Shown: piece after piece, positions 1 through 64,000 of the stretch
Numbering within the stretch: position 1 is the first letter of the stretch
Layout of the letters: each line of letters starts with the position of its first letter
Assembly (NCBI RefSeq): GCF_009664855.1
Contig: NZ_CP045928.1
Span: 5,178,331-5,242,330 of the forward strand
DNA from: Flavobacterium sp. SLB02
Lineage (GTDB): Bacteria > Bacteroidota > Bacteroidia > Flavobacteriales > Flavobacteriaceae
Reading direction: 5' to 3'
Length of the DNA: 64,000 nt
Notes under the pieces: model-generated
The model's input: the letters and a program-made list of their open reading frames with translations, nothing else
Database searches by the model: none
Told to the model about the DNA's origin: nothing
Program-made: the position numbers and the translations under genes

Positions 1-263
1 AGGATGAAAAAGTTCCCGATTTTAGTTCGACAAAGCCTTTTACCGGACATACTTTGGCAGCAGCTGCAGCAATTGAAGCTGTTTACAGTGTTTTGGCGAT
101 TCAGAATAATGTGGTGTATCCAAACTTGAATTTCGAAAATCCAATGGAAGAATTTGATTTGCAACCGCAGACTTCGTTAAAAAATAAAAACATCGAACAC
201 GTTTTATCCAACTCTTTTGGTTTTGGAGGAAATTGTTCCACTCTTATATTTTCAAAAAGCTAA
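1..263 (+). CDS. Beta-ketoacyl-ACP synthase (KAS II type), C-terminal part
   Basis: The frame is open from the window edge (codons start at base 3) to a TAA at 261-263, so only the last 86 or so residues are visible. They carry the thiolase-fold C-terminal signature of condensing enzymes: FTGHT, whose His is one of the two catalytic histidines, an Ala-rich helix, and the closing NSFGFGG loop. The enzyme would condense malonyl-ACP with a growing acyl chain. It lies directly upstream of a second, Cys-less ketosynthase-like gene, which suggests a KS/chain-length-factor pair for flexirubin polyene assembly. The N-terminus with the active-site Cys is outside the window, so activity cannot be checked. 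An internal ATG at 54 is not the start, because the conserved His motif lies before it. Confidence 0.9.
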   Translation, partial: DEKVPDFSSTKPFTGHTLAAAAAIEAVYSVLAIQNNVVYPNLNFENPMEEFDLQPQTSLKNKNIEHVLSNSFGFGGNCSTLIFSKS

Positions 264-346
264 AATGAAATCGTCATGATTCCAATAAAAAATAAATTAA
301 CAATGACGATTCCATGTTCCTTTAAAAAAACAAATTTAATCTTCGC

Positions 347-1408
347 ATGAAAAAAACATATATAAATGGAGTAGGCTGTATTTCGACTCAAAAAACATTT
401 GATACTGTTTTTTTAGAAGAAGCTATTGTCAATCATGATCAAAATGTACTGGGGATTCTTCCGCCGGTTTACAAAGAATACATTTCTCCTGCCGCAAGCC
501 GTAGAATGGCAAAAGGAGTGAAAAACGGAATCGTTGCTTCGGCCCTGGCCATGAAAGATGCCAATGTCGAAAAAGTAGATGCTATCATTACCGGAACCGG
601 TTTAGGATGCATCGAAGATTCTGAAAAATTCCTGAAAAGTATTCTGGATAATAACGAAGAATTTTTAACACCAACTTCGTTTATTCAATCTACCCATAAT
701 ACCGTTGGTGCGCAAATCGCTTTATTACAGCAATGTAAAGGGTATAATTTTACGTATGTAAATGGCGCTGTTTCTTTTGAATCGGCACTTTTAGATGCTA
801 AAATGCAAATCGAAGAAGACGAAGCTCAGTCGGTTTTAATAGGCGGAGTTGATGAAAATGGTGATTATACTGCTGCTCTTTTCAAATTAAACGGACGCAT
901 CAAAGCTGATAATTCAGCGCCTTATGATCTTTTAAATTCTTCGACTAGCGGAGCAGTTTATGGTGAAGGTGCCAGTTTTTTTGTTTTAGAAAATGAAAGA
1001 AAAGAAACTACCTATGCTGAAGTTCTGGATATTGCCATTGTAAATACGCTCGAAGAAAACGAAATCGAAGCTGAAATTAAATCGTTTTTGAAATCTAATA
1101 ATTTAGAAATTTTTGATATTGACGCTTTAGTTTTAGGATTTGACGGAAATATAGATTTCGAAAACTATTACAAGAATCTTGCTGAAAATGCTTTCGCAAA
1201 AACACCTGTTTTGTATTACAAACATTTAAGCGGAGAGTACGATACAGCATCTGCTTTTGCTTTTTGGATGGCAGCTAAAATTATTAAAACTCAGGAAATT
1301 CCTGAAATCATAAAAGTAAATTCGGTTGAAAAACCAGTTTATAAAACCATTTTATTGTACAATCAATTGAATGGAAAAAATCATAGTTTTACTTTGATCT
1401 CAAAATGA
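347..1408 (+). CDS. Ketosynthase-like protein without active-site Cys (chain-length-factor type)
   Basis: A 353-residue protein with a ketosynthase N-terminal fold (NTVGAQIAL before the nucleophile elbow, GEGASFFVL after it). Where true ketosynthases have TACAT/S with the nucleophilic Cys, this protein reads YVNGAVS around residues 137-143, so Gly or Asn replaces Cys. Type II polyketide and aryl-polyene systems pair a KS with an inactive partner (chain length factor), and the position next to a KAS II gene fits that. It is also shorter than the usual ~410 residues, as in the Ketoacyl-synt_2 branch found in aryl-polyene clusters. Role in setting polyene length is inferred. It overlaps the next gene by ATGA. 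Confidence 0.8.
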   Translation: MKKTYINGVGCISTQKTFDTVFLEEAIVNHDQNVLGILPPVYKEYISPAASRRMAKGVKNGIVASALAMKDANVEKVDAIITGTGLGCIEDSEKFLKSILDNNEEFLTPTSFIQSTHNTVGAQIALLQQCKGYNFTYVNGAVSFESALLDAKMQIEEDEAQSVLIGGVDENGDYTAALFKLNGRIKADNSAPYDLLNSSTSGAVYGEGASFFVLENERKETTYAEVLDIAIVNTLEENEIEAEIKSFLKSNNLEIFDIDALVLGFDGNIDFENYYKNLAENAFAKTPVLYYKHLSGEYDTASAFAFWMAAKIIKTQEIPEIIKVNSVEKPVYKTILLYNQLNGKNHSFTLISK

Positions 1409-2187
1409 TAACGCATAAAAACATTTCGTTATTCTTTCTCTTTTTATTGCTTTTACTCGTTCTCCTGAACTTTTATACAGCAATTAGTTGGGTATGGTTT
1501 ATCGCAATTGTTTTGATTTGGTTAGGAATTAACGCTATTGGTTCTTCCCGAATTTCGTCTAATCATCATGTAAAAGCTTTCTGCAATAATCCATTAGAAA
1601 AAGAAAAAAAAATTGCCATTACGTTCGATGATGGACCGAGCATTTTTACTTTGGAAGTTTTAGAACTATTGAAAAAATACAATGTAAAAGCCACTTTCTT
1701 TTGCATTGGGAAAAATATTGAAACTCATCCTGAAATCCTAAAACAAATTGTTGCCGGAGGTCATTTGGTTGGCAATCATTCGTACAGTCATTCTGCTTTT
1801 TTTGATTTTTATAATGCTAAAAAAATTCGGGAAGAAATTGAGAAAACTGATCTTCTTTTAGAAAAATACACATCCAAAAAAATAAACTTCTTTCGTCCTC
1901 CCTACGGAGTTACAACACCTTCGATAAGAAGAGCTTTAGAAAAAACCGGACATAAAGTAATTGGCTGGAATATTCGATCGCTCGATGGTGGAACAAAAAA
2001 TCAGGAATTAATTTTCAATCGCATTATAAAACGGGTTTCTCCCGGCGGAATCGTACTTTTGCACGACACGGCATCACACTCAGTTTTAGTATTGGAACAG
2101 TTTTTGCAATTTTTACAGCAAAACAATTATAAAGTGATTTCGATCGAAGAACTTTTGAATCTTAAAGCTTATGAAATGGAACGCTGA
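1405..2187 (+). CDS. Polysaccharide deacetylase (NodB-like) family membrane protein
   Basis: A 260-residue protein with two hydrophobic segments at about residues 7-27 and 30-48, then a NodB homology domain. Motifs seen: TFDDGP with the metal-binding Asp pair (D75, D76), H125-x3-H129, RPPYG (164-168) and LLHD (218-221). These are the catalytic and zinc-ligand motifs of carbohydrate esterase family 4, so the active site appears intact. The substrate is unknown. In a polyene-lipid cluster it may deacetylate a sugar head group or hydrolyse an ester or amide of the lipid. Translation is probably coupled to the upstream gene through the 4-bp ATGA overlap. A 276-bp repeat-bearing gap follows. Confidence 0.85.
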   Translation: MITHKNISLFFLFLLLLLVLLNFYTAISWVWFIAIVLIWLGINAIGSSRISSNHHVKAFCNNPLEKEKKIAITFDDGPSIFTLEVLELLKKYNVKATFFCIGKNIETHPEILKQIVAGGHLVGNHSYSHSAFFDFYNAKKIREEIEKTDLLLEKYTSKKINFFRPPYGVTTPSIRRALEKTGHKVIGWNIRSLDGGTKNQELIFNRIIKRVSPGGIVLLHDTASHSVLVLEQFLQFLQQNNYKVISIEELLNLKAYEMER

Positions 2188-2463
2188 TTAAACGGATTCG
2201 CTTACGCGAAGACGCGGATAAAAACGGATTTTTAACCAATAAGTTAATGCTAAAAAATTTAATTAAACACATAGAAACATAGATCGTATATGTTTAAAAA
2301 AGTAAACAAAAAGAAACTCGTTTCTAAAACATAGCTATGTTTGTTAATGCAAGTGAAACGCCTTTTTTGAGTTCAATAATTCTATGTTTCTATGTGTTAA
2401 TAATAATCTGTGGCAATCATTTTAATCTGTGGCAAAAAATTTAAAGCACAATTTTAAAAAAAT
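2188..2463. repeat. Intergenic repeat cluster with inverted arms and a central palindrome
   Basis: No gene is visible. Arms at about 2262-2283 and 2379-2402 are inverted copies of ACACATAGAAACATAGA separated by about 100 bp. A perfect 16-bp palindrome, AAACATAGCTATGTTT, lies between them at 2327-2342. The short motif ATCTGTGGCAA occurs twice just before the next gene, and TTCGCTTACGCGAA near 2198 can form a small hairpin. This is typical of interspersed intergenic repeats in Flavobacterium and interrupts the operon. Confidence 0.6.
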
Positions 2464-3090
2464 ATGAAAACTAAAATAGCATTACTAATTCTATTTATAT
2501 CAGGCAGTTTGTTCGCACAGGAACAAAAAATGACAGATGCTGAAATTTCAGCTTTCAAGCAAGATGTAAATGTGGTTTCGAAAAAAATTAAAACCTTAAG
2601 CACTGATTTTATGCAATACAAACACTTGGATTTTTTATCGAAAGACATTGAAACTTCGGGTAAAATGATTTTTAAAGAACCGAGTCTCTTACAGTGGCAA
2701 TATAAAAAACCATACAATTATAGTATCGTTTTTAAAAACGGAAAAATCCTGATCAACGACGAAGGAAAGAAAAGCGCGGTTGATATTGGCAACAGCAAAA
2801 TCTTTGGCCGAATCAATAAATTAATCGTGGGCAGCGTGAGCGGAAATATGTTTGACGATAAAGAATTTACGATTTCGTATTTTAAATCGAAAGGACAAAA
2901 TATCGCGAAATTTATCCCAAAAGATGCTACGCTCAAAAAATACATCAAACAAATCGAACTGACTTTTGATAAAGAAGAAGCAACCGTAGTTCAGGTAAAA
3001 TTGCTGGAATCATCTGAAGATTATACCCGAATTGTACTTAAAAATAAAGTGATCAATGCAAAAATCGACGATTCAGTTTTTAATAATTAA
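2464..3090 (+). CDS. LolA-like outer-membrane lipoprotein carrier
   Basis: A 208-residue protein with an N-terminal Sec signal peptide (about residues 1-18, cleavage after LFAQ, no lipobox Cys). The mature part has the LolA half-barrel pattern: an early amphipathic helix with STDFMQYK, FKEPSLLQWQY, and a run of alternating beta strands. LolA proteins carry acylated cargo through the periplasm. Aryl-polyene clusters contain a dedicated LolA-like protein, so this one probably shuttles the polyene lipid rather than lipoproteins. That substrate is inferred from context. Its 3' end overlaps the next gene by 35 bp in another frame. Confidence 0.8.
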   Translation: MKTKIALLILFISGSLFAQEQKMTDAEISAFKQDVNVVSKKIKTLSTDFMQYKHLDFLSKDIETSGKMIFKEPSLLQWQYKKPYNYSIVFKNGKILINDEGKKSAVDIGNSKIFGRINKLIVGSVSGNMFDDKEFTISYFKSKGQNIAKFIPKDATLKKYIKQIELTFDKEEATVVQVKLLESSEDYTRIVLKNKVINAKIDDSVFNN

Positions 3091-3691
3091 TTGCTTTCTG
3101 GCGCTAGTTTTAGTTTCTTGTGGCTCGGTCACAAAAAATTATACTCCAAAAAAATTAGACAAAACGTCTTATGAGGTTGCCTATTTTTCAGATTCAAAAA
3201 CAGATTATGTTTATAAAACAAACATCACAGTTTACGGAAATGAAATCAGCGGAATTTTCATTGCTAAAAAAATAAACGATACCACACACCGAATTGTTTT
3301 CACGACTGAATTTGGCAACAAATTATTAGATTTTGAAATTTCTGATAACAGTTTCAAAGTCAATTCGATCGTATCAGAATTAGATCGAAAGATCCTGATC
3401 AATACATTGAAAGAAGATTTTCGTTTACTACTCAAAAAAAAATATCTGATTCAGGAACAATTTGAAAATGATACAGATGATATTTATAAATCGAAAGATG
3501 GAAAACGCGACAATTATCTTTTCATCTCGAAAAAGAATCACAAATTAGAAAAAGTCGTTCATTCGTCTCAAACAAAAGAAAAATTTACGCTGACATTTAC
3601 TTCAGAAAACAATATTTTTGCCGAAAAGATTCAGATTATTCATCAGAATATTAAATTGAAAATTGAGCTGAATTATTTTAAATCAGAATGA
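3056..3691 (+). CDS. Hypothetical lipoprotein of the flexirubin cluster
   Basis: A 211-residue protein starting inside the end of the LolA-like gene. Its N-terminus is a signal peptide ending in the lipobox LVSC-GS at about residue 22, so it is a predicted lipoprotein. The remainder is polar and strand-rich (for example ITVYGNEISGIFIAKK) and I recognise no catalytic motif. The LolA-like neighbour and the following barrel proteins suggest an envelope-export accessory role. The 35-bp overlap looks like genuine translational coupling: the overlapped residues form the signal peptide, so the start cannot be moved much downstream. Confidence 0.7.
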   Translation: MQKSTIQFLIINCFLALVLVSCGSVTKNYTPKKLDKTSYEVAYFSDSKTDYVYKTNITVYGNEISGIFIAKKINDTTHRIVFTTEFGNKLLDFEISDNSFKVNSIVSELDRKILINTLKEDFRLLLKKKYLIQEQFENDTDDIYKSKDGKRDNYLFISKKNHKLEKVVHSSQTKEKFTLTFTSENNIFAEKIQIIHQNIKLKIELNYFKSE

Positions 3692-3728
3692 AAATTTAAA
3701 CTAGTCATAAACTTTAAATCAAATCAAA

Positions 3729-4334
3729 ATGAAAAAATTAGCCGTAATTGCTTTTGTTTTATTTATCGGAATTCAATCTCCTCAAGCACAAGTAAAAATT
3801 AGTCCCGGGCTTAGAGGCGGTTTAAATTTATCAACATTAACTAATATTGATGATAATAGATCTAAAACAGATTTTTATGTTGGTGGATTAGTAAACATTA
3901 AGTTTAATAAATATTTTTCCTTACAGCCTGAGATAACCTATTCAAGACAAGGCGATGAAGGAAGAGAGTATTTTGGAAACGGCTATAATTATCGTTACGT
4001 AAATTATGAATTAAACTACTTAACACTTGGCGCGGTTGCAAAATTTAACATTGGCGGTAAAGGTTTCCACATTTTAGGAGGTCCGTCTGTAGATTTAAAA
4101 ATTTCTGATAATTATATCAACAGCAATCCTGAAGGTTTTGACTTTGCCATTGTTGGAGGCGTTGGATATACATTGCCAAACGGATTAACATTCGAAGCAA
4201 GATTAAAACAAGGTTTAGTTGATATTTATGGCTACGATGGAGTTGAGTATGACGATAATGGTTATCGCTATAATGATCTTATCCTGAATCAGGTTTTCCA
4301 GATTGGTATTAGTTACACTTTTAAAGTAAAATAA
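3729..4334 (+). CDS. Outer-membrane beta-barrel protein (PorT-like family)
   Basis: A 201-residue protein with a signal peptide (about 1-20, ending SPQAQ). The mature chain resembles small eight-stranded barrels of Bacteroidota: GLRGGLNLST at the start, alternating aromatic/polar strands such as FYVGGLVNIKF and YLTLGAVAKFNIGG, and a C-terminal strand ending in an aromatic pair (GISYTFKVK). It shares this plan with the next gene, and the two overlap by one base (TAATG). A tandem duplication is likely. It may serve as a surface receptor or pore for the flexirubin lipid, but no function can be read directly. Confidence 0.8.
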   Translation: MKKLAVIAFVLFIGIQSPQAQVKISPGLRGGLNLSTLTNIDDNRSKTDFYVGGLVNIKFNKYFSLQPEITYSRQGDEGREYFGNGYNYRYVNYELNYLTLGAVAKFNIGGKGFHILGGPSVDLKISDNYINSNPEGFDFAIVGGVGYTLPNGLTFEARLKQGLVDIYGYDGVEYDDNGYRYNDLILNQVFQIGISYTFKVK

Positions 4335-4948
4335 TGTATAAAAGTAAATTAGCAATTGCTCTATTCGTTTTTTTTGCCTTAGCAAAAGTACAGGCTCAGG
4401 TAACTTTTCAACCAGGTGTAAGAGGTGGTTTGTCTCTTTCTACCATTTCAGAAATGCATGCCAACTACAGACCTGATTTTTATGTTGGTGGTTTTGGAGA
4501 AATAAATTTCACGAAACGTTATGCTTTACAGCCCGAAATAAATTACATCAGACAAGGATCTAATAATGTCGCCCGTAATTTTATTGATCAAGATACGCAA
4601 ACAGAAAGAACAGTTTATCAGGATTTACAAATGAGTTATTTGTCGGTTGGCCTGCTTAACAAATTAAAATTTGCTCAGTTTCAGGTACAATTTGGGCCGG
4701 CTTTAGATGTTCTTTTAAGCGACAATTTAGCTTTTAGAAAAACATATAATGATCTTTCGTTTGTTACCGGTGTTGCTTATAAGATGCCATCTGGTCTTGC
4801 TTTTGAATTTCGATTTAAAAAAGGTCTCTTAGATGTTTTAGACAGCGATTACTATCATAATAATTCTAATAGCCATTATTTATTTGGTGATTATAATACT
4901 AATGTCAATTTTCAAATAGGTATTTCTTACTCTTTTGAAACGAAATAA
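4334..4948 (+). CDS. Outer-membrane beta-barrel protein, paralogue of the preceding gene
   Basis: A 204-residue protein with a signal peptide (about 1-21, ending KVQAQ). It repeats the architecture of its neighbour: PGVRGGLSLST, DFYVGGFGEINF, a middle strand with LSVGLLNKLKF, and a C-terminal GISYSFETK strand. The start overlaps the upstream stop (TAATG), so translation is probably coupled. The paired, diverged copies suggest a heteromeric or subfunctionalised outer-membrane component of the polyene pathway. This is inferred from synteny. It could also be an ordinary PorT-family barrel carried along in the operon. Confidence 0.8.
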   Translation: MYKSKLAIALFVFFALAKVQAQVTFQPGVRGGLSLSTISEMHANYRPDFYVGGFGEINFTKRYALQPEINYIRQGSNNVARNFIDQDTQTERTVYQDLQMSYLSVGLLNKLKFAQFQVQFGPALDVLLSDNLAFRKTYNDLSFVTGVAYKMPSGLAFEFRFKKGLLDVLDSDYYHNNSNSHYLFGDYNTNVNFQIGISYSFETK

Positions 4949-4960
4949 AAAAATACAAAT

Positions 4961-5332
4961 ATGGTTTTAAAAGACTTTTATAAAGTGCTTTCAGAAGAAA
5001 AAACAGGAGATGCTAAATTTAATATTCGTATATTAGTTAATGCCAATCATGAGGTTTTTAAAGGTCATTTTCCAGGAAACCCAATTATGCCGGGCGTTTG
5101 CATGATTCAGATAATTAAAGAACTTACAGAATCGATTACCAAAAGTACTTTGATGATTCAGACGCTTACAAATGTAAAATTTATGGCATTGATCAATCCG
5201 GAAACGAATCCGGAATTGCGTTTAGAACTTGATATAACTACCACAGAGGATGATTTGGTAAAGGTGAAAAACACCACATATTTTAATGATACCGTTGCTT
5301 TAAAATTAAGCAATGCGTATAAAAAACTATAA
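4961..5332 (+). CDS. Hotdog-fold 3-hydroxyacyl-ACP dehydratase-like protein (FabZ/FabA type)
   Basis: A 123-residue single hotdog domain. The FabZ signature GHFPGNPIMPGV is present at residues 35-46, including the catalytic His (H36). Fourteen residues on, where FabZ has its catalytic Glu, this protein has Gln (Q50), so the acid/base pair is altered. Aryl-polyene clusters encode one or two dehydratases that convert beta-hydroxyacyl-ACP to trans-2-enoyl-ACP during polyene elongation, and this gene fits that slot. The substitution may mean changed chemistry or a partner subunit in a heterodimer. It sits 12 bp after the barrel gene and 2 bp before the next one. Confidence 0.8.
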   Translation: MVLKDFYKVLSEEKTGDAKFNIRILVNANHEVFKGHFPGNPIMPGVCMIQIIKELTESITKSTLMIQTLTNVKFMALINPETNPELRLELDITTTEDDLVKVKNTTYFNDTVALKLSNAYKKL

Positions 5333-5334
5333 TT

Positions 5335-5820
5335 ATGAAATTACTATTGTCAATACTCTTATGGATAAATTTTGCCGGAAATCCAGATTTAGCATCCATT
5401 CGAAAGGTATATCCTGACGTTGCAAAATCAGAAGCAAATGCTAAAGAATTTACAGAAAAACTTTCCGGAATCTCAAACAGCGATGAGAAAATTTTAGTGG
5501 CGTACAAAGCAGCTTCAATACTTGTCGATTCTAAATTTGAAAACTTAATAGGAAGCAAAATTTCCCGTTTTAAAGAAGGGGCAAAACTTCTTGAAGCTAC
5601 TTTAAAAACTGACCCCAACAATATCGAAATCAGAATGATTCGATTGAGTATTCAGGAAGATGTTCCTGGAATTACGGGTTATAAAAAGAATATTAAAGAA
5701 GATAAAAAGTTCATTACAGAACATTATGCAGAGCAAACAGGCGCTTTGAAAGAATACCTAAAAAACTTTGTTTTGCAATCGAAAAGTTTCTCTGAAAAAG
5801 AGAAGCAATTTGTGAAGTAG
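5335..5820 (+). CDS. Small secreted hypothetical protein
   Basis: A 161-residue, mostly helical, Lys/Glu-rich protein. The first ~15 residues (LLLSILLWINFAG) could be a short signal peptide. There are no Cys residues and no recognised motif. Residues 85-110 (LEATLKTDPNNIEIRMIRLSIQ) resemble a single TPR-like helical hairpin. It is packed 2 bp behind the dehydratase gene and 18 bp ahead of the glycosyltransferase, so it belongs to the operon. No function can be assigned. Confidence 0.65.
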   Translation: MKLLLSILLWINFAGNPDLASIRKVYPDVAKSEANAKEFTEKLSGISNSDEKILVAYKAASILVDSKFENLIGSKISRFKEGAKLLEATLKTDPNNIEIRMIRLSIQEDVPGITGYKKNIKEDKKFITEHYAEQTGALKEYLKNFVLQSKSFSEKEKQFVK

Positions 5821-5838
5821 GTAAAGAAAAAAATCCCA

Positions 5839-7026
5839 ATGCAACCAACTTTATCACAGCAGGAATTACTTAATTCGACCAATTTTTGTGTTATTGTACC
5901 CACGTACAATAATCACAAAACGTTGAAAAAAGTGCTGGATTCTATTTTAGATTTTACTTCGAATATTATTATCGTCAATGACGGTTCTACAGATACAACA
6001 AAAGAAATTTTAAAGCAATATTCGAAGCTTACCCAAATTCACCATCCCCGAAATATAGGAAAAGGAAGGGCGCTTCGAAATGGTTTTAGAAAAGCGATCG
6101 AAATGCATTTTGAATATGCCATCACGATCGATTCTGATGGTCAGCACTTTGCATCTGATATCCCAAATTTTATTGCCGAAATTCAAAAGGAACCAAATTC
6201 TCTTTTGATAGGAAGCCGCAATATGGCACAGGAAAACGTGCCAAAGAAAAGTAGTTTTGGAAACAAATTTTCGAATTTCTGGTTTAAATTCGAAACCGGA
6301 ATTGTATTGGAAGATACTCAATCCGGATTTCGATTATATCCCTTAAACTTAATTCCAAAACAATTTTATACCAATAAATTTGAGTTCGAAATTGAAGTAA
6401 TTGTGCGTTCTGCCTGGAAAGGTATTGTGGTAAAAAACATCCCGATTCAGATTTTGTATGATCCTGCAGAACGTGTTTCGCATTTTCGTCCGTTCAAGGA
6501 TTTTACCCGAATCAGTATTCTAAATACCGTTTTGGTTCTAAACGCATTGTTGTACATCAAACCAAGAGATTTTTTTAGAAGAGCAAAAAAAAAAGGTTTT
6601 AAAAAATTCTTTCTCGAAGATATCTTAGAAAGTTCTGATTCTAATTTCAAAAAATCAGCCGCAATTGCTTTGGGTATTTTCATAGGTATTTCGCCTTTTT
6701 GGGGATTTCAAACCGTTTTGCTTTTTACTTTCGCGGCTTTGTTCAGGCTCAATAAAGTGATTGCTTATCTGGCTTCGAATGTGAGTTTTCCTCCTTTTAT
6801 TCCTTTTGTTATTTACGGTTCGCTAAAAATGGGAAGTTACTTTGTATCGAATGATGCGCCGCTAATTTTAGACAGTTCGGTTACACTCGATGATATTCAA
6901 AAAAATGCAACCCAATATATCGTCGGAAGTCTTATTTTAGCATCCGTTTTGGCGCTGACTTTTGGCCTTATAAGTTATTTACTTTTAACGGCTTTTAGTT
7001 CTAAGAATAAAACAAATATTACGTAA
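5839..7026 (+). CDS. Family 2 glycosyltransferase fused to DUF2062
   Basis: A 395-residue two-domain protein. The N-terminal ~240 residues are a GT-A fold like dolichol-phosphate mannose synthase: VIVPTYNN at the start, IVNDGST, and the nucleotide/metal motif DSDGQH (98-103). The C-terminal region (about 265-385) is a DUF2062 membrane domain with GIFIGISPFWGFQTV and several transmembrane segments. The same fusion is seen in aryl-polyene clusters. It would add a sugar to a lipid carrier or to the polyene lipid at the inner membrane. It is followed by 180 bp of repeat DNA before the exporter gene, with no clear terminator. Confidence 0.85.
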   Translation: MQPTLSQQELLNSTNFCVIVPTYNNHKTLKKVLDSILDFTSNIIIVNDGSTDTTKEILKQYSKLTQIHHPRNIGKGRALRNGFRKAIEMHFEYAITIDSDGQHFASDIPNFIAEIQKEPNSLLIGSRNMAQENVPKKSSFGNKFSNFWFKFETGIVLEDTQSGFRLYPLNLIPKQFYTNKFEFEIEVIVRSAWKGIVVKNIPIQILYDPAERVSHFRPFKDFTRISILNTVLVLNALLYIKPRDFFRRAKKKGFKKFFLEDILESSDSNFKKSAAIALGIFIGISPFWGFQTVLLFTFAALFRLNKVIAYLASNVSFPPFIPFVIYGSLKMGSYFVSNDAPLILDSSVTLDDIQKNATQYIVGSLILASVLALTFGLISYLLLTAFSSKNKTNIT

Positions 7027-7063
7027 AAATGGCAAAGATTAAAAGGATTTACGCTGATTTTTT

Positions 7064-7125
7064 TCGCCACAAATTTCACAAATTAGCACAAATTAATTCG
7101 CGAAAATTCGTGAAATTCGTGGCGA
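7064..7125. repeat. Imperfect inverted repeat (CGCCAC...GTGGCG family)
   Basis: The sequence from TCGCCACAAATTTCACAAAT to ATTCGTGAAATTCGTGGCGA folds back on itself with two or three mismatches and a loop of about 20 bases. A degenerate relative lies at 24042-24105. It is non-coding, sits inside the flexirubin operon, and looks like a member of an interspersed palindromic repeat family. Confidence 0.6.
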
Positions 7126-7162
7126 ACTGACACAGAACTTAAAATCAATTTAATCCCTTTAT

Positions 7163-7179
7163 TCCGATAGCTATCGGGA
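7163..7179. repeat. Palindrome CCGATAGCTATCGG, copy 1
   Basis: A 14-bp perfect palindrome in the gap upstream of the MMPL gene. The same core recurs at 25284-25303 and 43270-43287, always between genes. Confidence 0.7.
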
Positions 7180-7206
7180 GTGGCAAAAAAAAAATAATAA
7201 ATAATT

Positions 7207-10200
7207 ATGCATCAATACTTCTACGCCATTCACTTATTTATAAACCGACAAAAAACTTTATCGGTTGCTTTGGCTATTTTGATGCTTTTTGGTTTTGGAT
7301 TCTTTGCCTCTCAAATAAAGTTTGAAGAAGATATTACAAAGCTTATCCCAACAAATGATAAGGCTGATGTTACGGCAAAAGTGTTGAAACAACTCAACTT
7401 TGCTGATAAAATCACGGTTATTTTCAAACTTGATAAAAACGGAACTGAAGACGATTTAAAAGAAATGGCAACTGCTTTTTCTGATAGTATTGCCAAATCG
7501 TGCAAACCATATGTAACCGGAATTCAGGGAAAAATTGACGAAGAAAACATTCAGGAAACGATAGATTTTGTTTACAATAATTTACCGCTTTTCCTGGAGA
7601 ATAAAGATTATGCTGCGATTCAAAACAAACTTCAAAAAGATAGTATTGCCGCAACGGTTCAGGGAAATTACAAATCGATCATTTCTCCATCCGGATTTGT
7701 AACTAAGGATTTTATCCTGCAAGATCCCCTTGGGATTTCGTTTATTGCTCTGAAAAAATTACAGCAACTGAATATTGGTGACGATTTCACCCTCAACAAT
7801 GGTTTTGTAATGACCAAAGACAAAAAGAAATTGTTGCTTTTTATAACGTCAAATCTTCCTTCGAGCGAAACGGAAAAGAATACCATTTTTGCCGAAAAAC
7901 TAAAATCGATTCAGGAGAATCTAAACCAGAAATTCAAAAGCAAAACTTCGATAACTTATTTTGGTTCGGCTTTGATTGCGGTTGCCAATGCCAATCAAAT
8001 CAAAAGCGATATTATCTTAACCACAACAATCGCAATGATCACGCTGATGCTGATCTTGATTTTGTTTTATCGAAAAGTATTGATTCCGTTAATTATTTTT
8101 CTTCCAACGGTTTTTGGCGCTTTGTTCGCCGTGGCTTTTTTATATTTTGTAAAAGAACAAATTTCAGCCATTTCTCTTGGGATTGGCTCAATCTTACTAG
8201 GAATCACAATCGATTATTCGATACATATTCTCACACATTACAAACATAACAGCGACGTAAAAACGCTGTACAAAGACATTACAATGCCCGTAATTATGAG
8301 CAGCTCAACTACGGCTGTCGCTTTTTTATGTTTGCTTTTTGTAAAATCTGATGCTTTAAATGACTTAGGCATTTTTGCTGCCGTGATTGTTATGGTAACG
8401 GGTCTTTTCTCTCTTTTGATTGTGCCGCATTTGTATAAACCGAAAGAAAATAATTTTGAACATAAGAAAAATGTCATCGATAAACTGGCACATTTCTCTT
8501 TTCATAACAATAAATATTTGATTGGTTTTTGCGTTTTAATCACCATTATTTGCTGCTTTACTTATAATAACGTTGGCTTCAATAATGATTTATCGCAATT
8601 GAATTTTGTTCCAAAAGAAATCAAAGCCGCCGAAAAAGATCTGGAAGAAAGCACGAGCTTAACCTCCAAAACCATTTATGTGGCTTCGTACGGAAAAAGC
8701 ATGGAAGAAGTTTTGCAAAACAACTCTCAACTTTTTGCCGATTTATCGAAGGAAAAACAAACCAACAAAATATTGAATTTCAGTTCGGTTGGCGGAATTA
8801 TGCTTTCGCAAAAAGAGCAACAACAAAAAATCGATAAATGGAATTCGTTTTGGGATGCTAATAAAAAACAACTTTTAGCATCTGAATTGATTGCTGAAGG
8901 TGCAAAACTAGGTTTCAAACCCACAACATATTCTGCCTTTTTTGATCATTTAAATTTTACTTTCAAACCCATTTCAGCTTCAGAATATCTGAAAATTCAG
9001 GTTTTGCAACTGAAAGAATTTGTAACCGAAAAAAATGGATTCTTCACGATTTCTACTTTAGTAAAAGTAACGCCTGAGCAGCGAGATGCTTTTGTAAAAT
9101 CGGCTTCCACCAAAAATAATCTGATTGCGATTGATCGTCAGCAAATGAATGAAACATTCTTCAGTACTTTAAAAACCGATTTTAATTCGCTGGTTAATTA
9201 TTCGTTTGTTGCTGTAATCCTGATTTTGTTTTTCTTTTTCCGCAGAGTCGAATTGGTCATCGTAAGCTGTATTCCAATTGCTTTAACCGGAATTGTAACG
9301 GCAGGAATTATGGGAATCTTTGGCATCCAGATGAACATTTTCAGCATGATTGTTTGTACGCTGATTTTTGGTCATGGTGTCGATTTTAGTATTTTCATGA
9401 CAAGCGCACTTCAAAAAGAATATACCAACGGAAAAAACGAAATCGCGATTTACAGAACTTCCATAATTCTGGCGGTTATCACAACTATTTTAGGAATTGG
9501 TGCCATGATTTTTGCACGTCACCCAGCGTTGAGATCCATTTCTTCTGTTTCTTTAATTGGGGTTTTTGCGGCACTAATCATAACGTTTATCTTCTACCCG
9601 ATTCTCTTTAAATTATTCATATCCAATCGTGCAAAAAAAGGAAATCCACCTTTTGTATTGCGCACTTTTATACACGGTATTATTTCGTTTACCTATTACG
9701 GATTAGGCGGTATTTTGATGTCAATTTTCAGTATCACCATCATGCCGATTCTTCCAATAAAGGAAAAAACAAAAATGAAAGGTTTCCGATATGTGATTTC
9801 AAAATTCATGAATTCCGTATTGTATTCCAATCCGTTTTTGCATAAAAAAGTCATTAATAAGTTTAATGAAAATTTCGAAAAACCAGCCATCATTATTGCT
9901 AATCATTCTTCGTTTATTGATATTCTGGCAATGGGAATGCTGAGTCCTAAAATTATATTTCTGGTAAACGACTGGGTTTACAACTCTCCTATTTTTGGCG
10001 GAACGGTTAGAAAAGCAGGTTTTTATCGGGTTTCAGAAGGTATCGAAGGCGGCGTTGAACATTTGCGCCAAAAAGTAAACGAAGGATATTCGTTAATGAT
10101 TTTCCCTGAAGGAACGCGTTCAGAAAGCAATCAGATCAACCGTTTTCATAAAGGTGCTTTTTATCTTGCCGAAGAATTTAATCTGGACATTGTTCCTGTT

Positions 10201-10887
10201 TTAATTCACGGGGCTTCAGAAGCAATCCCAAAAGGCGATTTTGTCATTCATCATAGTTATCTGACCCTTTCAATTTTAGAAAGAATTGCGCCTGATAATC
10301 TTTCTTTCGGGAAAAATTACGCCGAAAGAACGAAACTATTAAGCGCTTATTTTAAAACTGAATTCCAGAAAATTCGTCAGGAATTAGAAGGTCCGGATTA
10401 TTTCAAAAAAATGGTAATTCATAGTTATGATTACAAAGAAATTGAAGTAACAAACAGTGTCAAAAACGATTTAAAACATAATTTAGAAACCTATTATCGT
10501 CTTAACAAGCATGTTTCGGCAAAAGCCAAAATACTGCACTTAGCCAATGATTACGGACAATTAGACGTTTTACTGACTTTGCAGGAACCACAACGAAAAG
10601 TAATTTCTTTTATTTCTGACGAAGAAAAACTAGCAGTTGCTAAAACGAATTATTTCCTTAAAAAAAGAAAAATCTCTTATGTGGATGATCTCGAATTGAC
10701 TTTAGAAAATCAATACGATGCTCTTTTAATTTCTGATGAAAATTATAAAGAGGATCTCGGGAAAATCATTTCTACAACTTCTTGTGTTATTTTAATCAAT
10801 AGTTCAGGTTTAAAAAACACTTTAATTAACTTTGGTTTTCAATCTGTCTCAGAAGAAAATTCTATAATCGTATTAAAGAAAAATTAG
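7207..10887 (+). CDS. MMPL/RND-type exporter fused to PlsC acyltransferase and methyltransferase-like tail
   Basis: A 1226-residue protein. Residues 1 to about 800 form an RND/MMPL transporter: one N-terminal membrane segment (~18-36), a periplasmic loop, a five-helix bundle with GITIDYSIHI, then the same plan repeated with GHGVDFSIFM. Residues ~850-1060 are a PlsC-type acyltransferase with the HX4D motif NHSSFID (H900, D905) and FPEGTRS (966-972). The last ~130 residues (AKILHLANDYGQLDVLL near 1107-1123, then VISFISDEEKLAVAK) resemble a SAM-methyltransferase Rossmann unit whose Gly-rich loop is degraded. In aryl-polyene clusters these are normally separate genes. The fusion may acylate the lipid while it is exported from the inner membrane. 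Confidence 0.85.
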   Translation: MHQYFYAIHLFINRQKTLSVALAILMLFGFGFFASQIKFEEDITKLIPTNDKADVTAKVLKQLNFADKITVIFKLDKNGTEDDLKEMATAFSDSIAKSCKPYVTGIQGKIDEENIQETIDFVYNNLPLFLENKDYAAIQNKLQKDSIAATVQGNYKSIISPSGFVTKDFILQDPLGISFIALKKLQQLNIGDDFTLNNGFVMTKDKKKLLLFITSNLPSSETEKNTIFAEKLKSIQENLNQKFKSKTSITYFGSALIAVANANQIKSDIILTTTIAMITLMLILILFYRKVLIPLIIFLPTVFGALFAVAFLYFVKEQISAISLGIGSILLGITIDYSIHILTHYKHNSDVKTLYKDITMPVIMSSSTTAVAFLCLLFVKSDALNDLGIFAAVIVMVTGLFSLLIVPHLYKPKENNFEHKKNVIDKLAHFSFHNNKYLIGFCVLITIICCFTYNNVGFNNDLSQLNFVPKEIKAAEKDLEESTSLTSKTIYVASYGKSMEEVLQNNSQLFADLSKEKQTNKILNFSSVGGIMLSQKEQQQKIDKWNSFWDANKKQLLASELIAEGAKLGFKPTTYSAFFDHLNFTFKPISASEYLKIQVLQLKEFVTEKNGFFTISTLVKVTPEQRDAFVKSASTKNNLIAIDRQQMNETFFSTLKTDFNSLVNYSFVAVILILFFFFRRVELVIVSCIPIALTGIVTAGIMGIFGIQMNIFSMIVCTLIFGHGVDFSIFMTSALQKEYTNGKNEIAIYRTSIILAVITTILGIGAMIFARHPALRSISSVSLIGVFAALIITFIFYPILFKLFISNRAKKGNPPFVLRTFIHGIISFTYYGLGGILMSIFSITIMPILPIKEKTKMKGFRYVISKFMNSVLYSNPFLHKKVINKFNENFEKPAIIIANHSSFIDILAMGMLSPKIIFLVNDWVYNSPIFGGTVRKAGFYRVSEGIEGGVEHLRQKVNEGYSLMIFPEGTRSESNQINRFHKGAFYLAEEFNLDIVPVLIHGASEAIPKGDFVIHHSYLTLSILERIAPDNLSFGKNYAERTKLLSAYFKTEFQKIRQELEGPDYFKKMVIHSYDYKEIEVTNSVKNDLKHNLETYYRLNKHVSAKAKILHLANDYGQLDVLLTLQEPQRKVISFISDEEKLAVAKTNYFLKKRKISYVDDLELTLENQYDALLISDENYKEDLGKIISTTSCVILINSSGLKNTLINFGFQSVSEENSIIVLKKN

Positions 10888-10888
10888 C

Positions 10889-12406
10889 ATGAAAGAGCAA
10901 TACGATGTAGTAATTGTAGGCAGCGGTTTAGGCGGATTGGTCTCGGCCATTATTCTGGCAAAAGAAGGCTACAGCGTTTGTGTGCTAGAAAAAAACAATC
11001 AATACGGCGGAAACCTGCAAACTTTTGTGCGCGATAAAACCATTTTTGATACCGGAATTCACTACATAGGAGGTCTTGAAGAAGGGCAAAATTTATATAA
11101 ATATTTTAAATATCTGGGTATCATGGATCATCTCAATTTGAAAAAATTAGATGAAAATGGTTTTGACATTATCTCTTTTGAAGATGATGAAAACGAATAT
11201 CCGCATGCGCAGGGTTACGACAATTTTGCCAATCAATTAGTCACTTTTTTTCCTGATGAAAAAGCAAACATTGAGGAATATTGCAAAAAAATAAAAGCAA
11301 TTTGTGAATGTTTTCCTCTTTATAATTTAGAATGGGAAGGCAAATACGACAACGAAATTTTAGGGCTTAACGCCAAAGAAACAATCGAGGGATGTACACA
11401 AAATGAAAAGCTAAAAGCCGTTTTATCCGGTTCTAATTTTTTGTATGCGGGTATTGCTGACAAATCGCCTTTTTATGTCCATGCGCTTTCTGTAAACTCT
11501 TATATTCAAAGTTCGTGGCGCTGTATCAATGGCGGAAGTCAGATTACAAAACAGCTTTTGAAACAGCTTAAAAAACACGGTGGTGAGTTTTATAAATACA
11601 AAGAAGCTATTCGATTTAATGTCGAAAACAAAAAAGTAACTTCGGTAGACATGAAAGACGGAACTCAGGTTTCAGGTTCTTATTTCATCTCGAACATAGA
11701 ACCCAAAACAACATTAAAACTGGCGGGCGAAGAAAACTTTAGAAAATCATTTTACAGCAGGGTTCAAAGTCTCGAAGGCGTTATTTCGGCATTCAGTTTA
11801 TATATCGTTTTTAAACCGGAAACTTTTAAATACATCAATCACAATCATTATCATTTCAAGAAAAGTTCCGAAGTGTGGACCGCTCATGATTATGACGAAA
11901 ATTCATGGCCAAAAGCTTTTATGGCTTCTATGAATGCCTCAAAAAAACAGGAAGAATGGGCCGAAGGAATGACCTTTATCACTTACATGAAATATGACGA
12001 TGTTGCACCCTGGAGGAATACTTTCAATACTACAGTTGATGAAAATGATCGCGGAGAAAGCTATGAAGAATTTAAATTCAGAAAAGCAGCTAAATTTTTA
12101 GATGAAATCGAGATAAAATTCCCCGGTATTAGAGATTGCATTCAATCTGTTCATACTTCTACCCCGCTTTCTTATCGGGATTATATAGGTGGAGACAACG
12201 GAAATATGTACGGATATGTTAAAGATTCGAATAATCCGATGAAAACCCTGATTCCTTCAAAAACCAAGCTGGATAATTTATATCTTACTGGCCAAAGTAT
12301 TAATATGCATGGCGTTCTTGGTGTAACAATTGGCGCCGTTGTAACCTGTTCAGAAATTCTTGGCAAAGAATATTTAGTAACTAAAATCAATAAAGCATCT
12401 GAATAA
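10889..12406 (+). CDS. FAD-dependent phytoene-desaturase-like oxidoreductase
   Basis: A 505-residue flavoprotein of the CrtI/NAD(P)-FAD amine-oxidase superfamily. The N-terminus has the dinucleotide-binding motif VIVGSGLGG (8-16), followed by the acidic residue ending strand 2 (VLEKN). The C-terminus has the second FAD signature (NLYLTGQSINMHGVLGVTIGA). It starts one base after the MMPL fusion stop. CrtI-like enzymes desaturate or isomerise polyene chains. In the flexirubin operon it may act on the polyene acyl chain or the dialkylresorcinol partner, but the substrate is not readable from sequence. Confidence 0.85.
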   Translation: MKEQYDVVIVGSGLGGLVSAIILAKEGYSVCVLEKNNQYGGNLQTFVRDKTIFDTGIHYIGGLEEGQNLYKYFKYLGIMDHLNLKKLDENGFDIISFEDDENEYPHAQGYDNFANQLVTFFPDEKANIEEYCKKIKAICECFPLYNLEWEGKYDNEILGLNAKETIEGCTQNEKLKAVLSGSNFLYAGIADKSPFYVHALSVNSYIQSSWRCINGGSQITKQLLKQLKKHGGEFYKYKEAIRFNVENKKVTSVDMKDGTQVSGSYFISNIEPKTTLKLAGEENFRKSFYSRVQSLEGVISAFSLYIVFKPETFKYINHNHYHFKKSSEVWTAHDYDENSWPKAFMASMNASKKQEEWAEGMTFITYMKYDDVAPWRNTFNTTVDENDRGESYEEFKFRKAAKFLDEIEIKFPGIRDCIQSVHTSTPLSYRDYIGGDNGNMYGYVKDSNNPMKTLIPSKTKLDNLYLTGQSINMHGVLGVTIGAVVTCSEILGKEYLVTKINKASE

Positions 12407-12417
12407 AATGTAGGGAT

Positions 12418-14085
12418 ATGAAAAGCCGGATTAATTTATTTTTTTTCGTTGGTTTTTTATTGGTGTTAGCCTCCTGCGGAACATCAAAATCCATGCATCA
12501 TCTTCCTGAGACTTCTCAATATAATGCTGCAAAACCAATTGTAACAAAACAATCTGACAGCGTTTTTGTTTCAGGAAAAAATTCACTTTTAAAAAATAAA
12601 CAAGGCCTTTGGGAACTTTATGTTGAAGGCGATCCTCTTGAAATTGGCCTTAACACCGGAGCTTTATCAGATTCTCTTTTAAAAAATCAGGAACATATAT
12701 TCTTCTCCAAAATAAAGGATATTGTTCCGTCAAAATTTCAACAACGACTTCTTCGAAATTTTCTAAAATGGTACAACAGGAAATTATACCTGAATGTTCC
12801 TGAAGAATATCAAACCGAAATTTTTGGTGTTTCGCAATACACCTCGCATGATTTTGACAACATTGCACCACAATTTCAGCGGAGTTTGTATTTGCATGCC
12901 GCGCACGATATTGGGCATGCTTTGCAGGATTTGGCTTTGGTGGGTTGTTCCTCTTTTGCTGCCTGGGGCGAAAAATCTGAGGATGGAAATTTAATCCTTG
13001 GACGTAATTTTGATTTTTATGTGAATGACGCTTTCGCGGAAAATAAAATCGTCGCGTTTATAAACCCGAAAGAAGGTCAACAGTTTATGATGGTTACCTG
13101 GCCCGGAATGGTTGGTGCGGTTTCCGGAATGAATGCGCAAGGTTTGACGGTTACTATCAATGCCTCGAAATCTAAAATACCATTGATTGCTAAAACACCA
13201 ATTTCTATTCTAACGCGTGAAATTTTACAACATGCCAAGAATATTGAAGAAGCCATTGCGATTGCCAAAAAAAGAGAAGTTTTTGTTTCAGAATCTATTA
13301 TGGTTGGAAGTGCGCAAGATAACAAAGCGATTTTGATCGAAGTTTCGCCTAAAAAGATGGACGTTTACGAAGTCCCAAATAGTGATCAGTTGTTTTGTTC
13401 GAACCATTTTCAGGGAGAAGATTTAAAAAACGAAAAACGAAATCAGTTGCAAATTGCCAACAGCCATTCTGAATATCGTTTTGAAAGAATGCAGGAACTT
13501 TTTGCAGAAAATCCTAAAATTAATCCCAAAATTGCCTCTGAAATTCTTAGAAATAAAGACGGTTTAAAAAATATCCCTTTGGGTTATGGCAACGAAAAAG
13601 CATTGAATCAGTTGATGGCACATCACGGAATAATCTTTAAACCAAAAGAAAAACTGGTTTGGGTTTCGGCAAATCCGTATCAGTTAGGTGAATTTGTTTG
13701 TTATAATTTAGATTCTATTTTTAAAGAAAGAAAAAGAAGCCCGATTGTTTCATTTCAACAGAAAAATTTAGACATTCCAAAAGATCCTTTTCTGGAAACT
13801 ATTCAATATAAAAAGTATCAAAAATTTAGAACTGAAGATGATAAAATAGATCTGTATCTTAAAAATAAAGAAACGATCAATCCTGAATTTATTCAGCAAT
13901 ATCAATCCTTAAACCCTGATTATTGGGTTGTGTATTACAAAGCAGGGTTGTACTTTTATCAAAAAAAAGAATACAAGCTTTCTCAGGCCAATTTTGAAAA
14001 AGCGTTAACCAAAGAAATTACAACAGTTCCTGACAAAACAGCAATTGAAAAGTATTTAAAAAAAATCAAAAGAAAATTACAATGA
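12418..14085 (+). CDS. C45-family acyltransferase/hydrolase lipoprotein with C-terminal TPR
   Basis: A 555-residue protein with a lipoprotein signal (VLASCGT, Cys near residue 20). The central region has the hallmarks of acyl-CoA:6-aminopenicillanate acyltransferase-like Ntn hydrolases: VGCSSFAAWG with candidate nucleophile C177, GNLILGRNFDFY, and SGMNAQGLTVTINA. In this family the Cys becomes N-terminal after autoproteolysis. A TPR-like helix pair (YYKAGLYFYQKKEYKLSQ) lies near the C-terminus. The predicted periplasmic location and flexirubin context suggest an ester- or amide-forming step on the exported pigment, such as joining the polyene to its dialkylresorcinol. That is my inference. 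It overlaps the ligase gene by ATGA. Confidence 0.8.
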   Translation: MKSRINLFFFVGFLLVLASCGTSKSMHHLPETSQYNAAKPIVTKQSDSVFVSGKNSLLKNKQGLWELYVEGDPLEIGLNTGALSDSLLKNQEHIFFSKIKDIVPSKFQQRLLRNFLKWYNRKLYLNVPEEYQTEIFGVSQYTSHDFDNIAPQFQRSLYLHAAHDIGHALQDLALVGCSSFAAWGEKSEDGNLILGRNFDFYVNDAFAENKIVAFINPKEGQQFMMVTWPGMVGAVSGMNAQGLTVTINASKSKIPLIAKTPISILTREILQHAKNIEEAIAIAKKREVFVSESIMVGSAQDNKAILIEVSPKKMDVYEVPNSDQLFCSNHFQGEDLKNEKRNQLQIANSHSEYRFERMQELFAENPKINPKIASEILRNKDGLKNIPLGYGNEKALNQLMAHHGIIFKPKEKLVWVSANPYQLGEFVCYNLDSIFKERKRSPIVSFQQKNLDIPKDPFLETIQYKKYQKFRTEDDKIDLYLKNKETINPEFIQQYQSLNPDYWVVYYKAGLYFYQKKEYKLSQANFEKALTKEITTVPDKTAIEKYLKKIKRKLQ

Positions 14086-15371
14086 TTCCATTAATAGAAA
14101 AAGATTCTTTAGAAGAAATTAAAAATTTTCAAGAGCAAAAATTAGTCGAACTTTTAGAATATATCAGTCAAAATTCTCCTTTTTACAAACGCCTTTTTGC
14201 GGGTCAAAACATTGATATTTCGAAAATTAAAACACTCGAAGATTTACAATATTTGCCTGTTACCACAAAAGAAAATTTACAGGAATACAACGATGATTTT
14301 TTATGTGTTCCTCAAAATAAAATCATCGATTATGCTTCGACTTCAGGAACTTTAGGCGATCCTGTAACTTTTGGTTTAACCGATTCTGACTTAGACAGAT
14401 TGGCTTATAACGAAGCAATTTCATTCGCCTGCGCCGGAATTGCAGAAGGTGATGTGGTACAATTGATGACGACAATCGACAGAAAATTTATGGCCGGTCT
14501 GGCTTATTTTCTGGGATTACGAAAACTAAAAGTGGGTGTTATTCGCGTTGGAGCCGGAATCCCGGAATTGCAATGGGATTCTATTTTAAAATACAAACCT
14601 TCTTATCTAATTACGGTTCCTTCGTTTTTATTAAAGTTAATTGAATACGCAGAAGCTCACGGAATTGATTATAATAATTCGAGCATAAAAGGTGCTATTT
14701 GCATTGGAGAATCACTAAGAAATCAGGATTTTTCGATGAATATTTTATCCAATAAAATCACTGAAAAATGGAATATTAAGTTGTTCTCTACTTATGCGTC
14801 TACAGAAATGAGCACTGCTTTTACAGAATGTGAGCATGGTGTTGGAGGTCATCACCATCCGGAATTGATTATTGTTGAAGTGCTGGATGAAAATAATATT
14901 CCTGTAAAAGACGGAGAAATTGGCGAACTTACTTTTACCACCTTAGGGATTGAAGCCATGCCTTTATTGCGTTTTAAAACCGGAGATATTGTTCAGTTAC
15001 ACAACAGTCCTTGTGCCTGCGGAAGAAACACATTGCGTGTTGGTCCGGTTGTGGGCCGTAAAAAACAAATGATAAAATACAAAGGAACAACGCTTTATCC
15101 GCCAGCGATGAATGATGTTTTGAGTGGTTTCGACAATATCGAAAATCATATTATTGAGATCTCTACCAACGATTTAGGAACAGATGAAATCCTGATAAAA
15201 ATTGCTGTAAAAAATCAATCTGCTGAATTTTTACAGGAAATAAAAGATCACTTTAGAGCAAAATTAAGGGTTACACCAAAGATTGAATTCGCCTCAAAAG
15301 AAACTTTGAACCCTTTAGTTTTTAACCCAATGAGTCGAAAACCAATTCGATTTTTTGATTACAGAGTTTAG
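14082..15371 (+). CDS. PaaK-like AMP-dependent ligase of the flexirubin cluster
   Basis: A 429-residue adenylate-forming enzyme of the phenylacetate-CoA ligase/coenzyme F390 synthetase group. It has the phosphate-binding loop STSGTLGDP (86-94), a YASTEMS stretch matching the A4/A5 region, and a C-terminal lid with VGPVVGRKKQMIKYKG. CACG and the nearby Cys suggest a small metal knuckle as in PaaK. In aryl-polyene pathways a ligase activates the aromatic starter (4-hydroxycinnamate-type acid) for loading onto ACP, and this is the likely role here. It is the last gene of the unit. A long inverted repeat follows. Confidence 0.85.
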   Translation: MIPLIEKDSLEEIKNFQEQKLVELLEYISQNSPFYKRLFAGQNIDISKIKTLEDLQYLPVTTKENLQEYNDDFLCVPQNKIIDYASTSGTLGDPVTFGLTDSDLDRLAYNEAISFACAGIAEGDVVQLMTTIDRKFMAGLAYFLGLRKLKVGVIRVGAGIPELQWDSILKYKPSYLITVPSFLLKLIEYAEAHGIDYNNSSIKGAICIGESLRNQDFSMNILSNKITEKWNIKLFSTYASTEMSTAFTECEHGVGGHHHPELIIVEVLDENNIPVKDGEIGELTFTTLGIEAMPLLRFKTGDIVQLHNSPCACGRNTLRVGPVVGRKKQMIKYKGTTLYPPAMNDVLSGFDNIENHIIEISTNDLGTDEILIKIAVKNQSAEFLQEIKDHFRAKLRVTPKIEFASKETLNPLVFNPMSRKPIRFFDYRV

Positions 15372-15377
15372 AAAAAA

Positions 15378-15472
15378 AGGTGCAAAGTTGTAAAGGTTCA
15401 GAGGTACAAAGGCTCTTAATCAACGTTATAAAAAAACCTTTGTCCCTTTGTTACTTTGAGCCTTTGTACCTC
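15378..15472. repeat. Inverted repeat between the ligase gene and dusB
   Basis: GAGGTACAAAGGCTC at 15401-15415 is matched exactly by its reverse complement at 15458-15472. The flanking stretches (AAAGGTT and AACCTTT) extend the pairing imperfectly. The 42-base spacer contains AT-rich sequence. It may end the flexirubin transcript, but it lacks a clean T-tract and looks like an interspersed repeat. Confidence 0.6.
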
Positions 15473-15475
15473 GAA

Positions 15476-15508
15476 TTGTGCCAATTCGACTAAAAAGTTG
15501 TAATTTTG
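15476..15508 (+). promoter_or_regulatory. Predicted dusB promoter (TTG-N22-TAATTTTG)
   Basis: A TTG at 15476-15478 and TAATTTTG at 15501-15508 match the Flavobacterium -33/-7 consensus. The TTG inside the -7 box is in frame with dusB, so a TTG start there is unlikely. The ATG at 15524 is preferred. Confidence 0.65.
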
Positions 15509-15523
15509 CACAAAATATTGAAG

Positions 15524-16516
15524 ATGGTCAAGATTGGCAACATAGAATTACCCGAATTTCCTTTATTACTCGCACCAATGGAAGATGTTAGTGATCCGCC
15601 GTTTCGCAGATTATGCAAAACGCACGGCGCTGACATGATGTATTCTGAATTTATTTCGTCTGAAGGATTGATTCGTGATGCTATCAAAAGCAGAATGAAG
15701 CTGGATATTTTTGATTACGAACGTCCGGTTGGAATTCAAATTTTTGGTGGTGATGAGGAAGCAATGGCGCTTTCGTCTAAAATTGTTTCTACGGTAAAAC
15801 CTGATTTAGTTGACATTAATTTTGGATGTCCGGTAAAAAAAGTAGTTTGTAAAGGTGCCGGAGCAGGAGTTTTGAAAGATGTCGATTTGATGGTTCGTTT
15901 GACCAAAGCGGTTATCAGAAGTACCGATTTGCCTGTAACGGTAAAAACTCGTTTGGGCTGGGATGATAACTCGATCAATATTGATGAAGTTGCTGAAAGA
16001 CTCCAGGATATTGGTGTTCAGGCTTTAACGATTCACGCCAGAACACGTGCACAAATGTACAAAGGTCATTCTGACTGGTCGCACATTGCCCGCGTAAAAA
16101 ACAACCCCAGAATTACAATGCCTATTTTTGGAAACGGCGATATTGACAATCCGGAAAAAGCATTAAAATATAAAAACGAATACGGCATTGACGGAATCAT
16201 GATTGGTCGTGCTGCGATTGGTTATCCGTGGATTTTTAACGAAATCAAGCACTATTTTAAAACCGGAGAACACTTAGCTGCCCCAACGGTTATTGATCGT
16301 GTAGAAGCGGCAAGAAACCACTTAATGTGGTCAATGGAATGGAAAGGCGAACGCCTTGGAATTGTTGAAATGCGTCGTCATTATACCAACTATTTTAAAG
16401 GAATTCATTCTTTTAAAGAATACAAACAAAAACTGGTTACTACTGATGAACCTGAAGCTTTGTTCGCTATTATGAAAGAAATCGAGCAGGTTTATGCTGG
16501 ATATGAGTTTGTTTAG
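15524..16516 (+). CDS. dusB: tRNA-dihydrouridine synthase (DusB family)
   Basis: A 330-residue FMN-dependent TIM-barrel enzyme that reduces uridine in the tRNA D-loop. Seen: the N-terminal strand and loop LLAPMEDVSDPPFR, the catalytic-Cys motif NFGCPVKKV (C102) followed by GAGAGVL, VKTRLGW, the HARTRAQMYKG loop, and FGNGDI/GIMIGRAAIG phosphate-binding strands. I place the start at the ATG at 15524. An in-frame TTG 18 bases upstream lies inside a good -7 promoter box. The gene is monocistronic, with its own promoter and a strong bidirectional terminator downstream. Confidence 0.93.
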   Translation: MVKIGNIELPEFPLLLAPMEDVSDPPFRRLCKTHGADMMYSEFISSEGLIRDAIKSRMKLDIFDYERPVGIQIFGGDEEAMALSSKIVSTVKPDLVDINFGCPVKKVVCKGAGAGVLKDVDLMVRLTKAVIRSTDLPVTVKTRLGWDDNSINIDEVAERLQDIGVQALTIHARTRAQMYKGHSDWSHIARVKNNPRITMPIFGNGDIDNPEKALKYKNEYGIDGIMIGRAAIGYPWIFNEIKHYFKTGEHLAAPTVIDRVEAARNHLMWSMEWKGERLGIVEMRRHYTNYFKGIHSFKEYKQKLVTTDEPEALFAIMKEIEQVYAGYEFV

Positions 16517-16530
16517 ACAATAATATAATC

Positions 16531-16557
16531 TTTGTCAAAGTTTAAAACTTTGACAAA
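16531..16557. repeat. Perfect hairpin TTTGTCAAAGTTT downstream of dusB
   Basis: Thirteen-base arms (16531-16543 and 16545-16557) are exact inverted copies, just ahead of the main terminator. It could act in transcript 3'-end protection. Confidence 0.6.
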
Positions 16558-16568
16558 GACCTGATATA

Positions 16569-16602
16569 AAAAAAGACCTTCACAATTTGAAGGTCTTTTT
16601 TT
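16569..16602. terminator. Bidirectional intrinsic terminator between dusB and the MATE gene
   Basis: The stem AAAAGACCTTC pairs with GAAGGTCTTTT around a short loop, with A-runs on the left and T-runs on the right. It serves both convergent genes. Confidence 0.9.
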
Positions 16603-16609
16603 GTATAAA

Positions 16610-18037
16610 CTATACTTGAATACGTTTCCATTTCCCTCTCTTATAAAAGAAAATACTCGCCAATGTTATTGCAGTTTCTGCAACCGGAATTGCGATAAAA
16701 ACTCCTGTTGGTCCCATATTAAAATGTTTGGCCAATACATAGGCTAACGGAATTTGGAACAACCAAAAACCAAAGAAATTAATTCCGGTTGGTGTCCAGG
16801 TATCTCCTGCCCCATTGAATGTGTTGATCAAAACCATTCCGATTCCGTAAAAGATAAATCCGATACTCATAATCTGTAAGGCTTCGACGGCTATTGTTTT
16901 TACCAATTCATCATTGGTAAAAAACGAAATAATGTATTTACCAAAACACAATACAATTACCATAATGGTCGCCATAAAAATGACATTGTATCTCGCGGTT
17001 GTATAAACTGATTTTTCGGCACGATCGATTTGTTTTGCTCCTAAGTTTTGTCCCACCAAAGTAGCTGCGGCATTACTTAATCCCCAAGCCGGAAGAATAA
17101 AAAACATCATAATTCTAAGCGCAGTCTGATATCCAGCCGATCCGTGATCTCCACCTGTTGTTGCAACCAATTGCGCCAGAAAAATCCAGCTGCAAGAAGC
17201 AATAACGAATTGTAAAACTCCCGGAGCAGCAATTTTTACTAATGCTTTTATCTGATGAAAATCCGGAATGAAATAAGAAAGTTTAATTTTTAAAGCTCCA
17301 TTGCCAAAAAACAAATGAAATACCTGATACAATACTCCAATACTTCTTCCTAAAGTGGTGGCGATTGCTGCACCGGTTAAGCCAAAAGCAGGAATTGGAC
17401 CGAAACCGTTAATTAGTATCGGACATAAAACAATATTTAAAATATTGGCTAACCAAAGACTTTTCATGGCAATTGCTGCGTTACCTGCTCCGCGAAATAT
17501 TCCGTTAATTAAGAATAAAAGCATTATACATAAACTTCCGCCAATCATAATTTGCGTAAAAATGTAACCATGTTCTGCTGCTTCCTGAGAGGCACCCATT
17601 AACATCAGAATTTCTTTGGCATAAATAACTCCAAAAAGACTAATGATGCAATTGATCACAAAAGCAATAATAATAGCCTGCATCCCTGCTTTTGCCGCGG
17701 CAACAGGATCTTTTTCACCAATACGTCTTGCTACAACTGCTGTGGCAGCCATACTCATACCTATTGCAACTGAATATATAATAGCAAGTACAGATTCTGT
17801 TAAACCAACCGTTTGAATGGCAAAACTACTGTGCTCTAAATGTCCAACGAAATATAAATCGACCAAGGCAAAAACAGATTCCATCATCATTTCTAAAACC
17901 ATCGGGATGGCTAATAGAATAACGGCTTTTTTGATGCTTCCTACGGTATAATCAAAAGATTCGTCTCCTTTGATTGCTTGTTTTAAAGTGGTGAAAATCT
18001 TAGAAAATAAACTTTTCTGTATTGTTGTTTCTGTCAT
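16610..18037 (-). CDS. MATE-family multidrug efflux protein (NorM-like)
   Basis: A 475-residue integral membrane protein with about twelve transmembrane helices in two homologous halves. Typical MATE features are the early AIPMVLEMMMESVFALVDLYFVGHL, ARRIGEKDPVAAAK between helices 2 and 3, and the mirrored VGQNLGAKQIDRAEKSV in the second half. It would export cationic compounds in exchange for Na+ or H+. The N-terminal 30 or so residues are a cytosolic extension. It is alone on this strand, with a terminator at its 3' end and 172 bp of plain AT-rich DNA upstream. Confidence 0.9.
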   Translation of the reverse strand: MTETTIQKSLFSKIFTTLKQAIKGDESFDYTVGSIKKAVILLAIPMVLEMMMESVFALVDLYFVGHLEHSSFAIQTVGLTESVLAIIYSVAIGMSMAATAVVARRIGEKDPVAAAKAGMQAIIIAFVINCIISLFGVIYAKEILMLMGASQEAAEHGYIFTQIMIGGSLCIMLLFLINGIFRGAGNAAIAMKSLWLANILNIVLCPILINGFGPIPAFGLTGAAIATTLGRSIGVLYQVFHLFFGNGALKIKLSYFIPDFHQIKALVKIAAPGVLQFVIASCSWIFLAQLVATTGGDHGSAGYQTALRIMMFFILPAWGLSNAAATLVGQNLGAKQIDRAEKSVYTTARYNVIFMATIMVIVLCFGKYIISFFTNDELVKTIAVEALQIMSIGFIFYGIGMVLINTFNGAGDTWTPTGINFFGFWLFQIPLAYVLAKHFNMGPTGVFIAIPVAETAITLASIFFYKRGKWKRIQV

Positions 18038-18209
18038 GATAAGTTAGGATAAATGATAATATTAGTCCAGAATCAATGATCTGAACTGAAGAAAAATAAA
18101 CGTAAGTATCCTAATTATTCAAGAAAATAAAATAGGATTAGGCAGAAACAATCATAAATTGTAGTTTTTTAAGAGGATAAATATAAGTAATATTTTTTAG
18201 TGAGAAATA

Positions 18210-19409
18210 CTAATCCAATAACTTTTTGCTTACACGGCTGCTGGCAATTAAAGAAGCCACAAAACCAAGTGATACAATTGTTCCCATCACTATAAGTACG
18301 TTTTCAAGATTGAAAACTACCGGATATGCCAGGGTTGGCGTGATCATAATAAGTTCGTATCGTTGTTGTAACAATACTAGAATGATACCGAGAACAAGGC
18401 CAATTATACCTCCAAAAACGCTTAACAAAGTTCCCTGAAGCAGGAATATTTTCCGTAAACTATTGATTTCTGTTCCAAGATTAAAAAGGGTTTTAAGATT
18501 TCCTTTCTTTTCTAAAATCATCATGATCAATGCTCCCACTAAATTGAAAAGTGCCACAATAATCACCAAAGTAAAAATCAGGTAAACCACTATGTTTTCT
18601 GTATTCAGCATTTTATACAAGGACTCATTAAGTTGTGCCCTGTTTTTTATTGTAATTTTATTATTGAAAATAGCATTCAGTTTAGTACTAATAGCGCTTT
18701 CATTTGCTCCATCTTTCAGATTAAATTCGATTCCTGAAATTTGATTCGGCTTGTACATTAATAATTCCTGCGCTAAGCCCAAATCTGCAAAAATATATTT
18801 TGAATCTAAATCTTCACTGATCGAATAAATCCCAACTGGTAAAACATCTGTTTTATTAAATGCTTCTTCGGGATTTTCGATTGCTCCTTTTCCCGGTTTT
18901 GGCGCAAATATTTGCAAAGGGTTTTCGAAATCAAGAATTCCCATCGAGAAATCCTGAGCTATTCCGTAGCCAATAACAACCTGATAAGTGTCCGGTTTGA
19001 GCCAATCTCCGTTAAAGAGTTTTTTTTTGATATCGTTAACTACGGGATAGTTTCGATCGACACCTTTTAGATAAGTAACCTGCTGTTTGTCTTTAAACAA
19101 AAACAAAACACGTTCTTCGATAATTTTAGTATACAAAACAACCCCGTCAATCTTTTTAATTTGATTTTCCTGATCGGGTGTAATCAAAAACGATTTTCCG
19201 TAAGTACTGGTAATTTTTAGATCGGGATCTATTTCGTTTGTAAACGAAAGACTAAAAACCTTTAATCCGCTAAAAACAGATAAAACCACAAACAAAGCCA
19301 TTGTGCCAACAATAATTCCCATGCTGGCAATGCGATTAATAATATTGATAGCATTGTTTTTGCTTCTGCTAAAAATATAACGTTTGGCTATGTAAAGGGG
19401 GAAATTCAA
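18210..19409 (-). CDS. FtsX-like permease, LolC/LolE-type lipoprotein-releasing subunit
   Basis: A 399-residue protein with one N-terminal membrane helix (about 24-46, ASMGIIVGTMALFVVLSVFSG), a large periplasmic MacB-like domain and three C-terminal helices (about 275-390). The start FPLYIAKRYIFSRSKNNAINIINRIA is characteristic of LolC/E. With a LolD ATPase it would extract lipoproteins from the inner membrane. No ATPase gene is adjacent. It begins one base after the rbfA stop, so the two are cotranscribed, a pairing common in Flavobacteriaceae. Confidence 0.88.
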   Translation of the reverse strand: MNFPLYIAKRYIFSRSKNNAINIINRIASMGIIVGTMALFVVLSVFSGLKVFSLSFTNEIDPDLKITSTYGKSFLITPDQENQIKKIDGVVLYTKIIEERVLFLFKDKQQVTYLKGVDRNYPVVNDIKKKLFNGDWLKPDTYQVVIGYGIAQDFSMGILDFENPLQIFAPKPGKGAIENPEEAFNKTDVLPVGIYSISEDLDSKYIFADLGLAQELLMYKPNQISGIEFNLKDGANESAISTKLNAIFNNKITIKNRAQLNESLYKMLNTENIVVYLIFTLVIIVALFNLVGALIMMILEKKGNLKTLFNLGTEINSLRKIFLLQGTLLSVFGGIIGLVLGIILVLLQQRYELIMITPTLAYPVVFNLENVLIVMGTIVSLGFVASLIASSRVSKKLLD

Positions 19410-19410
19410 T

Positions 19411-19803
19411 TTATGATTTTCTTCTTTTTTCTAAAAGATCACGATTTTCGATTGGGTTTTCTCTGTTTGATAATGCGTTATCAATTTTTTCGATATAATC
19501 AAGAGAGTCATCGATAAAGAATACCAGATTTGGTACACGACGCAATTGTAAACGAACACGTTGTGATAAATCGTGCTTAATTAGAGTTGAGTTTGATTTT
19601 ATACCTTCTAAAGTTTCTTTGGCTTTGTCCTGAGGAAAAATGCTTAAATACACTGTTGCTACAGATAAATCTGAAGTAACACTAACTTTGGATACCGAAA
19701 TTACCAAATTAGTAATTCCGTTTTTTCTCACTTCACCTTGCAAAATATCAACCAGATCTTTCTGGATGACACCGCCGATTTTTTTCTGTCTATTTGTTTC
19801 CAT
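19411..19803 (-). CDS. rbfA: Ribosome-binding factor A
   Basis: A 130-residue KH-fold protein that helps mature the 5' end of 16S rRNA in the 30S subunit. It has the RbfA order: RQKKIGGVIQKDLVDIL at the N-terminus, VSVTSDLSVATVYLSIF in the middle, and LRRVPNLVFFIDDSLDY near the C-terminus. The C-terminal tail is basic. A very good promoter ends only 4 bases before the ATG, so the transcript may be almost leaderless. The LolCE-type gene follows with one base between. Confidence 0.93.
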   Translation of the reverse strand: METNRQKKIGGVIQKDLVDILQGEVRKNGITNLVISVSKVSVTSDLSVATVYLSIFPQDKAKETLEGIKSNSTLIKHDLSQRVRLQLRRVPNLVFFIDDSLDYIEKIDNALSNRENPIENRDLLEKRRKS

Positions 19804-19807
19804 AGTG

Positions 19808-19840
19808 CAAAAATACTATTTTAAATTTCAATCGATACAA
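19808..19840 (-). promoter_or_regulatory. Predicted rbfA promoter (TTG-N22-TATTTTTG)
   Basis: On the minus strand a TTG (19840-19838) precedes TATTTTTG (19815-19808) by 22 bases. The -7 box ends 4 bases upstream of the ATG, which places the expected start of transcription at or next to the start codon. Confidence 0.6.
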
Positions 19841-20042
19841 TTTCAAATGAACAATAGAATGATTTTTATCTTCTAATGTGGTTTATCCTTTATAAAGTTA
19901 CAATTTCGATCGTCAATTTCAAGAAAAACATAAAAACTGAGGTCTTTAAAATTAAACTAAACGATATCTCATAGCTGATAAAAATCATGTTATTTATAAG
20001 AAAAATGATACATATTCGATATAACCTTAAAACATATCAATT

Positions 20043-20462
20043 ATGAAAAAAAGAGAACCAATTAGTCATATCATGACTAAATGCGTCGTAACGGTAAACG
20101 AAAATGACGGACTTAGAAAAGTAGTTGAAAAGCTAAAAAAACATAACATTCGCCACATCCCAATTGTGAGGGGCAAAGATGTCGTTGGAATTATTAGCCG
20201 AACTGATATTAACAGATTAACTTTGGGCGCTTTGTTCGAAGCGCAGGAAGGTGCTGATGAGGCCATTCTGGATATGTTGACCATTGCTCAGGTCATGACA
20301 TCAAAACCAAAAACAATATCATCTGATACTATTATAAAAGATTCGGCACAAATTTTTGTGAACGAAGAATTTCACGCTCTTCCGGTAGTGAATAACGGAG
20401 AACTAAAAGGTATCGTTACTACAACCGATATTTTAAAGTACTTTTTAGAACAATATGATTAA
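20043..20462 (+). CDS. CBS-domain pair protein
   Basis: A 139-residue protein made of two CBS motifs and nothing else. The first spans about residues 6-62 (HIMTKCVVTVNENDGLRKVV ... VGIISRTDINRL), the second about 78-137 (VMTSKPKTISSDTIIKDSA ... GIVTTTDILKYF). Stand-alone CBS pairs dimerise and bind adenine nucleotides as energy sensors. The partner is unknown. It is a single-gene unit with 239 bp of AT-rich DNA upstream and a strong shared terminator downstream. Confidence 0.9.
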   Translation: MKKREPISHIMTKCVVTVNENDGLRKVVEKLKKHNIRHIPIVRGKDVVGIISRTDINRLTLGALFEAQEGADEAILDMLTIAQVMTSKPKTISSDTIIKDSAQIFVNEEFHALPVVNNGELKGIVTTTDILKYFLEQYD

Positions 20463-20480
20463 CCAAAAAAACAACCCACA

Positions 20481-20510
20481 AAAAAGGGAGCTAATTTAGC
20501 TCCCTTTTTT
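20481..20510. terminator. Bidirectional terminator between the CBS and EnvC-like genes
   Basis: AAAAAGGGAGCTAA pairs with TTAGCTCCCTTTTT around a two-base loop. A-runs and T-runs allow termination in both directions. It ends next to the stop codon of the EnvC-like gene. Confidence 0.9.
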
Positions 20511-20511
20511 A

Positions 20512-21795
20512 TTATCTATTTTGCAACCATCCCTCAGGATTGTTATTTGATGTATTTTGAATAATCAAAAACTTAATAATTGTTTTTCCAGTGTCTCCAC
20601 TTGTTCTTACTTTTCCAAGAACTTGTTTCACTTTTACTTTGTCACCTTGCTCAACAGATACCGAACTTAGGTTTTGATATACTGTAAAGTAATCTCCATG
20701 CTGAATAAAAACAGCTCTGTTTACAGGAGACAAGGCTATAACTTTTGATACTACTCCTTCAAATACAGCACGTGCACTTGCTCCTTGTTCTGTAGTAATC
20801 TCTACTCCGGAATTATGAACCGTAAGTGTTGGATATAGCGGATGCGGCTGATCTCCGTAACCAAGAGATATAAATCCTTTCTCTACCGGCCAAGGCAGTT
20901 TCCCTCTGTTGGCTTTAAAATCGGCAGCTAAAATTTTCCCTTCCGGTGTTAATGTAATTCTATCTGATGAATAACTTTTAGGGGATGACGCTTCTGCTTT
21001 CTCTGCTTCGCTGGCTTTACCTTCTGCGATTCTTTTACGTCTTTCTTCTTCGGCTCTTTTATTTGCTAATCTAATTTGTTCACGGATAAGCTCCTTAATT
21101 TTAGCGTCGATTTTTCTCGATTCCTGTTGTTTTGCTTTTGTATCGGCAATAATTTTACTCTTATCTTTTTTAATTGAGTTAACTAATTTTTGCTGTTCCT
21201 GCTTTTCAACTTCTAAGCTCTGTTTCTCTTTTTTATTTTCTGCAATAATTTTTTTCTTAACCTGTCTTTGTCCATCCAATTTAGCATTGTAATCAACTAA
21301 TTGAGCGGTTTTTGATTGAATTTCTAAACCTTGATTCTTTCTGAAATTCGTATATTGTTTTAAATATTGTGCTCTTTTATAAGCTTGTAAAAAGCTTTCT
21401 GATGATAAAATAAACATGGCCCGGCTTTGCTCAGATCTGCTTTTATATGATTTCAGAATCATTTTTGCATAATCTGCTTTTAATACCTCAAGTTCTTTTT
21501 TTAATTTATTAACCTTAACCTGGTTAATATACATATCGTTACTTAAAAGTTTTTCTTGTTTTGCTGTAGTATTTATCAGTTTCTCTTTCAGCTTAATTTT
21601 ATTCGCCTGAATCAAAAAAACATTTACTGCTGATTTTTCTTTTTTCTTTACAGACTGCAACATTTTTTCATTGTCTCTAATTTCCTGTTGAATCTGAGCT
21701 TTACGCTGTTCAAGTTTTTCTTGTTGCGAATCATCTTGCGCCCACATAAATGTAGTGGCACATATAAAAATTAGGCTTAGGAGAAATTTTGGCAT
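20512..21795 (-). CDS. EnvC/NlpD-like murein hydrolase activator (degenerate LytM domain)
   Basis: A 427-residue secreted protein: signal peptide (about 1-20, ending FMWAQ), a long Lys/Glu/Gln-rich coiled coil (about 20-270), then a C-terminal M23/LytM domain. The zinc motifs are degenerate. HNSGVE replaces the usual HxGxD, YQNL replaces the HxH (YAHL type), and the last strand FLIIQN lacks the usual His. It is therefore probably not a peptidase but an activator of amidases at division, as known for EnvC. I start at the ATG at 21795, because the upstream in-frame TTG is part of a -7 promoter box. It follows DUF4292 and TPR genes in the same direction. Confidence 0.87.
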   Translation of the reverse strand: MPKFLLSLIFICATTFMWAQDDSQQEKLEQRKAQIQQEIRDNEKMLQSVKKKEKSAVNVFLIQANKIKLKEKLINTTAKQEKLLSNDMYINQVKVNKLKKELEVLKADYAKMILKSYKSRSEQSRAMFILSSESFLQAYKRAQYLKQYTNFRKNQGLEIQSKTAQLVDYNAKLDGQRQVKKKIIAENKKEKQSLEVEKQEQQKLVNSIKKDKSKIIADTKAKQQESRKIDAKIKELIREQIRLANKRAEEERRKRIAEGKASEAEKAEASSPKSYSSDRITLTPEGKILAADFKANRGKLPWPVEKGFISLGYGDQPHPLYPTLTVHNSGVEITTEQGASARAVFEGVVSKVIALSPVNRAVFIQHGDYFTVYQNLSSVSVEQGDKVKVKQVLGKVRTSGDTGKTIIKFLIIQNTSNNNPEGWLQNR

Positions 21796-21813
21796 GTTTA
21801 TATTTTCTTTTTG

Positions 21814-21821
21814 CAAATTTA
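21814..21821 (-). promoter_or_regulatory. -7 box TAAATTTG overlapping the DUF4292 stop codon
   Basis: The TAA of the upstream gene forms the first three bases of TAAATTTG on the minus strand, 18 bases ahead of the EnvC-like ATG. A clear -33 TTG is missing, so an internal promoter is only plausible. Confidence 0.4.
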
Positions 21822-22601
21822 CTTAATTATAACTTTTTTATAACCACTTGGTACGCTATATGGAAAAGAAAGTTCTTCATTAAATGAAATATTATTGTAA
21901 TTCAAATTAATATTAGTTTTCCCTTTTGGCTGAATTGCATTAATTTCAATACTCGTTGGAAGTGTTCCCTGATTAAAAACTTTGCTGTCACCATAAGAAA
22001 TTTGTAACATTCTGTTTTCCGTAGGCTGCGAAATCTCTTCTTTTTGCAATAAATATTTATCTGCATCCAGGTAGAAAGATTTTTTTATGTTAGCCTCTTT
22101 TAGATCTTCTAACTTAAAAAGGTTGTCTACAATGGTCTGGGTATATTTTCCTTTTCTTAAATCGTCAAGTGCTTCTCCAACTAATAAATTCTGCACTTTG
22201 CTGTAATCTAATTCAGTTCCTAACCATTTACTTAAACTGGTAAAATCACCTTCGTAATAGGTACTGTTTATTTTTTCGTAATAACTTACTGTAGTTGGCG
22301 TTATTAAAGCTTTTGCCATTGTAATTCCCAGAAAACGAACACTTACTAAGATCTGTTTGTCTTTTTCGATTCTAATATCGGCTGTAACATTTTGACTTTG
22401 TTTTTCGTCAGCATATCTCGCGCTGGCTTTTATGTATAAAGTAGAAAAATCTAACTTATTGTCATAATGTTTCTCAACTGCTTTCTTATCTTCTTTTTTA
22501 ATAACTTCAGTGTTGCCGTTATTATTTTGTACCGCAACTGCCTTTGATTTACAAGAAACCATAAAAGCGGTCACTAATACTAGTGCTATATATTTTTTCA
22601 T
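21819..22601 (-). CDS. DUF4292 lipoprotein
   Basis: A 260-residue protein with a lipoprotein signal (AFMVSCKS, Cys at residue 17). The mature protein has LolA/LolB-like character: DFSTLYIKASARYADE, IRIEKDKQILVSVRFLGITMAKALITP, and a run of strands ending PFSVP-type, seen as FPYSVPSGYKK. I recognise it as DUF4292, a Bacteroidota family. A role in outer-membrane lipoprotein insertion has been suggested for LolB-like folds, but that is inference here. It sits 14 bp after the TPR gene and 23 bp before the EnvC-like ATG. Confidence 0.82.
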   Translation of the reverse strand: MKKYIALVLVTAFMVSCKSKAVAVQNNNGNTEVIKKEDKKAVEKHYDNKLDFSTLYIKASARYADEKQSQNVTADIRIEKDKQILVSVRFLGITMAKALITPTTVSYYEKINSTYYEGDFTSLSKWLGTELDYSKVQNLLVGEALDDLRKGKYTQTIVDNLFKLEDLKEANIKKSFYLDADKYLLQKEEISQPTENRMLQISYGDSKVFNQGTLPTSIEINAIQPKGKTNINLNYNNISFNEELSFPYSVPSGYKKVIIK

Positions 22602-22615
22602 CTGAATTTAGTCTT

Positions 22616-23968
22616 TTACTTTTTTTTCTTTAATAATTCATTTGCCTTCAAAAAGTATTCCTCTTTTTTCTTAGCATCTCCTAAACCATTGTATGCCTCT
22701 CCTAACTGAATATTAAAATTTGCTTCGAGCGTTTTATCATCAACTACATAATCGAGTCCCATTTCTAAAACGGTTTTTGCGTTTTTAAATTGTTGTAACT
22801 GATTGTTTCCTAAGCCGGCATAATAATAAAATTGTGGCTGACTAGGATATACGTCGATCATATTCATCGCTCTTTTTGTCATTGGTTCAAATTGTTTTGC
22901 TTGTGTGTAAGCTTCAAGCAACAGCAAATTAGTTTCACGATCTGTATCTGATTTTGATTTTAAATCTTTCTCATAATACTTAATCGCATTCTCAAACTGA
23001 CCTTTGCTATGATAAAATTTCCCTACTTCTTTTGCAACATCAATTTCTTTATCATTATCGAAATAAGCAATGGCTTTCTCTAAATCAGGAGCATATTGTG
23101 GATTTTTATTCACATAGATCAAAAATTCATTTAAAGTACGATGCTTAATTTTTGAATCAATTTTTGGACTTGATAAAATTACATTCATCGCCTTAATGGC
23201 TTTATCTGCCTGGTTTCCGTCTATATAAACTTTAAACAAGCTCACTTGCGCCCACTCTGATGTTGGAACTTCTTTTGCTAATTGTTTCGCAACTTCTAAA
23301 GCTTTGTCTGTTTCTTCTGCTTTTGAATACAAAAAAATCAGGTTGATATAATTCGCTTCTTCTTTTGGATTCTTTTTTATCTGATCAATCAGATTTGTGA
23401 TTTCGGCATTTTGATATTTTCCCTGAGATAAAATCTGCATTTTATAACGGTCGCGATCTTCTGATTTTCCGAATTTATCGTTCATTTCATTGATCGTTAC
23501 AAGTGCTTTGTCAAACTGATTTGTAATCATATAAAGTGAAATCAAATCATCTTTATATTCTTCATCAAAAGCAATTATTTTCTGAATCGTTTCAATTGCC
23601 AAAGGATAGTTTTTAGTTTCATAACTTACATCGTAAATTCCTAACCAGTACCATTTGTTTTTTGGATCTAATTGTGTTGCTTTTTCAAACGAATCCTGCG
23701 CGTTTCTATAATCTTTTAAAGACAGGTAATTTTTTCCTAATTCAAAATATGCTACTGCATCATTAGGTTTTAGCTTAACGCATTTATCCAGCGATGCTAT
23801 TGCTTTATCATAATTTTCAATTCCTTTTTGTTTTAATGATTCATAAAAAGCATCCTGATATTCATCTGTTGCCATAGCAATATCTTCCGGTTCTGTTTGT
23901 GCCATAACCGAAATTGGATTGCCAAGCAAAACGAAAAATAAAATAACTATAACTCCTTTTTGTATCAT
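22616..23968 (-). CDS. Secreted TPR-repeat protein
   Basis: A 450-residue protein with a signal peptide (about 1-23, ending SVMAQ) followed by about ten TPR units. Examples: AVAYFELGKNYLSLKDYRNAQDSF, KWYWLGIYDVSYETKNYPLA and ANFNIQLGEAYNGLGDAKKKEEYF. Predicted to be a periplasmic protein-interaction scaffold. The gene order TPR - DUF4292 - EnvC-like suggests a shared envelope or division function, which is inferred. A near-consensus -7 (CATTTTTG) lies about 30 bases before the ATG on the minus strand. Confidence 0.85.
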   Translation of the reverse strand: MIQKGVIVILFFVLLGNPISVMAQTEPEDIAMATDEYQDAFYESLKQKGIENYDKAIASLDKCVKLKPNDAVAYFELGKNYLSLKDYRNAQDSFEKATQLDPKNKWYWLGIYDVSYETKNYPLAIETIQKIIAFDEEYKDDLISLYMITNQFDKALVTINEMNDKFGKSEDRDRYKMQILSQGKYQNAEITNLIDQIKKNPKEEANYINLIFLYSKAEETDKALEVAKQLAKEVPTSEWAQVSLFKVYIDGNQADKAIKAMNVILSSPKIDSKIKHRTLNEFLIYVNKNPQYAPDLEKAIAYFDNDKEIDVAKEVGKFYHSKGQFENAIKYYEKDLKSKSDTDRETNLLLLEAYTQAKQFEPMTKRAMNMIDVYPSQPQFYYYAGLGNNQLQQFKNAKTVLEMGLDYVVDDKTLEANFNIQLGEAYNGLGDAKKKEEYFLKANELLKKKK

Positions 23969-24041
23969 CTTTACAATTTAATTTTTAAACAAAAATGAAT
24001 CTTTTTGAGCCTACCGAATACAAATACTATAAATTAATCTT

Positions 24042-24110
24042 CAGCACGAATTTCACTAATTTGCACAAACTTTAATAGCTTAATTTAGTTTGTGAAATTC
24101 TTGTTGGTTT
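24042..24110. repeat. Degenerate inverted repeat related to 7064-7125
   Basis: CACGAATTTCAC and GTGAAATTC flank an AT-rich spacer holding ACAAACT/AGTTTGT. It is a diverged relative of the CGCCAC repeat upstream of the MMPL gene and lies between the TPR and nucleotidyltransferase genes. Confidence 0.45.
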
Positions 24111-24136
24111 TGTACTTGTGTTCTTTAAACTTATAT

Positions 24137-25153
24137 TTATTCTAAAACCGAATAATCACCAATGCTAATACTTGTAAACTTACCATCATAAACAACGTGA
24201 TTTCCTATCATAGCATTGTCTAAGTTAGCGTTTTTTATTTGAGAATAAGTTTGAACCAAACTATTTTTGATCGAACTATCGATAACGTGACATCCTTTTC
24301 CTATTGAAACATTTGGTCCTACTGTTGCATTTTTCAACACTACATTTTCACCAATATAACAAGGAGGGATAATGGTTGCGTTTTCTAACTTAACATCATA
24401 ATCTACAAGATGTTCTCCGTCATTGTGCAAGAATCCTAACATTCTGGAATTAGTTTCAACCGTAACATCTTTATTTCCACAATCCATCCATTCGTCAACG
24501 CTTCCGGTTTTAAAAACTTTACCGTTAGCCATCATGGCTTTAATCCCGTCGTTGATTTGGTATTCTCCACCATTCTGGATATTGTTATCCAAAACTCCCT
24601 GAAGTTCTTTTTTCAAATCGCCAACTTCTTTAAAATAATAGATTCCGATAACGGCTAAGTCGCTTACGAATTCCTTTGGTTTTTCAACTAATTCTATAAT
24701 TTCGTTATTCTGATTCAGTTTTACAACACCAAAAGCTTCCGGCTGATCTACTTGTTTTACCCAAATTACAGCATCAGCAGCAGGATCTAATTCAAAATCT
24801 GCTCTAATCAAAGTATCCGCGTAAGCGATAACTGCAGGACCGGACAAAGATTCTTTTGCACACATAATGGCATGACCTGTTCCTAATGGTAAATCCTGAC
24901 GATAGATCGAAGCTTTTGCTCCTAAACTTCCAGCCAATTCTTCTAAACTTGCTACAAGATCATCTCCAAAAAAAGCAGGATCTCCTAAAATAAAAGCAAC
25001 TTCTTCGATAGGTTCTTTTAATATTTTAGCAATGTCTTCGACTAAACGATGAACGATAGATTTTCCTGCAACAGGAATTAATGGTTTTGGAACTGTTAAA
25101 GTATGTGGCCTAAGTCTAGATCCTCGACCTGCCATTGGAACGATTATTTTCAT
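24137..25153 (-). CDS. Sugar-phosphate nucleotidyltransferase
   Basis: A 338-residue enzyme with an N-terminal NTP-transferase domain, MAGRGSRLRPHT (nucleotide loop) followed by KPLIPVAGKSIV with the usual Lys. A C-terminal left-handed beta-helix follows (about 250-335), seen as hexapeptide-like NATIIPPCYIGENVVLKNATVGPNVSI. It would make an NDP-sugar from a sugar-1-phosphate. TDP-glucose or UDP/GDP-sugar specificity cannot be told apart. The flippase and dut genes lie upstream on the same strand, separated by a repeat-rich gap of 276 bp. Confidence 0.85.
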   Translation of the reverse strand: MKIIVPMAGRGSRLRPHTLTVPKPLIPVAGKSIVHRLVEDIAKILKEPIEEVAFILGDPAFFGDDLVASLEELAGSLGAKASIYRQDLPLGTGHAIMCAKESLSGPAVIAYADTLIRADFELDPAADAVIWVKQVDQPEAFGVVKLNQNNEIIELVEKPKEFVSDLAVIGIYYFKEVGDLKKELQGVLDNNIQNGGEYQINDGIKAMMANGKVFKTGSVDEWMDCGNKDVTVETNSRMLGFLHNDGEHLVDYDVKLENATIIPPCYIGENVVLKNATVGPNVSIGKGCHVIDSSIKNSLVQTYSQIKNANLDNAMIGNHVVYDGKFTSISIGDYSVLE

Positions 25154-25221
25154 TTTGTCTTTTTTATTTTATTCGAAGATTTAAAAAATCCTCTTAGTTT
25201 GGTTATTTATTTTGTTTTGTT

Positions 25222-25439
25222 GCAAAGTATAGAAACTGATAACCTTGACTGCAACAGAAAACTATTTAACCGCAAAGTTCGCAATCCCGATAGCTATCGA
25301 GATACGCAAAGTTCGCTAGGTTTATTCATTTCATTTTTAAGGTCGCAAAGAACTGAAACTGATAACTGCGACTGAAAACTATTTTAACCGCAAAGTACAG
25401 AAACTGATTACTGTGACTGCGACTGAAAACTATTTAACT
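25222..25439. repeat. Three direct repeats of ~45-50 bp at the dut 3' end
   Basis: Three copies of a unit running from GCAAAG through AGAAACTGAT to GAAAACTATTTTAAC lie at about 25222-25271, 25345-25389 and 25390-25439. The third ends inside dut and includes its last codons and stop (TAG on the minus strand). The first two are therefore likely duplicates of the dut tail and trailer. The 276-bp gap 25154-25429 holds nothing else except palindrome copy 2. Confidence 0.65.
25284..25303. repeat. Palindrome CCCGATAGCTATCG, copy 2
   Basis: ATCCCGATAGCTATCGAGAT has one mismatch in an otherwise symmetric 20-mer. It is inserted between the first and second dut-tail repeats. Confidence 0.65.
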
Positions 25440-25864
25440 CCAGTACTTCCAAAACCGCCTTCGCCTCTTGATGTTTCAGAAAGTTCTGCAACTTCAATCC
25501 ATTCTGCTCTTTCGTGTTTGGCAATAATTAATTGTGCAATTCGTTCTCCGTTTTCGATTATGAATTCTTCATTTGATAAATTTACTAAAATTACACCTAT
25601 TTCTCCTCTATAATCGGCATCGACTGTTCCCGGAGAATTTAAAACTGTAACTCCTTTTTTGGCTGCTAATCCGCTTCTTGGTCGAACCTGTGCTTCGTAA
25701 CCTATTGGTAATTCAATAAAAAGTCCTGTTTTTACAATGGTTCTTTCTAAAGGTTTTAATGTTATAGAGTCTGTTAAATTCGCACGTAAATCCATTCCTG
25801 CCGAAGCAATTGTTTCGTAGTTTGGTAAAGCGTGTTGTGATTTATTGATAATTTGTATTTTCAT
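25430..25864 (-). CDS. dut: dUTP diphosphatase
   Basis: A 144-residue trimeric-type dUTPase that hydrolyses dUTP to dUMP and pyrophosphate, keeping uracil out of DNA and feeding dTMP synthesis. All five motifs are visible: [15 protein letters not shown], the uracil-binding [21 protein letters not shown], and the flexible C-terminal [10 protein letters not shown]. Length is normal. It begins about 50 bp after the flippase gene on the same strand, so cotranscription is likely. The 3' end overlaps a direct repeat. Confidence 0.95.
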
Positions 25865-25913
25865 TTTTTATTTTAAAACATTAAAATCAAATTGAGTTTA
25901 TTAAAACTCAATT

Positions 25914-27374
25914 CTATTTTTTACTCATAATTCCTTTGATGGTTTCTTTTTCATTGTGATACACAAAATACATGAATCCTAATAATAACGGAATTCCAAC
26001 GAAATAATTTTCTCTAAATCCGTAAAAAGAAATAGCCGAAAATACAATTGAAATTCCCAGGTAAGCTCCAATTTTGTTCATATCATAAGGTATAGGATAA
26101 TATTTGTTTCCTAATACATAAGAAATCAACATCATACTTCCGTAAGCCGAAATCGTTGCAATTGCTGAACCGTAGTAACTGTATTTTGGAATTAAAAAAT
26201 AATTTAAAACCAATGTTACAATCGCCCCAACAATCGAGATATATGCTCCTATTTTTGTTTTATCGGTCAGTTTATACCAGACTGATAAGTTGTTGTAAAT
26301 TCCTAAAAAGAAGTTTGCCAGAATAATTAGCGGTACCACTTTCATTGCTTCCCAATATGATTTATTGTCCAGTAAAAGATACTTTAAAACATCGGCAAAA
26401 ACAATCACTCCTAATAAAATTAACGAACCCAGAATAACAAAATATTTTGTAATTACGGCGTAAGTTTGAGGTGCATTGGCATTTTTTGAATGACTAAAAA
26501 AGAAAGGTTCAATACCTAATCTAAAAGCCGTTGCAAACAAAACCATAAACAAACCTAATTTGTAACAAGCTGAATAGGCTCCAACTTCTGATTTTGCTAA
26601 ATTTTCAGGTAGTAGATATCCTAATAGAATTTTATCGAAATGTTCGTTAACAGCAAATGCCAGTCCGGCAACCAAAATTGGTAAACCGTATTTCATCATT
26701 TTTTTCCAAAGGATTGGATCGAATTTTCTTCCCAATGAAAGATAATTTGGCGAAAGCACAATAAATGTAGCTAAACTTGCCAGTAGATTTGCAATGAAAA
26801 TATAGGCAATCTGGAAATTCTCTACATATAAATTATCCCAAACTGAGTTAGGATTTGCTGCAGCAAGCTTAGGCAAGTACATTAAAAAGAATATATTCAG
26901 TAATAAATTGATTACTACGTTTCCTATTTTAATTGCTGCATAAACCATTGGTCTCTGATTGGCTCTAAGTTTAGAAAATGGTATTAAAACCAAAGCATCT
27001 AAAACTAAAATCCAAACGGTATATGTAATATATTGTACATCAACTTCGGCAAGACTTGCCAAGGTATTTCTAAAAATTAAAGCGGCAAATAAGAAAATAA
27101 TCGAGGACCAAAATATTGATATTGTCGATGTTGCGATTACATTTTTCTTATCATCCTCGGCACTATAGAATCTAAAAAATGCGGTTTCCATTCCGTACGA
27201 AAGAACCACATTAAAGAACACCATCCATGACAAAACGATCGAAACCTCGCCATATTCTGCAGTTGGTAAAATACCAGTGTACAATCTTACCAATAAAAAA
27301 CTTAGCATTCTTGGTAAGACCGTTGCTAGTCCGTAAATAGCAGTTTGTTTGAACAGATTTTTATATAATCCCAA
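25914..27374 (-). CDS. Polysaccharide flippase (Wzx/MVF-like)
   Basis: A 486-residue membrane protein with about 14 hydrophobic helices. The N-terminus LFKQTAIYGLATVLPRMLSF and the EVSIVLSWMVFFNVVLSYGMETAFFRFYS stretch are typical of lipopolysaccharide/O-antigen flippases of Bacteroidota. It would flip lipid-linked saccharides across the inner membrane. Translation appears to start at TTG (27374), because the residues right after it match the family and no ATG is nearby upstream. A -7 box TATTTTTG lies 26 bases upstream. dut and the nucleotidyltransferase follow it. Confidence 0.88.
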   Translation of the reverse strand: MGLYKNLFKQTAIYGLATVLPRMLSFLLVRLYTGILPTAEYGEVSIVLSWMVFFNVVLSYGMETAFFRFYSAEDDKKNVIATSTISIFWSSIIFLFAALIFRNTLASLAEVDVQYITYTVWILVLDALVLIPFSKLRANQRPMVYAAIKIGNVVINLLLNIFFLMYLPKLAAANPNSVWDNLYVENFQIAYIFIANLLASLATFIVLSPNYLSLGRKFDPILWKKMMKYGLPILVAGLAFAVNEHFDKILLGYLLPENLAKSEVGAYSACYKLGLFMVLFATAFRLGIEPFFFSHSKNANAPQTYAVITKYFVILGSLILLGVIVFADVLKYLLLDNKSYWEAMKVVPLIILANFFLGIYNNLSVWYKLTDKTKIGAYISIVGAIVTLVLNYFLIPKYSYYGSAIATISAYGSMMLISYVLGNKYYPIPYDMNKIGAYLGISIVFSAISFYGFRENYFVGIPLLLGFMYFVYHNEKETIKGIMSKK

Positions 27375-27400
27375 AATAATTTATAATAAAGTTTGTAAAA

Positions 27401-27408
27401 CAAAAATA
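27401..27408 (-). promoter_or_regulatory. -7 box TATTTTTG upstream of the flippase gene
   Basis: A perfect TAnnTTTG on the minus strand 26 bases before the TTG start. No clear -33 TTG at the usual spacing. Confidence 0.45.
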
Positions 27409-27467
27409 ACCAATTCTTTTGTTTATTACTGATTTTGTAGGTTCAATAAAAAAATTGGTGTGTAATT

Positions 27468-27914
27468 TTATTGTGTTAGTTTTTTTTCGTCTAATATTTT
27501 AACGAAATGAAAACCTTTTGGTCCATAACCTTGGTTGTAGTAAAAGCGGTGAGCGGCGAAATTTCCGGTAAAAGCGTCTAAAACTATAGAACTACAATCC
27601 AGCTCTAAAGCCTTTTTTTCGATATAATCTGTTAATAATTTTCCTATTCCTTTAGAACGATGATCAGGATTTACAACAAAATTATCTATCTCGAGATATT
27701 TACCCGTCCACAATTTAGTAGCCGACCAACAACCTGTAATTCCAAGACAGTTATCTCCCTCAAAAACCGCGATCTGAATATAACTATGAGGCACCATTTC
27801 AGAAAGGTAAGCCTGATATTTTTCAATCGATAAATTAGGATAAAGAAATCGAATAGTTGCTATTTGGTCAACCATTGCTTCTATGGTAGTAAGCTCTTTT
27901 ACTTGTAATTTCAT
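27468..27914 (-). CDS. GNAT-family N-acetyltransferase
   Basis: A 148-residue acetyltransferase. The acetyl-CoA pyrophosphate-binding loop RSKGIGKLL lies near residues 105-113, preceded by the strand LEIDNFVVNPDH and followed by SIVLDAFTGNFAAHRFYYNQGY (the motif B region). The substrate is unknown. The start is the ATG at 27914; an in-frame TTG upstream is inside a promoter -7 box. The gene is divergent from the tandem-repeat region and 93 bp away from the flippase start. Confidence 0.88.
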   Translation of the reverse strand: MKLQVKELTTIEAMVDQIATIRFLYPNLSIEKYQAYLSEMVPHSYIQIAVFEGDNCLGITGCWSATKLWTGKYLEIDNFVVNPDHRSKGIGKLLTDYIEKKALELDCSSIVLDAFTGNFAAHRFYYNQGYGPKGFHFVKILDEKKLTQ

Positions 27915-27932
27915 TGTAATAAAAATAGATAT

Positions 27933-27960
27933 CAAAAATACTCAATTTTTTCAATTACAA
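27933..27960 (-). promoter_or_regulatory. Predicted promoter of the GNAT gene (TTG-N17-TATTTTTG)
   Basis: TTG at 27960-27958 and TATTTTTG at 27940-27933 on the minus strand, 17 bases apart, 18 bases ahead of the chosen ATG. A good consensus match. Confidence 0.65.
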
Positions 27961-28035
27961 TTCTATTTTAACCTCGTGTGTGAAATTTATAATAAAGCCC
28001 AAAAATTATATAAATTTTTACAAGTACTTCTATAC

Positions 28036-28043
28036 TAACTTTG
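28036..28043 (+). promoter_or_regulatory. -7 box TAACTTTG ahead of the tandem-repeat array
   Basis: A full TAnnTTTG match immediately before the first repeat unit on the plus strand. The -33 region is poor (TTTTA). It would drive transcription through the array. Confidence 0.4.
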
Positions 28044-28412
28044 TATCAAAGGGAATGAGCAAAGCTAAAATACAACCCTTTAAAAAAAAGCAAAGCATTG
28101 GGAGTAATAAAGCTAGTTTGTTCCCACAAAAGACAAAGCAAAAGGGAGTGATTCTGCTGAAATGTAACCCTCAAAAAAACAGAGCATTGGGACTAATAAA
28201 GCTAGTTTGTTCCCATAAAAGACAAAGCACAAAGGGATTGATTCTGCTGATATGTAACCCTCAAAAAAAACAGAGCATTGGGACTAATAAAGCTAGTTTG
28301 TTCCCATAAAAGACAAAGCAAAGGGAGTGATTCTGCTGATATGTAACCCTCAAAAAAACAGAGCATTGGGACTGATAAAGCTAGTTTGTTCCCATGAAAG
28401 ACAAAGCACTAC
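28043..28412 (+). repeat. Tandem array, four units of ~89 bp with paired G/C blocks
   Basis: Four consecutive units. The landmark TTTGTTCCCA has its TTCCCA at 28121, 28210, 28301 and 28389, giving periods of 89, 91 and 88. Units 2-4 are nearly identical; unit 1 is diverged. Each holds two short inverted pairs: AGGGA...CCCT around ATTCTGCTGATATG, and TGGGA...TCCCA around TAAAGCTAG. Periods are not multiples of three, so a 109-codon open frame across it (27980-28309) reads each copy in a different frame and is unlikely to be a gene. The gap 27915-28584 holds only this array, two promoters, a hairpin and a terminator. Confidence 0.85.
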
Positions 28413-28437
28413 AGAGGTGATAAATCTGTCAATAATT

Positions 28438-28495
28438 TTATAAAATGGTAATTGATTCTCGGTTTTTGATTGAATTGAGAATCACCATTTTATAA
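28438..28495. repeat. Long hairpin downstream of the tandem array
   Basis: TTATAAAATGGT + GATTCTC pairs with GAGAATCACCATTTTATAA over 19 base pairs with a 4-base bulge (AATT) and a 16-base loop. It lies between the array and the atpG terminator. Confidence 0.75.
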
Positions 28496-28532
28496 GTTTA
28501 AAAATTAGAAAAACTAAAACTACTATATAAAG

Positions 28533-28567
28533 AAAAAGACCCGACAATTACTTGTCGGGTCTTTTTT
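28533..28567. terminator. Bidirectional terminator downstream of atpG
   Basis: AAAAAGACCCGACAA pairs with TTGTCGGGTCTTTTT around TTAC. It ends the ATP synthase operon on the minus strand and would also end any plus-strand transcript from the repeat array. Confidence 0.9.
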
Positions 28568-28584
28568 TGTATGTCCTGAACAAA

Positions 28585-29445
28585 TTATCCGTTCAAAGCT
28601 TCTGCTCCACCAACGATCTCAAGGATCTCATTGGTAATAGATGCCTGACGTGCTTTATTGTAAGTCAATTTCAATTGGTTTCTTAATTCAGTTGCGTTGT
28701 CAGTTGCTTTGTGCATTGCTGTCATACGCGCTCCGTGTTCTGAAGCAAATGAATCACGAATACCTTTGTATAATTGTGTTTTTAATGATTTAGGAATCAA
28801 TGTCAACACAATTTCTTCTTTTGAAGGTTCAAAAATATAATCTCCTGTAGAAACCGGTACATCAGATTTAATTGGCGCTAACGGTAAAAATTGTTCTGTT
28901 TGAACGATTTGTGTAGCAGCATTTTTAAACTGATTGTAAATCAATTCGATTCTGTCGTATTCTCCAGATAAAAATTTCTGAGTTAAGTTATCAGCAATTC
29001 CGGCAACATTTTCAAAAGTTAAATGATCGAAAATTGCATTATGGTGACCGTGAACTTTATGAGATTTACTTAATACATCATTTCCTTTTTTACCAATAGG
29101 AAAAACATCAACTTGTTTTCCGGCATAAAAAGCAGAACGATTTTTAACCTCTTTTATAATATTTGAATTGAATGCACCACATAAACCTCTGTTTGAAGTT
29201 ATAGCTACAAGCAATACTTTTTTTACTTCACGTTGTGTTGTATAATCTCCTCCAACTTCACCGTCCAGTGTAGCAGAAAGGTTTTGCAACAACTCCGTTA
29301 ATTTCTCGGCATAAGGGCGCATTGCAGTGATTGCATCTTGTGCTTTCTTAAGCTTTGCAGCAGAAACCATTTTCATTGCCGATGTAATTTGCATCGTCGA
29401 TGAAACGGAAGTAATTCTATTACGGATTTCCTTTAAATTTGCCAT
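28585..29445 (-). CDS. atpG: ATP synthase F1 gamma subunit
   Basis: A 286-residue rotor-shaft subunit coupling the c-ring to catalysis. N-terminal NLKEIRNRITSVSSTMQITSAMKMVSAAKLKKAQ and C-terminal ATELRNQLKLTYNKARQASITNEILEIVGGAEAL are the two antiparallel helices conserved in gamma. SNRGLCGAFN is the central signature. Last gene of the operon, separated from atpA by 89 bp containing a hairpin, and followed by a strong terminator. Confidence 0.97.
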   Translation of the reverse strand: MANLKEIRNRITSVSSTMQITSAMKMVSAAKLKKAQDAITAMRPYAEKLTELLQNLSATLDGEVGGDYTTQREVKKVLLVAITSNRGLCGAFNSNIIKEVKNRSAFYAGKQVDVFPIGKKGNDVLSKSHKVHGHHNAIFDHLTFENVAGIADNLTQKFLSGEYDRIELIYNQFKNAATQIVQTEQFLPLAPIKSDVPVSTGDYIFEPSKEEIVLTLIPKSLKTQLYKGIRDSFASEHGARMTAMHKATDNATELRNQLKLTYNKARQASITNEILEIVGGAEALNG

Positions 29446-29475
29446 CTATTAATTAGAAAATGTGACAATTTGAAA

Positions 29476-29519
29476 ATTAGATAATTAGAAGAGCGTTAAA
29501 CCCTTTCTAATTATCTAAT
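29476..29519 (-). repeat. Hairpin in the atpA-atpG spacer
   Basis: Perfect 15-base arms, ATTAGATAATTAGAA (29476-29490) and its reverse complement (29505-29519), around a 14-base loop. No T-tract follows on the minus strand, so mRNA processing or stabilisation is more likely than termination. Confidence 0.6.
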
Positions 29520-29534
29520 CAACCAATTATCTTA

Positions 29535-31112
29535 TTAGTTATATTTTGCTGAAATTTCTTTTGCTGCTTTTTCGATAACATCAGTAATGTTGTCATCTAA
29601 TTTACCAGCTTTCAAAGCGTTAAGCGTATCTTTATGTTTACTGTTTAAGTAAGCTAAGAAATCAGCTTCAAACTCTTTTACTTTATTTACAGGAACGTTT
29701 CTTAATAAGTTTTTAGAACCAGCGTAAATAATAGCTACTTGATTTTCTACAGTATAAGGATCATTTAAACCTTGTTTCAAGATCTCAACGTTTCTTTTAC
29801 CTTTTTCAATTACGTTTAAAGTAACTGAATCCAAGTCAGAACCAAATTTAGCGAAAGCTTCTAATTCACGGAATTGAGCCTGGTCTAATTTTAAAGTTCC
29901 TGAAACTTTTTTCATTGATTTAATCTGAGCATTACCTCCAACACGAGATACAGAGATACCTACGTTAATCGCAGGACGAACTCCAGAGTTGAACAAATCT
30001 CCATCAAGGAAAATCTGACCATCTGTAATCGAAATTACGTTTGTTGGGATATATGCAGAAACGTCACCAGCCTGAGTTTCGATAATTGGCAATGCAGTTA
30101 ATGAACCACCACCTTTTACGATAGACTTGATAGAATCTGGTAAATCGTTCATGTTTTTAGCAATTCCGTCATCAGCAATTACTTTACAAGCACGCTCTAA
30201 TAAACGAGAGTGTAAGTAGAAAACGTCTCCAGGATATGCCTCACGTCCCGGTGGTCTTCTTAATAAAAGAGAAACCTCACGATAAGCAACAGCTTGTTTA
30301 GATAAATCATCATACACAATAAGTGCAGGACGACCTGAATCTCTAAAGTACTCTCCAATTGCAGCACCTGCGAAAGGAGCATAAACTTGCATTGGAGCCG
30401 GATCAGAAGCATTAGCTGCAACAATAACTGTATAAGCCATTGCACCTTTTTCTTCTAACATTTTAGCGATTCCTGCTACAGTTGAAGCTTTTTGCCCAAT
30501 TGCAACATATATACAGAATACAGGTTTTCCTGCATCGTAAAATTCTTTTTGATTTAAGATCGTATCGATACAAACAGTTGATTTACCTGTTTGACGGTCA
30601 CCAATTACAAGCTCACGTTGTCCACGACCAACCGGGATCATAGCATCTACTGCTTTTACTCCTGTTTGTAATGGCTCAGTTACTGGCTGACGGAAGATAA
30701 CACCAGGTGCTTTTCTTTCTAAAGGCATTTCGTATAAGTCTCCACCAATTGGTCCTTTTCCATCAATTGGAAAACCAAGAGTGTTTACTACACGTCCTAC
30801 CATTTGCTCACCTACTTTAAGAGATGCAATACGTTGTGTTCTTTTTGCTGTTGATCCTTCTTTGATTCCAGTTGATGGTCCTAAAAGTACCACACCAACA
30901 TTGTCTTCTTCAAGGTTCAATACAATAGCTTCAAGTCCGTTGTCAAATTCAACTAACTCACCATATTGTACATTCGATAGCCCGTAAATACGAGCAATAC
31001 CGTCTCCAACTTGAAGTACTGTTCCTACTTCTTCTAGCGTAGCACCAGATTCAAAACCTTCTACTTGCTTTCTTAATATTGCTGAAATTTCAGCAGGTTT
31101 GATTTCCGCCAT
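29535..31112 (-). CDS. atpA: ATP synthase F1 alpha subunit
   Basis: A 525-residue non-catalytic nucleotide-binding subunit of F1. The Walker A motif GDRQTGKST lies at 171-179. Also present: the N-terminal beta-barrel domain ([16 protein letters not shown]), the [21 protein letters not shown]-type region seen here as AYREVSLLL, and the arginine-finger region with [10 protein letters not shown]. Length is slightly above the E. coli protein, with a Lys-rich C-terminus. It is 38 bp from atpH. Confidence 0.98.
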
Positions 31113-31150
31113 CTTAATTTATAATTTAGACACTTTTATGTGTAATAAAA

Positions 31151-31684
31151 CTAATTACTTAACTCTCTTTTTAATACCTGCAGTCTGTTTGCAACAGATG
31201 CATTGTATTGTTGATCACCTATTCTTAAAATAAATCCTCCAATGATGGATGGATCTACGATATTTTCTATTGTTACCTTTTTATCTGATAATGTAGCTAC
31301 TTTTGCCAAAACTTTAGCTTCTAAAGCTGCATCCATAGGAACTGCTGTGGTAACTTTTGCTACTTCAACTCCATTTCCTTCATCAAATAATTTTTTATAT
31401 TCTAAAGCAATTGCTTCAAGAATTTCAAATCTTTTGTTTTCAAATAATAAATGAAACAAACCTTTGGTTACTCCATTTACATCTGCAAAAACTTCGATAA
31501 GAGCACTTTCCTTAACTTCAACTTTTGTAGTTGGGTTTTGAATAAATGTACTCAATTCTACATTTGTATCAATTGCTGTTGCAATCGACTTCATATCGTT
31601 ATTGACAGCTTCGGCAACACCTTTAGAGTTTGCTAAGTCTAGAATTGCTTTTGCATAACGAATTGCTGCTCTTGTACTTGCCAT
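31151..31684 (-). CDS. atpH: ATP synthase F1 delta subunit (OSCP-like)
   Basis: A 177-residue subunit linking the peripheral stalk to the top of F1. The N-terminal six-helix domain begins RAAIRYAKAILDLANSKG and the C-terminal domain ends with the conserved DPSIIGGFILRIGDQQYNASV then LQVLKREL. Its ATG lies 4 bp after the atpF stop, so coupling is likely. Confidence 0.95.
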   Translation of the reverse strand: MASTRAAIRYAKAILDLANSKGVAEAVNNDMKSIATAIDTNVELSTFIQNPTTKVEVKESALIEVFADVNGVTKGLFHLLFENKRFEILEAIALEYKKLFDEGNGVEVAKVTTAVPMDAALEAKVLAKVATLSDKKVTIENIVDPSIIGGFILRIGDQQYNASVANRLQVLKRELSN

Positions 31685-31688
31685 AATC

Positions 31689-32189
31689 TTAGTTTAACTT
31701 TACGTCACCTAACATTTTCTCTACTAATTTAGTTTGAGATTCTTTGTTAGATAGTTCTTCTTTCAACAATTTTTCAGCAATGCTTAATGATAAAGTCGAA
31801 ACTTGTAATTTCAATTCAGCCATAGCAGCATTTTTTTCACTTTCGATAGCCGCTTTCGCCTGAGCGATCATTTTTTGACCAGCTTCTTGTGCTTCGTTTT
31901 TAGAATCAGCAATCATTTTCTCTTTCATCTCACGAGCTTCTTTTAGCATCGCGTCACGTTCTGCACGAGCTTCATTCAAAATTCTTTGATTGTCAGCTTG
32001 CAAGTTTTCCATTTCTCTTTTTGCATTTTCAGCAGAAAGTAATGCATTTTTAATACCTTCTTCTCTTGCGGTAATAGATTCCATAATTGGTTTCCAGGCA
32101 AATTTTACTAAAAGCAAAATTAAAACCAACAAGATTAAAGCTTGCCAAAAGAATAAACCGAATGAAAAATCGTTAATTAACTTATCCAT
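31689..32189 (-). CDS. atpF: ATP synthase F0 subunit b
   Basis: A 166-residue peripheral-stalk subunit. One N-terminal membrane helix (about 8-28, FGLFFWQALILLVLILLLVKF) with the usual Trp-Lys-Pro-Ile junction (AWKPIMESI), followed by a long Ala/Glu/Lys-rich helix (about 40-145) that dimerises. Length is typical of b. It is separated from atpE by 89 bp holding a hairpin. Confidence 0.96.
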   Translation of the reverse strand: MDKLINDFSFGLFFWQALILLVLILLLVKFAWKPIMESITAREEGIKNALLSAENAKREMENLQADNQRILNEARAERDAMLKEAREMKEKMIADSKNEAQEAGQKMIAQAKAAIESEKNAAMAELKLQVSTLSLSIAEKLLKEELSNKESQTKLVEKMLGDVKLN

Positions 32190-32230
32190 TTTATAACTAT
32201 ATTAAATATTTAATTTCTTTTTTTAAAAGT

Positions 32231-32265
32231 AACAACACCTTTAACCAACCGTTAAAGATGTTGTT
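32231..32265 (-). repeat. Hairpin in the atpE-atpF spacer
   Basis: Fifteen-base arms (32231-32245 and 32251-32265) pair with one G-T-type mismatch and a 5-base loop. No U-run follows in the direction of transcription. It could protect the 3' end of an atpBE transcript and so raise c-subunit yield; this is inference. Confidence 0.6.
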
Positions 32266-32278
32266 ATTTCTTTCTTTA

Positions 32279-32476
32279 TTATTTTCCTAAGATTAAAGCA
32301 GCAAATGCTAAACCTTCTAATAAAGCCGCGATAATAATCATCGCAGTTTGAATTTTACCAGCAGCTTCTGGCTGACGAGCAATAGCGTCCATAGCAGATC
32401 CACCGATTTTACCTAAACCTAAACCTGCTCCGATTACTACTAATCCAGCACCTACTAAAGTTGGAATTGTTCCCAT
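32279..32476 (-). CDS. atpE: ATP synthase F0 subunit c
   Basis: A 65-residue two-helix proteolipid that forms the rotor ring. Helix 1 has the Gly-packing pattern GAGLVVIGAGLGLG, the polar loop is ARQPEAAGK, and helix 2 has the ion-binding carboxylate E54 in ALLEGLAF. Gly after the Glu, in place of the Ser-Thr seen in Na+-binding rings, argues for proton coupling. It is short, as expected for a Bacteroidota c subunit without a long N-terminal tail. Confidence 0.97.
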   Translation of the reverse strand: MGTIPTLVGAGLVVIGAGLGLGKIGGSAMDAIARQPEAAGKIQTAMIIIAALLEGLAFAALILGK

Positions 32477-32509
32477 AACTATTTATATATATAAAATTAA
32501 ACTTCTAAA

Positions 32510-33685
32510 TTAAATGATTACATTTTCTTCTTCGTGACCATGATCGTGATCGTGATCCTGAACAGCCATACCAATAAACAATGAAGATAACATTGTGAAA
32601 ATGAACGCCTGTAAAAATGCAACTAAAACTTCGATAACCGAAATAAATAATGTTAATCCTAAAGAGATTGGCAAATCTGCAGCTAAATTTTTACCTACAA
32701 AGATCATTGCGATCAAACTCATAATTACTACGTGACCTGCAGTAATGTTTGCATACAAACGAATTAATAATGCAAATGGTTTTGTTAATGTTCCTAAGAT
32801 TTCGATTGGAGCTAAAATAATTTTCATTGGAACTGGAACTCCAGGCATCCAGAAAATGTGTCCCCAATAATCTTTGTTTGCACTAAACTGAGTAATCAAG
32901 AAAGTAAACGCAGCCAAACAAACTGTGATGGCAATATTTCCTGTAACGTTTATTCCTAGTGGAGTCATACCTAATAAGTTTAACAACCACACAAAGAAAA
33001 ATACGGTTAATAGGTAACCCATATATTTTCTGTATTTTTTCTCACCAATATTTGGAACAGCGATTTCATCTCTGATGAAAATGATAAGCGGTTCTAATAC
33101 TCTACCAAATCCAGTTGGGATTGGTCCTTTTTTATATGATTTTGCTAAACCAGTAAACATTATGAATAATAGTACTGCAACAAAAAGCATTGACACTACA
33201 TTTTTTGTAATAGAAAAATCTAATGGCTTTTCGTTTTCAGGATGTCCGTGCTCATTAAAAGTAATGGTACCGGCAGCATCTGTTTTGTAAATTTTACCGT
33301 GAACTAATTTATAGAAGTTACCATCAACTTCTGCAACTTCTGCACCATGGTGTAATTTTGAAGATGAGAAAATTTTCAAACCTCCATCAATAAGGATAAC
33401 GGGTAATGGGAAACCATAATGTTTATTTTCTTTTTCATCTGAAAAGAAAACAAAATCATGAGAATCCTGTAAGTGATGATCAATAAAAGCGTCTACTTTT
33501 GCTTTTGGATCCAGAGCTTCATGCTCGCCTTCTACAGGAGCGTTATGTGAAATTACTTTCTCTTCATGAGCAGTTTCAGTCTGTACATGCGTTGAGTCAT
33601 TCTCTGAATTTGCAAAACTCATTACAGGAGAACAAGCTACTAAAGCTGCAAGAATAAATTTGAGCGGTTTGTTTGAAATCACCAT
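32510..33685 (-). CDS. atpB: ATP synthase F0 subunit a with periplasmic N-terminal extension
   Basis: A 391-residue subunit a, about 120 residues longer than in E. coli. The N-terminus is a signal-peptide-like segment (about 1-25, ending SFANS) followed by a ~135-residue polar, His/Glu-rich region before the first core helix (VVSMLFVAVLLFIMF). The core holds the stator Arg in LIRLYANITAGHVV and the last helix FLQAFIFTMLSSLFIGMAV. The C-terminus ends in a His/Asp-rich tail (DHDHDHGHEEE). First gene of the atpBEFHAG operon, with a good promoter of its own. Confidence 0.96.
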   Translation of the reverse strand: MVISNKPLKFILAALVACSPVMSFANSENDSTHVQTETAHEEKVISHNAPVEGEHEALDPKAKVDAFIDHHLQDSHDFVFFSDEKENKHYGFPLPVILIDGGLKIFSSSKLHHGAEVAEVDGNFYKLVHGKIYKTDAAGTITFNEHGHPENEKPLDFSITKNVVSMLFVAVLLFIMFTGLAKSYKKGPIPTGFGRVLEPLIIFIRDEIAVPNIGEKKYRKYMGYLLTVFFFVWLLNLLGMTPLGINVTGNIAITVCLAAFTFLITQFSANKDYWGHIFWMPGVPVPMKIILAPIEILGTLTKPFALLIRLYANITAGHVVIMSLIAMIFVGKNLAADLPISLGLTLFISVIEVLVAFLQAFIFTMLSSLFIGMAVQDHDHDHGHEEENVII

Positions 33686-33727
33686 ATCTGTTAAAAATCT
33701 TATTTTTTACGTTTCTAAAATTTGGTG

Positions 33728-33757
33728 CAAAGGTACATTTTTTATTAATATTCAAAA
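33728..33757 (-). promoter_or_regulatory. Predicted ATP synthase operon promoter (TTTTG-N17-TACCTTTG)
   Basis: TTTTG at 33757-33753 and TACCTTTG at 33735-33728 on the minus strand, 17 bases apart. It lies 42 bases ahead of the atpB ATG and gives a leader of about 35-40 bases. Confidence 0.7.
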
Positions 33758-33803
33758 GGATATGAAAAATTATTTTTGAACCCTTTTTTACAGAATCCCT
33801 ATT

Positions 33804-34196
33804 TTAACGCTTTTCATTTAATAATCGGGCAGTTAAAAGCGTCTCAAATAACAAAAACAAAATAAATGTTATAAAAAAATTGATCTTTTCAACCATAACC
33901 TCTGCACTATGGTTTTCCAAAATCGGTCTTAAAATTAAATATCCTATTAACATTTGAGTAAAAGTTCCGAACAGAAAAGCCATTCCGACAATCTCAAAAT
34001 TTTTCTTTTTTACTATTAATAATATAAGGTATAATAATGCTGATAATCCGAAAAAAATCAAATACAAAAATTCTATACTATAATAAAAGGTTTGACTGTT
34101 TAAATCTAAAACTAAAAAAGCTGCTTTATGCAAAACATAAGCTGCCAAAGCAAAAAAGAATAAATGTAAAATGGATTTGTAATTTTTTGAAAGCAT
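33804..34196 (-). CDS. Small four-helix membrane protein, possible AtpI-like assembly factor
   Basis: About 130 residues with four hydrophobic segments (for example LFFFALAAYVLHKAAFLVL, YLIFFGLSALLYLILLIV, MAFLFGTFTQMLIGYLI, FFITFILFLLFETLLTA). No catalytic motif. Its place between AtpZ and atpB matches the slot of the AtpI/ATP-synthase-I accessory protein, which assists c-ring assembly or Mg2+ uptake. The sequence is too variable to be sure. I choose the ATG at 34196; a TTG 39 bases upstream lies next to a promoter-like element (CATCTTTG). Confidence 0.65.
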   Translation of the reverse strand: MLSKNYKSILHLFFFALAAYVLHKAAFLVLDLNSQTFYYSIEFLYLIFFGLSALLYLILLIVKKKNFEIVGMAFLFGTFTQMLIGYLILRPILENHSAEVMVEKINFFITFILFLLFETLLTARLLNEKR

Positions 34197-34254
34197 TGGA
34201 AAAATAATTTTATGCAAAGATGCACTTTTTATCAAATGCTTTCAATGACAAAAA

Positions 34255-34482
34255 TCACTTTGTTTTGTTAATGTCATTTACCTGACGAATAACATTATAC
34301 AAGGCAAGTCCAACACCCAGCATTACAAAGATTGTATTATAATACACCTTTGGGCTTGGATGATTTTCATCTAACCATGTACCGAAATAAGAGAACACGA
34401 AAATAATAATTCCCATTTGAACAGGAATATTAATAAGCGGCATCCATTTATTCCTTCTGTTTTTGTTCGGTTCCTTTTCCAT
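34255..34482 (-). CDS. AtpZ/AtpI-family protein
   Basis: A 75-residue protein with two membrane helices: NIPVQMGIIIFVFSYFGTWLDE and YYNTIFVMLGVGLALYNVI. The FGTWLDE loop and the second-helix LGVGLALYNVIR are typical of the AtpZ/AtpI family found ahead of F-type ATPase operons. Such proteins assist F0 assembly. It overlaps the 3' end of the bactofilin gene by 35 bp in another frame. Confidence 0.85.
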   Translation of the reverse strand: MEKEPNKNRRNKWMPLINIPVQMGIIIFVFSYFGTWLDENHPSPKVYYNTIFVMLGVGLALYNVIRQVNDINKTK

Positions 34483-34861
34483 CTTTTAGCGTTACTTCTT
34501 TTGGATTATTTGTTAACATCGTACAAGTCGCTGTAAAATCGGCTCCTGGTTCGATAGACAGTTTTCCTACAGCAACTTCGCCATGAATTTGTGCAGATGC
34601 CTTTATATTAAGTACTTCTAAAACTTTGATTTTTCCCTGAAATTCTCCTTCGATATCAGCATTATTACAAACAATTTCTCCTCTTACAACGCCTGAGGCG
34701 CCTATCACTAATTTTCCTTGCGAAGTAAAGTTTCCTATCAATTCGCCGTCTAATCTAAAATCGGCTTTAGAAACAATATCACCTATTATAGAGGTGCCTT
34801 CTACAATTCTGTTTGTTTTACCTAAGAGTTCTGTTCCGTTTTTTTTAACTTTATCAAACAT
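34448..34861 (-). CDS. Bactofilin (polymer-forming cytoskeletal protein)
   Basis: A 137-residue protein with the bactofilin beta-helix: repeated short strands such as IIGDIVSKADFRLDGELIGNF, GKLVIGASGVVRGEIVC, and NIKASAQIHGEVAVGKLSI, flanked by short disordered ends. Bactofilins polymerise without nucleotide and shape or organise the envelope. It starts 12 bp after sprE, and together with sprE it may connect envelope organisation to gliding and secretion. That link is inferred. Confidence 0.9.
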   Translation of the reverse strand: MFDKVKKNGTELLGKTNRIVEGTSIIGDIVSKADFRLDGELIGNFTSQGKLVIGASGVVRGEIVCNNADIEGEFQGKIKVLEVLNIKASAQIHGEVAVGKLSIEPGADFTATCTMLTNNPKEVTLKDGKGTEQKQKE

Positions 34862-34872
34862 GATTATGGGGA

Positions 34873-37485
34873 TTATGGGGTTTTGGGGGCTAAGTAGGCT
34901 TCGAGATTTTTCTTAATCTGGATCAATTTATAATTATCACTTGAGATGATAATTGGCTGATTTGATATTTGATACTTTTTATCATCTCTAAAAACTCCGG
35001 AAATATCCTTGGCATAAGCCTCTGATTTTAAACCATGAACAACTATAAAACTTTCTGTTCTGTTGTATCTGTCGAAAGATGTGGTTAATCTTTCATAATT
35101 TTCAACTAACAAAAATACTTTAATCGCTTCTTCGATTTTTTTACGGGTTTTAGAATCGTTATTAGGAACTAAATATAAAATTTTCCAGTTTTTGCTATCA
35201 ACTGATGTAAAATCTAGTTTTTCTAAACCTGGAATTTGCTTTTCCAGAATTTCTCTTGCATTTTTACCTTCGTCGCTATTTGGATAATTATCCGCAACAT
35301 TCTCTAAACCATTTTTATACGCTGCAAGACCATTTACCTTTCCTAAAGTGTTTGCTTTAAGTAATTCATATTTAGAAACAATTTCGTCACCAGAATATTG
35401 ATTGATCAGATTATCAATATTATCTAAAACGGTGTCAAACTGTTCTTCCTGAAATAGTTTGTACCATTTTTGATACTCTTTATCTGCAGATGCCAAATCT
35501 TCTGAGTTGGTATTATTTAAAATTTGTGCGTATCTCGAATTTGGATATTTAGAACTGATATCCATTTTTATAGCTTCAGCTTTTGCCGGATTTGTAATCT
35601 GGTATATTTTGTACAAATTATACATCGATGGCAAAATCAATTTTTCCTCCGGATTATTTTTTAATAGCTGTTCTAATTTAGCACTTGCCAAATTATATTC
35701 CTTGAATTTCTCTTTATAAATAAGTCCTAATTGATAATATGCGAAATTACGTTCTACTCCAATACTATCTATGGCAGATTGTGTTTTTGGAAGCTGTTTT
35801 TCATAAAAAGCAGTTGTATATTTTTCGACAACAATAGAATCTTTTAGTTTATCTGCCGCTTCCTGAGCAATACTTAATGAATCGTTCATCGCAGCATTAT
35901 TTGCAGATTTTACTGCAGCCAATCTCCAATTTCCGCCCAAAGTTCTATTACCCCACAATTTCTTGAATTGCAGTTTTCCGTAAGCAACTGTTGTTGGGTT
36001 ATAAAAATAAAAAGTACTGGCAGAATTGTTTCCAGACGGTGGCAGAATACCTTCAGGATCAGAAGGTGGTTTTCCTAAAGAATTTGGATTTACAGCAGTT
36101 GGCTCATTACCCAAATTTGTATTACGATCTATATTGGCTAATCGTTCCTTTTCTCTTTCTTCTAAAATACGTTTTGCTTCGTCTTTCTTTTTAAGCTCTG
36201 CAATGTAATTTTCAAAGTATAATTTTCTGTCGGGTGCCGGTAAACCATATACCTTAATTATACTGTCGTTTCGTTTTGCAATTCCTTCATACTTAATTAC
36301 GTTATCCAGATTTTTTCTGTTTTTTTGGATAAACGCATATTCCCTTGTTTTAGGGTCCAGTTTTACCAATGTACTGTCATAGTATTTGGCAGCCATTGTA
36401 TAATCTGTATTTTTAAAATACATGTTCCCAATATTGCGATAAGTCGAAGCTACTAAATACGGATCTTTAGATTTCCTGAACAAAGATTTATTATAGAATA
36501 TAAGCGCACTATCCTGTACCTTATAGTTATCATAAAAAACACCCATTTGATAAAAAAGGATATCATAATAAGGTCGGTTTTCACGGTCTGTAACCAGATC
36601 ATTAAATGCTTTTAGAAACAATTGCTTATTATCCTTATCGTAATCAAACATTTCGGCTTTTTTTGCATAAGCATGCATCATATATTTACGATCGGCTTTT
36701 CGATTCATATCGATTACCCCATCATAAAAATAATTTGCGCTGTCTTTTTTTCCGGCTTCCTGATACATCTGGCCCAAAATAAAACGGTAACGCGCTCTCT
36801 CTTCGTTTACTTTTGTAAATTCTTCGGCAATTCTCAATTTCGCAACAGCACTGTCTTTTTGTTCTAAATTTAAAAAAGCTTCCGCTAATAAAGCATTTGC
36901 GTCTGAAAAAGTCTGTTTATCTAAATCTGTATTTTTTAATAAGAGTTTAATGTTCTTTAAAACAATAGCGTCATTTCCTAAACGCATATTTGTTTTTTCG
37001 CGCCAGATTTTTGCTGTATAAATATTACTGCTATTAGGATATTTATATAAAATATAATTGAATGCTTCAAGAGCCGGAATAAAGCGCTGATCATAATATC
37101 GCGCTTTTCCAAGCATTAAATAAGCTTCATCGATTTGTGAATTTCGCTCTCTTCCTCCAATATTCATGGAGTGTTTCTGGATGGCTTTTGTTGCTTTGGT
37201 TTCTGCCTTTTCAAAATCAGGATTTTTAGCTTTTTCTTCTTCAGAAAAATTTTCATCAACCTGCATTTTTTCGATAGGCAAAGTCTTCCAGAAATTATCC
37301 TGATTATTGGCCTGTATGGACTTTAATCCTTTATCCAGGCCAATACCGCCGTTGTACAAAATATTATATTTTGTACTTAAGGCATGTGAATTTCTAGACA
37401 AAAAAGTGTTTTTCTTGGTAGAACAGGCTATCAAAAGAAACAAAAAGACCAGAAAAAAACTATATTTAAGAGTATTCTTTTTCAA
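34873..37485 (-). CDS. sprE: SprE/PorW-type TPR lipoprotein of gliding and type IX secretion
   Basis: An 870-residue protein. The lipoprotein signal ends LLIACST (Cys21). The mature chain starts with SRNSHALSTKYNILYNGG, which I recognise from SprE/PorW. It is TPR-rich along most of its length (YLMLGKARYYDQRFIPALEAFNYIL, YRNIGNMYFKNTDYTMAAKYY). A low-complexity linker (about 455-485) separates the N- and C-terminal TPR blocks. SprE is needed for T9SS-dependent secretion of gliding adhesins in F. johnsoniae, where it also lies close to atp genes. The adjacent bactofilin is transcribed in the same direction. Confidence 0.88.
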   Translation of the reverse strand: MKKNTLKYSFFLVFLFLLIACSTKKNTFLSRNSHALSTKYNILYNGGIGLDKGLKSIQANNQDNFWKTLPIEKMQVDENFSEEEKAKNPDFEKAETKATKAIQKHSMNIGGRERNSQIDEAYLMLGKARYYDQRFIPALEAFNYILYKYPNSSNIYTAKIWREKTNMRLGNDAIVLKNIKLLLKNTDLDKQTFSDANALLAEAFLNLEQKDSAVAKLRIAEEFTKVNEERARYRFILGQMYQEAGKKDSANYFYDGVIDMNRKADRKYMMHAYAKKAEMFDYDKDNKQLFLKAFNDLVTDRENRPYYDILFYQMGVFYDNYKVQDSALIFYNKSLFRKSKDPYLVASTYRNIGNMYFKNTDYTMAAKYYDSTLVKLDPKTREYAFIQKNRKNLDNVIKYEGIAKRNDSIIKVYGLPAPDRKLYFENYIAELKKKDEAKRILEEREKERLANIDRNTNLGNEPTAVNPNSLGKPPSDPEGILPPSGNNSASTFYFYNPTTVAYGKLQFKKLWGNRTLGGNWRLAAVKSANNAAMNDSLSIAQEAADKLKDSIVVEKYTTAFYEKQLPKTQSAIDSIGVERNFAYYQLGLIYKEKFKEYNLASAKLEQLLKNNPEEKLILPSMYNLYKIYQITNPAKAEAIKMDISSKYPNSRYAQILNNTNSEDLASADKEYQKWYKLFQEEQFDTVLDNIDNLINQYSGDEIVSKYELLKANTLGKVNGLAAYKNGLENVADNYPNSDEGKNAREILEKQIPGLEKLDFTSVDSKNWKILYLVPNNDSKTRKKIEEAIKVFLLVENYERLTTSFDRYNRTESFIVVHGLKSEAYAKDISGVFRDDKKYQISNQPIIISSDNYKLIQIKKNLEAYLAPKTP

Positions 37486-37574
37486 TAGAAAAGAGTTTAA
37501 ATCAATTAACTTCTAAAATGTACTTTTAGTATATTGACTTGTAAAAATACGCTTCTTTTTGAAATATAGAATAT

Positions 37575-38270
37575 TTAAACCGCAAAAAACGATTCCAGTT
37601 CTTGTAAGGTTTCTTTTGAAGTTTGAATATCTTTCACCACTTCACCTTTGTTAAGTGCCACAATTCTGTCGCAAACCTCTACTGTATGCAGCAAATCATG
37701 ACTGGAAACCAGTACTGTAACATTTGGATTATCGGCTAAATCTTTTATTATTTTTTTTAATCGGCTTACAGTTGTTGGATCTAAATTTGCAAAAGGTTCG
37801 TCCAGGATTACCACTTCAGGATTTCCTATAAGTGTGGCAATTATCCCCACTTTTTTCTGATTTCCTTTTGATAAATCTCTTAAATATTTTTTGTTATTCA
37901 GGATTTCTCCATTAAAAAATTCTTCATGCTGCTTCAATAAAGCATCTATATCGGCTTTATTTTGATGGCGTAAATCTCCAATAAAATAGAAGTATTCTTC
38001 TGGTGTTAAATATCCAATCAGGAAACTTTCATCAAGAAAAGATCCGGTAAAAGATTTCCAGTTTTCGCTGGCATTTACCTGAATAGAATTACTTGTAATA
38101 TTACCTGTCGAAGGCTGAATAAGGTCTAATAATAAACTAAAGAAAGTCGTTTTTCCCGCTCCGTTATTACCCACTAAACCAAAGCTCTGTCCTTTTGGAA
38201 TCTCAAGGTTGTTAATGTTTAAAACTGTTGTTCCGTTATATTTTTTTGAAAGTTGATTTACTTGTATCAT
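37575..38270 (-). CDS. ABC transporter ATP-binding protein
   Basis: A 231-residue ATPase. Walker A is GNNGAGKTT (34-42), the signature is LSKGNQKKVG (in place of LSGGQ), Walker B is VVILDEPFANLDP, and the switch His is in VLVSSHD. It partners with the large DUF5687 permease just upstream in the same operon. LSKGNQ-type signatures are common in export-type ABC-2 systems. The substrate is unknown. Confidence 0.92.
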   Translation of the reverse strand: MIQVNQLSKKYNGTTVLNINNLEIPKGQSFGLVGNNGAGKTTFFSLLLDLIQPSTGNITSNSIQVNASENWKSFTGSFLDESFLIGYLTPEEYFYFIGDLRHQNKADIDALLKQHEEFFNGEILNNKKYLRDLSKGNQKKVGIIATLIGNPEVVILDEPFANLDPTTVSRLKKIIKDLADNPNVTVLVSSHDLLHTVEVCDRIVALNKGEVVKDIQTSKETLQELESFFAV

Positions 38271-38383
38271 GATGATGTTAGATTTTATATTGCTGATTTA
38301 GATTTAAAAATCTCCAGCATGTTTTTTAATATTCCGATTTTATTTGATAAATTATTTCATTATCAAATTGACCTATTTTCTAA

Positions 38384-39844
38384 TTAGTTCTTTTGTTTAT
38401 AAGCACTTATCGTACTGTATTTTTCGATTTTATATCTTTTTTCGATTAATGAAAATACCTTGTCTTTTAAGATAAAACCTAAAACTCCGGCACCAGCAAC
38501 TAATGCTAATCCGATGGTTTTGTTTCCTAAATAAAGACCAATTGCATAGAGTCCTAATGGCAATAATAATTTTGGCAAAGTCAATAACATGGCACTAACA
38601 TTAAAGGCTTTTTTGTCTCCAAAAGCACCGCCGGCCGAACTTAAATCGATAGGCGTTTTTGTAAATGCTCCGCCCAGAAGTACTAAGTGAGAGTTTACCC
38701 CAATGTTATAAATGGCTCCAATAACGATAGTTAGATAAATTTCCCATCCGAAGAAAAGATAAAAGGAGGCAATTATGGTTGAAATAATGGTACCAATAAC
38801 AATCAGCCACCATTTTGAAGTAATATAACCACGATACGGAATGTTTTGTGTCATCATTAATTGATAATACGAACTATCCCAACTTGGCACAAACTGACCA
38901 AAGACGAATAAAAATCCTCCCGAAACAAAGATTCCGGCAAAAATATGCATGACCTCTGGCTGATGCGTGTTTCCGAAAAATATAAAACCGTAGAACAAAA
39001 AGAAGATACTCATAAATATGGTAGTTTTTGACCTTTTGTTTCTCTTAATCAGTTTGATATCATTTTTTAGAAAGGTTCCTAAAGTTCCAAACTGATTCAG
39101 CCATGAAAGGTTTTCGGTTCTAGCGATATCTTCTTTTTTAGAAAGTCCGGCATCCAAAAACAGATTGTTTTTGAAATACTTAAAGGTAAATGCATACAAT
39201 CCGGCTAATAGCAAAAGTGGAATTATAAAGAGTCCTTTTGTGGCATAAAATCCCTGAAAAACAGGTGTTGTAAATGTCGTAATATCAAATATTTTATAAT
39301 ATTGCGCAGCTGCCAAAGCCATAATTATTGCTATAAAAACAACAAATAATTTATCGATATTACTTAAAATAATATTCAGAAAATTGTTGATATATACTAA
39401 GGAAAATGCCGCTAAAAGCCAAAAAATAATTCCTGTAATATCATAACCTTCCATGGCTAGCACAATCGAAAAGGGAATGAAGAAAAGGGCATGAACCCAG
39501 TTAAAAAAAGACAAAGCTGTTTTGCCTAATGAGAAATGAACAATGGTTGGTTTTTTGAAAGGTAAAACCAATAATGGTTTGATATTCATTACCGGAATTG
39601 CCTGCATTAACAAGCGTACTACAAGATCAAACAAAAAATAATAAATTAGAAATTGATTGATAGTCGATAAGGGTTCGAGATTCATTTTTCGTAATACATA
39701 AAATGCTCCAACGCCCATCCCGATAAAAAGTACCGAGAAATAGACCATCAAAAAACCCATTAAAATTTTCATTGCCACATTAGTACCAAAGGATGCAGAT
39801 CTGGTAAAGGCCTTCCATTCGAGATAAATAAACTTTTTAATCAT
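38384..39844 (-). CDS. DUF5687 ABC-type permease
   Basis: A 486-residue membrane protein with about twelve hydrophobic segments, starting IKKFIYLEWKAFTRSASFGTNVA. This resembles DUF5687, a Bacteroidota permease family that pairs with ABC ATPases. The pairing with the following ATPase gene (114 bp away) supports an ABC-2-type exporter. I start at the ATG at 39844. The in-frame TTG at 39880 belongs to a -7 box (TACATTTG) and is unlikely to be translated. Confidence 0.82.
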   Translation of the reverse strand: MIKKFIYLEWKAFTRSASFGTNVAMKILMGFLMVYFSVLFIGMGVGAFYVLRKMNLEPLSTINQFLIYYFLFDLVVRLLMQAIPVMNIKPLLVLPFKKPTIVHFSLGKTALSFFNWVHALFFIPFSIVLAMEGYDITGIIFWLLAAFSLVYINNFLNIILSNIDKLFVVFIAIIMALAAAQYYKIFDITTFTTPVFQGFYATKGLFIIPLLLLAGLYAFTFKYFKNNLFLDAGLSKKEDIARTENLSWLNQFGTLGTFLKNDIKLIKRNKRSKTTIFMSIFFLFYGFIFFGNTHQPEVMHIFAGIFVSGGFLFVFGQFVPSWDSSYYQLMMTQNIPYRGYITSKWWLIVIGTIISTIIASFYLFFGWEIYLTIVIGAIYNIGVNSHLVLLGGAFTKTPIDLSSAGGAFGDKKAFNVSAMLLTLPKLLLPLGLYAIGLYLGNKTIGLALVAGAGVLGFILKDKVFSLIEKRYKIEKYSTISAYKQKN

Positions 39845-39877
39845 GGTTATTTGGTTTTCAGTTTTGTAGTAAGAGAT

Positions 39878-39885
39878 CAAATGTA
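39878..39885 (-). promoter_or_regulatory. -7 box TACATTTG for the ABC exporter operon
   Basis: A perfect TAnnTTTG on the minus strand, 33 bases ahead of the ATG. It is divergent from the reductase promoter 64 bases away. Confidence 0.5.
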
Positions 39886-39948
39886 GCTAAACGTTACAAA
39901 AAAAGTTAAAAATAATTATTTCGTGCCTGACATTTAATCTCCGTTTGC

Positions 39949-39956
39949 TACTTTTG
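39949..39956 (+). promoter_or_regulatory. -7 box TACTTTTG for the reductase gene
   Basis: A perfect TAnnTTTG, 16 bases before the ATG at 39973. The -33 element is weak (TTTCG). Confidence 0.5.
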
Positions 39957-39972
39957 CATAAAATATACAATC

Positions 39973-41025
39973 ATGCCTTCATTCTTAAAACTTATAATTA
40001 AAGAGGTAAAACGCGAAACAAGCGACGCGGTTTCTGTACTTTTTAATGTTCCCGAAGAACTAAAACCAGACTATAAATTTATAGCCGGGCAATACATAAA
40101 TTTAAAATTAACTCTTGATAATCAAGAAATTCGTCGTGCATATTCTATTTGTTCTGCACCAGAAAGCGGCGAATTGCGAATTGCAGTAAAAGCAGTAAAA
40201 AACGGTTTGTTTTCTCAATTTGCAAATACAAGACTTAAAGCCGGTGATGTTCTTGAAGTAGGTCATCCTGAAGGGGTATTTACTTTTGAACCAGATGCTG
40301 AAAGACAAAAAAATTACGCAGCTTTTGTTGCCGGAAGCGGAATAACTCCTGTTCTTTCGATCATAAAATCGGTTTTGAAAAGTGAGCCAAAAAGTTCATT
40401 TGTATTAGTTTATGGAAATAAAACGCCTGAAGAAACTATTTTTTACCAGGAATTACATGATTTGCAATTACAATATGTAGGTCGTTTTTTCGTGCATTAT
40501 GTTTTTAGTCAGGCTAAAGCCGAAAATGCTTTGTTTGGAAGAATCGAAAAATCGGCAGTGAATTTTGTTCTGAACAACAAACACAAAGAATTACAATTTG
40601 ATAAATTTTTCTTGTGCGGACCTGAAGAAATGATCAATACGGTTTCTGCAATTTTGAAAGAGAAAAACGTAAAAGAATCAGCGATTAAGTTTGAGCTTTT
40701 TACTTCTTCATCTCAGGAAAATGAAATAAAAGCTTCATTAGAAGGACATACAAAAATCACTGTTTTAGTAGATGATGACGAAGTTTCGTTCGAAATGTCT
40801 CAAAAACAAACGATACTAGATGCAGCTTTAAAACAAGGAATCGACGCTCCATATTCTTGTCAGGGTGGAATTTGCAGCAGCTGTCTTGCTCGTGTAACTT
40901 CAGGAAGTGCCGAAATGACTAAAAACTCCATTTTGACAGATAAAGAAATTGCTGCAGGTTTGATTTTAACGTGTCAAGCGCATCCAACATCAGAGTCTAT
41001 TTATGTAGATTATGATGATGTGTAG
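39973..41025 (+). CDS. PaaE-like ferredoxin-NAD(P)H reductase with [2Fe-2S] domain
   Basis: A 350-residue flavoprotein reductase with three domains in order: FAD-binding barrel (about 1-105, RRAYSICSAPESGELRIAVK), NAD(P)-binding (about 105-235, FVAGSGITPVLSIIKS and FLCGPEEMI), and a C-terminal plant-type ferredoxin (about 260-350). The cluster Cys are C296-x4-C301-x2-C304 and C334. This layout matches PaaE/HCP-reductase-type enzymes that pass electrons from NAD(P)H to an oxygenase or other acceptor. No oxygenase gene is adjacent, so the partner is unknown. An imperfect T-rich hairpin follows. Confidence 0.9.
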   Translation: MPSFLKLIIKEVKRETSDAVSVLFNVPEELKPDYKFIAGQYINLKLTLDNQEIRRAYSICSAPESGELRIAVKAVKNGLFSQFANTRLKAGDVLEVGHPEGVFTFEPDAERQKNYAAFVAGSGITPVLSIIKSVLKSEPKSSFVLVYGNKTPEETIFYQELHDLQLQYVGRFFVHYVFSQAKAENALFGRIEKSAVNFVLNNKHKELQFDKFFLCGPEEMINTVSAILKEKNVKESAIKFELFTSSSQENEIKASLEGHTKITVLVDDDEVSFEMSQKQTILDAALKQGIDAPYSCQGGICSSCLARVTSGSAEMTKNSILTDKEIAAGLILTCQAHPTSESIYVDYDDV

Positions 41026-41049
41026 AGGTTAAGATTCCAAAAATATTTA

Positions 41050-41095
41050 AATTCCAAATTCCAAACTTACAATTGGGATTTGGATTTTTTTTTGT
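41050..41095 (+). terminator. Weak terminator-like hairpin after the reductase gene
   Basis: AAATTCCAAATTCC and GGGATTTGGATTT can pair with two mismatches and are followed by a run of T. It is related to the stronger copy at 42002-42052. Confidence 0.5.
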
Positions 41096-41138
41096 TTGAT
41101 AATTAGTAGCAATCTTTGCAAGATTGGAATTTATTTTT

Positions 41139-41447
41139 ATGAGATCTGTACGAGAAATTTTTAAAAGCAAGCAATCTCTTTTAGATGAACCTGAAGTTGA
41201 GAAACTTGTAGAATATTGCGAAGAACTTCAGGATGAAATTGTCGAGTTTAAATATCAAAAAACGAACAATAAAGAACTGGCGATGCTAGACATGCTCAAA
41301 GAAGTTATAAAAGGCTGTAATGCCATCGAAAAAGAGCAAATGGAGCACAAACGATTTGGTTTTGAAGCTCCTAATTATGAAGCTACGATTTCGAATCTTA
41401 AAAGTTATATTTACAGCAGATGTAGAGACGAGAAAATTTGGCTCTAG
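41139..41447 (+). CDS. Conserved hypothetical protein, helical, ~102 residues
   Basis: A 102-residue acidic, all-helix protein (for example SVREIFKSKQSLLDEPEVEKLVEYCEEL). There are three Cys (two in EYCEE and KGCNA, one in SRCRDE) but no known metal motif. It may form a helical bundle. I place the start at ATG 41139; the TTG at 41124 lies just after a near-consensus -7 box (AATCTTTG). No function is assigned. It shows no operon link to the following gene. Confidence 0.6.
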   Translation: MRSVREIFKSKQSLLDEPEVEKLVEYCEELQDEIVEFKYQKTNNKELAMLDMLKEVIKGCNAIEKEQMEHKRFGFEAPNYEATISNLKSYIYSRCRDEKIWL

Positions 41448-41588
41448 TTTAGATTGTAATAAAACCAAAATATTGCTAAAATATTGCCAAATTTTTATTA
41501 TATTAGAGGTGAAATTACGGTAATCGCAACCTCTTCTTTTGTGAGATTGTAGAGCTATCTCTGATTGTCAACCTAAAATTTAAATATT

Positions 41589-41984
41589 ATGGCAATGCAT
41601 CATTATCTCCGCCTCTCTTTTATTCTACTTTTTGTAATAACATCCTGCTTTTGTATTTACTTCATTATTAAAAAAAGAAGAAATCGAAAAGCACCTAAAT
41701 TACTTTCGGCAGAAAAATATCGTTCATCAATGATTGATAGAATGACAGAAATATCATCTAATGACAGTTTTTTTAATATTTGGCCTTATGTGAGTGAATT
41801 AAAAGCCGCTAAAATTTTATCGAAAAAAATTAAAGAATCTGAATTGGTTCATAAAGTTTACAGAAACTCAACCGAAGATTTTGAGCACATTTTGCTCGCT
41901 ACAGAAAAAGAAAATCATTTTGTAGAAGTTGTAGTCGATAGAAACAAAAAGAAAGCAATGGGATATCTTTTTCTTGATTTATAA
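41589..41984 (+). CDS. Hypothetical membrane-anchored protein
   Basis: A 131-residue protein with one N-terminal hydrophobic helix (about 7-28, LRLSFILLFVITSCFCIYFII) and a basic stop-transfer stretch (KKRRNRK). The C-terminal ~95 residues are soluble and mixed alpha/beta. A lipobox-like TSC is present inside the helix, but the surrounding residues argue for a plain membrane anchor. Unknown function; it may be a small Flavobacterium-specific protein. Confidence 0.55.
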   Translation: MAMHHYLRLSFILLFVITSCFCIYFIIKKRRNRKAPKLLSAEKYRSSMIDRMTEISSNDSFFNIWPYVSELKAAKILSKKIKESELVHKVYRNSTEDFEHILLATEKENHFVEVVVDRNKKKAMGYLFLDL

Positions 41985-42001
41985 AAAATTTAAAATCCAA
42001 T

Positions 42002-42052
42002 AAAAAAAATTCCAAATTCCAATTGTAAAAGTTGGAATTTGGAATTTTTTTA
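42002..42052. terminator. Perfect bidirectional terminator hairpin
   Basis: AAATTCCAAATTCCAA (42007-42022) pairs exactly with TTGGAATTTGGAATTT (42032-42047) around a 9-base loop, flanked by A-runs and T-runs. It serves the upstream plus-strand gene and the convergent GT9 gene. Confidence 0.85.
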
Positions 42053-42074
42053 TTGAGATTTAGTCTGCTATAAT

Positions 42075-43136
42075 TTACAAAAGACTCTGAATTTTATTTA
42101 CAATCTCATCCAGAAGTATGGTTCTCATTGCATCCTGATAGCCTTCGACAATTTTGTTTCCGTAGACCGATGTTGGCAATTGCGGATATTGATTTCGATC
42201 TGAAGTTAAAGCATTTTCCATCGTTTGATTGAAAGGCAAAAATCCTGCGTACGGATGTGTTGCGCCCCAAAGCGTGATTACTTTTAAACCCAACATTGCT
42301 GCAATATGAGCATTTCCGGAATCCATAGAAAGCATTACATCGAGATTGCTAATCAATTGTAATTCTTGCTGAAATTTAATTTTTCCAGCCATATTAATTA
42401 CATTTTCAAATGGTTTTGCAAATGAATCCAGAATTTCGATTTCTTTCTTTCCTCCTCCAAAAAGTAATATTTTATACTCTTTATTATCAGCCAGTTTTGC
42501 GATAACTTCCTGCATTAAATCCTGCGGATAAACCTTAGAATCATATTGTGCAAAAGGCGCAATACCAATTAATTTTGAGTTTTTATCGCCGATAATCTCG
42601 AGAATATCTGAGCTTAAAATTGCCTTTTCAGGAAATTCAGGATTAGATAAATCTAAAGGAAAACCAAGTTCTTCGAAGACTTTTGCATGTCTTTCGAACA
42701 TTGTTGGCAATTGCCTGAATACTTTATTTTCGGCGCGTGTTAGCTCTTTTTTACCTTCACGACCTTTATCAACTGTGGCTCTTTTTTTTCCGCTTAAAGC
42801 GAAAAGTAAACTCACGATTTTGGATCTTAAAACATTATGAAGATCTGCAAAAGCATCAATTTTGAGCTTTTTCACATCTCGGAACAATCTCAAAAGTCCT
42901 GAAAAACCTTTGTGTCTTTCTTTTTCATCAAAAGCAAAAAAGTTTAGATTTTGGATTCCGTCAAAAAATGGCTTGAAAAACGGACGTGAAATTACGGTAA
43001 TTTTTACCTCTGGATACTGTTTTACAAAGGTGCGTAAAACAGGAACCGTCATGGCGACATCTCCCATTGCGGAAAGTCTCATGACGGCTATATGCTTAAT
43101 TTTACTAGACAATTTCTTTATGTTTTTTAAATTCAA
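42075..43136 (-). CDS. Family 9 glycosyltransferase (heptosyltransferase-like)
   Basis: A 353-residue GT-B enzyme. The N-terminal strand and loop IAVMRLSAMGDVAMTVPVLRTF is the family hallmark, and the C-terminal nucleotide-sugar side has LMSMDSGNAHIAAMLGLKVITLWGATHP. It would add a heptose-like sugar in lipooligosaccharide core synthesis, though the donor is not provable. No ATG lies before the first core strand, so a TTG start (43136) or another near-cognate codon just upstream is likely. It runs with DUF4254 on the same strand. Confidence 0.85.
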   Translation of the reverse strand: MNLKNIKKLSSKIKHIAVMRLSAMGDVAMTVPVLRTFVKQYPEVKITVISRPFFKPFFDGIQNLNFFAFDEKERHKGFSGLLRLFRDVKKLKIDAFADLHNVLRSKIVSLLFALSGKKRATVDKGREGKKELTRAENKVFRQLPTMFERHAKVFEELGFPLDLSNPEFPEKAILSSDILEIIGDKNSKLIGIAPFAQYDSKVYPQDLMQEVIAKLADNKEYKILLFGGGKKEIEILDSFAKPFENVINMAGKIKFQQELQLISNLDVMLSMDSGNAHIAAMLGLKVITLWGATHPYAGFLPFNQTMENALTSDRNQYPQLPTSVYGNKIVEGYQDAMRTILLDEIVNKIQSLL

Positions 43137-43269
43137 GTCTTTTTCCGGTTCTGTGCTTTTAGCCCAGATTGAAATGAAAATCCCGGAGCAAAAAAAATAA
43201 AGTTTCTTGTTTAAAAAAAGCGACCAACGGAAGCTCTTTTTTGAACAATAGAAACTCTATTTTTTTGTG

Positions 43270-43287
43270 TCCCGATAGCTATCGGGA
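43270..43287. repeat. Palindrome TCCCGATAGCTATCGGGA, copy 3
   Basis: A perfect 18-bp palindrome between the DUF4254 and GT9 genes. It shares its core with copies at 7163 and 25284. Confidence 0.7.
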
Positions 43288-43318
43288 TGAAATGGAAAGC
43301 CGGAAATAGCTCCAGTAA

Positions 43319-43924
43319 TTATTTCTTATTTTGGTATAAAACAGGATTCAATTCGTCGTCATTGTACATTTTCATTTGTTTGTACACTTTCATGAATTTA
43401 TCTCCGTTTTCAATATCAGCAAGCAAATCATCAATCGCTGTTGATAAGTCGCTTCTTTGTTCTAAAAGGATGTTTAGTTTTTCCTGACATTTATCTCTGT
43501 GTTCTTGGGAAGCCTCTGCACGAGTAGCTTCTTCATGCATATGATAAATTTTTAAAGCGAGAATAGACAATCTGTCAAAAGCCCAGGCTGGACTTTCAGA
43601 GTTGATTTTTGCACCGTCTTTTACTTTTACATCGCTGTATTTTTGTAAAAAATAACTATCGATATATTCTACCATATCTGTACGTTCCTGATTTGAGGCA
43701 TCGATTCTTCTTTTTAAAGTAAGCGCTGCTACGGGATCGATTTGCGGATCACGAATAATATCTTCAAAATGCCATTGAACTGTATCAATCCAGTTTTTTA
43801 GATATAATAAATGTTCGAATTTATCCTTAGGATAAGGGTTGTTTATAGGTTGATCTACATTATCAAATTGATGATAATCTTTGATGCTTTGTTCGAAAAC
43901 AGAATATGCTAATTTTGAAAACAT
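43319..43924 (-). CDS. DUF4254 family protein
   Basis: A 201-residue, mostly helical protein: FSKLAYSVFEQSIKDYHQFDNVDQ at the N-terminus and a conserved HLLYLKNWIDTVQWHFEDIIRDPQIDP core. This fits DUF4254, a Bacteroidota family of unknown function often found next to glycosyltransferase 9. A longer frame up to 44047 exists, but a good -7 box lies between it and the ATG at 43924, so I use that ATG. The gene is divergent from upp and upstream of GT9 on the same strand. Confidence 0.85.
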   Translation of the reverse strand: MFSKLAYSVFEQSIKDYHQFDNVDQPINNPYPKDKFEHLLYLKNWIDTVQWHFEDIIRDPQIDPVAALTLKRRIDASNQERTDMVEYIDSYFLQKYSDVKVKDGAKINSESPAWAFDRLSILALKIYHMHEEATRAEASQEHRDKCQEKLNILLEQRSDLSTAIDDLLADIENGDKFMKVYKQMKMYNDDELNPVLYQNKK

Positions 43925-43944
43925 GTGTTTATTTGTTAGAGTTA

Positions 43945-43952
43945 CAAAGATA
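43945..43952 (-). promoter_or_regulatory. -7 box TATCTTTG for DUF4254/GT9
   Basis: A perfect TAnnTTTG on the minus strand, 20 bases ahead of the DUF4254 ATG. It supports the shorter start of that gene. Confidence 0.5.
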
Positions 43953-44035
43953 CTTTTTATACTTTTATCGTGCGAATAAAACGATGAAATTTTCGTTATC
44001 GTACTGTAACCCATTGATAATTCTAAATTTTTATT

Positions 44036-44689
44036 ATGAAAATCCATTATATTTCTGAAAATAATAGCGTATTAAATCATTTTTTAGGTCAAATCAGAAA
44101 CATAAACGTTCAGAACGACAGTATGCGTTTTCGAAGAAATATAGAGCGAATTGGCGAAATTATGGCCTATGAGCTGAGCAAAGATTTATCGTATAAAGAG
44201 GTTGAAATTCAGACTCCGCTTGGTATTAAAAAAACAACCGAAATCGAAAGTGATTTGGTTTTATGTTCTATTCTTAGAGCCGGATTGCCGCTTCATAATG
44301 GTTTTTTGAATTACTTTGATCATGCCGAAAATAGTTTTGTTTCTGCTTGCAGATATCATCCTAATAATGATCATGAATTCGAAATTCGGGTAGAATATCA
44401 GGCCGTTTCTAACATCAATGATAAAACAGTTTTGTTGCTTGACCCAATGTTGGCCACTGGGCAGTCTATTGTGGCTGTTCATGAAAAGTTGATTCAAAAC
44501 GCAACTCCAAAAGAGATTCATATTGTGGTGGTTATTGCTGCACCGGAAGGAATTGCTTTTCTTGAAAAAAGTCTTCCTGAAAACTGCCATTTATGGGTGG
44601 CTTCTCTTGATGAAAAACTAAATGAGAAAAACTACATTATTCCTGGTCTTGGTGATGCAGGTGATCTTGCTTACGGAAGTAAATTATAA
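44036..44689 (+). CDS. upp: Uracil phosphoribosyltransferase
   Basis: A 217-residue PRTase that makes UMP from uracil and PRPP (pyrimidine salvage). The PRPP loop is LLLDPMLATGQS (D136-P137 within it), with IRAGLPL (CSILRAGLPL) and the C-terminal uracil-binding IPGLGDAGDLAYG. Slightly longer than the E. coli enzyme (208). It overlaps the convergent DUF6427-type gene by 6 bp at the 3' ends, so no terminator fits between them. Confidence 0.95.
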   Translation: MKIHYISENNSVLNHFLGQIRNINVQNDSMRFRRNIERIGEIMAYELSKDLSYKEVEIQTPLGIKKTTEIESDLVLCSILRAGLPLHNGFLNYFDHAENSFVSACRYHPNNDHEFEIRVEYQAVSNINDKTVLLLDPMLATGQSIVAVHEKLIQNATPKEIHIVVVIAAPEGIAFLEKSLPENCHLWVASLDEKLNEKNYIIPGLGDAGDLAYGSKL

Positions 44690-45613
44690 TTGAGAGAAAT
44701 AGGTAAATAAACTACACAAAATCAGTACATAAAATACAATTTCGTTGTTTAGTTTTTGCTGCATATACTCTACGTGGCTTGCTGCCATAATGGTCAAAGG
44801 AGCAATGCTAAACAACAATAAATCGTTGCTTTTATCTGGCGAAACAATATAAACAATAGCGGCTATAAAAAAACAGGCTACAATTTTTTTGTACGAAGAA
44901 TGTACAATTTGAGGTCTGTTTGACAACGTTGTTAACATTGATGTTACAAAAAACAAAGCAACTGCAACATATATAGAAAGTGCTCCGTTTTCGTAATTAT
45001 TTTTGAAATAGATAATATCAAAATCGATTACGGCTCGTTTCTGAAAAAATTCTATTATATCGATATGGAATATCAGGGAGATCAATAAAAAGATTATTGA
45101 AACCGCCATAAGCGCAATAAATGGTAAAATCCAGTTTCTATAATCTCTCGAAGCATGAAAAACAATAGATATAAATACCACTACCAGGAAAAGAATACAC
45201 CAAAATTGAAATAAAGCGGCTATTAAAATCCAAAAAGAGGCATCAAATATTTTTTCTTTTGATGCTTTTAAGGATTGTAGCGAAATTAATCTTCGAAGCG
45301 CTAACAGGATAAAAAAGTTAGCATAGATGACATTCGCATTATTAAAAATCGTGGGGAAAAATAATATAAACAATAAATAGAAAAGTATCGCGTAACCGTT
45401 GTCTTTACTGAGTCCGTTCTTTTTTACGATAAAATTAACCAGGAAAAAAGAGGCTAAAATAAACAGTAGTAAACTTACTTTTTGGAACGCCAAAAAATAA
45501 GAACTCACCCATGATGGATCTTTGATTTGAAAAATAAAAAAGAAAACCAGTATTAAAATTACGACCAATGAATAATTTAATGGCGTAGATTTTTTAAAAA
45601 CACTTGTTATCAT
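44684..45613 (-). CDS. Polytopic membrane protein (DUF6427-like)
   Basis: A 309-residue protein with about nine hydrophobic helices and short loops (STPLNYSLVVILILVFFFIF at the start, KIVACFFIAAIVYIVSP near the end). I match it from memory to DUF6427, a Flavobacteriaceae family near upp and purD; function unknown. The N-terminal PLNYS and the FFPTIFNNANVIYANFFILLALRR stretch look most conserved. Topology resembles polymerase- or transporter-like proteins, without any identified motif. Confidence 0.65.
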   Translation of the reverse strand: MITSVFKKSTPLNYSLVVILILVFFFIFQIKDPSWVSSYFLAFQKVSLLLFILASFFLVNFIVKKNGLSKDNGYAILFYLLFILFFPTIFNNANVIYANFFILLALRRLISLQSLKASKEKIFDASFWILIAALFQFWCILFLVVVFISIVFHASRDYRNWILPFIALMAVSIIFLLISLIFHIDIIEFFQKRAVIDFDIIYFKNNYENGALSIYVAVALFFVTSMLTTLSNRPQIVHSSYKKIVACFFIAAIVYIVSPDKSNDLLLFSIAPLTIMAASHVEYMQQKLNNEIVFYVLILCSLFTYFSQL

Positions 45614-45754
45614 AAGGATATTTTATACTTTTGTGATTGTAAATATAATACTTGTTTAAAAAGGAAAACCCAACAAGTTGAAAAAAGATTCTATTATCTG
45701 AATTTTAACTTCAATGCGTTACACAACAATAAATAACATATAATTTTATAAATT

Positions 45755-45985
45755 ATGAAAGCTTTTTTCGAAGGAATACAATACTTATTCGTTAACATTT
45801 TATTTGCTCCACTTGATGGTTTACGTCATTTAGAACTTATTACATGGTTTGGTGCTAATACTATTAACTGGATTTTTATGATTATCTGTTCTGCAGCAAT
45901 CGTATATTGGATTAAACAATTACGTATTTTTGATGCTGCAGGAACTGAAAACCAAGATACAACGGCTCACTCTTTCTTAAAGTAA
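45755..45985 (+). CDS. Small membrane protein (DUF6341-like)
   Basis: A 76-residue protein with an amphipathic N-terminus (FEGIQYLFVNILFAPLDGLRHL) and one membrane helix (about 35-56, TINWIFMIICSAAIVYWIKQL). It resembles the small DUF6341 proteins encoded between upp/DUF6427 and purD in Flavobacteria. Its 3' end overlaps the convergent purD stop by 9 bp. Function unknown; possibly a partner of the polytopic neighbour. Confidence 0.7.
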   Translation: MKAFFEGIQYLFVNILFAPLDGLRHLELITWFGANTINWIFMIICSAAIVYWIKQLRIFDAAGTENQDTTAHSFLK

Positions 45986-47251
45986 GTCGAAACCAATATC
46001 TTTTCTAAAATACATCTTATCAAAATTTAGTTTATCTATATTTTGGTAAGATTTTTTTATGGCCTGTTGAAAATCATCTCCGTACGATGTTACAGTCAAT
46101 ACACGTCCTCCATTACTAACGACATTATCGCCATCTAATTTTGTTCCTGCGTGAAAAACTATAGAATCGGTAATATTTTCTAAACCTGTAATTACTTTTC
46201 CTTTTTCGAAATCTTCAGGATATCCTCCGGAAACTACCATAATTGTAGTCGCACTTCTTGGATCTACTTCTAACTCGAAAGTATCTAATTTTTGATCTGC
46301 CACTGACTGGAACAGCTCAACCAAATCAGATTTTAATCTTGGCACAACAACTTCAGTTTCTGGATCTCCCATTCTCACGTTGTATTCAATAACGATTGGC
46401 TCGTTTTTTACATTGATTAAACCAATAAATACAAATCCTTTATATTCGATTCCGTCTTTCTGGAAACCTTCTATTGTTGGTTTTACAATACGGGTTTCGA
46501 TTTTTTCCATCAAAACAGCGTCAACGTAAGGTACCGGAGAAACTGCTCCCATTCCGCCTGTATTTAATCCTGTATCTCCTTCTCCAATTCGTTTGTAGTC
46601 TTTTGCTGTTGGAAGAATTTTATAGCTTTTTCCGTCAGTTAAAACAAAACAGCTTAATTCAATTCCGTCCAGGAATTCTTCGATTACTACTTTTGAACTT
46701 GCTGCTCCAAATTTTTCGTGAACCAACATGTTTCGCAATTCAGTTTTAGCTTCTTCAAGATCCTGAATAATCAAAACTCCTTTTCCTGCTGCTAATCCGT
46801 CTGCTTTTAAAACGTACGGAGGTTGTAATGTTTCTAAGAATTCACATCCTTTTTCAACCGTTTCGGCAGTAAAACTGTCGTAAGCAGCAGTCGGGATGTT
46901 ATGTTTTATCAGGAATTCTTTAGCAAACTCTTTACTTCCTTCAAGTTGAGCTCCTAATTTTGATGGTCCGATAACCGGAATATGCTGTAAACTTTCGTCG
47001 TTTTTAAAATAATCGTAAATCCCTTTTACCAAAGGATCTTCTGGCCCTACGACCACCATTTTTACATTTTCCTGAATTACAAATGCTTTTATGGCATCAA
47101 AATCTGTTGGAGGCATTGCAACGTTTGTAGCAATTGCTGCTGTTCCCGCATTTCCTGGTGCAACAAAAAGTTTTTCGCAAAGCGGACTCTGAATCATTTT
47201 CCATGCAAAAGCATGTTCTCTTCCGCCTGATCCCAATAGTAAAATTGTCAT
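45977..47251 (-). CDS. purD: Phosphoribosylamine--glycine ligase
   Basis: A 424-residue ATP-grasp enzyme, step two of de novo purine synthesis (phosphoribosylamine + glycine + ATP to GAR). It begins with ILLLGSGGREHAFAWK, and the ATP-grasp core has VLKADGLAAGKGVLI, EEFLDGIELSCFVLTDG and the metal site EYNVRMGDPETE. The C-terminal domain ends with VTSYGDDFQQAIKKSYQ. Full length. A -7 box lies 24 bases upstream, divergent from the CapK-like gene. Confidence 0.97.
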   Translation of the reverse strand: MTILLLGSGGREHAFAWKMIQSPLCEKLFVAPGNAGTAAIATNVAMPPTDFDAIKAFVIQENVKMVVVGPEDPLVKGIYDYFKNDESLQHIPVIGPSKLGAQLEGSKEFAKEFLIKHNIPTAAYDSFTAETVEKGCEFLETLQPPYVLKADGLAAGKGVLIIQDLEEAKTELRNMLVHEKFGAASSKVVIEEFLDGIELSCFVLTDGKSYKILPTAKDYKRIGEGDTGLNTGGMGAVSPVPYVDAVLMEKIETRIVKPTIEGFQKDGIEYKGFVFIGLINVKNEPIVIEYNVRMGDPETEVVVPRLKSDLVELFQSVADQKLDTFELEVDPRSATTIMVVSGGYPEDFEKGKVITGLENITDSIVFHAGTKLDGDNVVSNGGRVLTVTSYGDDFQQAIKKSYQNIDKLNFDKMYFRKDIGFDLL

Positions 47252-47275
47252 GTGTTGTTGTATTTAGTTGTGGTG

Positions 47276-47283
47276 CAAAAATA
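47276..47283 (-). promoter_or_regulatory. -7 box TATTTTTG for purD
   Basis: A perfect TAnnTTTG on the minus strand, 24 bases ahead of the purD ATG. The -33 element is unclear. Confidence 0.45.
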
Positions 47284-47357
47284 ATTGCTTTTGTACGTAA
47301 AAAATAATTAAATCTTAAAAAGTTGTTGATTCTTCTCTGTTAGTAATTTGATAATAT

Positions 47358-47365
47358 TATTTTTG
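47358..47365 (+). promoter_or_regulatory. -7 box TATTTTTG for the CapK-like gene
   Basis: A perfect TAnnTTTG, 19 bases before the ATG at 47385. A TTG lies 29 bases further upstream, slightly beyond the usual spacing. Confidence 0.45.
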
Positions 47366-47384
47366 GTGAAAAATATATCTTCAA

Positions 47385-48695
47385 ATGATTTCTATTTTTG
47401 ATATTTCGCTTCAATTAAACGGTTTTCCTATAAAGGAAGCCAAAGCTCAAATGGATAAAATCGTGAATTTATCTGAAGAAGAATATGATTTTTTTCTTGC
47501 GAATAAAAAAGAAGAAATTGTCGATTTTCATTTAAAAAACAATTCATTTTATCAAGAATTAGTAGGGAATAAAACGGATTTGAAATGGGAAAACTTACCC
47601 ATTTTGAACAAACAGAATTTACAGAAACCTCTTGAAGAAAGACTTTCAAAAGGATACTCAAAAAAAAATGTATACCTCAACAAAACATCAGGATCCAGCG
47701 GAACTCCTTTTGTTTTTGCAAAGGATAAATATTCTCATGCCTTGACCTGGGCATCAAATATTATGCGTTTTGGCTGGTTTGGTATTGATTTTAATCATTC
47801 GTATCAGGCTCGTTTTTATGGTATTCCGATGGATTTTATTGGTTATCAAAAAGAACGCTTTAAAGATTTTCTGACGCATCGTTTCAGGTTTCCGGTTTTC
47901 GATTTATCTGATGCAATTCTGGAGAAATTTTTACAGAAATTCAAAACCAAAAAATTCGATTATATCAATGGTTATACCAGTTCTATCGTTTTATTTGCCA
48001 AACATTTAGAACAGAAAAACATCATTTTAAATGAAATTTGTCCCACCTTAAAAGCGTGTTTCGTTACTTCGGAAATGCTTTTTGAATCGGATAAAAAACT
48101 CTTAGAAAAACAATTCGAAATTCCGATTATTAACGAATATGGAGCATCCGAGTTAGATTTGATTGCTTTTGAAAACCCTCAACGAGAATGGCAAGTGAAT
48201 GCTGAAACCCTTTTTGTTGAAATTTTAGACGAAAATAATAAAGTTCTCCCTTACGGGGAAGAAGGCCGAATTGTGATTACTTCTCTGTTTAATAAAGCGC
48301 ATCCGTTTATACGATATGAAATTGGCGATATTGGAATTCTTGACGAAAAAAGTACACTACAGAAACCAATTCTTAAAAAACTAATTGGACGAACCAATGA
48401 CATTGCAATTCTCCCAAGCGGAAAAAAATCTCCAGGATTAACCTTTTACTACGTAACCAAAAGCATCATTGAAGATGACGGAAATGTCAAAGAATTTATT
48501 ATCAAACAAACGCAATTGGATACTTTTGAAATTGAATATGTCAGTGAAAAAGAATTAGATATCATACAAATTCAAAAAATAGAAAAAGCAATTGCTTTGT
48601 ATCTTGAACCCAATTTAAATTTTATTTTTACCCAAAAAACAGTTTTAGAAAGAAGCAAAAGCGGAAAACTAAAACAATTCAAATCGTATTTATAA
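47385..48695 (+). CDS. CapK/PaaK-like AMP-dependent ligase of the polysaccharide region
   Basis: A 436-residue adenylate-forming enzyme. Phosphate loop KTSGSSGTP, acceptor loop INEYGASELD, and the C-terminal hinge/lid with LIGRTNDIAILPSGKK. It differs from the flexirubin ligase in lacking the CACG Cys knuckle. CapK-type members sit in capsule and O-antigen clusters, where they probably activate an acyl or amino-acid substituent for transfer onto a sugar. That role is inferred from location at the edge of the polysaccharide genes. Confidence 0.82.
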   Translation: MISIFDISLQLNGFPIKEAKAQMDKIVNLSEEEYDFFLANKKEEIVDFHLKNNSFYQELVGNKTDLKWENLPILNKQNLQKPLEERLSKGYSKKNVYLNKTSGSSGTPFVFAKDKYSHALTWASNIMRFGWFGIDFNHSYQARFYGIPMDFIGYQKERFKDFLTHRFRFPVFDLSDAILEKFLQKFKTKKFDYINGYTSSIVLFAKHLEQKNIILNEICPTLKACFVTSEMLFESDKKLLEKQFEIPIINEYGASELDLIAFENPQREWQVNAETLFVEILDENNKVLPYGEEGRIVITSLFNKAHPFIRYEIGDIGILDEKSTLQKPILKKLIGRTNDIAILPSGKKSPGLTFYYVTKSIIEDDGNVKEFIIKQTQLDTFEIEYVSEKELDIIQIQKIEKAIALYLEPNLNFIFTQKTVLERSKSGKLKQFKSYL

Positions 48696-48734
48696 ATACA
48701 AATAAAATCTTACATTTTTTTTTAATTAAAACTT

Positions 48735-49265
48735 ATGGAGGATCAATCTTTACTTTCTGAAGAAACAATTTCTAACAAAATATATTTTATTCGCGGTCAA
48801 AAAGTAATGCTTGATAGTGATTTGGCTTTACTTTATGAAGTTGAAACTAAAACATTAAATGAACAGGTAAAAAGAAATTTATCTCGATTTCCAGAAGATT
48901 TTATGTTTCAACTTACTGAAATTGAGCATAATTCTCTAAGGTCGCAAATTGCGACCTTAGAGAAAGTAAGGGGTAAATATCAAAAATACCTTCCTTTTAC
49001 CTTTACAGAACACGGTGTCTTAATGCTATCAAGCGTTTTAAAAAGCGATAAAGCAATTCAAACTAATATTCAGATTATACGGATTTTCACAAAAGTGAGA
49101 CAAATGCTTCTCGATACAACAGAAATTAAAGTTGATATACTTCAGATTCAAAAGAAGTTAGAGAATCACGATAAGAATATTGAGTTGGTTTTTTCTTATT
49201 TAGATGAATTTACTGAAAAGAAAGAAGATGAAAATGAAAGAGTGAAAATTGGCTATAAAAAATAA
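48735..49265 (+). CDS. ORF6N-domain DNA-binding protein
   Basis: A 176-residue protein. Residues ~12-100 match the ORF6N domain: IYFIRGQKVMLDSDLALLYEVETKTLNEQVKRN, RFPEDFMFQLTEIE, and PFTFTEHGVLMLSSVLKSD. ORF6N is a phage-related DNA-binding domain, common and multicopy in Bacteroidota. The C-terminus (about 115-165) is helical and Lys/Glu-rich. A 33-bp palindrome encodes the NSLRSQIATLEK segment, which is the normal family motif. Four related palindromes lie downstream. The gene probably arrived by transfer, which is my inference. No toxin or phage gene is next to it. Confidence 0.85.
   Translation: MEDQSLLSEETISNKIYFIRGQKVMLDSDLALLYEVETKTLNEQVKRNLSRFPEDFMFQLTEIEHNSLRSQIATLEKVRGKYQKYLPFTFTEHGVLMLSSVLKSDKAIQTNIQIIRIFTKVRQMLLDTTEIKVDILQIQKKLENHDKNIELVFSYLDEFTEKKEDENERVKIGYKK
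48932..48964. repeat. Palindrome A inside the ORF6N gene
   Basis: Two perfect 16-base arms, TTCTCTAAGGTCGCAA and its reverse complement, around one central A. It is exactly 33 bp and in frame with the gene. Its core GTCGCAA-N-TTGCGAC recurs downstream. Confidence 0.9.
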
Positions 49266-49275
49266 TCCCATACTT

Positions 49276-49304
49276 TTTCAAGGTCGCAAATTGCGACCTT
49301 GAAA
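49276..49304. repeat. Palindrome B downstream of ORF6N
   Basis: TTTCAAGGTCGCAA pairs perfectly with its mirror (arms of 14) around a central A. Same core as copy A, different outer arm. Confidence 0.9.
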
Positions 49305-49334
49305 CTTGAAGTCGCAATTTGCGACTTCAAGTTT
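49302..49334. repeat. Palindrome C downstream of ORF6N
   Basis: AAACTTGAAGTCGCAA pairs perfectly over 16 bases around a central T. The core is the same as in A and B but on the opposite strand. It overlaps the end of B by three bases. Confidence 0.9.
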
Positions 49335-49340
49335 TACTGA

Positions 49341-49375
49341 ATTCTCTAAGGTCACAAAATGTGACCTTAGAGAAT
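49341..49375. repeat. Palindrome D downstream of ORF6N
   Basis: ATTCTCTAAGGTCACA pairs perfectly with its mirror around AAA. The outer arm TTCTCTAAGGTC is identical to copy A; the core changes from CGCAA to CACA with the opposite arm changed to match. Confidence 0.9.
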
Positions 49376-49469
49376 GATAAATGATCAAACTAAAAATATC
49401 AACTTGACTTTCCTTACTTTTTTAAGATCAAAAATTGCTAATCCAAATTCCCTATTTGAAAATTAGCAG

Positions 49470-49504
49470 AGAATTGGAGGTCGCAAATTGCTACCTCCAA
49501 TTCT
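49470..49504. repeat. Palindrome E downstream of ORF6N
   Basis: AGAATTGGAGGTCGCAA pairs over 17 bases with one mismatch around a central A. Same core, a third kind of outer arm. The 365-bp gap 49266-49630 contains copies B-E, plain AT-rich DNA and the wecB -7 box, and no gene. Confidence 0.85.
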
Positions 49505-49586
49505 GACAAGATCAGTTTTGATATACTCAAAAATCATTTAAACATCAAGAAAGTATCTCAATTTATCCAAATTCCGATTTAAACTT

Positions 49587-49594
49587 TACTTTTG
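49587..49594 (+). promoter_or_regulatory. -7 box TACTTTTG for wecB
   Basis: A perfect TAnnTTTG, 36 bases ahead of the wecB ATG. It is the first promoter after the palindrome array. The -33 is weak. Confidence 0.5.
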
Positions 49595-49630
49595 CCAAAA
49601 GAAAGTTTTTAGAAAGAATCCAATCCAACT

Positions 49631-50719
49631 ATGAAAATCACTATAATCGCTGGTGCAAGACCTAATTTTATAAAAATTGCACCAATCATTAATGCCATAA
49701 AAAGCAAGCAAAATGAAGGTGTTGCTATTTCATTTCGATTGGTTCATACTGGTCAGCACTACGATAAAAACTTAAGCGATACTTTTTTTGAAGAATTAAA
49801 TATTCCGAAACCAAATGTAAATCTGGAAGTAAAAAGTGGCTCTCAGGCAGAACAAACCGCTGCGATTATGATTGCTTTTGAAAAAGAATTACTTCAAAAT
49901 CCTTGCGATTTGGTTTTAGTTGTTGGAGATGTCAATTCGACTATGGCGTGTTCGATTGTGGCCAAAAAATGCAACAAAAAAGTAGCGCATATCGAAGCCG
50001 GAATACGTTCAGGCGATTTAACAATGCCAGAAGAAATCAACAGAATGTTGACCGATAGTATTACCGATTACTTTTTTACTACCTCAGCTTCTGCCTCAGA
50101 AAATTTGCTAAAATTGGGTTCAGATCCTGAAAATGTACATTTTGTGGGTAACGTCATGATTGATACTTTATACCAAAATATCGATAGAATATTTGCGCCG
50201 GATTTTTGGGAAGAAAATCAATTAAACGAAAAAAATTATATCATTCTAACCTTACATCGCCCCGGAAATGTTGATGAAGTTTCATCACTTCTTGAGCTTC
50301 TTCACGGAATTGATGATTTAGTTACTGACAAAAAAATACTGTTCCCGATTCATCCACGAACGCAGGCGATTTTGAGTGAAAGCGAGACCAAATTCAAAAA
50401 CATCATTTTTGTTTCACCGCAAAGTTATTTGAATTTTATGTATTTGATTAAAAATAGTTTTGCTGTTATTACCGATAGCGGAGGAATTTCGGAAGAAACA
50501 ACCGTTATGGGAATTCCATGTTTTACGATGCGAAATAATACGGAAAGACCTGAAACAGAATCTATTGGTTCTAATACTATTGTGGGAACTTCATTAGAAA
50601 ATTTACAAAAAATTTTTGGTCTGTTCTTGAAAAATGGGCCACGAAAAAGTGGCATTCCTGAATTATGGGACGGAAAAGCATCAGAAAGAATTATTTCAAT
50701 TTTATTGGATAAAAAATAA
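49631..50719 (+). CDS. wecB: UDP-N-acetylglucosamine 2-epimerase (non-hydrolysing)
   Basis: A 362-residue GT-B-fold epimerase that converts UDP-GlcNAc to UDP-ManNAc. Family signature regions: IAGARPNFIKIAPII, HTGQHYD, HIEAGIRSGDLTMPEEINR, LTLHRPGNVD and ITDSGGISEE. All are in normal positions. It supplies an N-acetylmannosamine-type sugar for the surface polysaccharide. The stop overlaps the start of the next gene by one base (TAATG). Confidence 0.95.
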   Translation: MKITIIAGARPNFIKIAPIINAIKSKQNEGVAISFRLVHTGQHYDKNLSDTFFEELNIPKPNVNLEVKSGSQAEQTAAIMIAFEKELLQNPCDLVLVVGDVNSTMACSIVAKKCNKKVAHIEAGIRSGDLTMPEEINRMLTDSITDYFFTTSASASENLLKLGSDPENVHFVGNVMIDTLYQNIDRIFAPDFWEENQLNEKNYIILTLHRPGNVDEVSSLLELLHGIDDLVTDKKILFPIHPRTQAILSESETKFKNIIFVSPQSYLNFMYLIKNSFAVITDSGGISEETTVMGIPCFTMRNNTERPETESIGSNTIVGTSLENLQKIFGLFLKNGPRKSGIPELWDGKASERIISILLDKK

Positions 50720-51906
50720 TGAAGGACATTTTAATCATATCCAATTATTATCCGCCGGAAAAAGGTGCTGCAGCTAATAGAATTGAACAACTGGCTTTAA
50801 AACTGAATCAAAACGGATATGAAGTTTCGGTGATTTCTCCGTTGCCAAATTATCCAAAAGGGGAATTGTTCCCAGAATATAAAGGCCGATTTTCGGTTAC
50901 TGAGAAAATTCAGAATATCACGCTAAAACGTCTTTGGATTTATCCTAGTAATAGTTCAAATATCTTTAAACGAATTGTTTCGACATTATCATTCTCAACG
51001 ACTTTATTTTTTTATTTGCTGTTTGCCACAACGCCTAAAAAAGTTATTGTACAATCACCTCCATTGTTGCTTTCTTTTATTTCTGTTTTTACACTTTGGC
51101 TTAAACGCAAAACCATAATTCTTAATGTTTCTGATCTTTGGCCAACTGCTGCTATTGAACTTCAGGTACTAAAGAAAAATAGTATTTCACATAAAATCCT
51201 GCTTTTTATTGAACGTTTTATTTATAAAAAAGCAACACATATCTTTGGGCAATCGAATGAAATAATTGAACATATCAATTCTATTTTTCCAGAAAAAAAA
51301 TGCTTTTTATACCGGAATTATCCGGATCATTTTACTGAGGATTTCCTTGAAGAAAAAGACAATTCACGCGAACCAATTAAGTTGTTTTATGCTGGTTTGC
51401 TTGGTGTTGCACAAGGTGTTTTTGACCTTATTCAGCAATTAAATTTAGAGAATTTAAATATCGAATTGCATATTTTTGGTGATGGCGCAGAGAAAAATCA
51501 AATTGTCAATTATCTCAGCCAAAATCCAACTAAAAAAATAATTTTCCATGGAATGTTGGAACGAAATGTTCTGCATGAAACTTTAAAGGATCAAGACATT
51601 GCCCTTGTTCCGCTTAAAACGAGAATTTACGGTTCTGTTCCTTCAAAAATATTTGAATACAGTGCTTTGGGATTTCCTGTTTTTTATTTTGGTGGTGGTG
51701 AAGGAGAAAATATTGTGGAAGAAAATAATCTGGGTTGGGTTGTTCCTGTTGAAGATTTTAAGCAATTAAATTCTACTTTACTACAAATTTCTGAATTAGG
51801 AAAAGGTGAAATTCAAAAGATGAAAAAGGATATTTTTCTTCATGCAAAAAGTCATTTTAATCTGGATCAGCAAATGAAAGAACTGATTGAAAATAATGCT
51901 TTTTAG
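50719..51906 (+). CDS. Family 4 glycosyltransferase (WbuB-like)
   Basis: A 395-residue GT-B glycosyltransferase. The N-terminal SNYYPPEKGAAANRIEQLA and VSVISPLPNYPKGE stretch is typical of WbuB-type enzymes, which often follow wecB. The donor-binding C-terminal part has YAGLLGVAQGVFDLIQ and the EX7E-like region near PSKIFEYSALGFPVFYFG. It is translationally coupled to wecB. Exact sugar is unknown. A bidirectional terminator follows. Confidence 0.88.
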   Translation: MKDILIISNYYPPEKGAAANRIEQLALKLNQNGYEVSVISPLPNYPKGELFPEYKGRFSVTEKIQNITLKRLWIYPSNSSNIFKRIVSTLSFSTTLFFYLLFATTPKKVIVQSPPLLLSFISVFTLWLKRKTIILNVSDLWPTAAIELQVLKKNSISHKILLFIERFIYKKATHIFGQSNEIIEHINSIFPEKKCFLYRNYPDHFTEDFLEEKDNSREPIKLFYAGLLGVAQGVFDLIQQLNLENLNIELHIFGDGAEKNQIVNYLSQNPTKKIIFHGMLERNVLHETLKDQDIALVPLKTRIYGSVPSKIFEYSALGFPVFYFGGGEGENIVEENNLGWVVPVEDFKQLNSTLLQISELGKGEIQKMKKDIFLHAKSHFNLDQQMKELIENNAF

Positions 51907-51923
51907 CCAACTTCAATAAAATG

Positions 51924-51963
51924 AAAACGGGCAAATATCGAATTAATATTTGCCCGTTTTTTT
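51924..51963. terminator. Bidirectional terminator between GT4 and UXS genes
   Basis: AAAACGGGCAAATAT pairs with ATATTTGCCCGTTTT around a 7-base loop. The T-run reaches the stop codon of the convergent UXS gene. Confidence 0.9.
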
Positions 51964-52945
51964 ATTTGATATAACTAGAAAAATCTTTGTGTTCTTCTTT
52001 TGAAAGTTCTTCTTTAGAAAGTGACCTGAAATAATCATATGTAATCTTCATTCCTTCAGAGCGGCTTACTTTTGCTTCCCAACCTAATAGCTCTTTTGCT
52101 TTTGTGGTGTCTGGCTGGCGTTGTAAGGGGTCATTTATTGGTAAAGGATGAAAGACTACCTTTTGATTCGTTCCGGTTAATTTAATGATCTCTTCTGCAA
52201 AATCTTTAATGGTGATTTCATCCGGATTTCCAATATTTACCGGATACACATAATCTGAATGCAATAACCTGAAAATACCTTCCACCTGATCATCTACATA
52301 ACAGAAAGAACGTGTTTGCATTCCGTCTCCAAAAATGGTTAAATCTTCTCCACGTAACGCCTGACCAATGAAAGCCGGAATTACACGTCCGTCGTTTAAG
52401 CGCATTCTTGGCCCGTAAGTATTAAAAATACGTACGATTCTTGTTTCTACTCCGTGAAAAGTATGGTACGCCATTGTTATCGATTCCTGAAAACGTTTTG
52501 CTTCGTCATAAACACCTCGTGGTCCTATTGTATTTACGTTTCCGTAATATTCTTCGGTTTGTGGGTGAACTAATGGATCTCCGTAAACCTCGGATGTTGA
52601 AGCAATCAAAATTCTGGCATTTTTAACTCTTGCTAATCCTAATAAATTATGTGTTCCTAAAGATCCTACTTTTAAAGTCTGAATTGGAATTTTTAAATAA
52701 TCTATCGGACTTGCCGGTGAAGCAAAATGTAAAATATAATCTAAATCACCAGGAATGTGAACAAACTTGGTGATATCATGATGGTAAAATTCGAAATGTT
52801 CTAACTTAAATAAATGTTCTATGTTTTTAAGATCTCCCGTAATCAGATTATCCATCCCGATAACATAATATCCTTCTTTAATGAATCTGTCGCACAAATG
52901 CGATCCTAAAAATCCTGCTGCTCCGGTAATAAGTATTCTTTTCAT
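51962..52945 (-). CDS. UDP-glucuronate decarboxylase-like SDR (UXS family)
   Basis: A 327-residue extended short-chain dehydrogenase. NAD-binding loop [10 protein letters not shown] (7-16), catalytic Ser/Thr in ASTSEVYGD and the YxxxK pair Y146/K150. The segment [11 protein letters not shown] and the ENTYGPRM-type seen as FNTYGPRM are characteristic of UDP-xylose synthase. It would convert UDP-glucuronate to UDP-xylose (or the 4-keto intermediate) for the surface polysaccharide. Monocistronic, convergent with the GT4 gene. Confidence 0.9.
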
Positions 52946-53008
52946 ATTTGGTTTTATTGAACATTTTAAGGGGTTTGTTTTTCTACTAAAAGCCCCATGA
53001 AACAGCTA

Positions 53009-53016
53009 CAAATGTA
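53009..53016 (-). promoter_or_regulatory. -7 box TACATTTG for the UXS gene
   Basis: A perfect TAnnTTTG on the minus strand 63 bases before the ATG. A -33 TTG is not evident. Confidence 0.4.
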
Positions 53017-53132
53017 ATAAAATATCTGGCCTTTTAAATTAGACCTAAGCTCATATCTTGAAAGAAGTTTTTAATTTTCAGATTATAATTAAGCTTATTT
53101 ATCTATTTTTACTCTCAATTAAATTCTCTGTT

Positions 53133-54209
53133 TTGAAAGTTGTACACATTATAGAAGCTCTTGGTGGAGGAGTTTATACGTATTTTAGAGATTTATCAAC
53201 TTTCTTTGGTGATGATGAAATAAACAAAAAGATAGAAACTACTATCATATACAGTAGCAATCGAAAAGAAATTGATCCTCAGAAAATAAAGTCCGAATTT
53301 TCAAATGGAGTCAATCTCATCCACATTAATATGGTTCGTGAGTTTTCTCCGCTTCAGGATTTAAAATCGGTTTATGAATTAAGAAAAGAGCTTAAAAGAA
53401 TAAATCCAGATGTAATTCATCTTCATTCCTCAAAAGCCGGGGTTTTAGGGCGTGTTGCTTATTTCTTATTACTCAAAAAAAAGAAACTTTATTATAGTCC
53501 TCACGGCTTTTCTTTTCTTAGAACAGATATTTCAGAATCAGTTCAAAAATTGTATAAAATAATAGAACAAAGTTTTCAAACTCTATTTGGCGGTACAACA
53601 ATTGCGTGTGGAGATACTGAATTTGAAATTGCACAAAAATTTGGAAACTCAAAGTTAATTCGAAATGGAATTGATATTAACGATATTAGAAAATATTGTT
53701 TTGAAAATGAAAATAAAAAACTTACAATTGGAATTTTAGGTAGAATTACATTTCAAAAAAATCCTGAGCATTTTAATAAAATTGCCTTGAATTTTCCTGA
53801 ATTCAATTTTGTATGGATTGGTGATGGGGAATTAAAATCTTCAATTACCGCTCCAAATATTCGAGTTACTGGCTGGCTTTTTGATCATGAACTGGTTTTA
53901 AAAGAACTCAATAATATTGATATTTATCTACAAACTTCTTTGTGGGAAGGTTTACCAATAGCCATATTGGAAGCAATGGCTTTAGAAAAACCTGTTATTG
54001 CTACCAATATAATTGGCAATAAAGATATTGTGATTCATAATGAAACAGGATTTCTATTTGATGAAATTTCAGAACTGGAACCGTATTTTCAAATCCTGAG
54101 CAATTCTGTAAATCGAAATTTTTTTGCTAAAAAAGCTTTTGAGAGATGTGTAGACTTATTCGATAAAAATAAAAATTTTGAAGAACTAATCACTATTTAC
54201 AAGAGCTGA
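53133..54209 (+). CDS. Family 4 glycosyltransferase
   Basis: A GT-B glycosyltransferase of about 358 residues. It starts KVVHIIEALGGGVYTYFRDL, a standard GT4 N-terminus, which points to the TTG at 53133 as the start. A longer frame to another TTG at 53058 would add an unlikely hydrophobic leader. Further motifs: HLHSSKAGVLGRVA, GILGRITFQKNPEHF, and the C-terminal EGLPIAILEAMALEKPVIATNI with the EX7E pair. It overlaps the convergent O-antigen-ligase-like gene by 24 bp. Confidence 0.88.
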   Translation: MKVVHIIEALGGGVYTYFRDLSTFFGDDEINKKIETTIIYSSNRKEIDPQKIKSEFSNGVNLIHINMVREFSPLQDLKSVYELRKELKRINPDVIHLHSSKAGVLGRVAYFLLLKKKKLYYSPHGFSFLRTDISESVQKLYKIIEQSFQTLFGGTTIACGDTEFEIAQKFGNSKLIRNGIDINDIRKYCFENENKKLTIGILGRITFQKNPEHFNKIALNFPEFNFVWIGDGELKSSITAPNIRVTGWLFDHELVLKELNNIDIYLQTSLWEGLPIAILEAMALEKPVIATNIIGNKDIVIHNETGFLFDEISELEPYFQILSNSVNRNFFAKKAFERCVDLFDKNKNFEELITIYKS

Positions 54210-55478
54210 TTTTTGTTGCATCCAATAACTTGAAAAAATGGACAACCAAAACCCGCTGAAAGCAATTCCATCAAAACGAAGCAAAAAATCATCCATTAGA
54301 TTTGATGTAAAAAAGATAATGAAAAATGAAATTATAACAGCATTCTTTAGATCAAATCCCAAATATCCAATTATAGAAATATAAAAGAGTACCACCAAAG
54401 GTCCGAGAATTCCAAACTTCAATAAAAAATCAAAAAATTGATTATGAGTAGGAAATTCATATTTAGCCAAAAACTGCTGATTGGTTTCTTTATAGTATTT
54501 ATTTAATTCATTTTTTCCATCGGAAGCGCCTACTCCAAAAGGGAGATTTTTTAATGACAATTCCCAGGCAGATTTCCATATAGAAACTCTGGTAACTAAA
54601 GAATTAAATACTTTAACCTCTGGATGATCGATCTCATCAAGCTTACCCACTTTATCCATATAAGCAAAGCTAACGCTTGAATACTTTTCTTTCATGTATG
54701 GATCTTTTTGAACAAATAAAAACAAAACGGTAATTAATAAAATAAATACTGGCAAACTTTTTAAAGCTACTTTTTTAAAATTATCCAGCTTCACTGCATA
54801 AAAAAGAATGATCAAAAGTCCTATAAAAACATTTATTAAGGCCAATCTGGTATTAACAAACAATACAAAGAAAAAAGAAAATATAAAAATTATTATTCTT
54901 ATTACTTTGAGTGTAAATTTTTCATGATCTTTAAAACTCTTAATTAGAAAATAAAAAGCAGAAACGCTTACAAAAGCCAGATGCATATTTAACGCCGGAG
55001 CATGAATTCCTAAACTATTCCCAAATTGATATCCCATTTCCCATAAATGGATACCATTCAAATATTTATGCATTAATTCTGGAAACAAAACATTGAATCG
55101 AATGAAGAAAAAAAGCAAAACCAAAGTTGTGCCGAAAACATAAACTTGTAATAACTTCAAAAAATTTACCTGCTGAAAATTTCCAATTATAAACAATGGA
55201 AAAATTACTAACGAAGTGCTTTTTTCTATTGCTTTTAATCCTTTTGCAAAAGAATCATTATTCCAGAAAAGCACTAATTCAAGTATTACCGGAGTTGCAA
55301 TACAGGTCATCAAAATCAATATATTTTTTGTGTAATGCAGCTTTTTAAAAAAAATTAAATTGAAAACTGAAAATACTACAATCACTATTGAGCATGGTTT
55401 TCTAAAGATCATCAAAATGGCAATCAAACACAAAAAAAGATGGAAGATTCTATTGAAGTTCTTTTCGGAAATGTTCAT
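54186..55478 (-). CDS. O-antigen ligase-like membrane protein (WaaL/Wzy family)
   Basis: A polytopic protein of about 430 residues with roughly eleven helices. The Wzy_C-type region is seen in the cytosolic/periplasmic loop: VTRVSIWKSAWELSLKNLPFGVGASDGKN followed by PTHNQFFDFLLKFGILGPLVVLFY, which has the conserved HNxF motif (THNQF). It would join or polymerise polysaccharide units on the periplasmic face. The ATG at 55478 is used. It overlaps the EpsG-like gene by 29 bp. Confidence 0.85.
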   Translation of the reverse strand: MNISEKNFNRIFHLFLCLIAILMIFRKPCSIVIVVFSVFNLIFFKKLHYTKNILILMTCIATPVILELVLFWNNDSFAKGLKAIEKSTSLVIFPLFIIGNFQQVNFLKLLQVYVFGTTLVLLFFFIRFNVLFPELMHKYLNGIHLWEMGYQFGNSLGIHAPALNMHLAFVSVSAFYFLIKSFKDHEKFTLKVIRIIIFIFSFFFVLFVNTRLALINVFIGLLIILFYAVKLDNFKKVALKSLPVFILLITVLFLFVQKDPYMKEKYSSVSFAYMDKVGKLDEIDHPEVKVFNSLVTRVSIWKSAWELSLKNLPFGVGASDGKNELNKYYKETNQQFLAKYEFPTHNQFFDFLLKFGILGPLVVLFYISIIGYLGFDLKNAVIISFFIIFFTSNLMDDFLLRFDGIAFSGFWLSIFSSYWMQQKSALVNSD

Positions 55479-56514
55479 GATATAATGCAAAATAAATTAG
55501 TGGAAAAATACCTATTTTATGTCTCATTGCCGAGCCTAAATCGGGTTCAAAGACTCCCTGGGTAATAAAAAATGAAAATAATATAAAAAAAATGAAAAGT
55601 TCGTATTTATAATATTCTCTCTGTTTTACGCATTTAGCAAAACGAACCAATAAGATGTAAAAAAGTAAAAGCTGCCAAATTACAAATAAGACGATTTGAG
55701 GAGATAAAATATGTTTTAAACCATTTATTGGAATATTTACTGTAAAAAAACCATAAAAAATGGCAATTATTTCTCCGTACCAAGTATCAGGTTTTAAAGG
55801 TGGCGTGATCATAGAATTTGCATCTGGTGAACCTATGCGCTCTTTATTAACCACCTCACGGCTCATTTCAGAAAAATATTCTCCTTTTAAAATGCCATAA
55901 CTCAATGATAAAAAAAAGACAATCAATAATCCGTAAAAAATTGTTGATACAGTTTTATTTTTAAAATTAATAAAACTTATAAAATACATACCTCCGGCAA
56001 TTATAGGGATTAAAGCAAAATAAGGTCGGTATAAAGCTCCGAAAAGTATAAAAAGGAATACGGACAAAAGAACCGTTTTTTGAAAGGAATACGGCTTGTT
56101 TTTACACAAAAATATAATTGAAGAAATGAATAAAAAAGTAATAAATTCTTTTGAAGGCATTGCTATAAAAATAGCAATCATAAAAATCCCCAAATAGACA
56201 ATAGCATTTTTTACATTTATTTTTCCGAAAGAATTCGGAATTCCTATTTTATACAAAACATACATTAAAATAGGAAACTGTATAAGTGAAATTAAAGGAA
56301 AAGGAAGATAGCGGAGACCCGTAACTTTATAAAACAAAATAGTTAATGGATAACTACCTAAGTACCCTATTTCATTGTATTTATCATAAATTATTATCGC
56401 TGAATCATAAAAGAATTTTGGTGGCAAAACAAAAAAAGTACTAAATGCAACCACCAAATTGGCCATCGCTATTAATAAAAATGCTGCTGTACTTTTTTTA
56501 ATCTTGATTTGCAT
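55450..56514 (-). CDS. EpsG/Wzy-like polytopic membrane protein
   Basis: A 354-residue protein with about nine hydrophobic helices. The internal MPSKEFITFLFISSIIFLCKNK and ALYRPYFALIPIIAGG segments resemble EpsG/Wzy-type polymerases. Between a flippase and an O-antigen-ligase-like protein it fits the polymerase slot of a Wzx/Wzy pathway. Sequence divergence in this family is extreme, so the call rests mostly on topology and context. Confidence 0.7.
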   Translation of the reverse strand: MQIKIKKSTAAFLLIAMANLVVAFSTFFVLPPKFFYDSAIIIYDKYNEIGYLGSYPLTILFYKVTGLRYLPFPLISLIQFPILMYVLYKIGIPNSFGKINVKNAIVYLGIFMIAIFIAMPSKEFITFLFISSIIFLCKNKPYSFQKTVLLSVFLFILFGALYRPYFALIPIIAGGMYFISFINFKNKTVSTIFYGLLIVFFLSLSYGILKGEYFSEMSREVVNKERIGSPDANSMITPPLKPDTWYGEIIAIFYGFFTVNIPINGLKHILSPQIVLFVIWQLLLFYILLVRFAKCVKQREYYKYELFIFFILFSFFITQGVFEPDLGSAMRHKIGIFPLIYFALYHEHFRKELQ

Positions 56515-56531
56515 ATTAAAATTGATTTTGT

Positions 56532-57818
56532 CTAATGTAAAAAAATCTTGATTTTGTCTTTTTTATATATAACAACTGCAGAAACAAAATTCCAGAAAAA
56601 AGAACTGCAGAAAAAAGCAGCAGCTGCGCCAGTCATTCCGTAAATTGGAATCAAAAATCGATTTAGAATAAAGTTAATGATAACCGCTCCTATCAAAATT
56701 ACCTGAAAAATATGTTGTCTTCCTGTCATATTCAGATAAACTGGAGCTGAACCAAATAAAGAGCAAATTCCCTGACCAATTATTAAAATTAGAAAGGATT
56801 TCTGCGCTATGATGTATTGGTTTCCAAACAAGGACAAAACATAATCAGAAAATACAGAAATTAAGATTATCACCGGAAAACTAATGCAAAAAATTAAACG
56901 AGCACTGCTTTGCAATGTTTTTTTTAATTCTATCCAATTCTGATTTGAAAAATACTCCGCAATTTTTGCCGAAACAGTTATGTTTATTGTCAAGATTATT
57001 ACAGAAACAATTGTCATTATTTTAACTCCGACAGAATAAAAAGCTACTGTTTCATCATTTTGATATTTTTTTAAAAACATAATATCAAAAGACATTAATA
57101 AAAACATTGCCATTCCGCTTATTGCAATGGGATACGATTTTGTAAAAATCTCTTTTGAAGTAAAAATCTCATCTGATACTGTCTCCTTTTTATTAAAATA
57201 AATAAATACTAAAACAGAACTTATAAGGGCTAGAAAAATAAAACCAATTAAAAAAACATCTACCAAATAAGCTTCTAAATGCATGTAAAATAAAACTACA
57301 GAGCCAATTATCAACGGAATATATTTGATAATATTTCTAAATAATTCTGCAACATACAATTTGTCTAATGCTCTGAAAACCTCTGTATTTAAAAGCGATA
57401 ATCCGTGAAAAAATAATATGACTGAACTCTTTAAAAGGATTGGGTATACCTCATCATCCAGAAAATAAGTATTAATTCTTTTTTTATCAATAATAAGAAA
57501 AAGAGCTAAAATTAATAGTGAAGTTAAAAATAACATCCTTACCATTTTTAAATACACCATTTTCAATTGTCGTACCTCTTTCTGACTTGCCAACCTTCCT
57601 TTAAAATATAAAATGGACTGATCAAAACCCAATAGACAAATACTTCCAACTGCTAAAAGATATGAACGCACAAAATCATACTGTCCCACTAATTTTGGAC
57701 TGTATGATTTTGTTAAAAATATGGTGAAACCAAATAACAAAAGAACTCCAAAAATTCGCAAAGCCAAAGTTCCTAAACTCTGTTTTATGAATGAGTTTTT
57801 TGAAATTCTTTCAATCAT
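56532..57818 (-). CDS. Polysaccharide flippase (Wzx-like)
   Basis: A 428-residue membrane protein with about twelve helices. SLGTLALRIFGVLLLFGFTIFLTK at the start and KLVGQYDFVRSYLLAVGSICLLGFDQSILYF are typical of Wzx flippases. It would translocate undecaprenyl-linked oligosaccharides. I start at ATG 57818; the TTG 15 bases upstream lies inside a near-consensus -7 box (TAATATTG). It lies 18 bp from the EpsG-like gene. Confidence 0.85.
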   Translation of the reverse strand: MIERISKNSFIKQSLGTLALRIFGVLLLFGFTIFLTKSYSPKLVGQYDFVRSYLLAVGSICLLGFDQSILYFKGRLASQKEVRQLKMVYLKMVRMLFLTSLLILALFLIIDKKRINTYFLDDEVYPILLKSSVILFFHGLSLLNTEVFRALDKLYVAELFRNIIKYIPLIIGSVVLFYMHLEAYLVDVFLIGFIFLALISSVLVFIYFNKKETVSDEIFTSKEIFTKSYPIAISGMAMFLLMSFDIMFLKKYQNDETVAFYSVGVKIMTIVSVIILTINITVSAKIAEYFSNQNWIELKKTLQSSARLIFCISFPVIILISVFSDYVLSLFGNQYIIAQKSFLILIIGQGICSLFGSAPVYLNMTGRQHIFQVILIGAVIINFILNRFLIPIYGMTGAAAAFFCSSFFWNFVSAVVIYKKDKIKIFLH

Positions 57819-57840
57819 TTTAAACGTCTTCAATATTATA

Positions 57841-58827
57841 TTATTTAACCTGAGCTTTGAAAAGCTGGTTACGATAAAACTTTAGAAACAAATGAATTAA
57901 AACGAAAATAAAAATGAATAAAAATGGCAATAAAAGTTTAAGATTTCCATTTGTAATTTTAGCGCTATGTATATTTAAAGTTGAATTTATGTCCTTAATT
58001 GCTTTATCATAATTAATAAGCTTTAGCCTGTATTTACCCTGATCGATTATTAAATATTGTTTTGTTTTAATAATATCGTTAAGCTGAGTGTTTTCATTAT
58101 AGTAAATCAGCTTATCGTTTTTTGATCCATTTTTTACAGTATTAGAAAAGCCATTTAAAACCTGGTCAATTTGAGCAATAATAGTATCATTTTGAATTAT
58201 CTGCTGTTCCAGATTTTTATATCCAATTTTTTGAAGCGTCTTAAAATATTCAGAGCTGTTTAAGTATTTTAATAATGGCTCAACGATATCTTTTTCGTTC
58301 GTAATTTTGTCGGTTATAAAAGATATTGAATGAAAAGTATAGTTTTTACTTGTGATATTATCTTCTAACACTTTTTTGACCTCGCCAACCTCAGCCATTA
58401 ATTTAATCAGCTCAAAATTCTGTTCTTTGTCTTCAATAAACTTATAAACATCGGCAATGGGCTTGGTCTCGATTTTTTTTATTGATTTTGGATTTTGAAT
58501 ACCAACTTCATTTTTCAAGAAAGCCGTGTCTCCCGCAATAATTTTAGATTCAATCAAATTTATTTTAGAATAAAGATAATCAACGCTTCCAAAATTTGGA
58601 GTTACAATAATCTGATTTTCAAATGTTTTTTTATTTGAATCTAAATACCAGCCAATACCAAACCCTACGATTACTAAAATTAAAACAATAATCCATTTGC
58701 GGACAAAGAAATGAATAGACTGAAAAATAATGGAATTAATTCTTTCGAAAAAACCACCAATACTTTTTGAAAGCTGAAAAATATCAATCTCCTGTCCTGA
58801 ATTATCCTGCGGTACTTTTGTACTCAT
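57841..58827 (-). CDS. Wzz-like chain-length regulator
   Basis: A 328-residue protein with two membrane helices: about 42-65 (VRKWIIVLILVIVGFGIGWYL) and about 298-318 (LKLLLPFLFIFIFVLIHLFL). The region between is periplasmic and helical. This two-helix plan with a large periplasmic loop matches Wzz/polysaccharide co-polymerases, which set chain length. No tyrosine-kinase domain is attached. It sits 22 bp before the flippase ATG in the Wzx/Wzy operon. Sequence identity to known Wzz could not be checked. Confidence 0.75.
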   Translation of the reverse strand: MSTKVPQDNSGQEIDIFQLSKSIGGFFERINSIIFQSIHFFVRKWIIVLILVIVGFGIGWYLDSNKKTFENQIIVTPNFGSVDYLYSKINLIESKIIAGDTAFLKNEVGIQNPKSIKKIETKPIADVYKFIEDKEQNFELIKLMAEVGEVKKVLEDNITSKNYTFHSISFITDKITNEKDIVEPLLKYLNSSEYFKTLQKIGYKNLEQQIIQNDTIIAQIDQVLNGFSNTVKNGSKNDKLIYYNENTQLNDIIKTKQYLIIDQGKYRLKLINYDKAIKDINSTLNIHSAKITNGNLKLLLPFLFIFIFVLIHLFLKFYRNQLFKAQVK

Positions 58828-58836
58828 TTATTATTT

Positions 58837-60516
58837 TTATTTTACGTTGAAAATTTGTTCCAAAATTTTAATAGTGATCAAATACGTTGGTTTTACACCC
58901 GTTGTTCCTAATCCGCCAGAAGCTAATGTGCTTCCGGTTTCTAGAGGATTATCTGAGGCATAATACGCATAACGAACTTTGATATCGTGCGGAACACTTT
59001 TTCTGATTTTTGATGCCGATTGAATGGCTTTCTGGTAATAAGATCCTTCCATTTCAAGACCAATTACTCCCCAGGTCGATTCGTGAAAGAATTTCAGTAA
59101 ATCTCTGTTTTGTAACGATGTTCCTAATACGGTAACCATAGCTCCTTCAAAAACTGCAATATCGTTTCCTTCAAACATGGCACCTGTTAATTCATTTTCG
59201 AAGAAATAATTATCTGCAGTTCCTTCGTTTATATGTGCTGTAGGGATCATGATATCACCTTTTCCGCCTTCAAGGATTCCCGCTTTCCCCATTATCGAAA
59301 CCGATTTTACATTTAGTAAAGTTTCTTTTTTATATGGTTTTAAAAGTTCATCGATTGTTTCGTAAGCCTGCTCGCCAAAGGCATAATCCATTACAATAAT
59401 AACGGGAGCCGCATCGTCAACAACTGTTTTTGGAAATGCTGTTTTTGCCCAGTCAATTTTTGCAGTATCAAAAATCTGAACGTCGATATTCGTTCCTGAA
59501 CTATCAGGTAACGAAATCATACCATTTTTTAAGGCCAATTCTTCGACAATACTTCTGGTTTCTTTTGCGCCTGATTTGCTTAATTCTTCATAAATATAAA
59601 AGTCAGACTTGTCCTTGAATTTTGTTTTCAACAACGGTGTTGCAAAAATAGAATTCATAACACTATGCATATTGGCACTTATTACGTGTATAGGACGCTT
59701 TAAAAGATTGTTTGCCTTAAGAACCTCCTTGATATTGGTAGCCCAGATTTCACCGTGAATATGGTGTCCTAAACGCTCTCTTAATACAGGACTAAAAGTT
59801 ATCGTTCTTTTATTATTTTCGATTACTTCTTCGATTGCTAATTTTCCTAACCAATAAATTACATGCAGGAAACGATCCGGGGCATTTTCTGAACCAAAAG
59901 CATCATAAATATCCAAAACCTCTTCGAAAGTTCTTGCTAAAATGTTGGCAACATGCGAAATTGCTTTTTCTTTTTCTATTTGAGAAAGCTTTTTGGTTTG
60001 TAAAACTGCTTGCTCTAATTTTAACCAATCGCGAGACACTTCTCCTCCATCATCTAATAAAACCCTGTTTTTGATTTTATGAGATTCTATGAAAATAAAT
60101 GTCAAATGCGTCAGGATATCATAAATATCTGATCGCCCGCGAGTGATTTCAACATTCATTTGTTCCTCATCGATTCTGTAACAATTTCTTCTTCTTTTTG
60201 GAGGAACAATTGCCTGAAAATGCGATTTAGAATATCCTTCATCGGATGTTAAATTGATGAATCTACACTGCTCAATTCCTATTGGTAAACGTTCTATAAC
60301 GTACAAAAGCCCGTTTAGTTCTACTTTTTCTTCGCCTATGTTTCCGTAAATTTCCGGACGTAATGCTAGTAATGATTCGCGTAAACTATCACCCGAAACT
60401 CCCATTGGTTTATAAAAACCGCGGTTGAATAAGTGACGCATTGTAATGTACATTTTTTCGATTGCTGCAGATGATTCCTGCGCTCTTGATCTTAATATAT
60501 GTTTGGTTTCTTTCAT
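58837..60516 (-). CDS. DUF6909-like protein with phosphorylase-like C-terminal half
   Basis: A 559-residue cytosolic protein. The N-terminal half (about 1-290) is helical with a conserved PPKRRRNCYRIDEEQMNVEI segment and no known fold. The C-terminal half resembles nucleoside phosphorylases: GKAGILEGGKGDIMIPTAHINEGT (410-433) and GLEMEGSYY (486-494), the latter like the MEG/EMES motif that binds ribose. I match it from memory to DUF6909. A nucleoside- or sugar-phosphorolysis activity is only a hypothesis. It stands 9 bp before the Wzz-like gene, so it may feed or regulate polysaccharide synthesis. Confidence 0.72.
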   Translation of the reverse strand: MKETKHILRSRAQESSAAIEKMYITMRHLFNRGFYKPMGVSGDSLRESLLALRPEIYGNIGEEKVELNGLLYVIERLPIGIEQCRFINLTSDEGYSKSHFQAIVPPKRRRNCYRIDEEQMNVEITRGRSDIYDILTHLTFIFIESHKIKNRVLLDDGGEVSRDWLKLEQAVLQTKKLSQIEKEKAISHVANILARTFEEVLDIYDAFGSENAPDRFLHVIYWLGKLAIEEVIENNKRTITFSPVLRERLGHHIHGEIWATNIKEVLKANNLLKRPIHVISANMHSVMNSIFATPLLKTKFKDKSDFYIYEELSKSGAKETRSIVEELALKNGMISLPDSSGTNIDVQIFDTAKIDWAKTAFPKTVVDDAAPVIIVMDYAFGEQAYETIDELLKPYKKETLLNVKSVSIMGKAGILEGGKGDIMIPTAHINEGTADNYFFENELTGAMFEGNDIAVFEGAMVTVLGTSLQNRDLLKFFHESTWGVIGLEMEGSYYQKAIQSASKIRKSVPHDIKVRYAYYASDNPLETGSTLASGGLGTTGVKPTYLITIKILEQIFNVK

Positions 60517-60631
60517 GCTATTTTATTTTAAAAATCTTCTGTAAGAGAAGAGTAATATGGGTATTTTATCAAACGAAATTAGTAATTAAAAATCAAAACT
60601 GTATTAAAGCTTTATTATCTTAAAACTAATT

Positions 60632-60982
60632 TCAAATTGTTTTTAATTTATAATCATCAAAATTAACTTCTACTTTTTGAAAATTTTGATCTTTTAATAA
60701 TATTAAATTTATTTTGTTCAGGCATTCCTGGTTGTCTTCTGACATTATAAATGCGAGGTCCCAAATGTCTTTTGAAATAGAGAACGAACCAATGTCTGAA
60801 TTGACATCTAATAGATATTCATCATTCATCCAAAGCTCATTAATTTTAACAACTTTTGGGTTTATTTCTATTATTGAATCAAAAAAGTCTGGAAAAAAAT
60901 CTTCATTTTCAGCACCACTAAATATCTCAATTAACAATTTTTGAGATTGATATCCTGGTCTTAAATGATATTTATACTTCAT
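60632..60982 (-). CDS. Hypothetical 116-residue protein
   Basis: An acidic, Asn/Asp/Ile-rich protein with no signal peptide, membrane helix or known motif. Composition (AT-richer than its neighbours) and its place between two conserved genes, just 9 bp after the GH3 stop, suggest a recently acquired insertion. Size and acidity resemble small immunity-type proteins, but no toxin lies beside it, so this is speculation. Confidence 0.55.
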   Translation of the reverse strand: MKYKYHLRPGYQSQKLLIEIFSGAENEDFFPDFFDSIIEINPKVVKINELWMNDEYLLDVNSDIGSFSISKDIWDLAFIMSEDNQECLNKINLILLKDQNFQKVEVNFDDYKLKTI

Positions 60983-60991
60983 AAACTTTTT

Positions 60992-62476
60992 CTACTTCAA
61001 ATTATCCGCAATATCTCTATTATTAGACAATCTCGGAATTTTATTCTGTCCGCCTAATTTTCCTTGCGATTTCATATAATCCTGAAATCCGTTTTTCGAA
61101 ACTTTTGTTACTACCACTTTTCTTAAAACATTTCCCGTGATCAGATCATCATAATAAATGTTTTGTTTTCGCATCGAATCGTCAATCGCTTCACCAAAGG
61201 CTTCTATGTTTTCCGGTTCGTTTTCAAATTCTATAAGCCATTCGTGATACGGCAATCCGCTTGACGGGTTTATTTGAGGCGCAACAGTAAATTCATTAAT
61301 TACAATTTTGGTTCCTTCTGTGGCTTCTTTCATTGCTTTTTCGACTTCGTTGGCAATAACGTGTTCACCAAAAGCAGAAATGTAATGTTTAATTCTGCCC
61401 GAAACGATTACTCTGTGTGGAAATAACGAGGTAAACTGTACCGTGTCACCAATATTATATCGCCAAAGTCCGGCATTCGTAGAAACGATCAAAGCATAAT
61501 TTACGCCAATTTCCACCTCACCAACTGTATAGCTTTTTGGATTTTCTGAAAAGAATTCATCAGCTTTTATAAACTCATAGAAAATTCCTGAATTCAGTAA
61601 CAAAAGCATACCTTTTTGTTTTTGAGAATCCTGATAAGCAAAAAATCCTTCAGAAGCAGGAAACAACTCAATGCTGTCTACTTTTCGGCCAATCATTTTT
61701 TCGAATTTGGCGCGGTAAGGTTCGTAATTCACTCCTCCGTAAATAAATAAGTTGAAGTTCTTGAATAATTCTCCTATTTTCTTCCCGCCGCTTTTTTCCT
61801 GTAATCGCTCAAAATACATTTGTACCCAGGACGGAATCCCAGAAATTATGGTCATATCCTGATCAATGGTTTCCTCTACAATAGCGCTTACTTTGGTATC
61901 CCAATCCTCGATACAATTGGTCTCCCAGGATGGCATTCTGTTTTTTTGAAGATATTTAGGTACAAAATGAGCTCCAATTCCGGATAATCTTCCAAATTTG
62001 ATTCCGTATTTTTCAATTAAAATTGGACTTCCCTGGAGGAAAATCATTTTTCCATCAACAAAATCGGCATTTCCGGTTTCGTATATATAATGCAGGATTG
62101 CATTTCGCGAAGCTTCAATATGATACGGCATTGATTCTTTGGTCAACGGAATATATTTTGCTCCTGAGGTTGTTCCAGAAGTTTTGGCAAAATAGAGTGG
62201 TTTCCCTTTCCAGAGAATATTTTTTTCTCCCATTCGAACTTTGTCGATGTAGGGTTTTAAATCTTCGTAATCACGAATAGGGACACGTTTTCTGAAATCA
62301 TGAACCGACTTTATTTTATCAAAATGATGATCTTTACCAAACTGGGTTTCTTTGGCACTATTTATTAAATTCTTAAATACTGCTTGTTGCGTTTCGACCG
62401 GCTTATTGGCCCAAGCCTGTGTTTTATAGTATATTTTCGTGGCAAATAATTTTGCAGCTACTGATTTAATCGACAT
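60992..62476 (-). CDS. GH3 auxin-responsive promoter family acyl-adenylating protein
   Basis: A 494-residue protein of the GH3/ANL superfamily. The phosphate-binding loop is AKTSGTTSGAKYIPLT and the acceptor region LFPASEGFFAYQD. The C-terminal hinge has VSGRIKHYISAFGEHVIANEVEKAM. In plants GH3 enzymes conjugate acyl acids with amino acids; bacterial members have unknown substrates and are very common in Bacteroidota. Full length. It overlaps nothing and is 11 bp downstream of the coiled-coil membrane gene. Confidence 0.9.
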   Translation of the reverse strand: MSIKSVAAKLFATKIYYKTQAWANKPVETQQAVFKNLINSAKETQFGKDHHFDKIKSVHDFRKRVPIRDYEDLKPYIDKVRMGEKNILWKGKPLYFAKTSGTTSGAKYIPLTKESMPYHIEASRNAILHYIYETGNADFVDGKMIFLQGSPILIEKYGIKFGRLSGIGAHFVPKYLQKNRMPSWETNCIEDWDTKVSAIVEETIDQDMTIISGIPSWVQMYFERLQEKSGGKKIGELFKNFNLFIYGGVNYEPYRAKFEKMIGRKVDSIELFPASEGFFAYQDSQKQKGMLLLLNSGIFYEFIKADEFFSENPKSYTVGEVEIGVNYALIVSTNAGLWRYNIGDTVQFTSLFPHRVIVSGRIKHYISAFGEHVIANEVEKAMKEATEGTKIVINEFTVAPQINPSSGLPYHEWLIEFENEPENIEAFGEAIDDSMRKQNIYYDDLITGNVLRKVVVTKVSKNGFQDYMKSQGKLGGQNKIPRLSNNRDIADNLK

Positions 62477-62487
62477 TTGTTATGGTA

Positions 62488-62988
62488 TTATTTCTTGTCA
62501 CTTTTGTTTTTACTTCGGTTTTTTTCACCCGGCTCCTTCTCCATCTTTGCCACTTCTTCTCTTAACTTAATTTCTTCTTCAGAGGCTTTCATATTTACTT
62601 CTGAATGTTCATCAGTTTCTGCTATAATAGAATCTTTATTGAATTTTGCATACTCTAATTCACCTCTCAAAACTTTCTGAATTCCTCTTATATAGGCTTC
62701 ATTTTTCTTTAAAGCGGTTTCTAGCGAATCTGATTTAATCGCCAGTTCAGTTGCATTTTTTTTTAATTCACTCGAAGAATATCCGGGAATAAATTCACGC
62801 AAAGGCGTAAAAGCAATGATGAAAGTAGTAATTAAAATTAAAAATATTCCTCCTAATGTGAACGTTACAAACACATTCATTAAGTTGAGTTTGAATGAAA
62901 AAATTTCTTCGAAAGTATCTTCATTCAAAATTACCAATCGGTTTTTGATGAATAAATTTTTTCGGAAATTGAATTTTTTTCTGGTCAT
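62488..62988 (-). CDS. Membrane-anchored coiled-coil protein, M23 N-terminal-domain-like
   Basis: A 166-residue protein: basic N-terminus (RKKFNFRKNLFIKNRLVILNEDTFEEIFS), one membrane helix (about 36-62, VFVTFTLGGIFLILITTFIIAF), then a Glu/Lys-rich coiled coil and a charged tail (about 140-166). The N-terminal part looks like the leader of larger Bacteroidota M23 peptidases, but the peptidase domain is missing. It may be an independent scaffold or a truncated relative. It starts the GH3 operon. Confidence 0.7.
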   Translation of the reverse strand: MTRKKFNFRKNLFIKNRLVILNEDTFEEIFSFKLNLMNVFVTFTLGGIFLILITTFIIAFTPLREFIPGYSSSELKKNATELAIKSDSLETALKKNEAYIRGIQKVLRGELEYAKFNKDSIIAETDEHSEVNMKASEEEIKLREEVAKMEKEPGEKNRSKNKSDKK

Positions 62989-63006
62989 TATGGTTGTTTA
63001 TACGAG

Positions 63007-63014
63007 CAAATATA
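63007..63014 (-). promoter_or_regulatory. -7 box TATATTTG for the coiled-coil/GH3 operon
   Basis: A perfect TAnnTTTG on the minus strand, 18 bases ahead of the ATG at 62988. The -33 TTG is not clear. Confidence 0.45.
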
Positions 63015-63123
63015 ATAATTAATCGCCTTGTTGATACCTCACAAAAATGAAGGAATACACTCATTTTAAGATTTTATAAAATATTTAACGCTAGCGGAAA
63101 CTAATATTTTAATCCAAATCCTG

Positions 63124-63152
63124 TTGTTCTTCGTATATTCTATATACATTTG
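63124..63152 (+). promoter_or_regulatory. Predicted tatA promoter (TTG-N18-TACATTTG)
   Basis: TTG at 63124-63126 and TACATTTG at 63145-63152, 18 bases apart. It gives a leader of about 40 bases before the tatA ATG. Confidence 0.7.
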
Positions 63153-63199
63153 CGGAACAATTAGAAAAACAATTTGCTTAGGCATTAAATATACAAACC

Positions 63200-63388
63200 A
63201 TGGGAAGATTAGGTCTTACAGAAATCCTCGTAATAGTAGGTATCGTGATATTACTTTTTGGAGGTAAAAAAATACCGGAATTAATGAAAGGTTTAGGAAG
63301 CGGAATTAAGGAATTTAAAAACGCTGCTAAAGACGATCAAACTCCTCCTGCTCCTTCTGTTAAAAAAGAAGAAGAAGAAATTAAATAA
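63200..63388 (+). CDS. tatA: Sec-independent translocase subunit TatA/TatE
   Basis: A 62-residue single-helix protein of the twin-arginine translocase. One membrane helix (about 5-20, [18 protein letters not shown]), then the conserved hinge [14 protein letters not shown], an amphipathic helix and a Glu/Lys tail. It oligomerises to move folded proteins over the inner membrane. No tatC lies adjacent. The gene has its own promoter and terminator, so it is monocistronic here. Confidence 0.93.
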
Positions 63389-63407
63389 GAATTTAAACCC
63401 TTATTAT

Positions 63408-63441
63408 AAACCCCAAATTACAATTGTAGCTTGGGGTTTTT
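63408..63441 (+). terminator. Terminator after tatA
   Basis: AAACCCCAA pairs with TTGGGGTTT around a 14-base loop, followed by a T-rich run. Confidence 0.75.
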
Positions 63442-63494
63442 ATTTTATCTAAAAAAACTTACTTTTAGAGTCCCTAAATCAAATAACAATAATT

Positions 63495-64000
63495 ATGAAA
63501 AACCTACTTGTAATTACTGTTGCTTTTTTGTGTCTCAAAAGCTACGCACAAAAGCAGCCGTTTCCTGCCAATGCTGTATTTGCAAATGGTTTAATGCCAA
63601 CAAATAAAAACAGTCAGGATGCTAAAAACAACTACGATATCTGGAGGGCCAATTTTGTTGAAGCCTGTTCGAATGGAAGATACCGTGTAAAATTCGACAA
63701 TTCCTGGGAAACTGTTTCTGAAGGAATTGGTTATGGAATGCTCCTGAGTGTTTATATGGCCGATAAAACATTATTTGATGGCCTCTGGCTGTATTACAAA
63801 GACAATGTAAACGGCAATAAAGTAATGAACTGGAAAATAAACGGCTGTTCCGGAACTATTGGTCAAAACGGAGCAACCGATGCTGAACTTGATGCTGCCT
63901 TAGCACTTATCGTTGCCGATTATCAATGGGGAAGCACTGGAAATATCAATTATAAAAGTGATGCCACTGCTTTAATTTCTGCCATTAAAAATTATGAAAT
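63495..64000 (+). CDS. Glycoside hydrolase family 8 protein, N-terminal part
   Basis: A 168-residue open frame running off the window edge. A signal peptide (about 1-18, ending KSYAQ) shows it is secreted. The family-8 active site is visible: ETVSEGIGYGMLLSV with proton donor E76, and GATDAELDAALAL with D129/D133, matching the ATDAD region. GH8 enzymes are inverting endoglucanases, chitosanases or xylanases. It lies 107 bp after tatA and could be a T9SS or Sec substrate; the C-terminus needed to decide is outside the window. Confidence 0.88.
   Translation, partial: MKNLLVITVAFLCLKSYAQKQPFPANAVFANGLMPTNKNSQDAKNNYDIWRANFVEACSNGRYRVKFDNSWETVSEGIGYGMLLSVYMADKTLFDGLWLYYKDNVNGNKVMNWKINGCSGTIGQNGATDAELDAALALIVADYQWGSTGNINYKSDATALISAIKNYE

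What the first reader, a model, noticed from the sequence alone, without database searches (positions are those of the whole stretch)
58837..60516. DUF6909-like protein combines an unknown helical half with a nucleoside-phosphorylase-like half
GKAGILEGGKGDIMIP and GLEMEGSYY resemble the base- and ribose-binding elements of the phosphorylase superfamily, while the first 290 residues look novel. It is the first gene before the Wzz-Wzx-Wzy set, 9 bp from the Wzz-like gene.
Basis: partly seen in the sequence, partly recalled or inferred. Interest (0 to 1): 0.5.

Follow-up and report, generated by a model that had tools for sequence, protein, structure and literature searches.

The report
Flavobacterial stand-in for AMP nucleosidase
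This conserved protein of unknown function has a nucleoside-cleaving enzyme domain and is found almost only in bacteria that lack the usual AMP-splitting enzyme, so it probably does that job in Flavobacteria and some of their relatives.

Summary
The gene is real: 559 aa, minus strand, 58837-60516, 9 bp before the Wzz-like gene; DUF6909 (PF21850). The phosphate-site Arg of hexameric-type phosphorylases is Ile/Val here. The capsule idea is weak: polysaccharide neighbours occurred only within Flavobacteriaceae. New: DUF6909 and the Bacteroidota AMP nucleosidase (NF005500) almost never co-occur: both in 0 of 296 sampled genomes of the phylum, 2 of 148 in one order (about 24 expected), 0 of 249 Flavobacteriaceae; nine Flavobacteriaceae with the AMP nucleosidase all lack DUF6909. 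Trimeric PNP shows no such exclusion; a rarer putative nucleosidase (12 genomes) also never co-occurred. Gln469 with Asp522 resembles the pair that lets engineered human PNP use adenosine analogues. Best explanation: a diverged AMP nucleosidase (AMP + water to adenine + ribose 5-phosphate) that displaced the usual one, with an N-terminal domain of undetermined fold conserved as strongly as the catalytic part. Activity is untested, and by profile it is nearer to trimeric PNP than to AMP nucleosidase.

The parts
58837..60516 (-). DUF6909 gene, 559 aa, proposed AMP nucleosidase
   Evidence: ORF; PF21850 E 8.7e-68; single copy in its genome
60082..60486 (-). N-terminal domain, residues 11-145: strongly conserved, fold undetermined; invariant R27 H28 R32 K36 R76 R108 R110 R114 H137
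   Evidence: 52 of 135 columns invariant, mean majority 0.81, equal to residues 371-559; pLDDT under 50 for 1-133
59812..60081 (-). variable helical linker, residues 146-235
   Evidence: 1 of 90 columns invariant; helices with pLDDT mostly 70-90
58843..59763 (-). PNP-superfamily domain, residues 252-558
   Evidence: Foldseek best 7.9e-8; VIA Z 14.7, rmsd 3.2 over 206 residues; AMP nucleosidase 1t8w Z 13.7, rmsd 5.2 over 234
59671..59673 (-). N282 at the end of the first strand (SAN), possible counterpart of Amn N205
   Evidence: invariant in 23 of 23 and 74 of 74 rows; Amn N205 role from PMC9584410; pairing is by eye
59275..59292 (-). MGKAGI, residues 409-414, counterpart of G[KH]xGGL of AMP nucleosidases; Ile408 where hexameric-type phosphorylases have Arg
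59206..59226 (-). EGTADNY, residues 431-437, resembles EGTSNDY of Bacteroidota AMP nucleosidase
59107..59124 (-). GTSLQN, residues 465-470; Gln469 aligns with the Glu of GPNLET in trimeric PNP (Glu201 of human PNP)
   Evidence: hhalign alignment
59044..59061 (-). GLEMEG, residues 486-491, ribose-site Met-Glu
   Evidence: invariant
58942..58962 (-). YASDNPL, residues 519-525, catalytic/base-site Asp522
   Evidence: all seven invariant in A1; SDxP[LM] in 27 of 29 AMN and 0 of 29 other PNP-family proteins

Best explanation
DUF6909 is a diverged nucleotide N-glycosidase of the PNP superfamily. It most likely hydrolyses AMP to adenine and ribose 5-phosphate and replaces the ordinary AMP nucleosidase (Amn/NF005500) in Flavobacteriales and several other Bacteroidota lineages. 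Supported by the data (the fold by a model): PNP fold of residues 252-558, conserved ribose and base residues, near-exclusive distribution with the known enzyme. Inferred: water rather than orthophosphate attacks, because the phosphate-site Arg is missing; adenine is read by Gln469 and Asp522; the 5'-phosphate is held partly by the conserved N-terminal domain or by residues near H251/H252, perhaps from a neighbouring subunit as H188/Y189 do in Amn; the N-terminal domain may also sense nucleotide or phosphate.
For: Fold: AF2 model, Foldseek 7.9e-8 to PNPs and MTAN, VIA Z 14.7; E. coli AMP nucleosidase Z 13.7 with 234 aligned residues, the most among the 50 rows shown, though at rmsd 5.2. Distribution: phylum sample of 296: DUF6909 43, AMN 120, both 0, expected 17.4, Fisher 2e-11; order sample of 148: 41, 86, both 2, expected 23.8, Fisher 3.5e-17; by genus 2 of 79 with both, 6e-10; families f8, f53 and f54 contain both DUF6909 genera and AMN genera. 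Flavobacteriaceae sample of 249: 214 with DUF6909, 9 with AMN, both 0, Fisher 8e-9. Control: trimeric PNP (TIGR01697) is in 36 of the 41 DUF6909 genomes. Own genome: no TIGR01721 match at E 0.001. Motifs shared with AMN and absent from 29 other PNP-family proteins. Phosphate-site Arg absent as in AMN; present in 8 of 8 UP-like and 1 of 1 DeoD. Gln469/Asp522 resemble the Glu201Gln:Asn243Asp pair that makes human PNP cleave adenosine-based prodrugs (alignment; PMC2799393, passages).
Against: No AMN model of NCBIfam matches the protein. By profile comparison the nearest family is trimeric PNP (score 38.8, 0 of 120 column shuffles reach it), not AMN (24.5, 1 of 120; with long AMN and E. coli Amn 21.5, 8 of 120). 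The shared motifs were chosen after looking at the sequences. Amn's phosphate-binding Arg381 and Lys436 have no clear counterpart. A second PNP-family gene, NF004168 (found in 12 of 148, all below its cut-off), also co-occurs with DUF6909 in 0 of 12 (expected 3.3, P 0.017 by genome, 0.23 by genus), so the exclusion may not be wholly specific to AMN. Two genomes carry both genes, and 23 of 148 and 26 of 249 carry neither. Genomes in the samples are related, so Fisher values overstate independence. AMN and DUF6909 share almost no neighbours. No activity has been measured, and the model is only partly confident (mean pLDDT 61; loops 464-471, 488-498, 523-538 under 50), so the pocket itself was not seen.
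Confidence: 0.56

Rival explanations
1. It is a nucleosidase or phosphorylase for adenosine or another purine nucleoside (or a modified nucleotide), not for AMP; exclusion with AMN arises because both supply adenine.
For: Closest profile is trimeric PNP; no clear counterpart of Amn's Arg381/Lys436; Gln469/Asp522 would suit adenine in either case.
Against: Trimeric PNP co-occurs with it in 36 of 41 genomes; the phosphate-site Arg of hexameric-type phosphorylases is absent; the strong exclusion is with the nucleotide enzyme.
Confidence: 0.23
2. It acts on sugar nucleotides or otherwise serves polysaccharide synthesis, as the neighbours suggest.
For: In Flavobacterium it is followed on the same strand by the Wzz-like gene in 62 of 80 loci, 5-10 bp apart in 58 of these 62; in 10 of 10 further Flavobacteriaceae loci polysaccharide genes lie within five genes.
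Against: In 10 of 10 diverse loci outside Flavobacteriaceae none of the polysaccharide clusters lies within five genes; the fold is a nucleoside-cleaving one.
Confidence: 0.07
3. It is a catalytically dead PNP-fold protein that senses AMP or a related nucleotide and regulates something.
For: Long, strongly conserved N-terminal domain of undetermined fold.
Against: Met-Glu and Ser-Asp are invariant in 23 of 23 and 74 of 74 rows, unlike a pseudo-enzyme.
Confidence: 0.06

Closest known systems
AMP nucleosidase, short Bacteroidota type (NF005500/PRK07115, TIGR01721)
   Same: GK.G.L, EGT..(D/N)Y, Met-Glu and SDxP(L/M) motifs, no phosphate-site Arg; complementary distribution; PNP superfamily by its NCBIfam relatives
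   Different: mostly about 260 aa without the long N-terminal part; no family-model match to DUF6909
E. coli/Klebsiella Amn (1t8r, 1t8w; PMC9584410: abstract, passages and section 6 seen)
   Same: two-part protein: ancillary N-terminal domain plus PNP-fold core; VIA Z 13.7 over 234 residues
   Different: N-terminal domain of Amn is described as more variable, whereas in DUF6909 residues 11-145 are as conserved as the core; Arg381 and Lys436 not matched
Trimeric PNP (TIGR01697)
   Same: best profile match: GDIMI..HIN and GPNLET/GTSLQN regions
   Different: Glu201 is Gln469; its QGRFH segment (phosphate role recalled) aligns with DYAFGEQ; co-occurs rather than excludes
Futalosine hydrolase and MTA/SAH nucleosidase
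   Same: PNP-fold hydrolases, Z 13.6-14.2
   Different: profile score of the MTAN-like set is not above column shuffles (45 of 120 reach it); futalosine hydrolase not tested by profile

Membership tests
DUF6909 (PF21850) | match above the curated cut-off of 27 bits | tested here: met
   229.4 bits, E 8.7e-68
PNP_UDP_1 superfamily (PF01048) | sequence match above cut-off 25.1 bits | tested here: not met
   16.3 bits, E 0.0066; 14 of 23 homologues weakly matched, best 0.0015
PNP superfamily (fold) | PNP fold of the catalytic domain | tested here: met
   Foldseek 7.9e-8, Z 14.7, rmsd 3.2 over 206, on a predicted model
PNP superfamily (fold) | Met-Glu ribose motif and catalytic/base Asp | tested here: met
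   M489 E490 and S521 D522 invariant in 23 of 23 and 74 of 74 rows
Hexameric-type nucleoside phosphorylase (DeoD/UP) | Arg of the phosphate site two residues before the GTxG-type loop (E. coli PNP Arg87, recalled) | tested here: not met
   Ile 22, Val 1 of 23; UP-like 8 of 8 and DeoD 1 of 1 have Arg
Trimeric PNP (TIGR01697) | match to the family model | tested here: not met
   no NCBIfam match of P0001 at E 1; not among the 10 families matched by 23 homologues at E 10; profile similarity by hhalign
AMP nucleosidase NF005500 / TIGR01721 / TIGR01717 | match to the family models | tested here: not met
   no NCBIfam match for P0001 at E 1; not among the 10 families matched by 23 homologues at E 10
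AMP nucleosidase (function) | hydrolysis of AMP to adenine and ribose 5-phosphate | not testable with these tools
   needs an assay
Amn N-terminal domain (AMNp_N, name recalled) | homology of the N-terminal domain | tested here: inconclusive
   no such Pfam match in 23 homologues at E 10; N-terminal model too weak for a fold test
Capsule/polysaccharide gene set | conserved linkage across the family's range | tested here: not met
   linkage in 10 of 10 further Flavobacteriaceae loci, 0 of 10 loci outside

The most novel reading that the evidence does not exclude
DUF6909 is an independently evolved AMP nucleosidase, descended from a trimeric-PNP-like ancestor rather than from Amn. It repeatedly swapped with Amn during Bacteroidota evolution, and its N-terminal domain is a new fold that completes the active site and senses adenylate or phosphate level.
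Probability: 0.25. Interest if true: 0.65.

Novelty: new variant of a known kind. Interest (0 to 1): 0.52.

Why it matters
A protein of unknown function present in 214 of 249 sampled Flavobacteriaceae gets a concrete, one-assay-testable function. If right, it fills an apparent gap in adenylate salvage in this group, shows displacement of AMP nucleosidase by a diverged enzyme within several families of one order, and natively carries a Gln/Asp pair like the one that was engineered into human PNP to make it accept adenosine-type substrates.

Tried and rejected
PDB by sequence gave nothing credible (phmmer best E 0.43; profile best 0.32). PADLOC had no hit; PHROGs only two weak ones (E 0.019 and 0.062). 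Phage records had no match and plasmids only two Persicobacter replicons; a pattern scan of IMG/VR confirmed no relative. Papers: searches for DUF6909, PF21850, 'phosphorylase superfamily' + 'AMP nucleosidase' + 'Flavobacteri', 'AMP nucleosidase' + 'Bacteroid', and 'AMP nucleosidase' + 'Flavobacterium' listed none that by title and start of abstract deals with this family (listings only).

N-terminal domain alone: mean pLDDT 49.5, Foldseek best E 0.6, no match at 0.001. The alignments allowed for AF2 held only close relatives, nearly all Flavobacterium (82-99% identity), so a new fold cannot be claimed. hhalign in global mode gave nothing usable. Putative nucleosidase NF004168 as a distribution control was rare (12 of 148); its 0 of 12 overlap with DUF6909 is told under evidence against. 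TIGR01697 was then used as the commoner control. In-place replacement of AMN by DUF6909 was looked for in 27 loci and not seen; three clusters lay near both kinds. A gene beside AMN was suspected to be adenine phosphoribosyltransferase; from its sequence I judged it is not (by eye). A promoter/terminator scan told nothing.

Rows dropped: the AF2 alignment used 73 of 80 fetched loci plus the window, the N-terminal one 69 of 80 plus the window. A1 uses 22 distinct genes, one of them twice (L099 and L117), chosen from 43 matching genomes. L168, a DeoD-type PNP, was first mixed into the AMN set and removed. The UP-like, MTAN-like and trimeric-PNP sets were labelled from PF01048 hits and a few NCBIfam scans, not each checked; the MTAN-like set has Asn 3, Gln 1, His 1 and no match 1 at the Arg position, and 14 of 15 trimeric PNPs do not fit that pattern at all.

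Full report
What is there. The ORF at 58837-60516 lies on the minus strand, starts with ATG and encodes 559 aa. It ends 9 bp before the Wzz-like gene (57841-58827). The genome is a single 6.36 Mb contig with one copy of the gene; the nearest named homologue found is 99% identical, from Flavobacterium piscis. Pfam places it in DUF6909 (E 8.7e-68) with a sub-threshold match to the phosphorylase superfamily over residues 401-491. The weak match recurs in 14 of 23 homologues, against 2 of 23 for the next families. One gene is in that set twice.

Anatomy. Conservation over the 23 rows gives three main parts. Residues 11-145 are strongly conserved (52 of 135 columns invariant, mean majority 0.81). 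Residues 146-235 are a variable helical linker (1 of 90, 0.55). Residues 371-559 are strongly conserved (86 of 189, 0.81); 236-300 and 301-370 are intermediate (17 of 65 and 7 of 70). The AF2 model from 74 rows is good for much of 255-559, with weak loops at 431-434, 464-471, 488-498 and 523-538, and poor for 1-151. Its C-terminal part matches PNP-superfamily structures: Foldseek best 7.9e-8, 223 matches at or below 0.001, with PNPs, MTA/SAH nucleosidases, a xanthosine phosphorylase and a uridine phosphorylase among the 50 shown; VIA Z up to 14.7 over model residues 252-558, and E. coli AMP nucleosidase at Z 13.7 with 234 residues aligned at rmsd 5.2. Rows within one Z unit are tied, so the fold alone does not choose a subfamily. 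The N-terminal domain modelled alone stayed poor (mean pLDDT 49.5) and its search returned noise.

Active site. The PNP-superfamily signatures are invariant in 23 of 23 and 74 of 74 rows: M489-E490 and S521-D522. In Klebsiella Amn the residues for base and sugar are N205, W383, M404, E405 and D428, with H188 and Y189 of the neighbouring chain and R381 and K436 for the phosphate (PMC9584410, passages); E. coli Amn has the same residues at these numbers. By eye, N205 may correspond to the invariant N282 and H188/Y189 to H251/H252 (H251 is 21 of 23, H252 23 of 23); R381 and K436 have no clear counterpart. The position that is Arg in 8 of 8 UP-like and 1 of 1 DeoD sequences is Phe, Met or Leu in 29 of 29 AMP nucleosidases and Ile or Val in 23 of 23 DUF6909 rows, which favours attack by water over attack by phosphate. 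This test does not apply to trimeric PNPs (14 of 15 do not fit the pattern); their QGRFH segment (phosphate role recalled) aligns with DYAFGEQ here. In the same alignment GTSLQN matches GPNLET, putting Gln469 at human Glu201 (human numbering by correspondence, recalled). Human PNP with Glu201Gln:Asn243Asp cleaves adenosine-based prodrugs that the wild type does not use (PMC2799393, passages). DUF6909 has Gln469, and Asp522 at the place of Asn243. The Asp522 pairing rests on the superfamily Ser-Asp motif and is not inside the confident alignment; the Bacteroidota trimeric PNPs looked at mostly have Asp at that place where the pattern found it, but keep Glu at 201.

Which subfamily. Three motifs are shared with AMP nucleosidases and absent from 29 other PNP-family proteins (8 UP-like, 6 MTAN-like, 15 trimeric PNP): SDxP[LM] in 27 of 29 AMN and 23 of 23 DUF6909; G[KH]xG[GI]L in 24 of 29 and 23 of 23; EGTxx[DN]Y in 14 of 29 and 21 of 23. 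I chose these motifs after seeing the sequences. The unbiased comparison goes the other way: hhalign against trimeric PNP scores 38.8, above all 120 column shuffles, while short AMN scores 24.5 (1 of 120 shuffles reach it), all AMN with E. coli Amn 21.5 (8 of 120), long AMN 16.5 (47), UP-like 18.5 (23) and MTAN-like 15.8 (45). So the catalytic domain is a separate branch whose nearest known profile is trimeric PNP, with AMN-like details. It is not a member of any AMN family model.

Distribution. Three samples were searched with both families. The sample sizes agree and the same handles return within each set of calls, so I treat the draws as identical. Phylum, 296 genomes: DUF6909 in 43, AMN model NF005500 at E 1e-30 or better in 120 (79 over its cut-off), both in 0, expected 17.4. 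Order of G111, 148 genomes: 41 and 86 (84 over the cut-off), both in 2 (G536, G622), neither in 23, expected both 23.8; by genus 24 and 47 of 79, both in 2. Three families of that order (f8, f53, f54) contain DUF6909 genera and AMN genera, and one AMN family (f10) has a single genome with both; in the phylum sample family f5 is mixed as well. Flavobacteriaceae, 249 genomes: 214 with DUF6909, 9 with AMN, both in 0. Five of the 9 stand's list of genomes without a match and four are missing from its list of 214 matches; 26 genomes have neither. Fisher values are 2e-11, 3.5e-17 (6e-10 by genus) and 8e-9; they ignore kinship, so the within-family alternation is the better argument. Controls in the order sample: trimeric PNP (TIGR01697) is in 36 of 41 DUF6909 genomes and 54 of the 107 others, so exclusion is not a property of PNP-family genes at large; but NF004168, found in only 12 genomes and always below its cut-off, overlaps DUF6909 in 0 of 12 (expected 3.3; P 0.017 by genome, 0.23 by genus). 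The window's own genome has DUF6909 together with a relative of NF004168 (87.5 bits, below its cut-off), so that pair is not exclusive in general. That genome has two other phosphorylase-superfamily genes over the cut-off, neither matched by an AMP nucleosidase model at E 0.001, and no TIGR01721 match at E 0.001. Fourteen named control genomes, one of them a Bacteroides, have no DUF6909; other phyla were not surveyed.

Neighbours. In 80 loci, nearly all Flavobacterium, the GH3-type gene lies within five genes in 76 and the Wzz-like gene in 62; the next gene is on the same strand in 80 of 80, and is the Wzz-like gene in 62, at 5-10 bp in 58 of these. In 10 of 10 loci from other Flavobacteriaceae or a more distant Flavobacterium, the Wzz-like gene, rml genes or related clusters lie within five genes. 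In 10 of 10 diverse loci outside the family none of 13 clusters seen in the polysaccharide regions does; neighbours there include MsrA, type III glutamine synthetase, an M1 peptidase and a GH65 enzyme. The capsule link is thus a feature of one family and may be no more than the edge position of a housekeeping gene beside a variable locus. AMN and DUF6909 share almost no neighbours, so no swap in place was seen.

Reading. The simplest account is displacement: DUF6909 does the job of AMP nucleosidase where that enzyme is missing. The fold, the lost phosphate-site Arg and the adenine-type base residues fit; the weak profile link to AMN and the missing Arg381/Lys436 counterparts are against a simple Amn descendant and leave a nucleoside-level activity possible. 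The long conserved N-terminal domain is the most open part: it is conserved like a catalytic element, unlike the more variable N-terminal domain of Amn, and has nine invariant Arg/Lys/His between residues 27 and 137, which would suit binding of a phosphate group. That last step is inference.

Noticed in passing
window 60992-62476 (-): GH3-type ligase near DUF6909 in 76 of 80 loci; scores 397.6 bits against lyso-ornithine lipid synthetase OlsH (cut-off 620), so a relative of possibly different substrate.
   Followed up: partly
window 62488-62988 (-): 166-aa protein that clusters with a 287-aa M23 peptidase in L112; no M23 match is found for the window copy, so the peptidase part seems lost here.
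   Followed up: partly
window 60632-60982 (-): 116-aa ORF without Pfam match between the GH3 gene and DUF6909; in the other loci printed, different genes or none stand at this spot.
   Followed up: no
window 57841-58827 (-): Wzz-like protein has no Pfam match over a cut-off and none to a chain-length determinant; its 359-aa relative in L112 has none at E 1e-5.
   Followed up: no
L213-L218: AMP-nucleosidase-like proteins of 393-463 aa with an extra N-terminal part, below the family cut-off, from other Bacteroidota families.
   Followed up: no
NZ_AP025295.1 and CP012860.1 (Persicobacter): DUF6909 copies (58% identity) on 380- and 859-kb plasmid records, one annotated as hypothetical protein.
   Followed up: no
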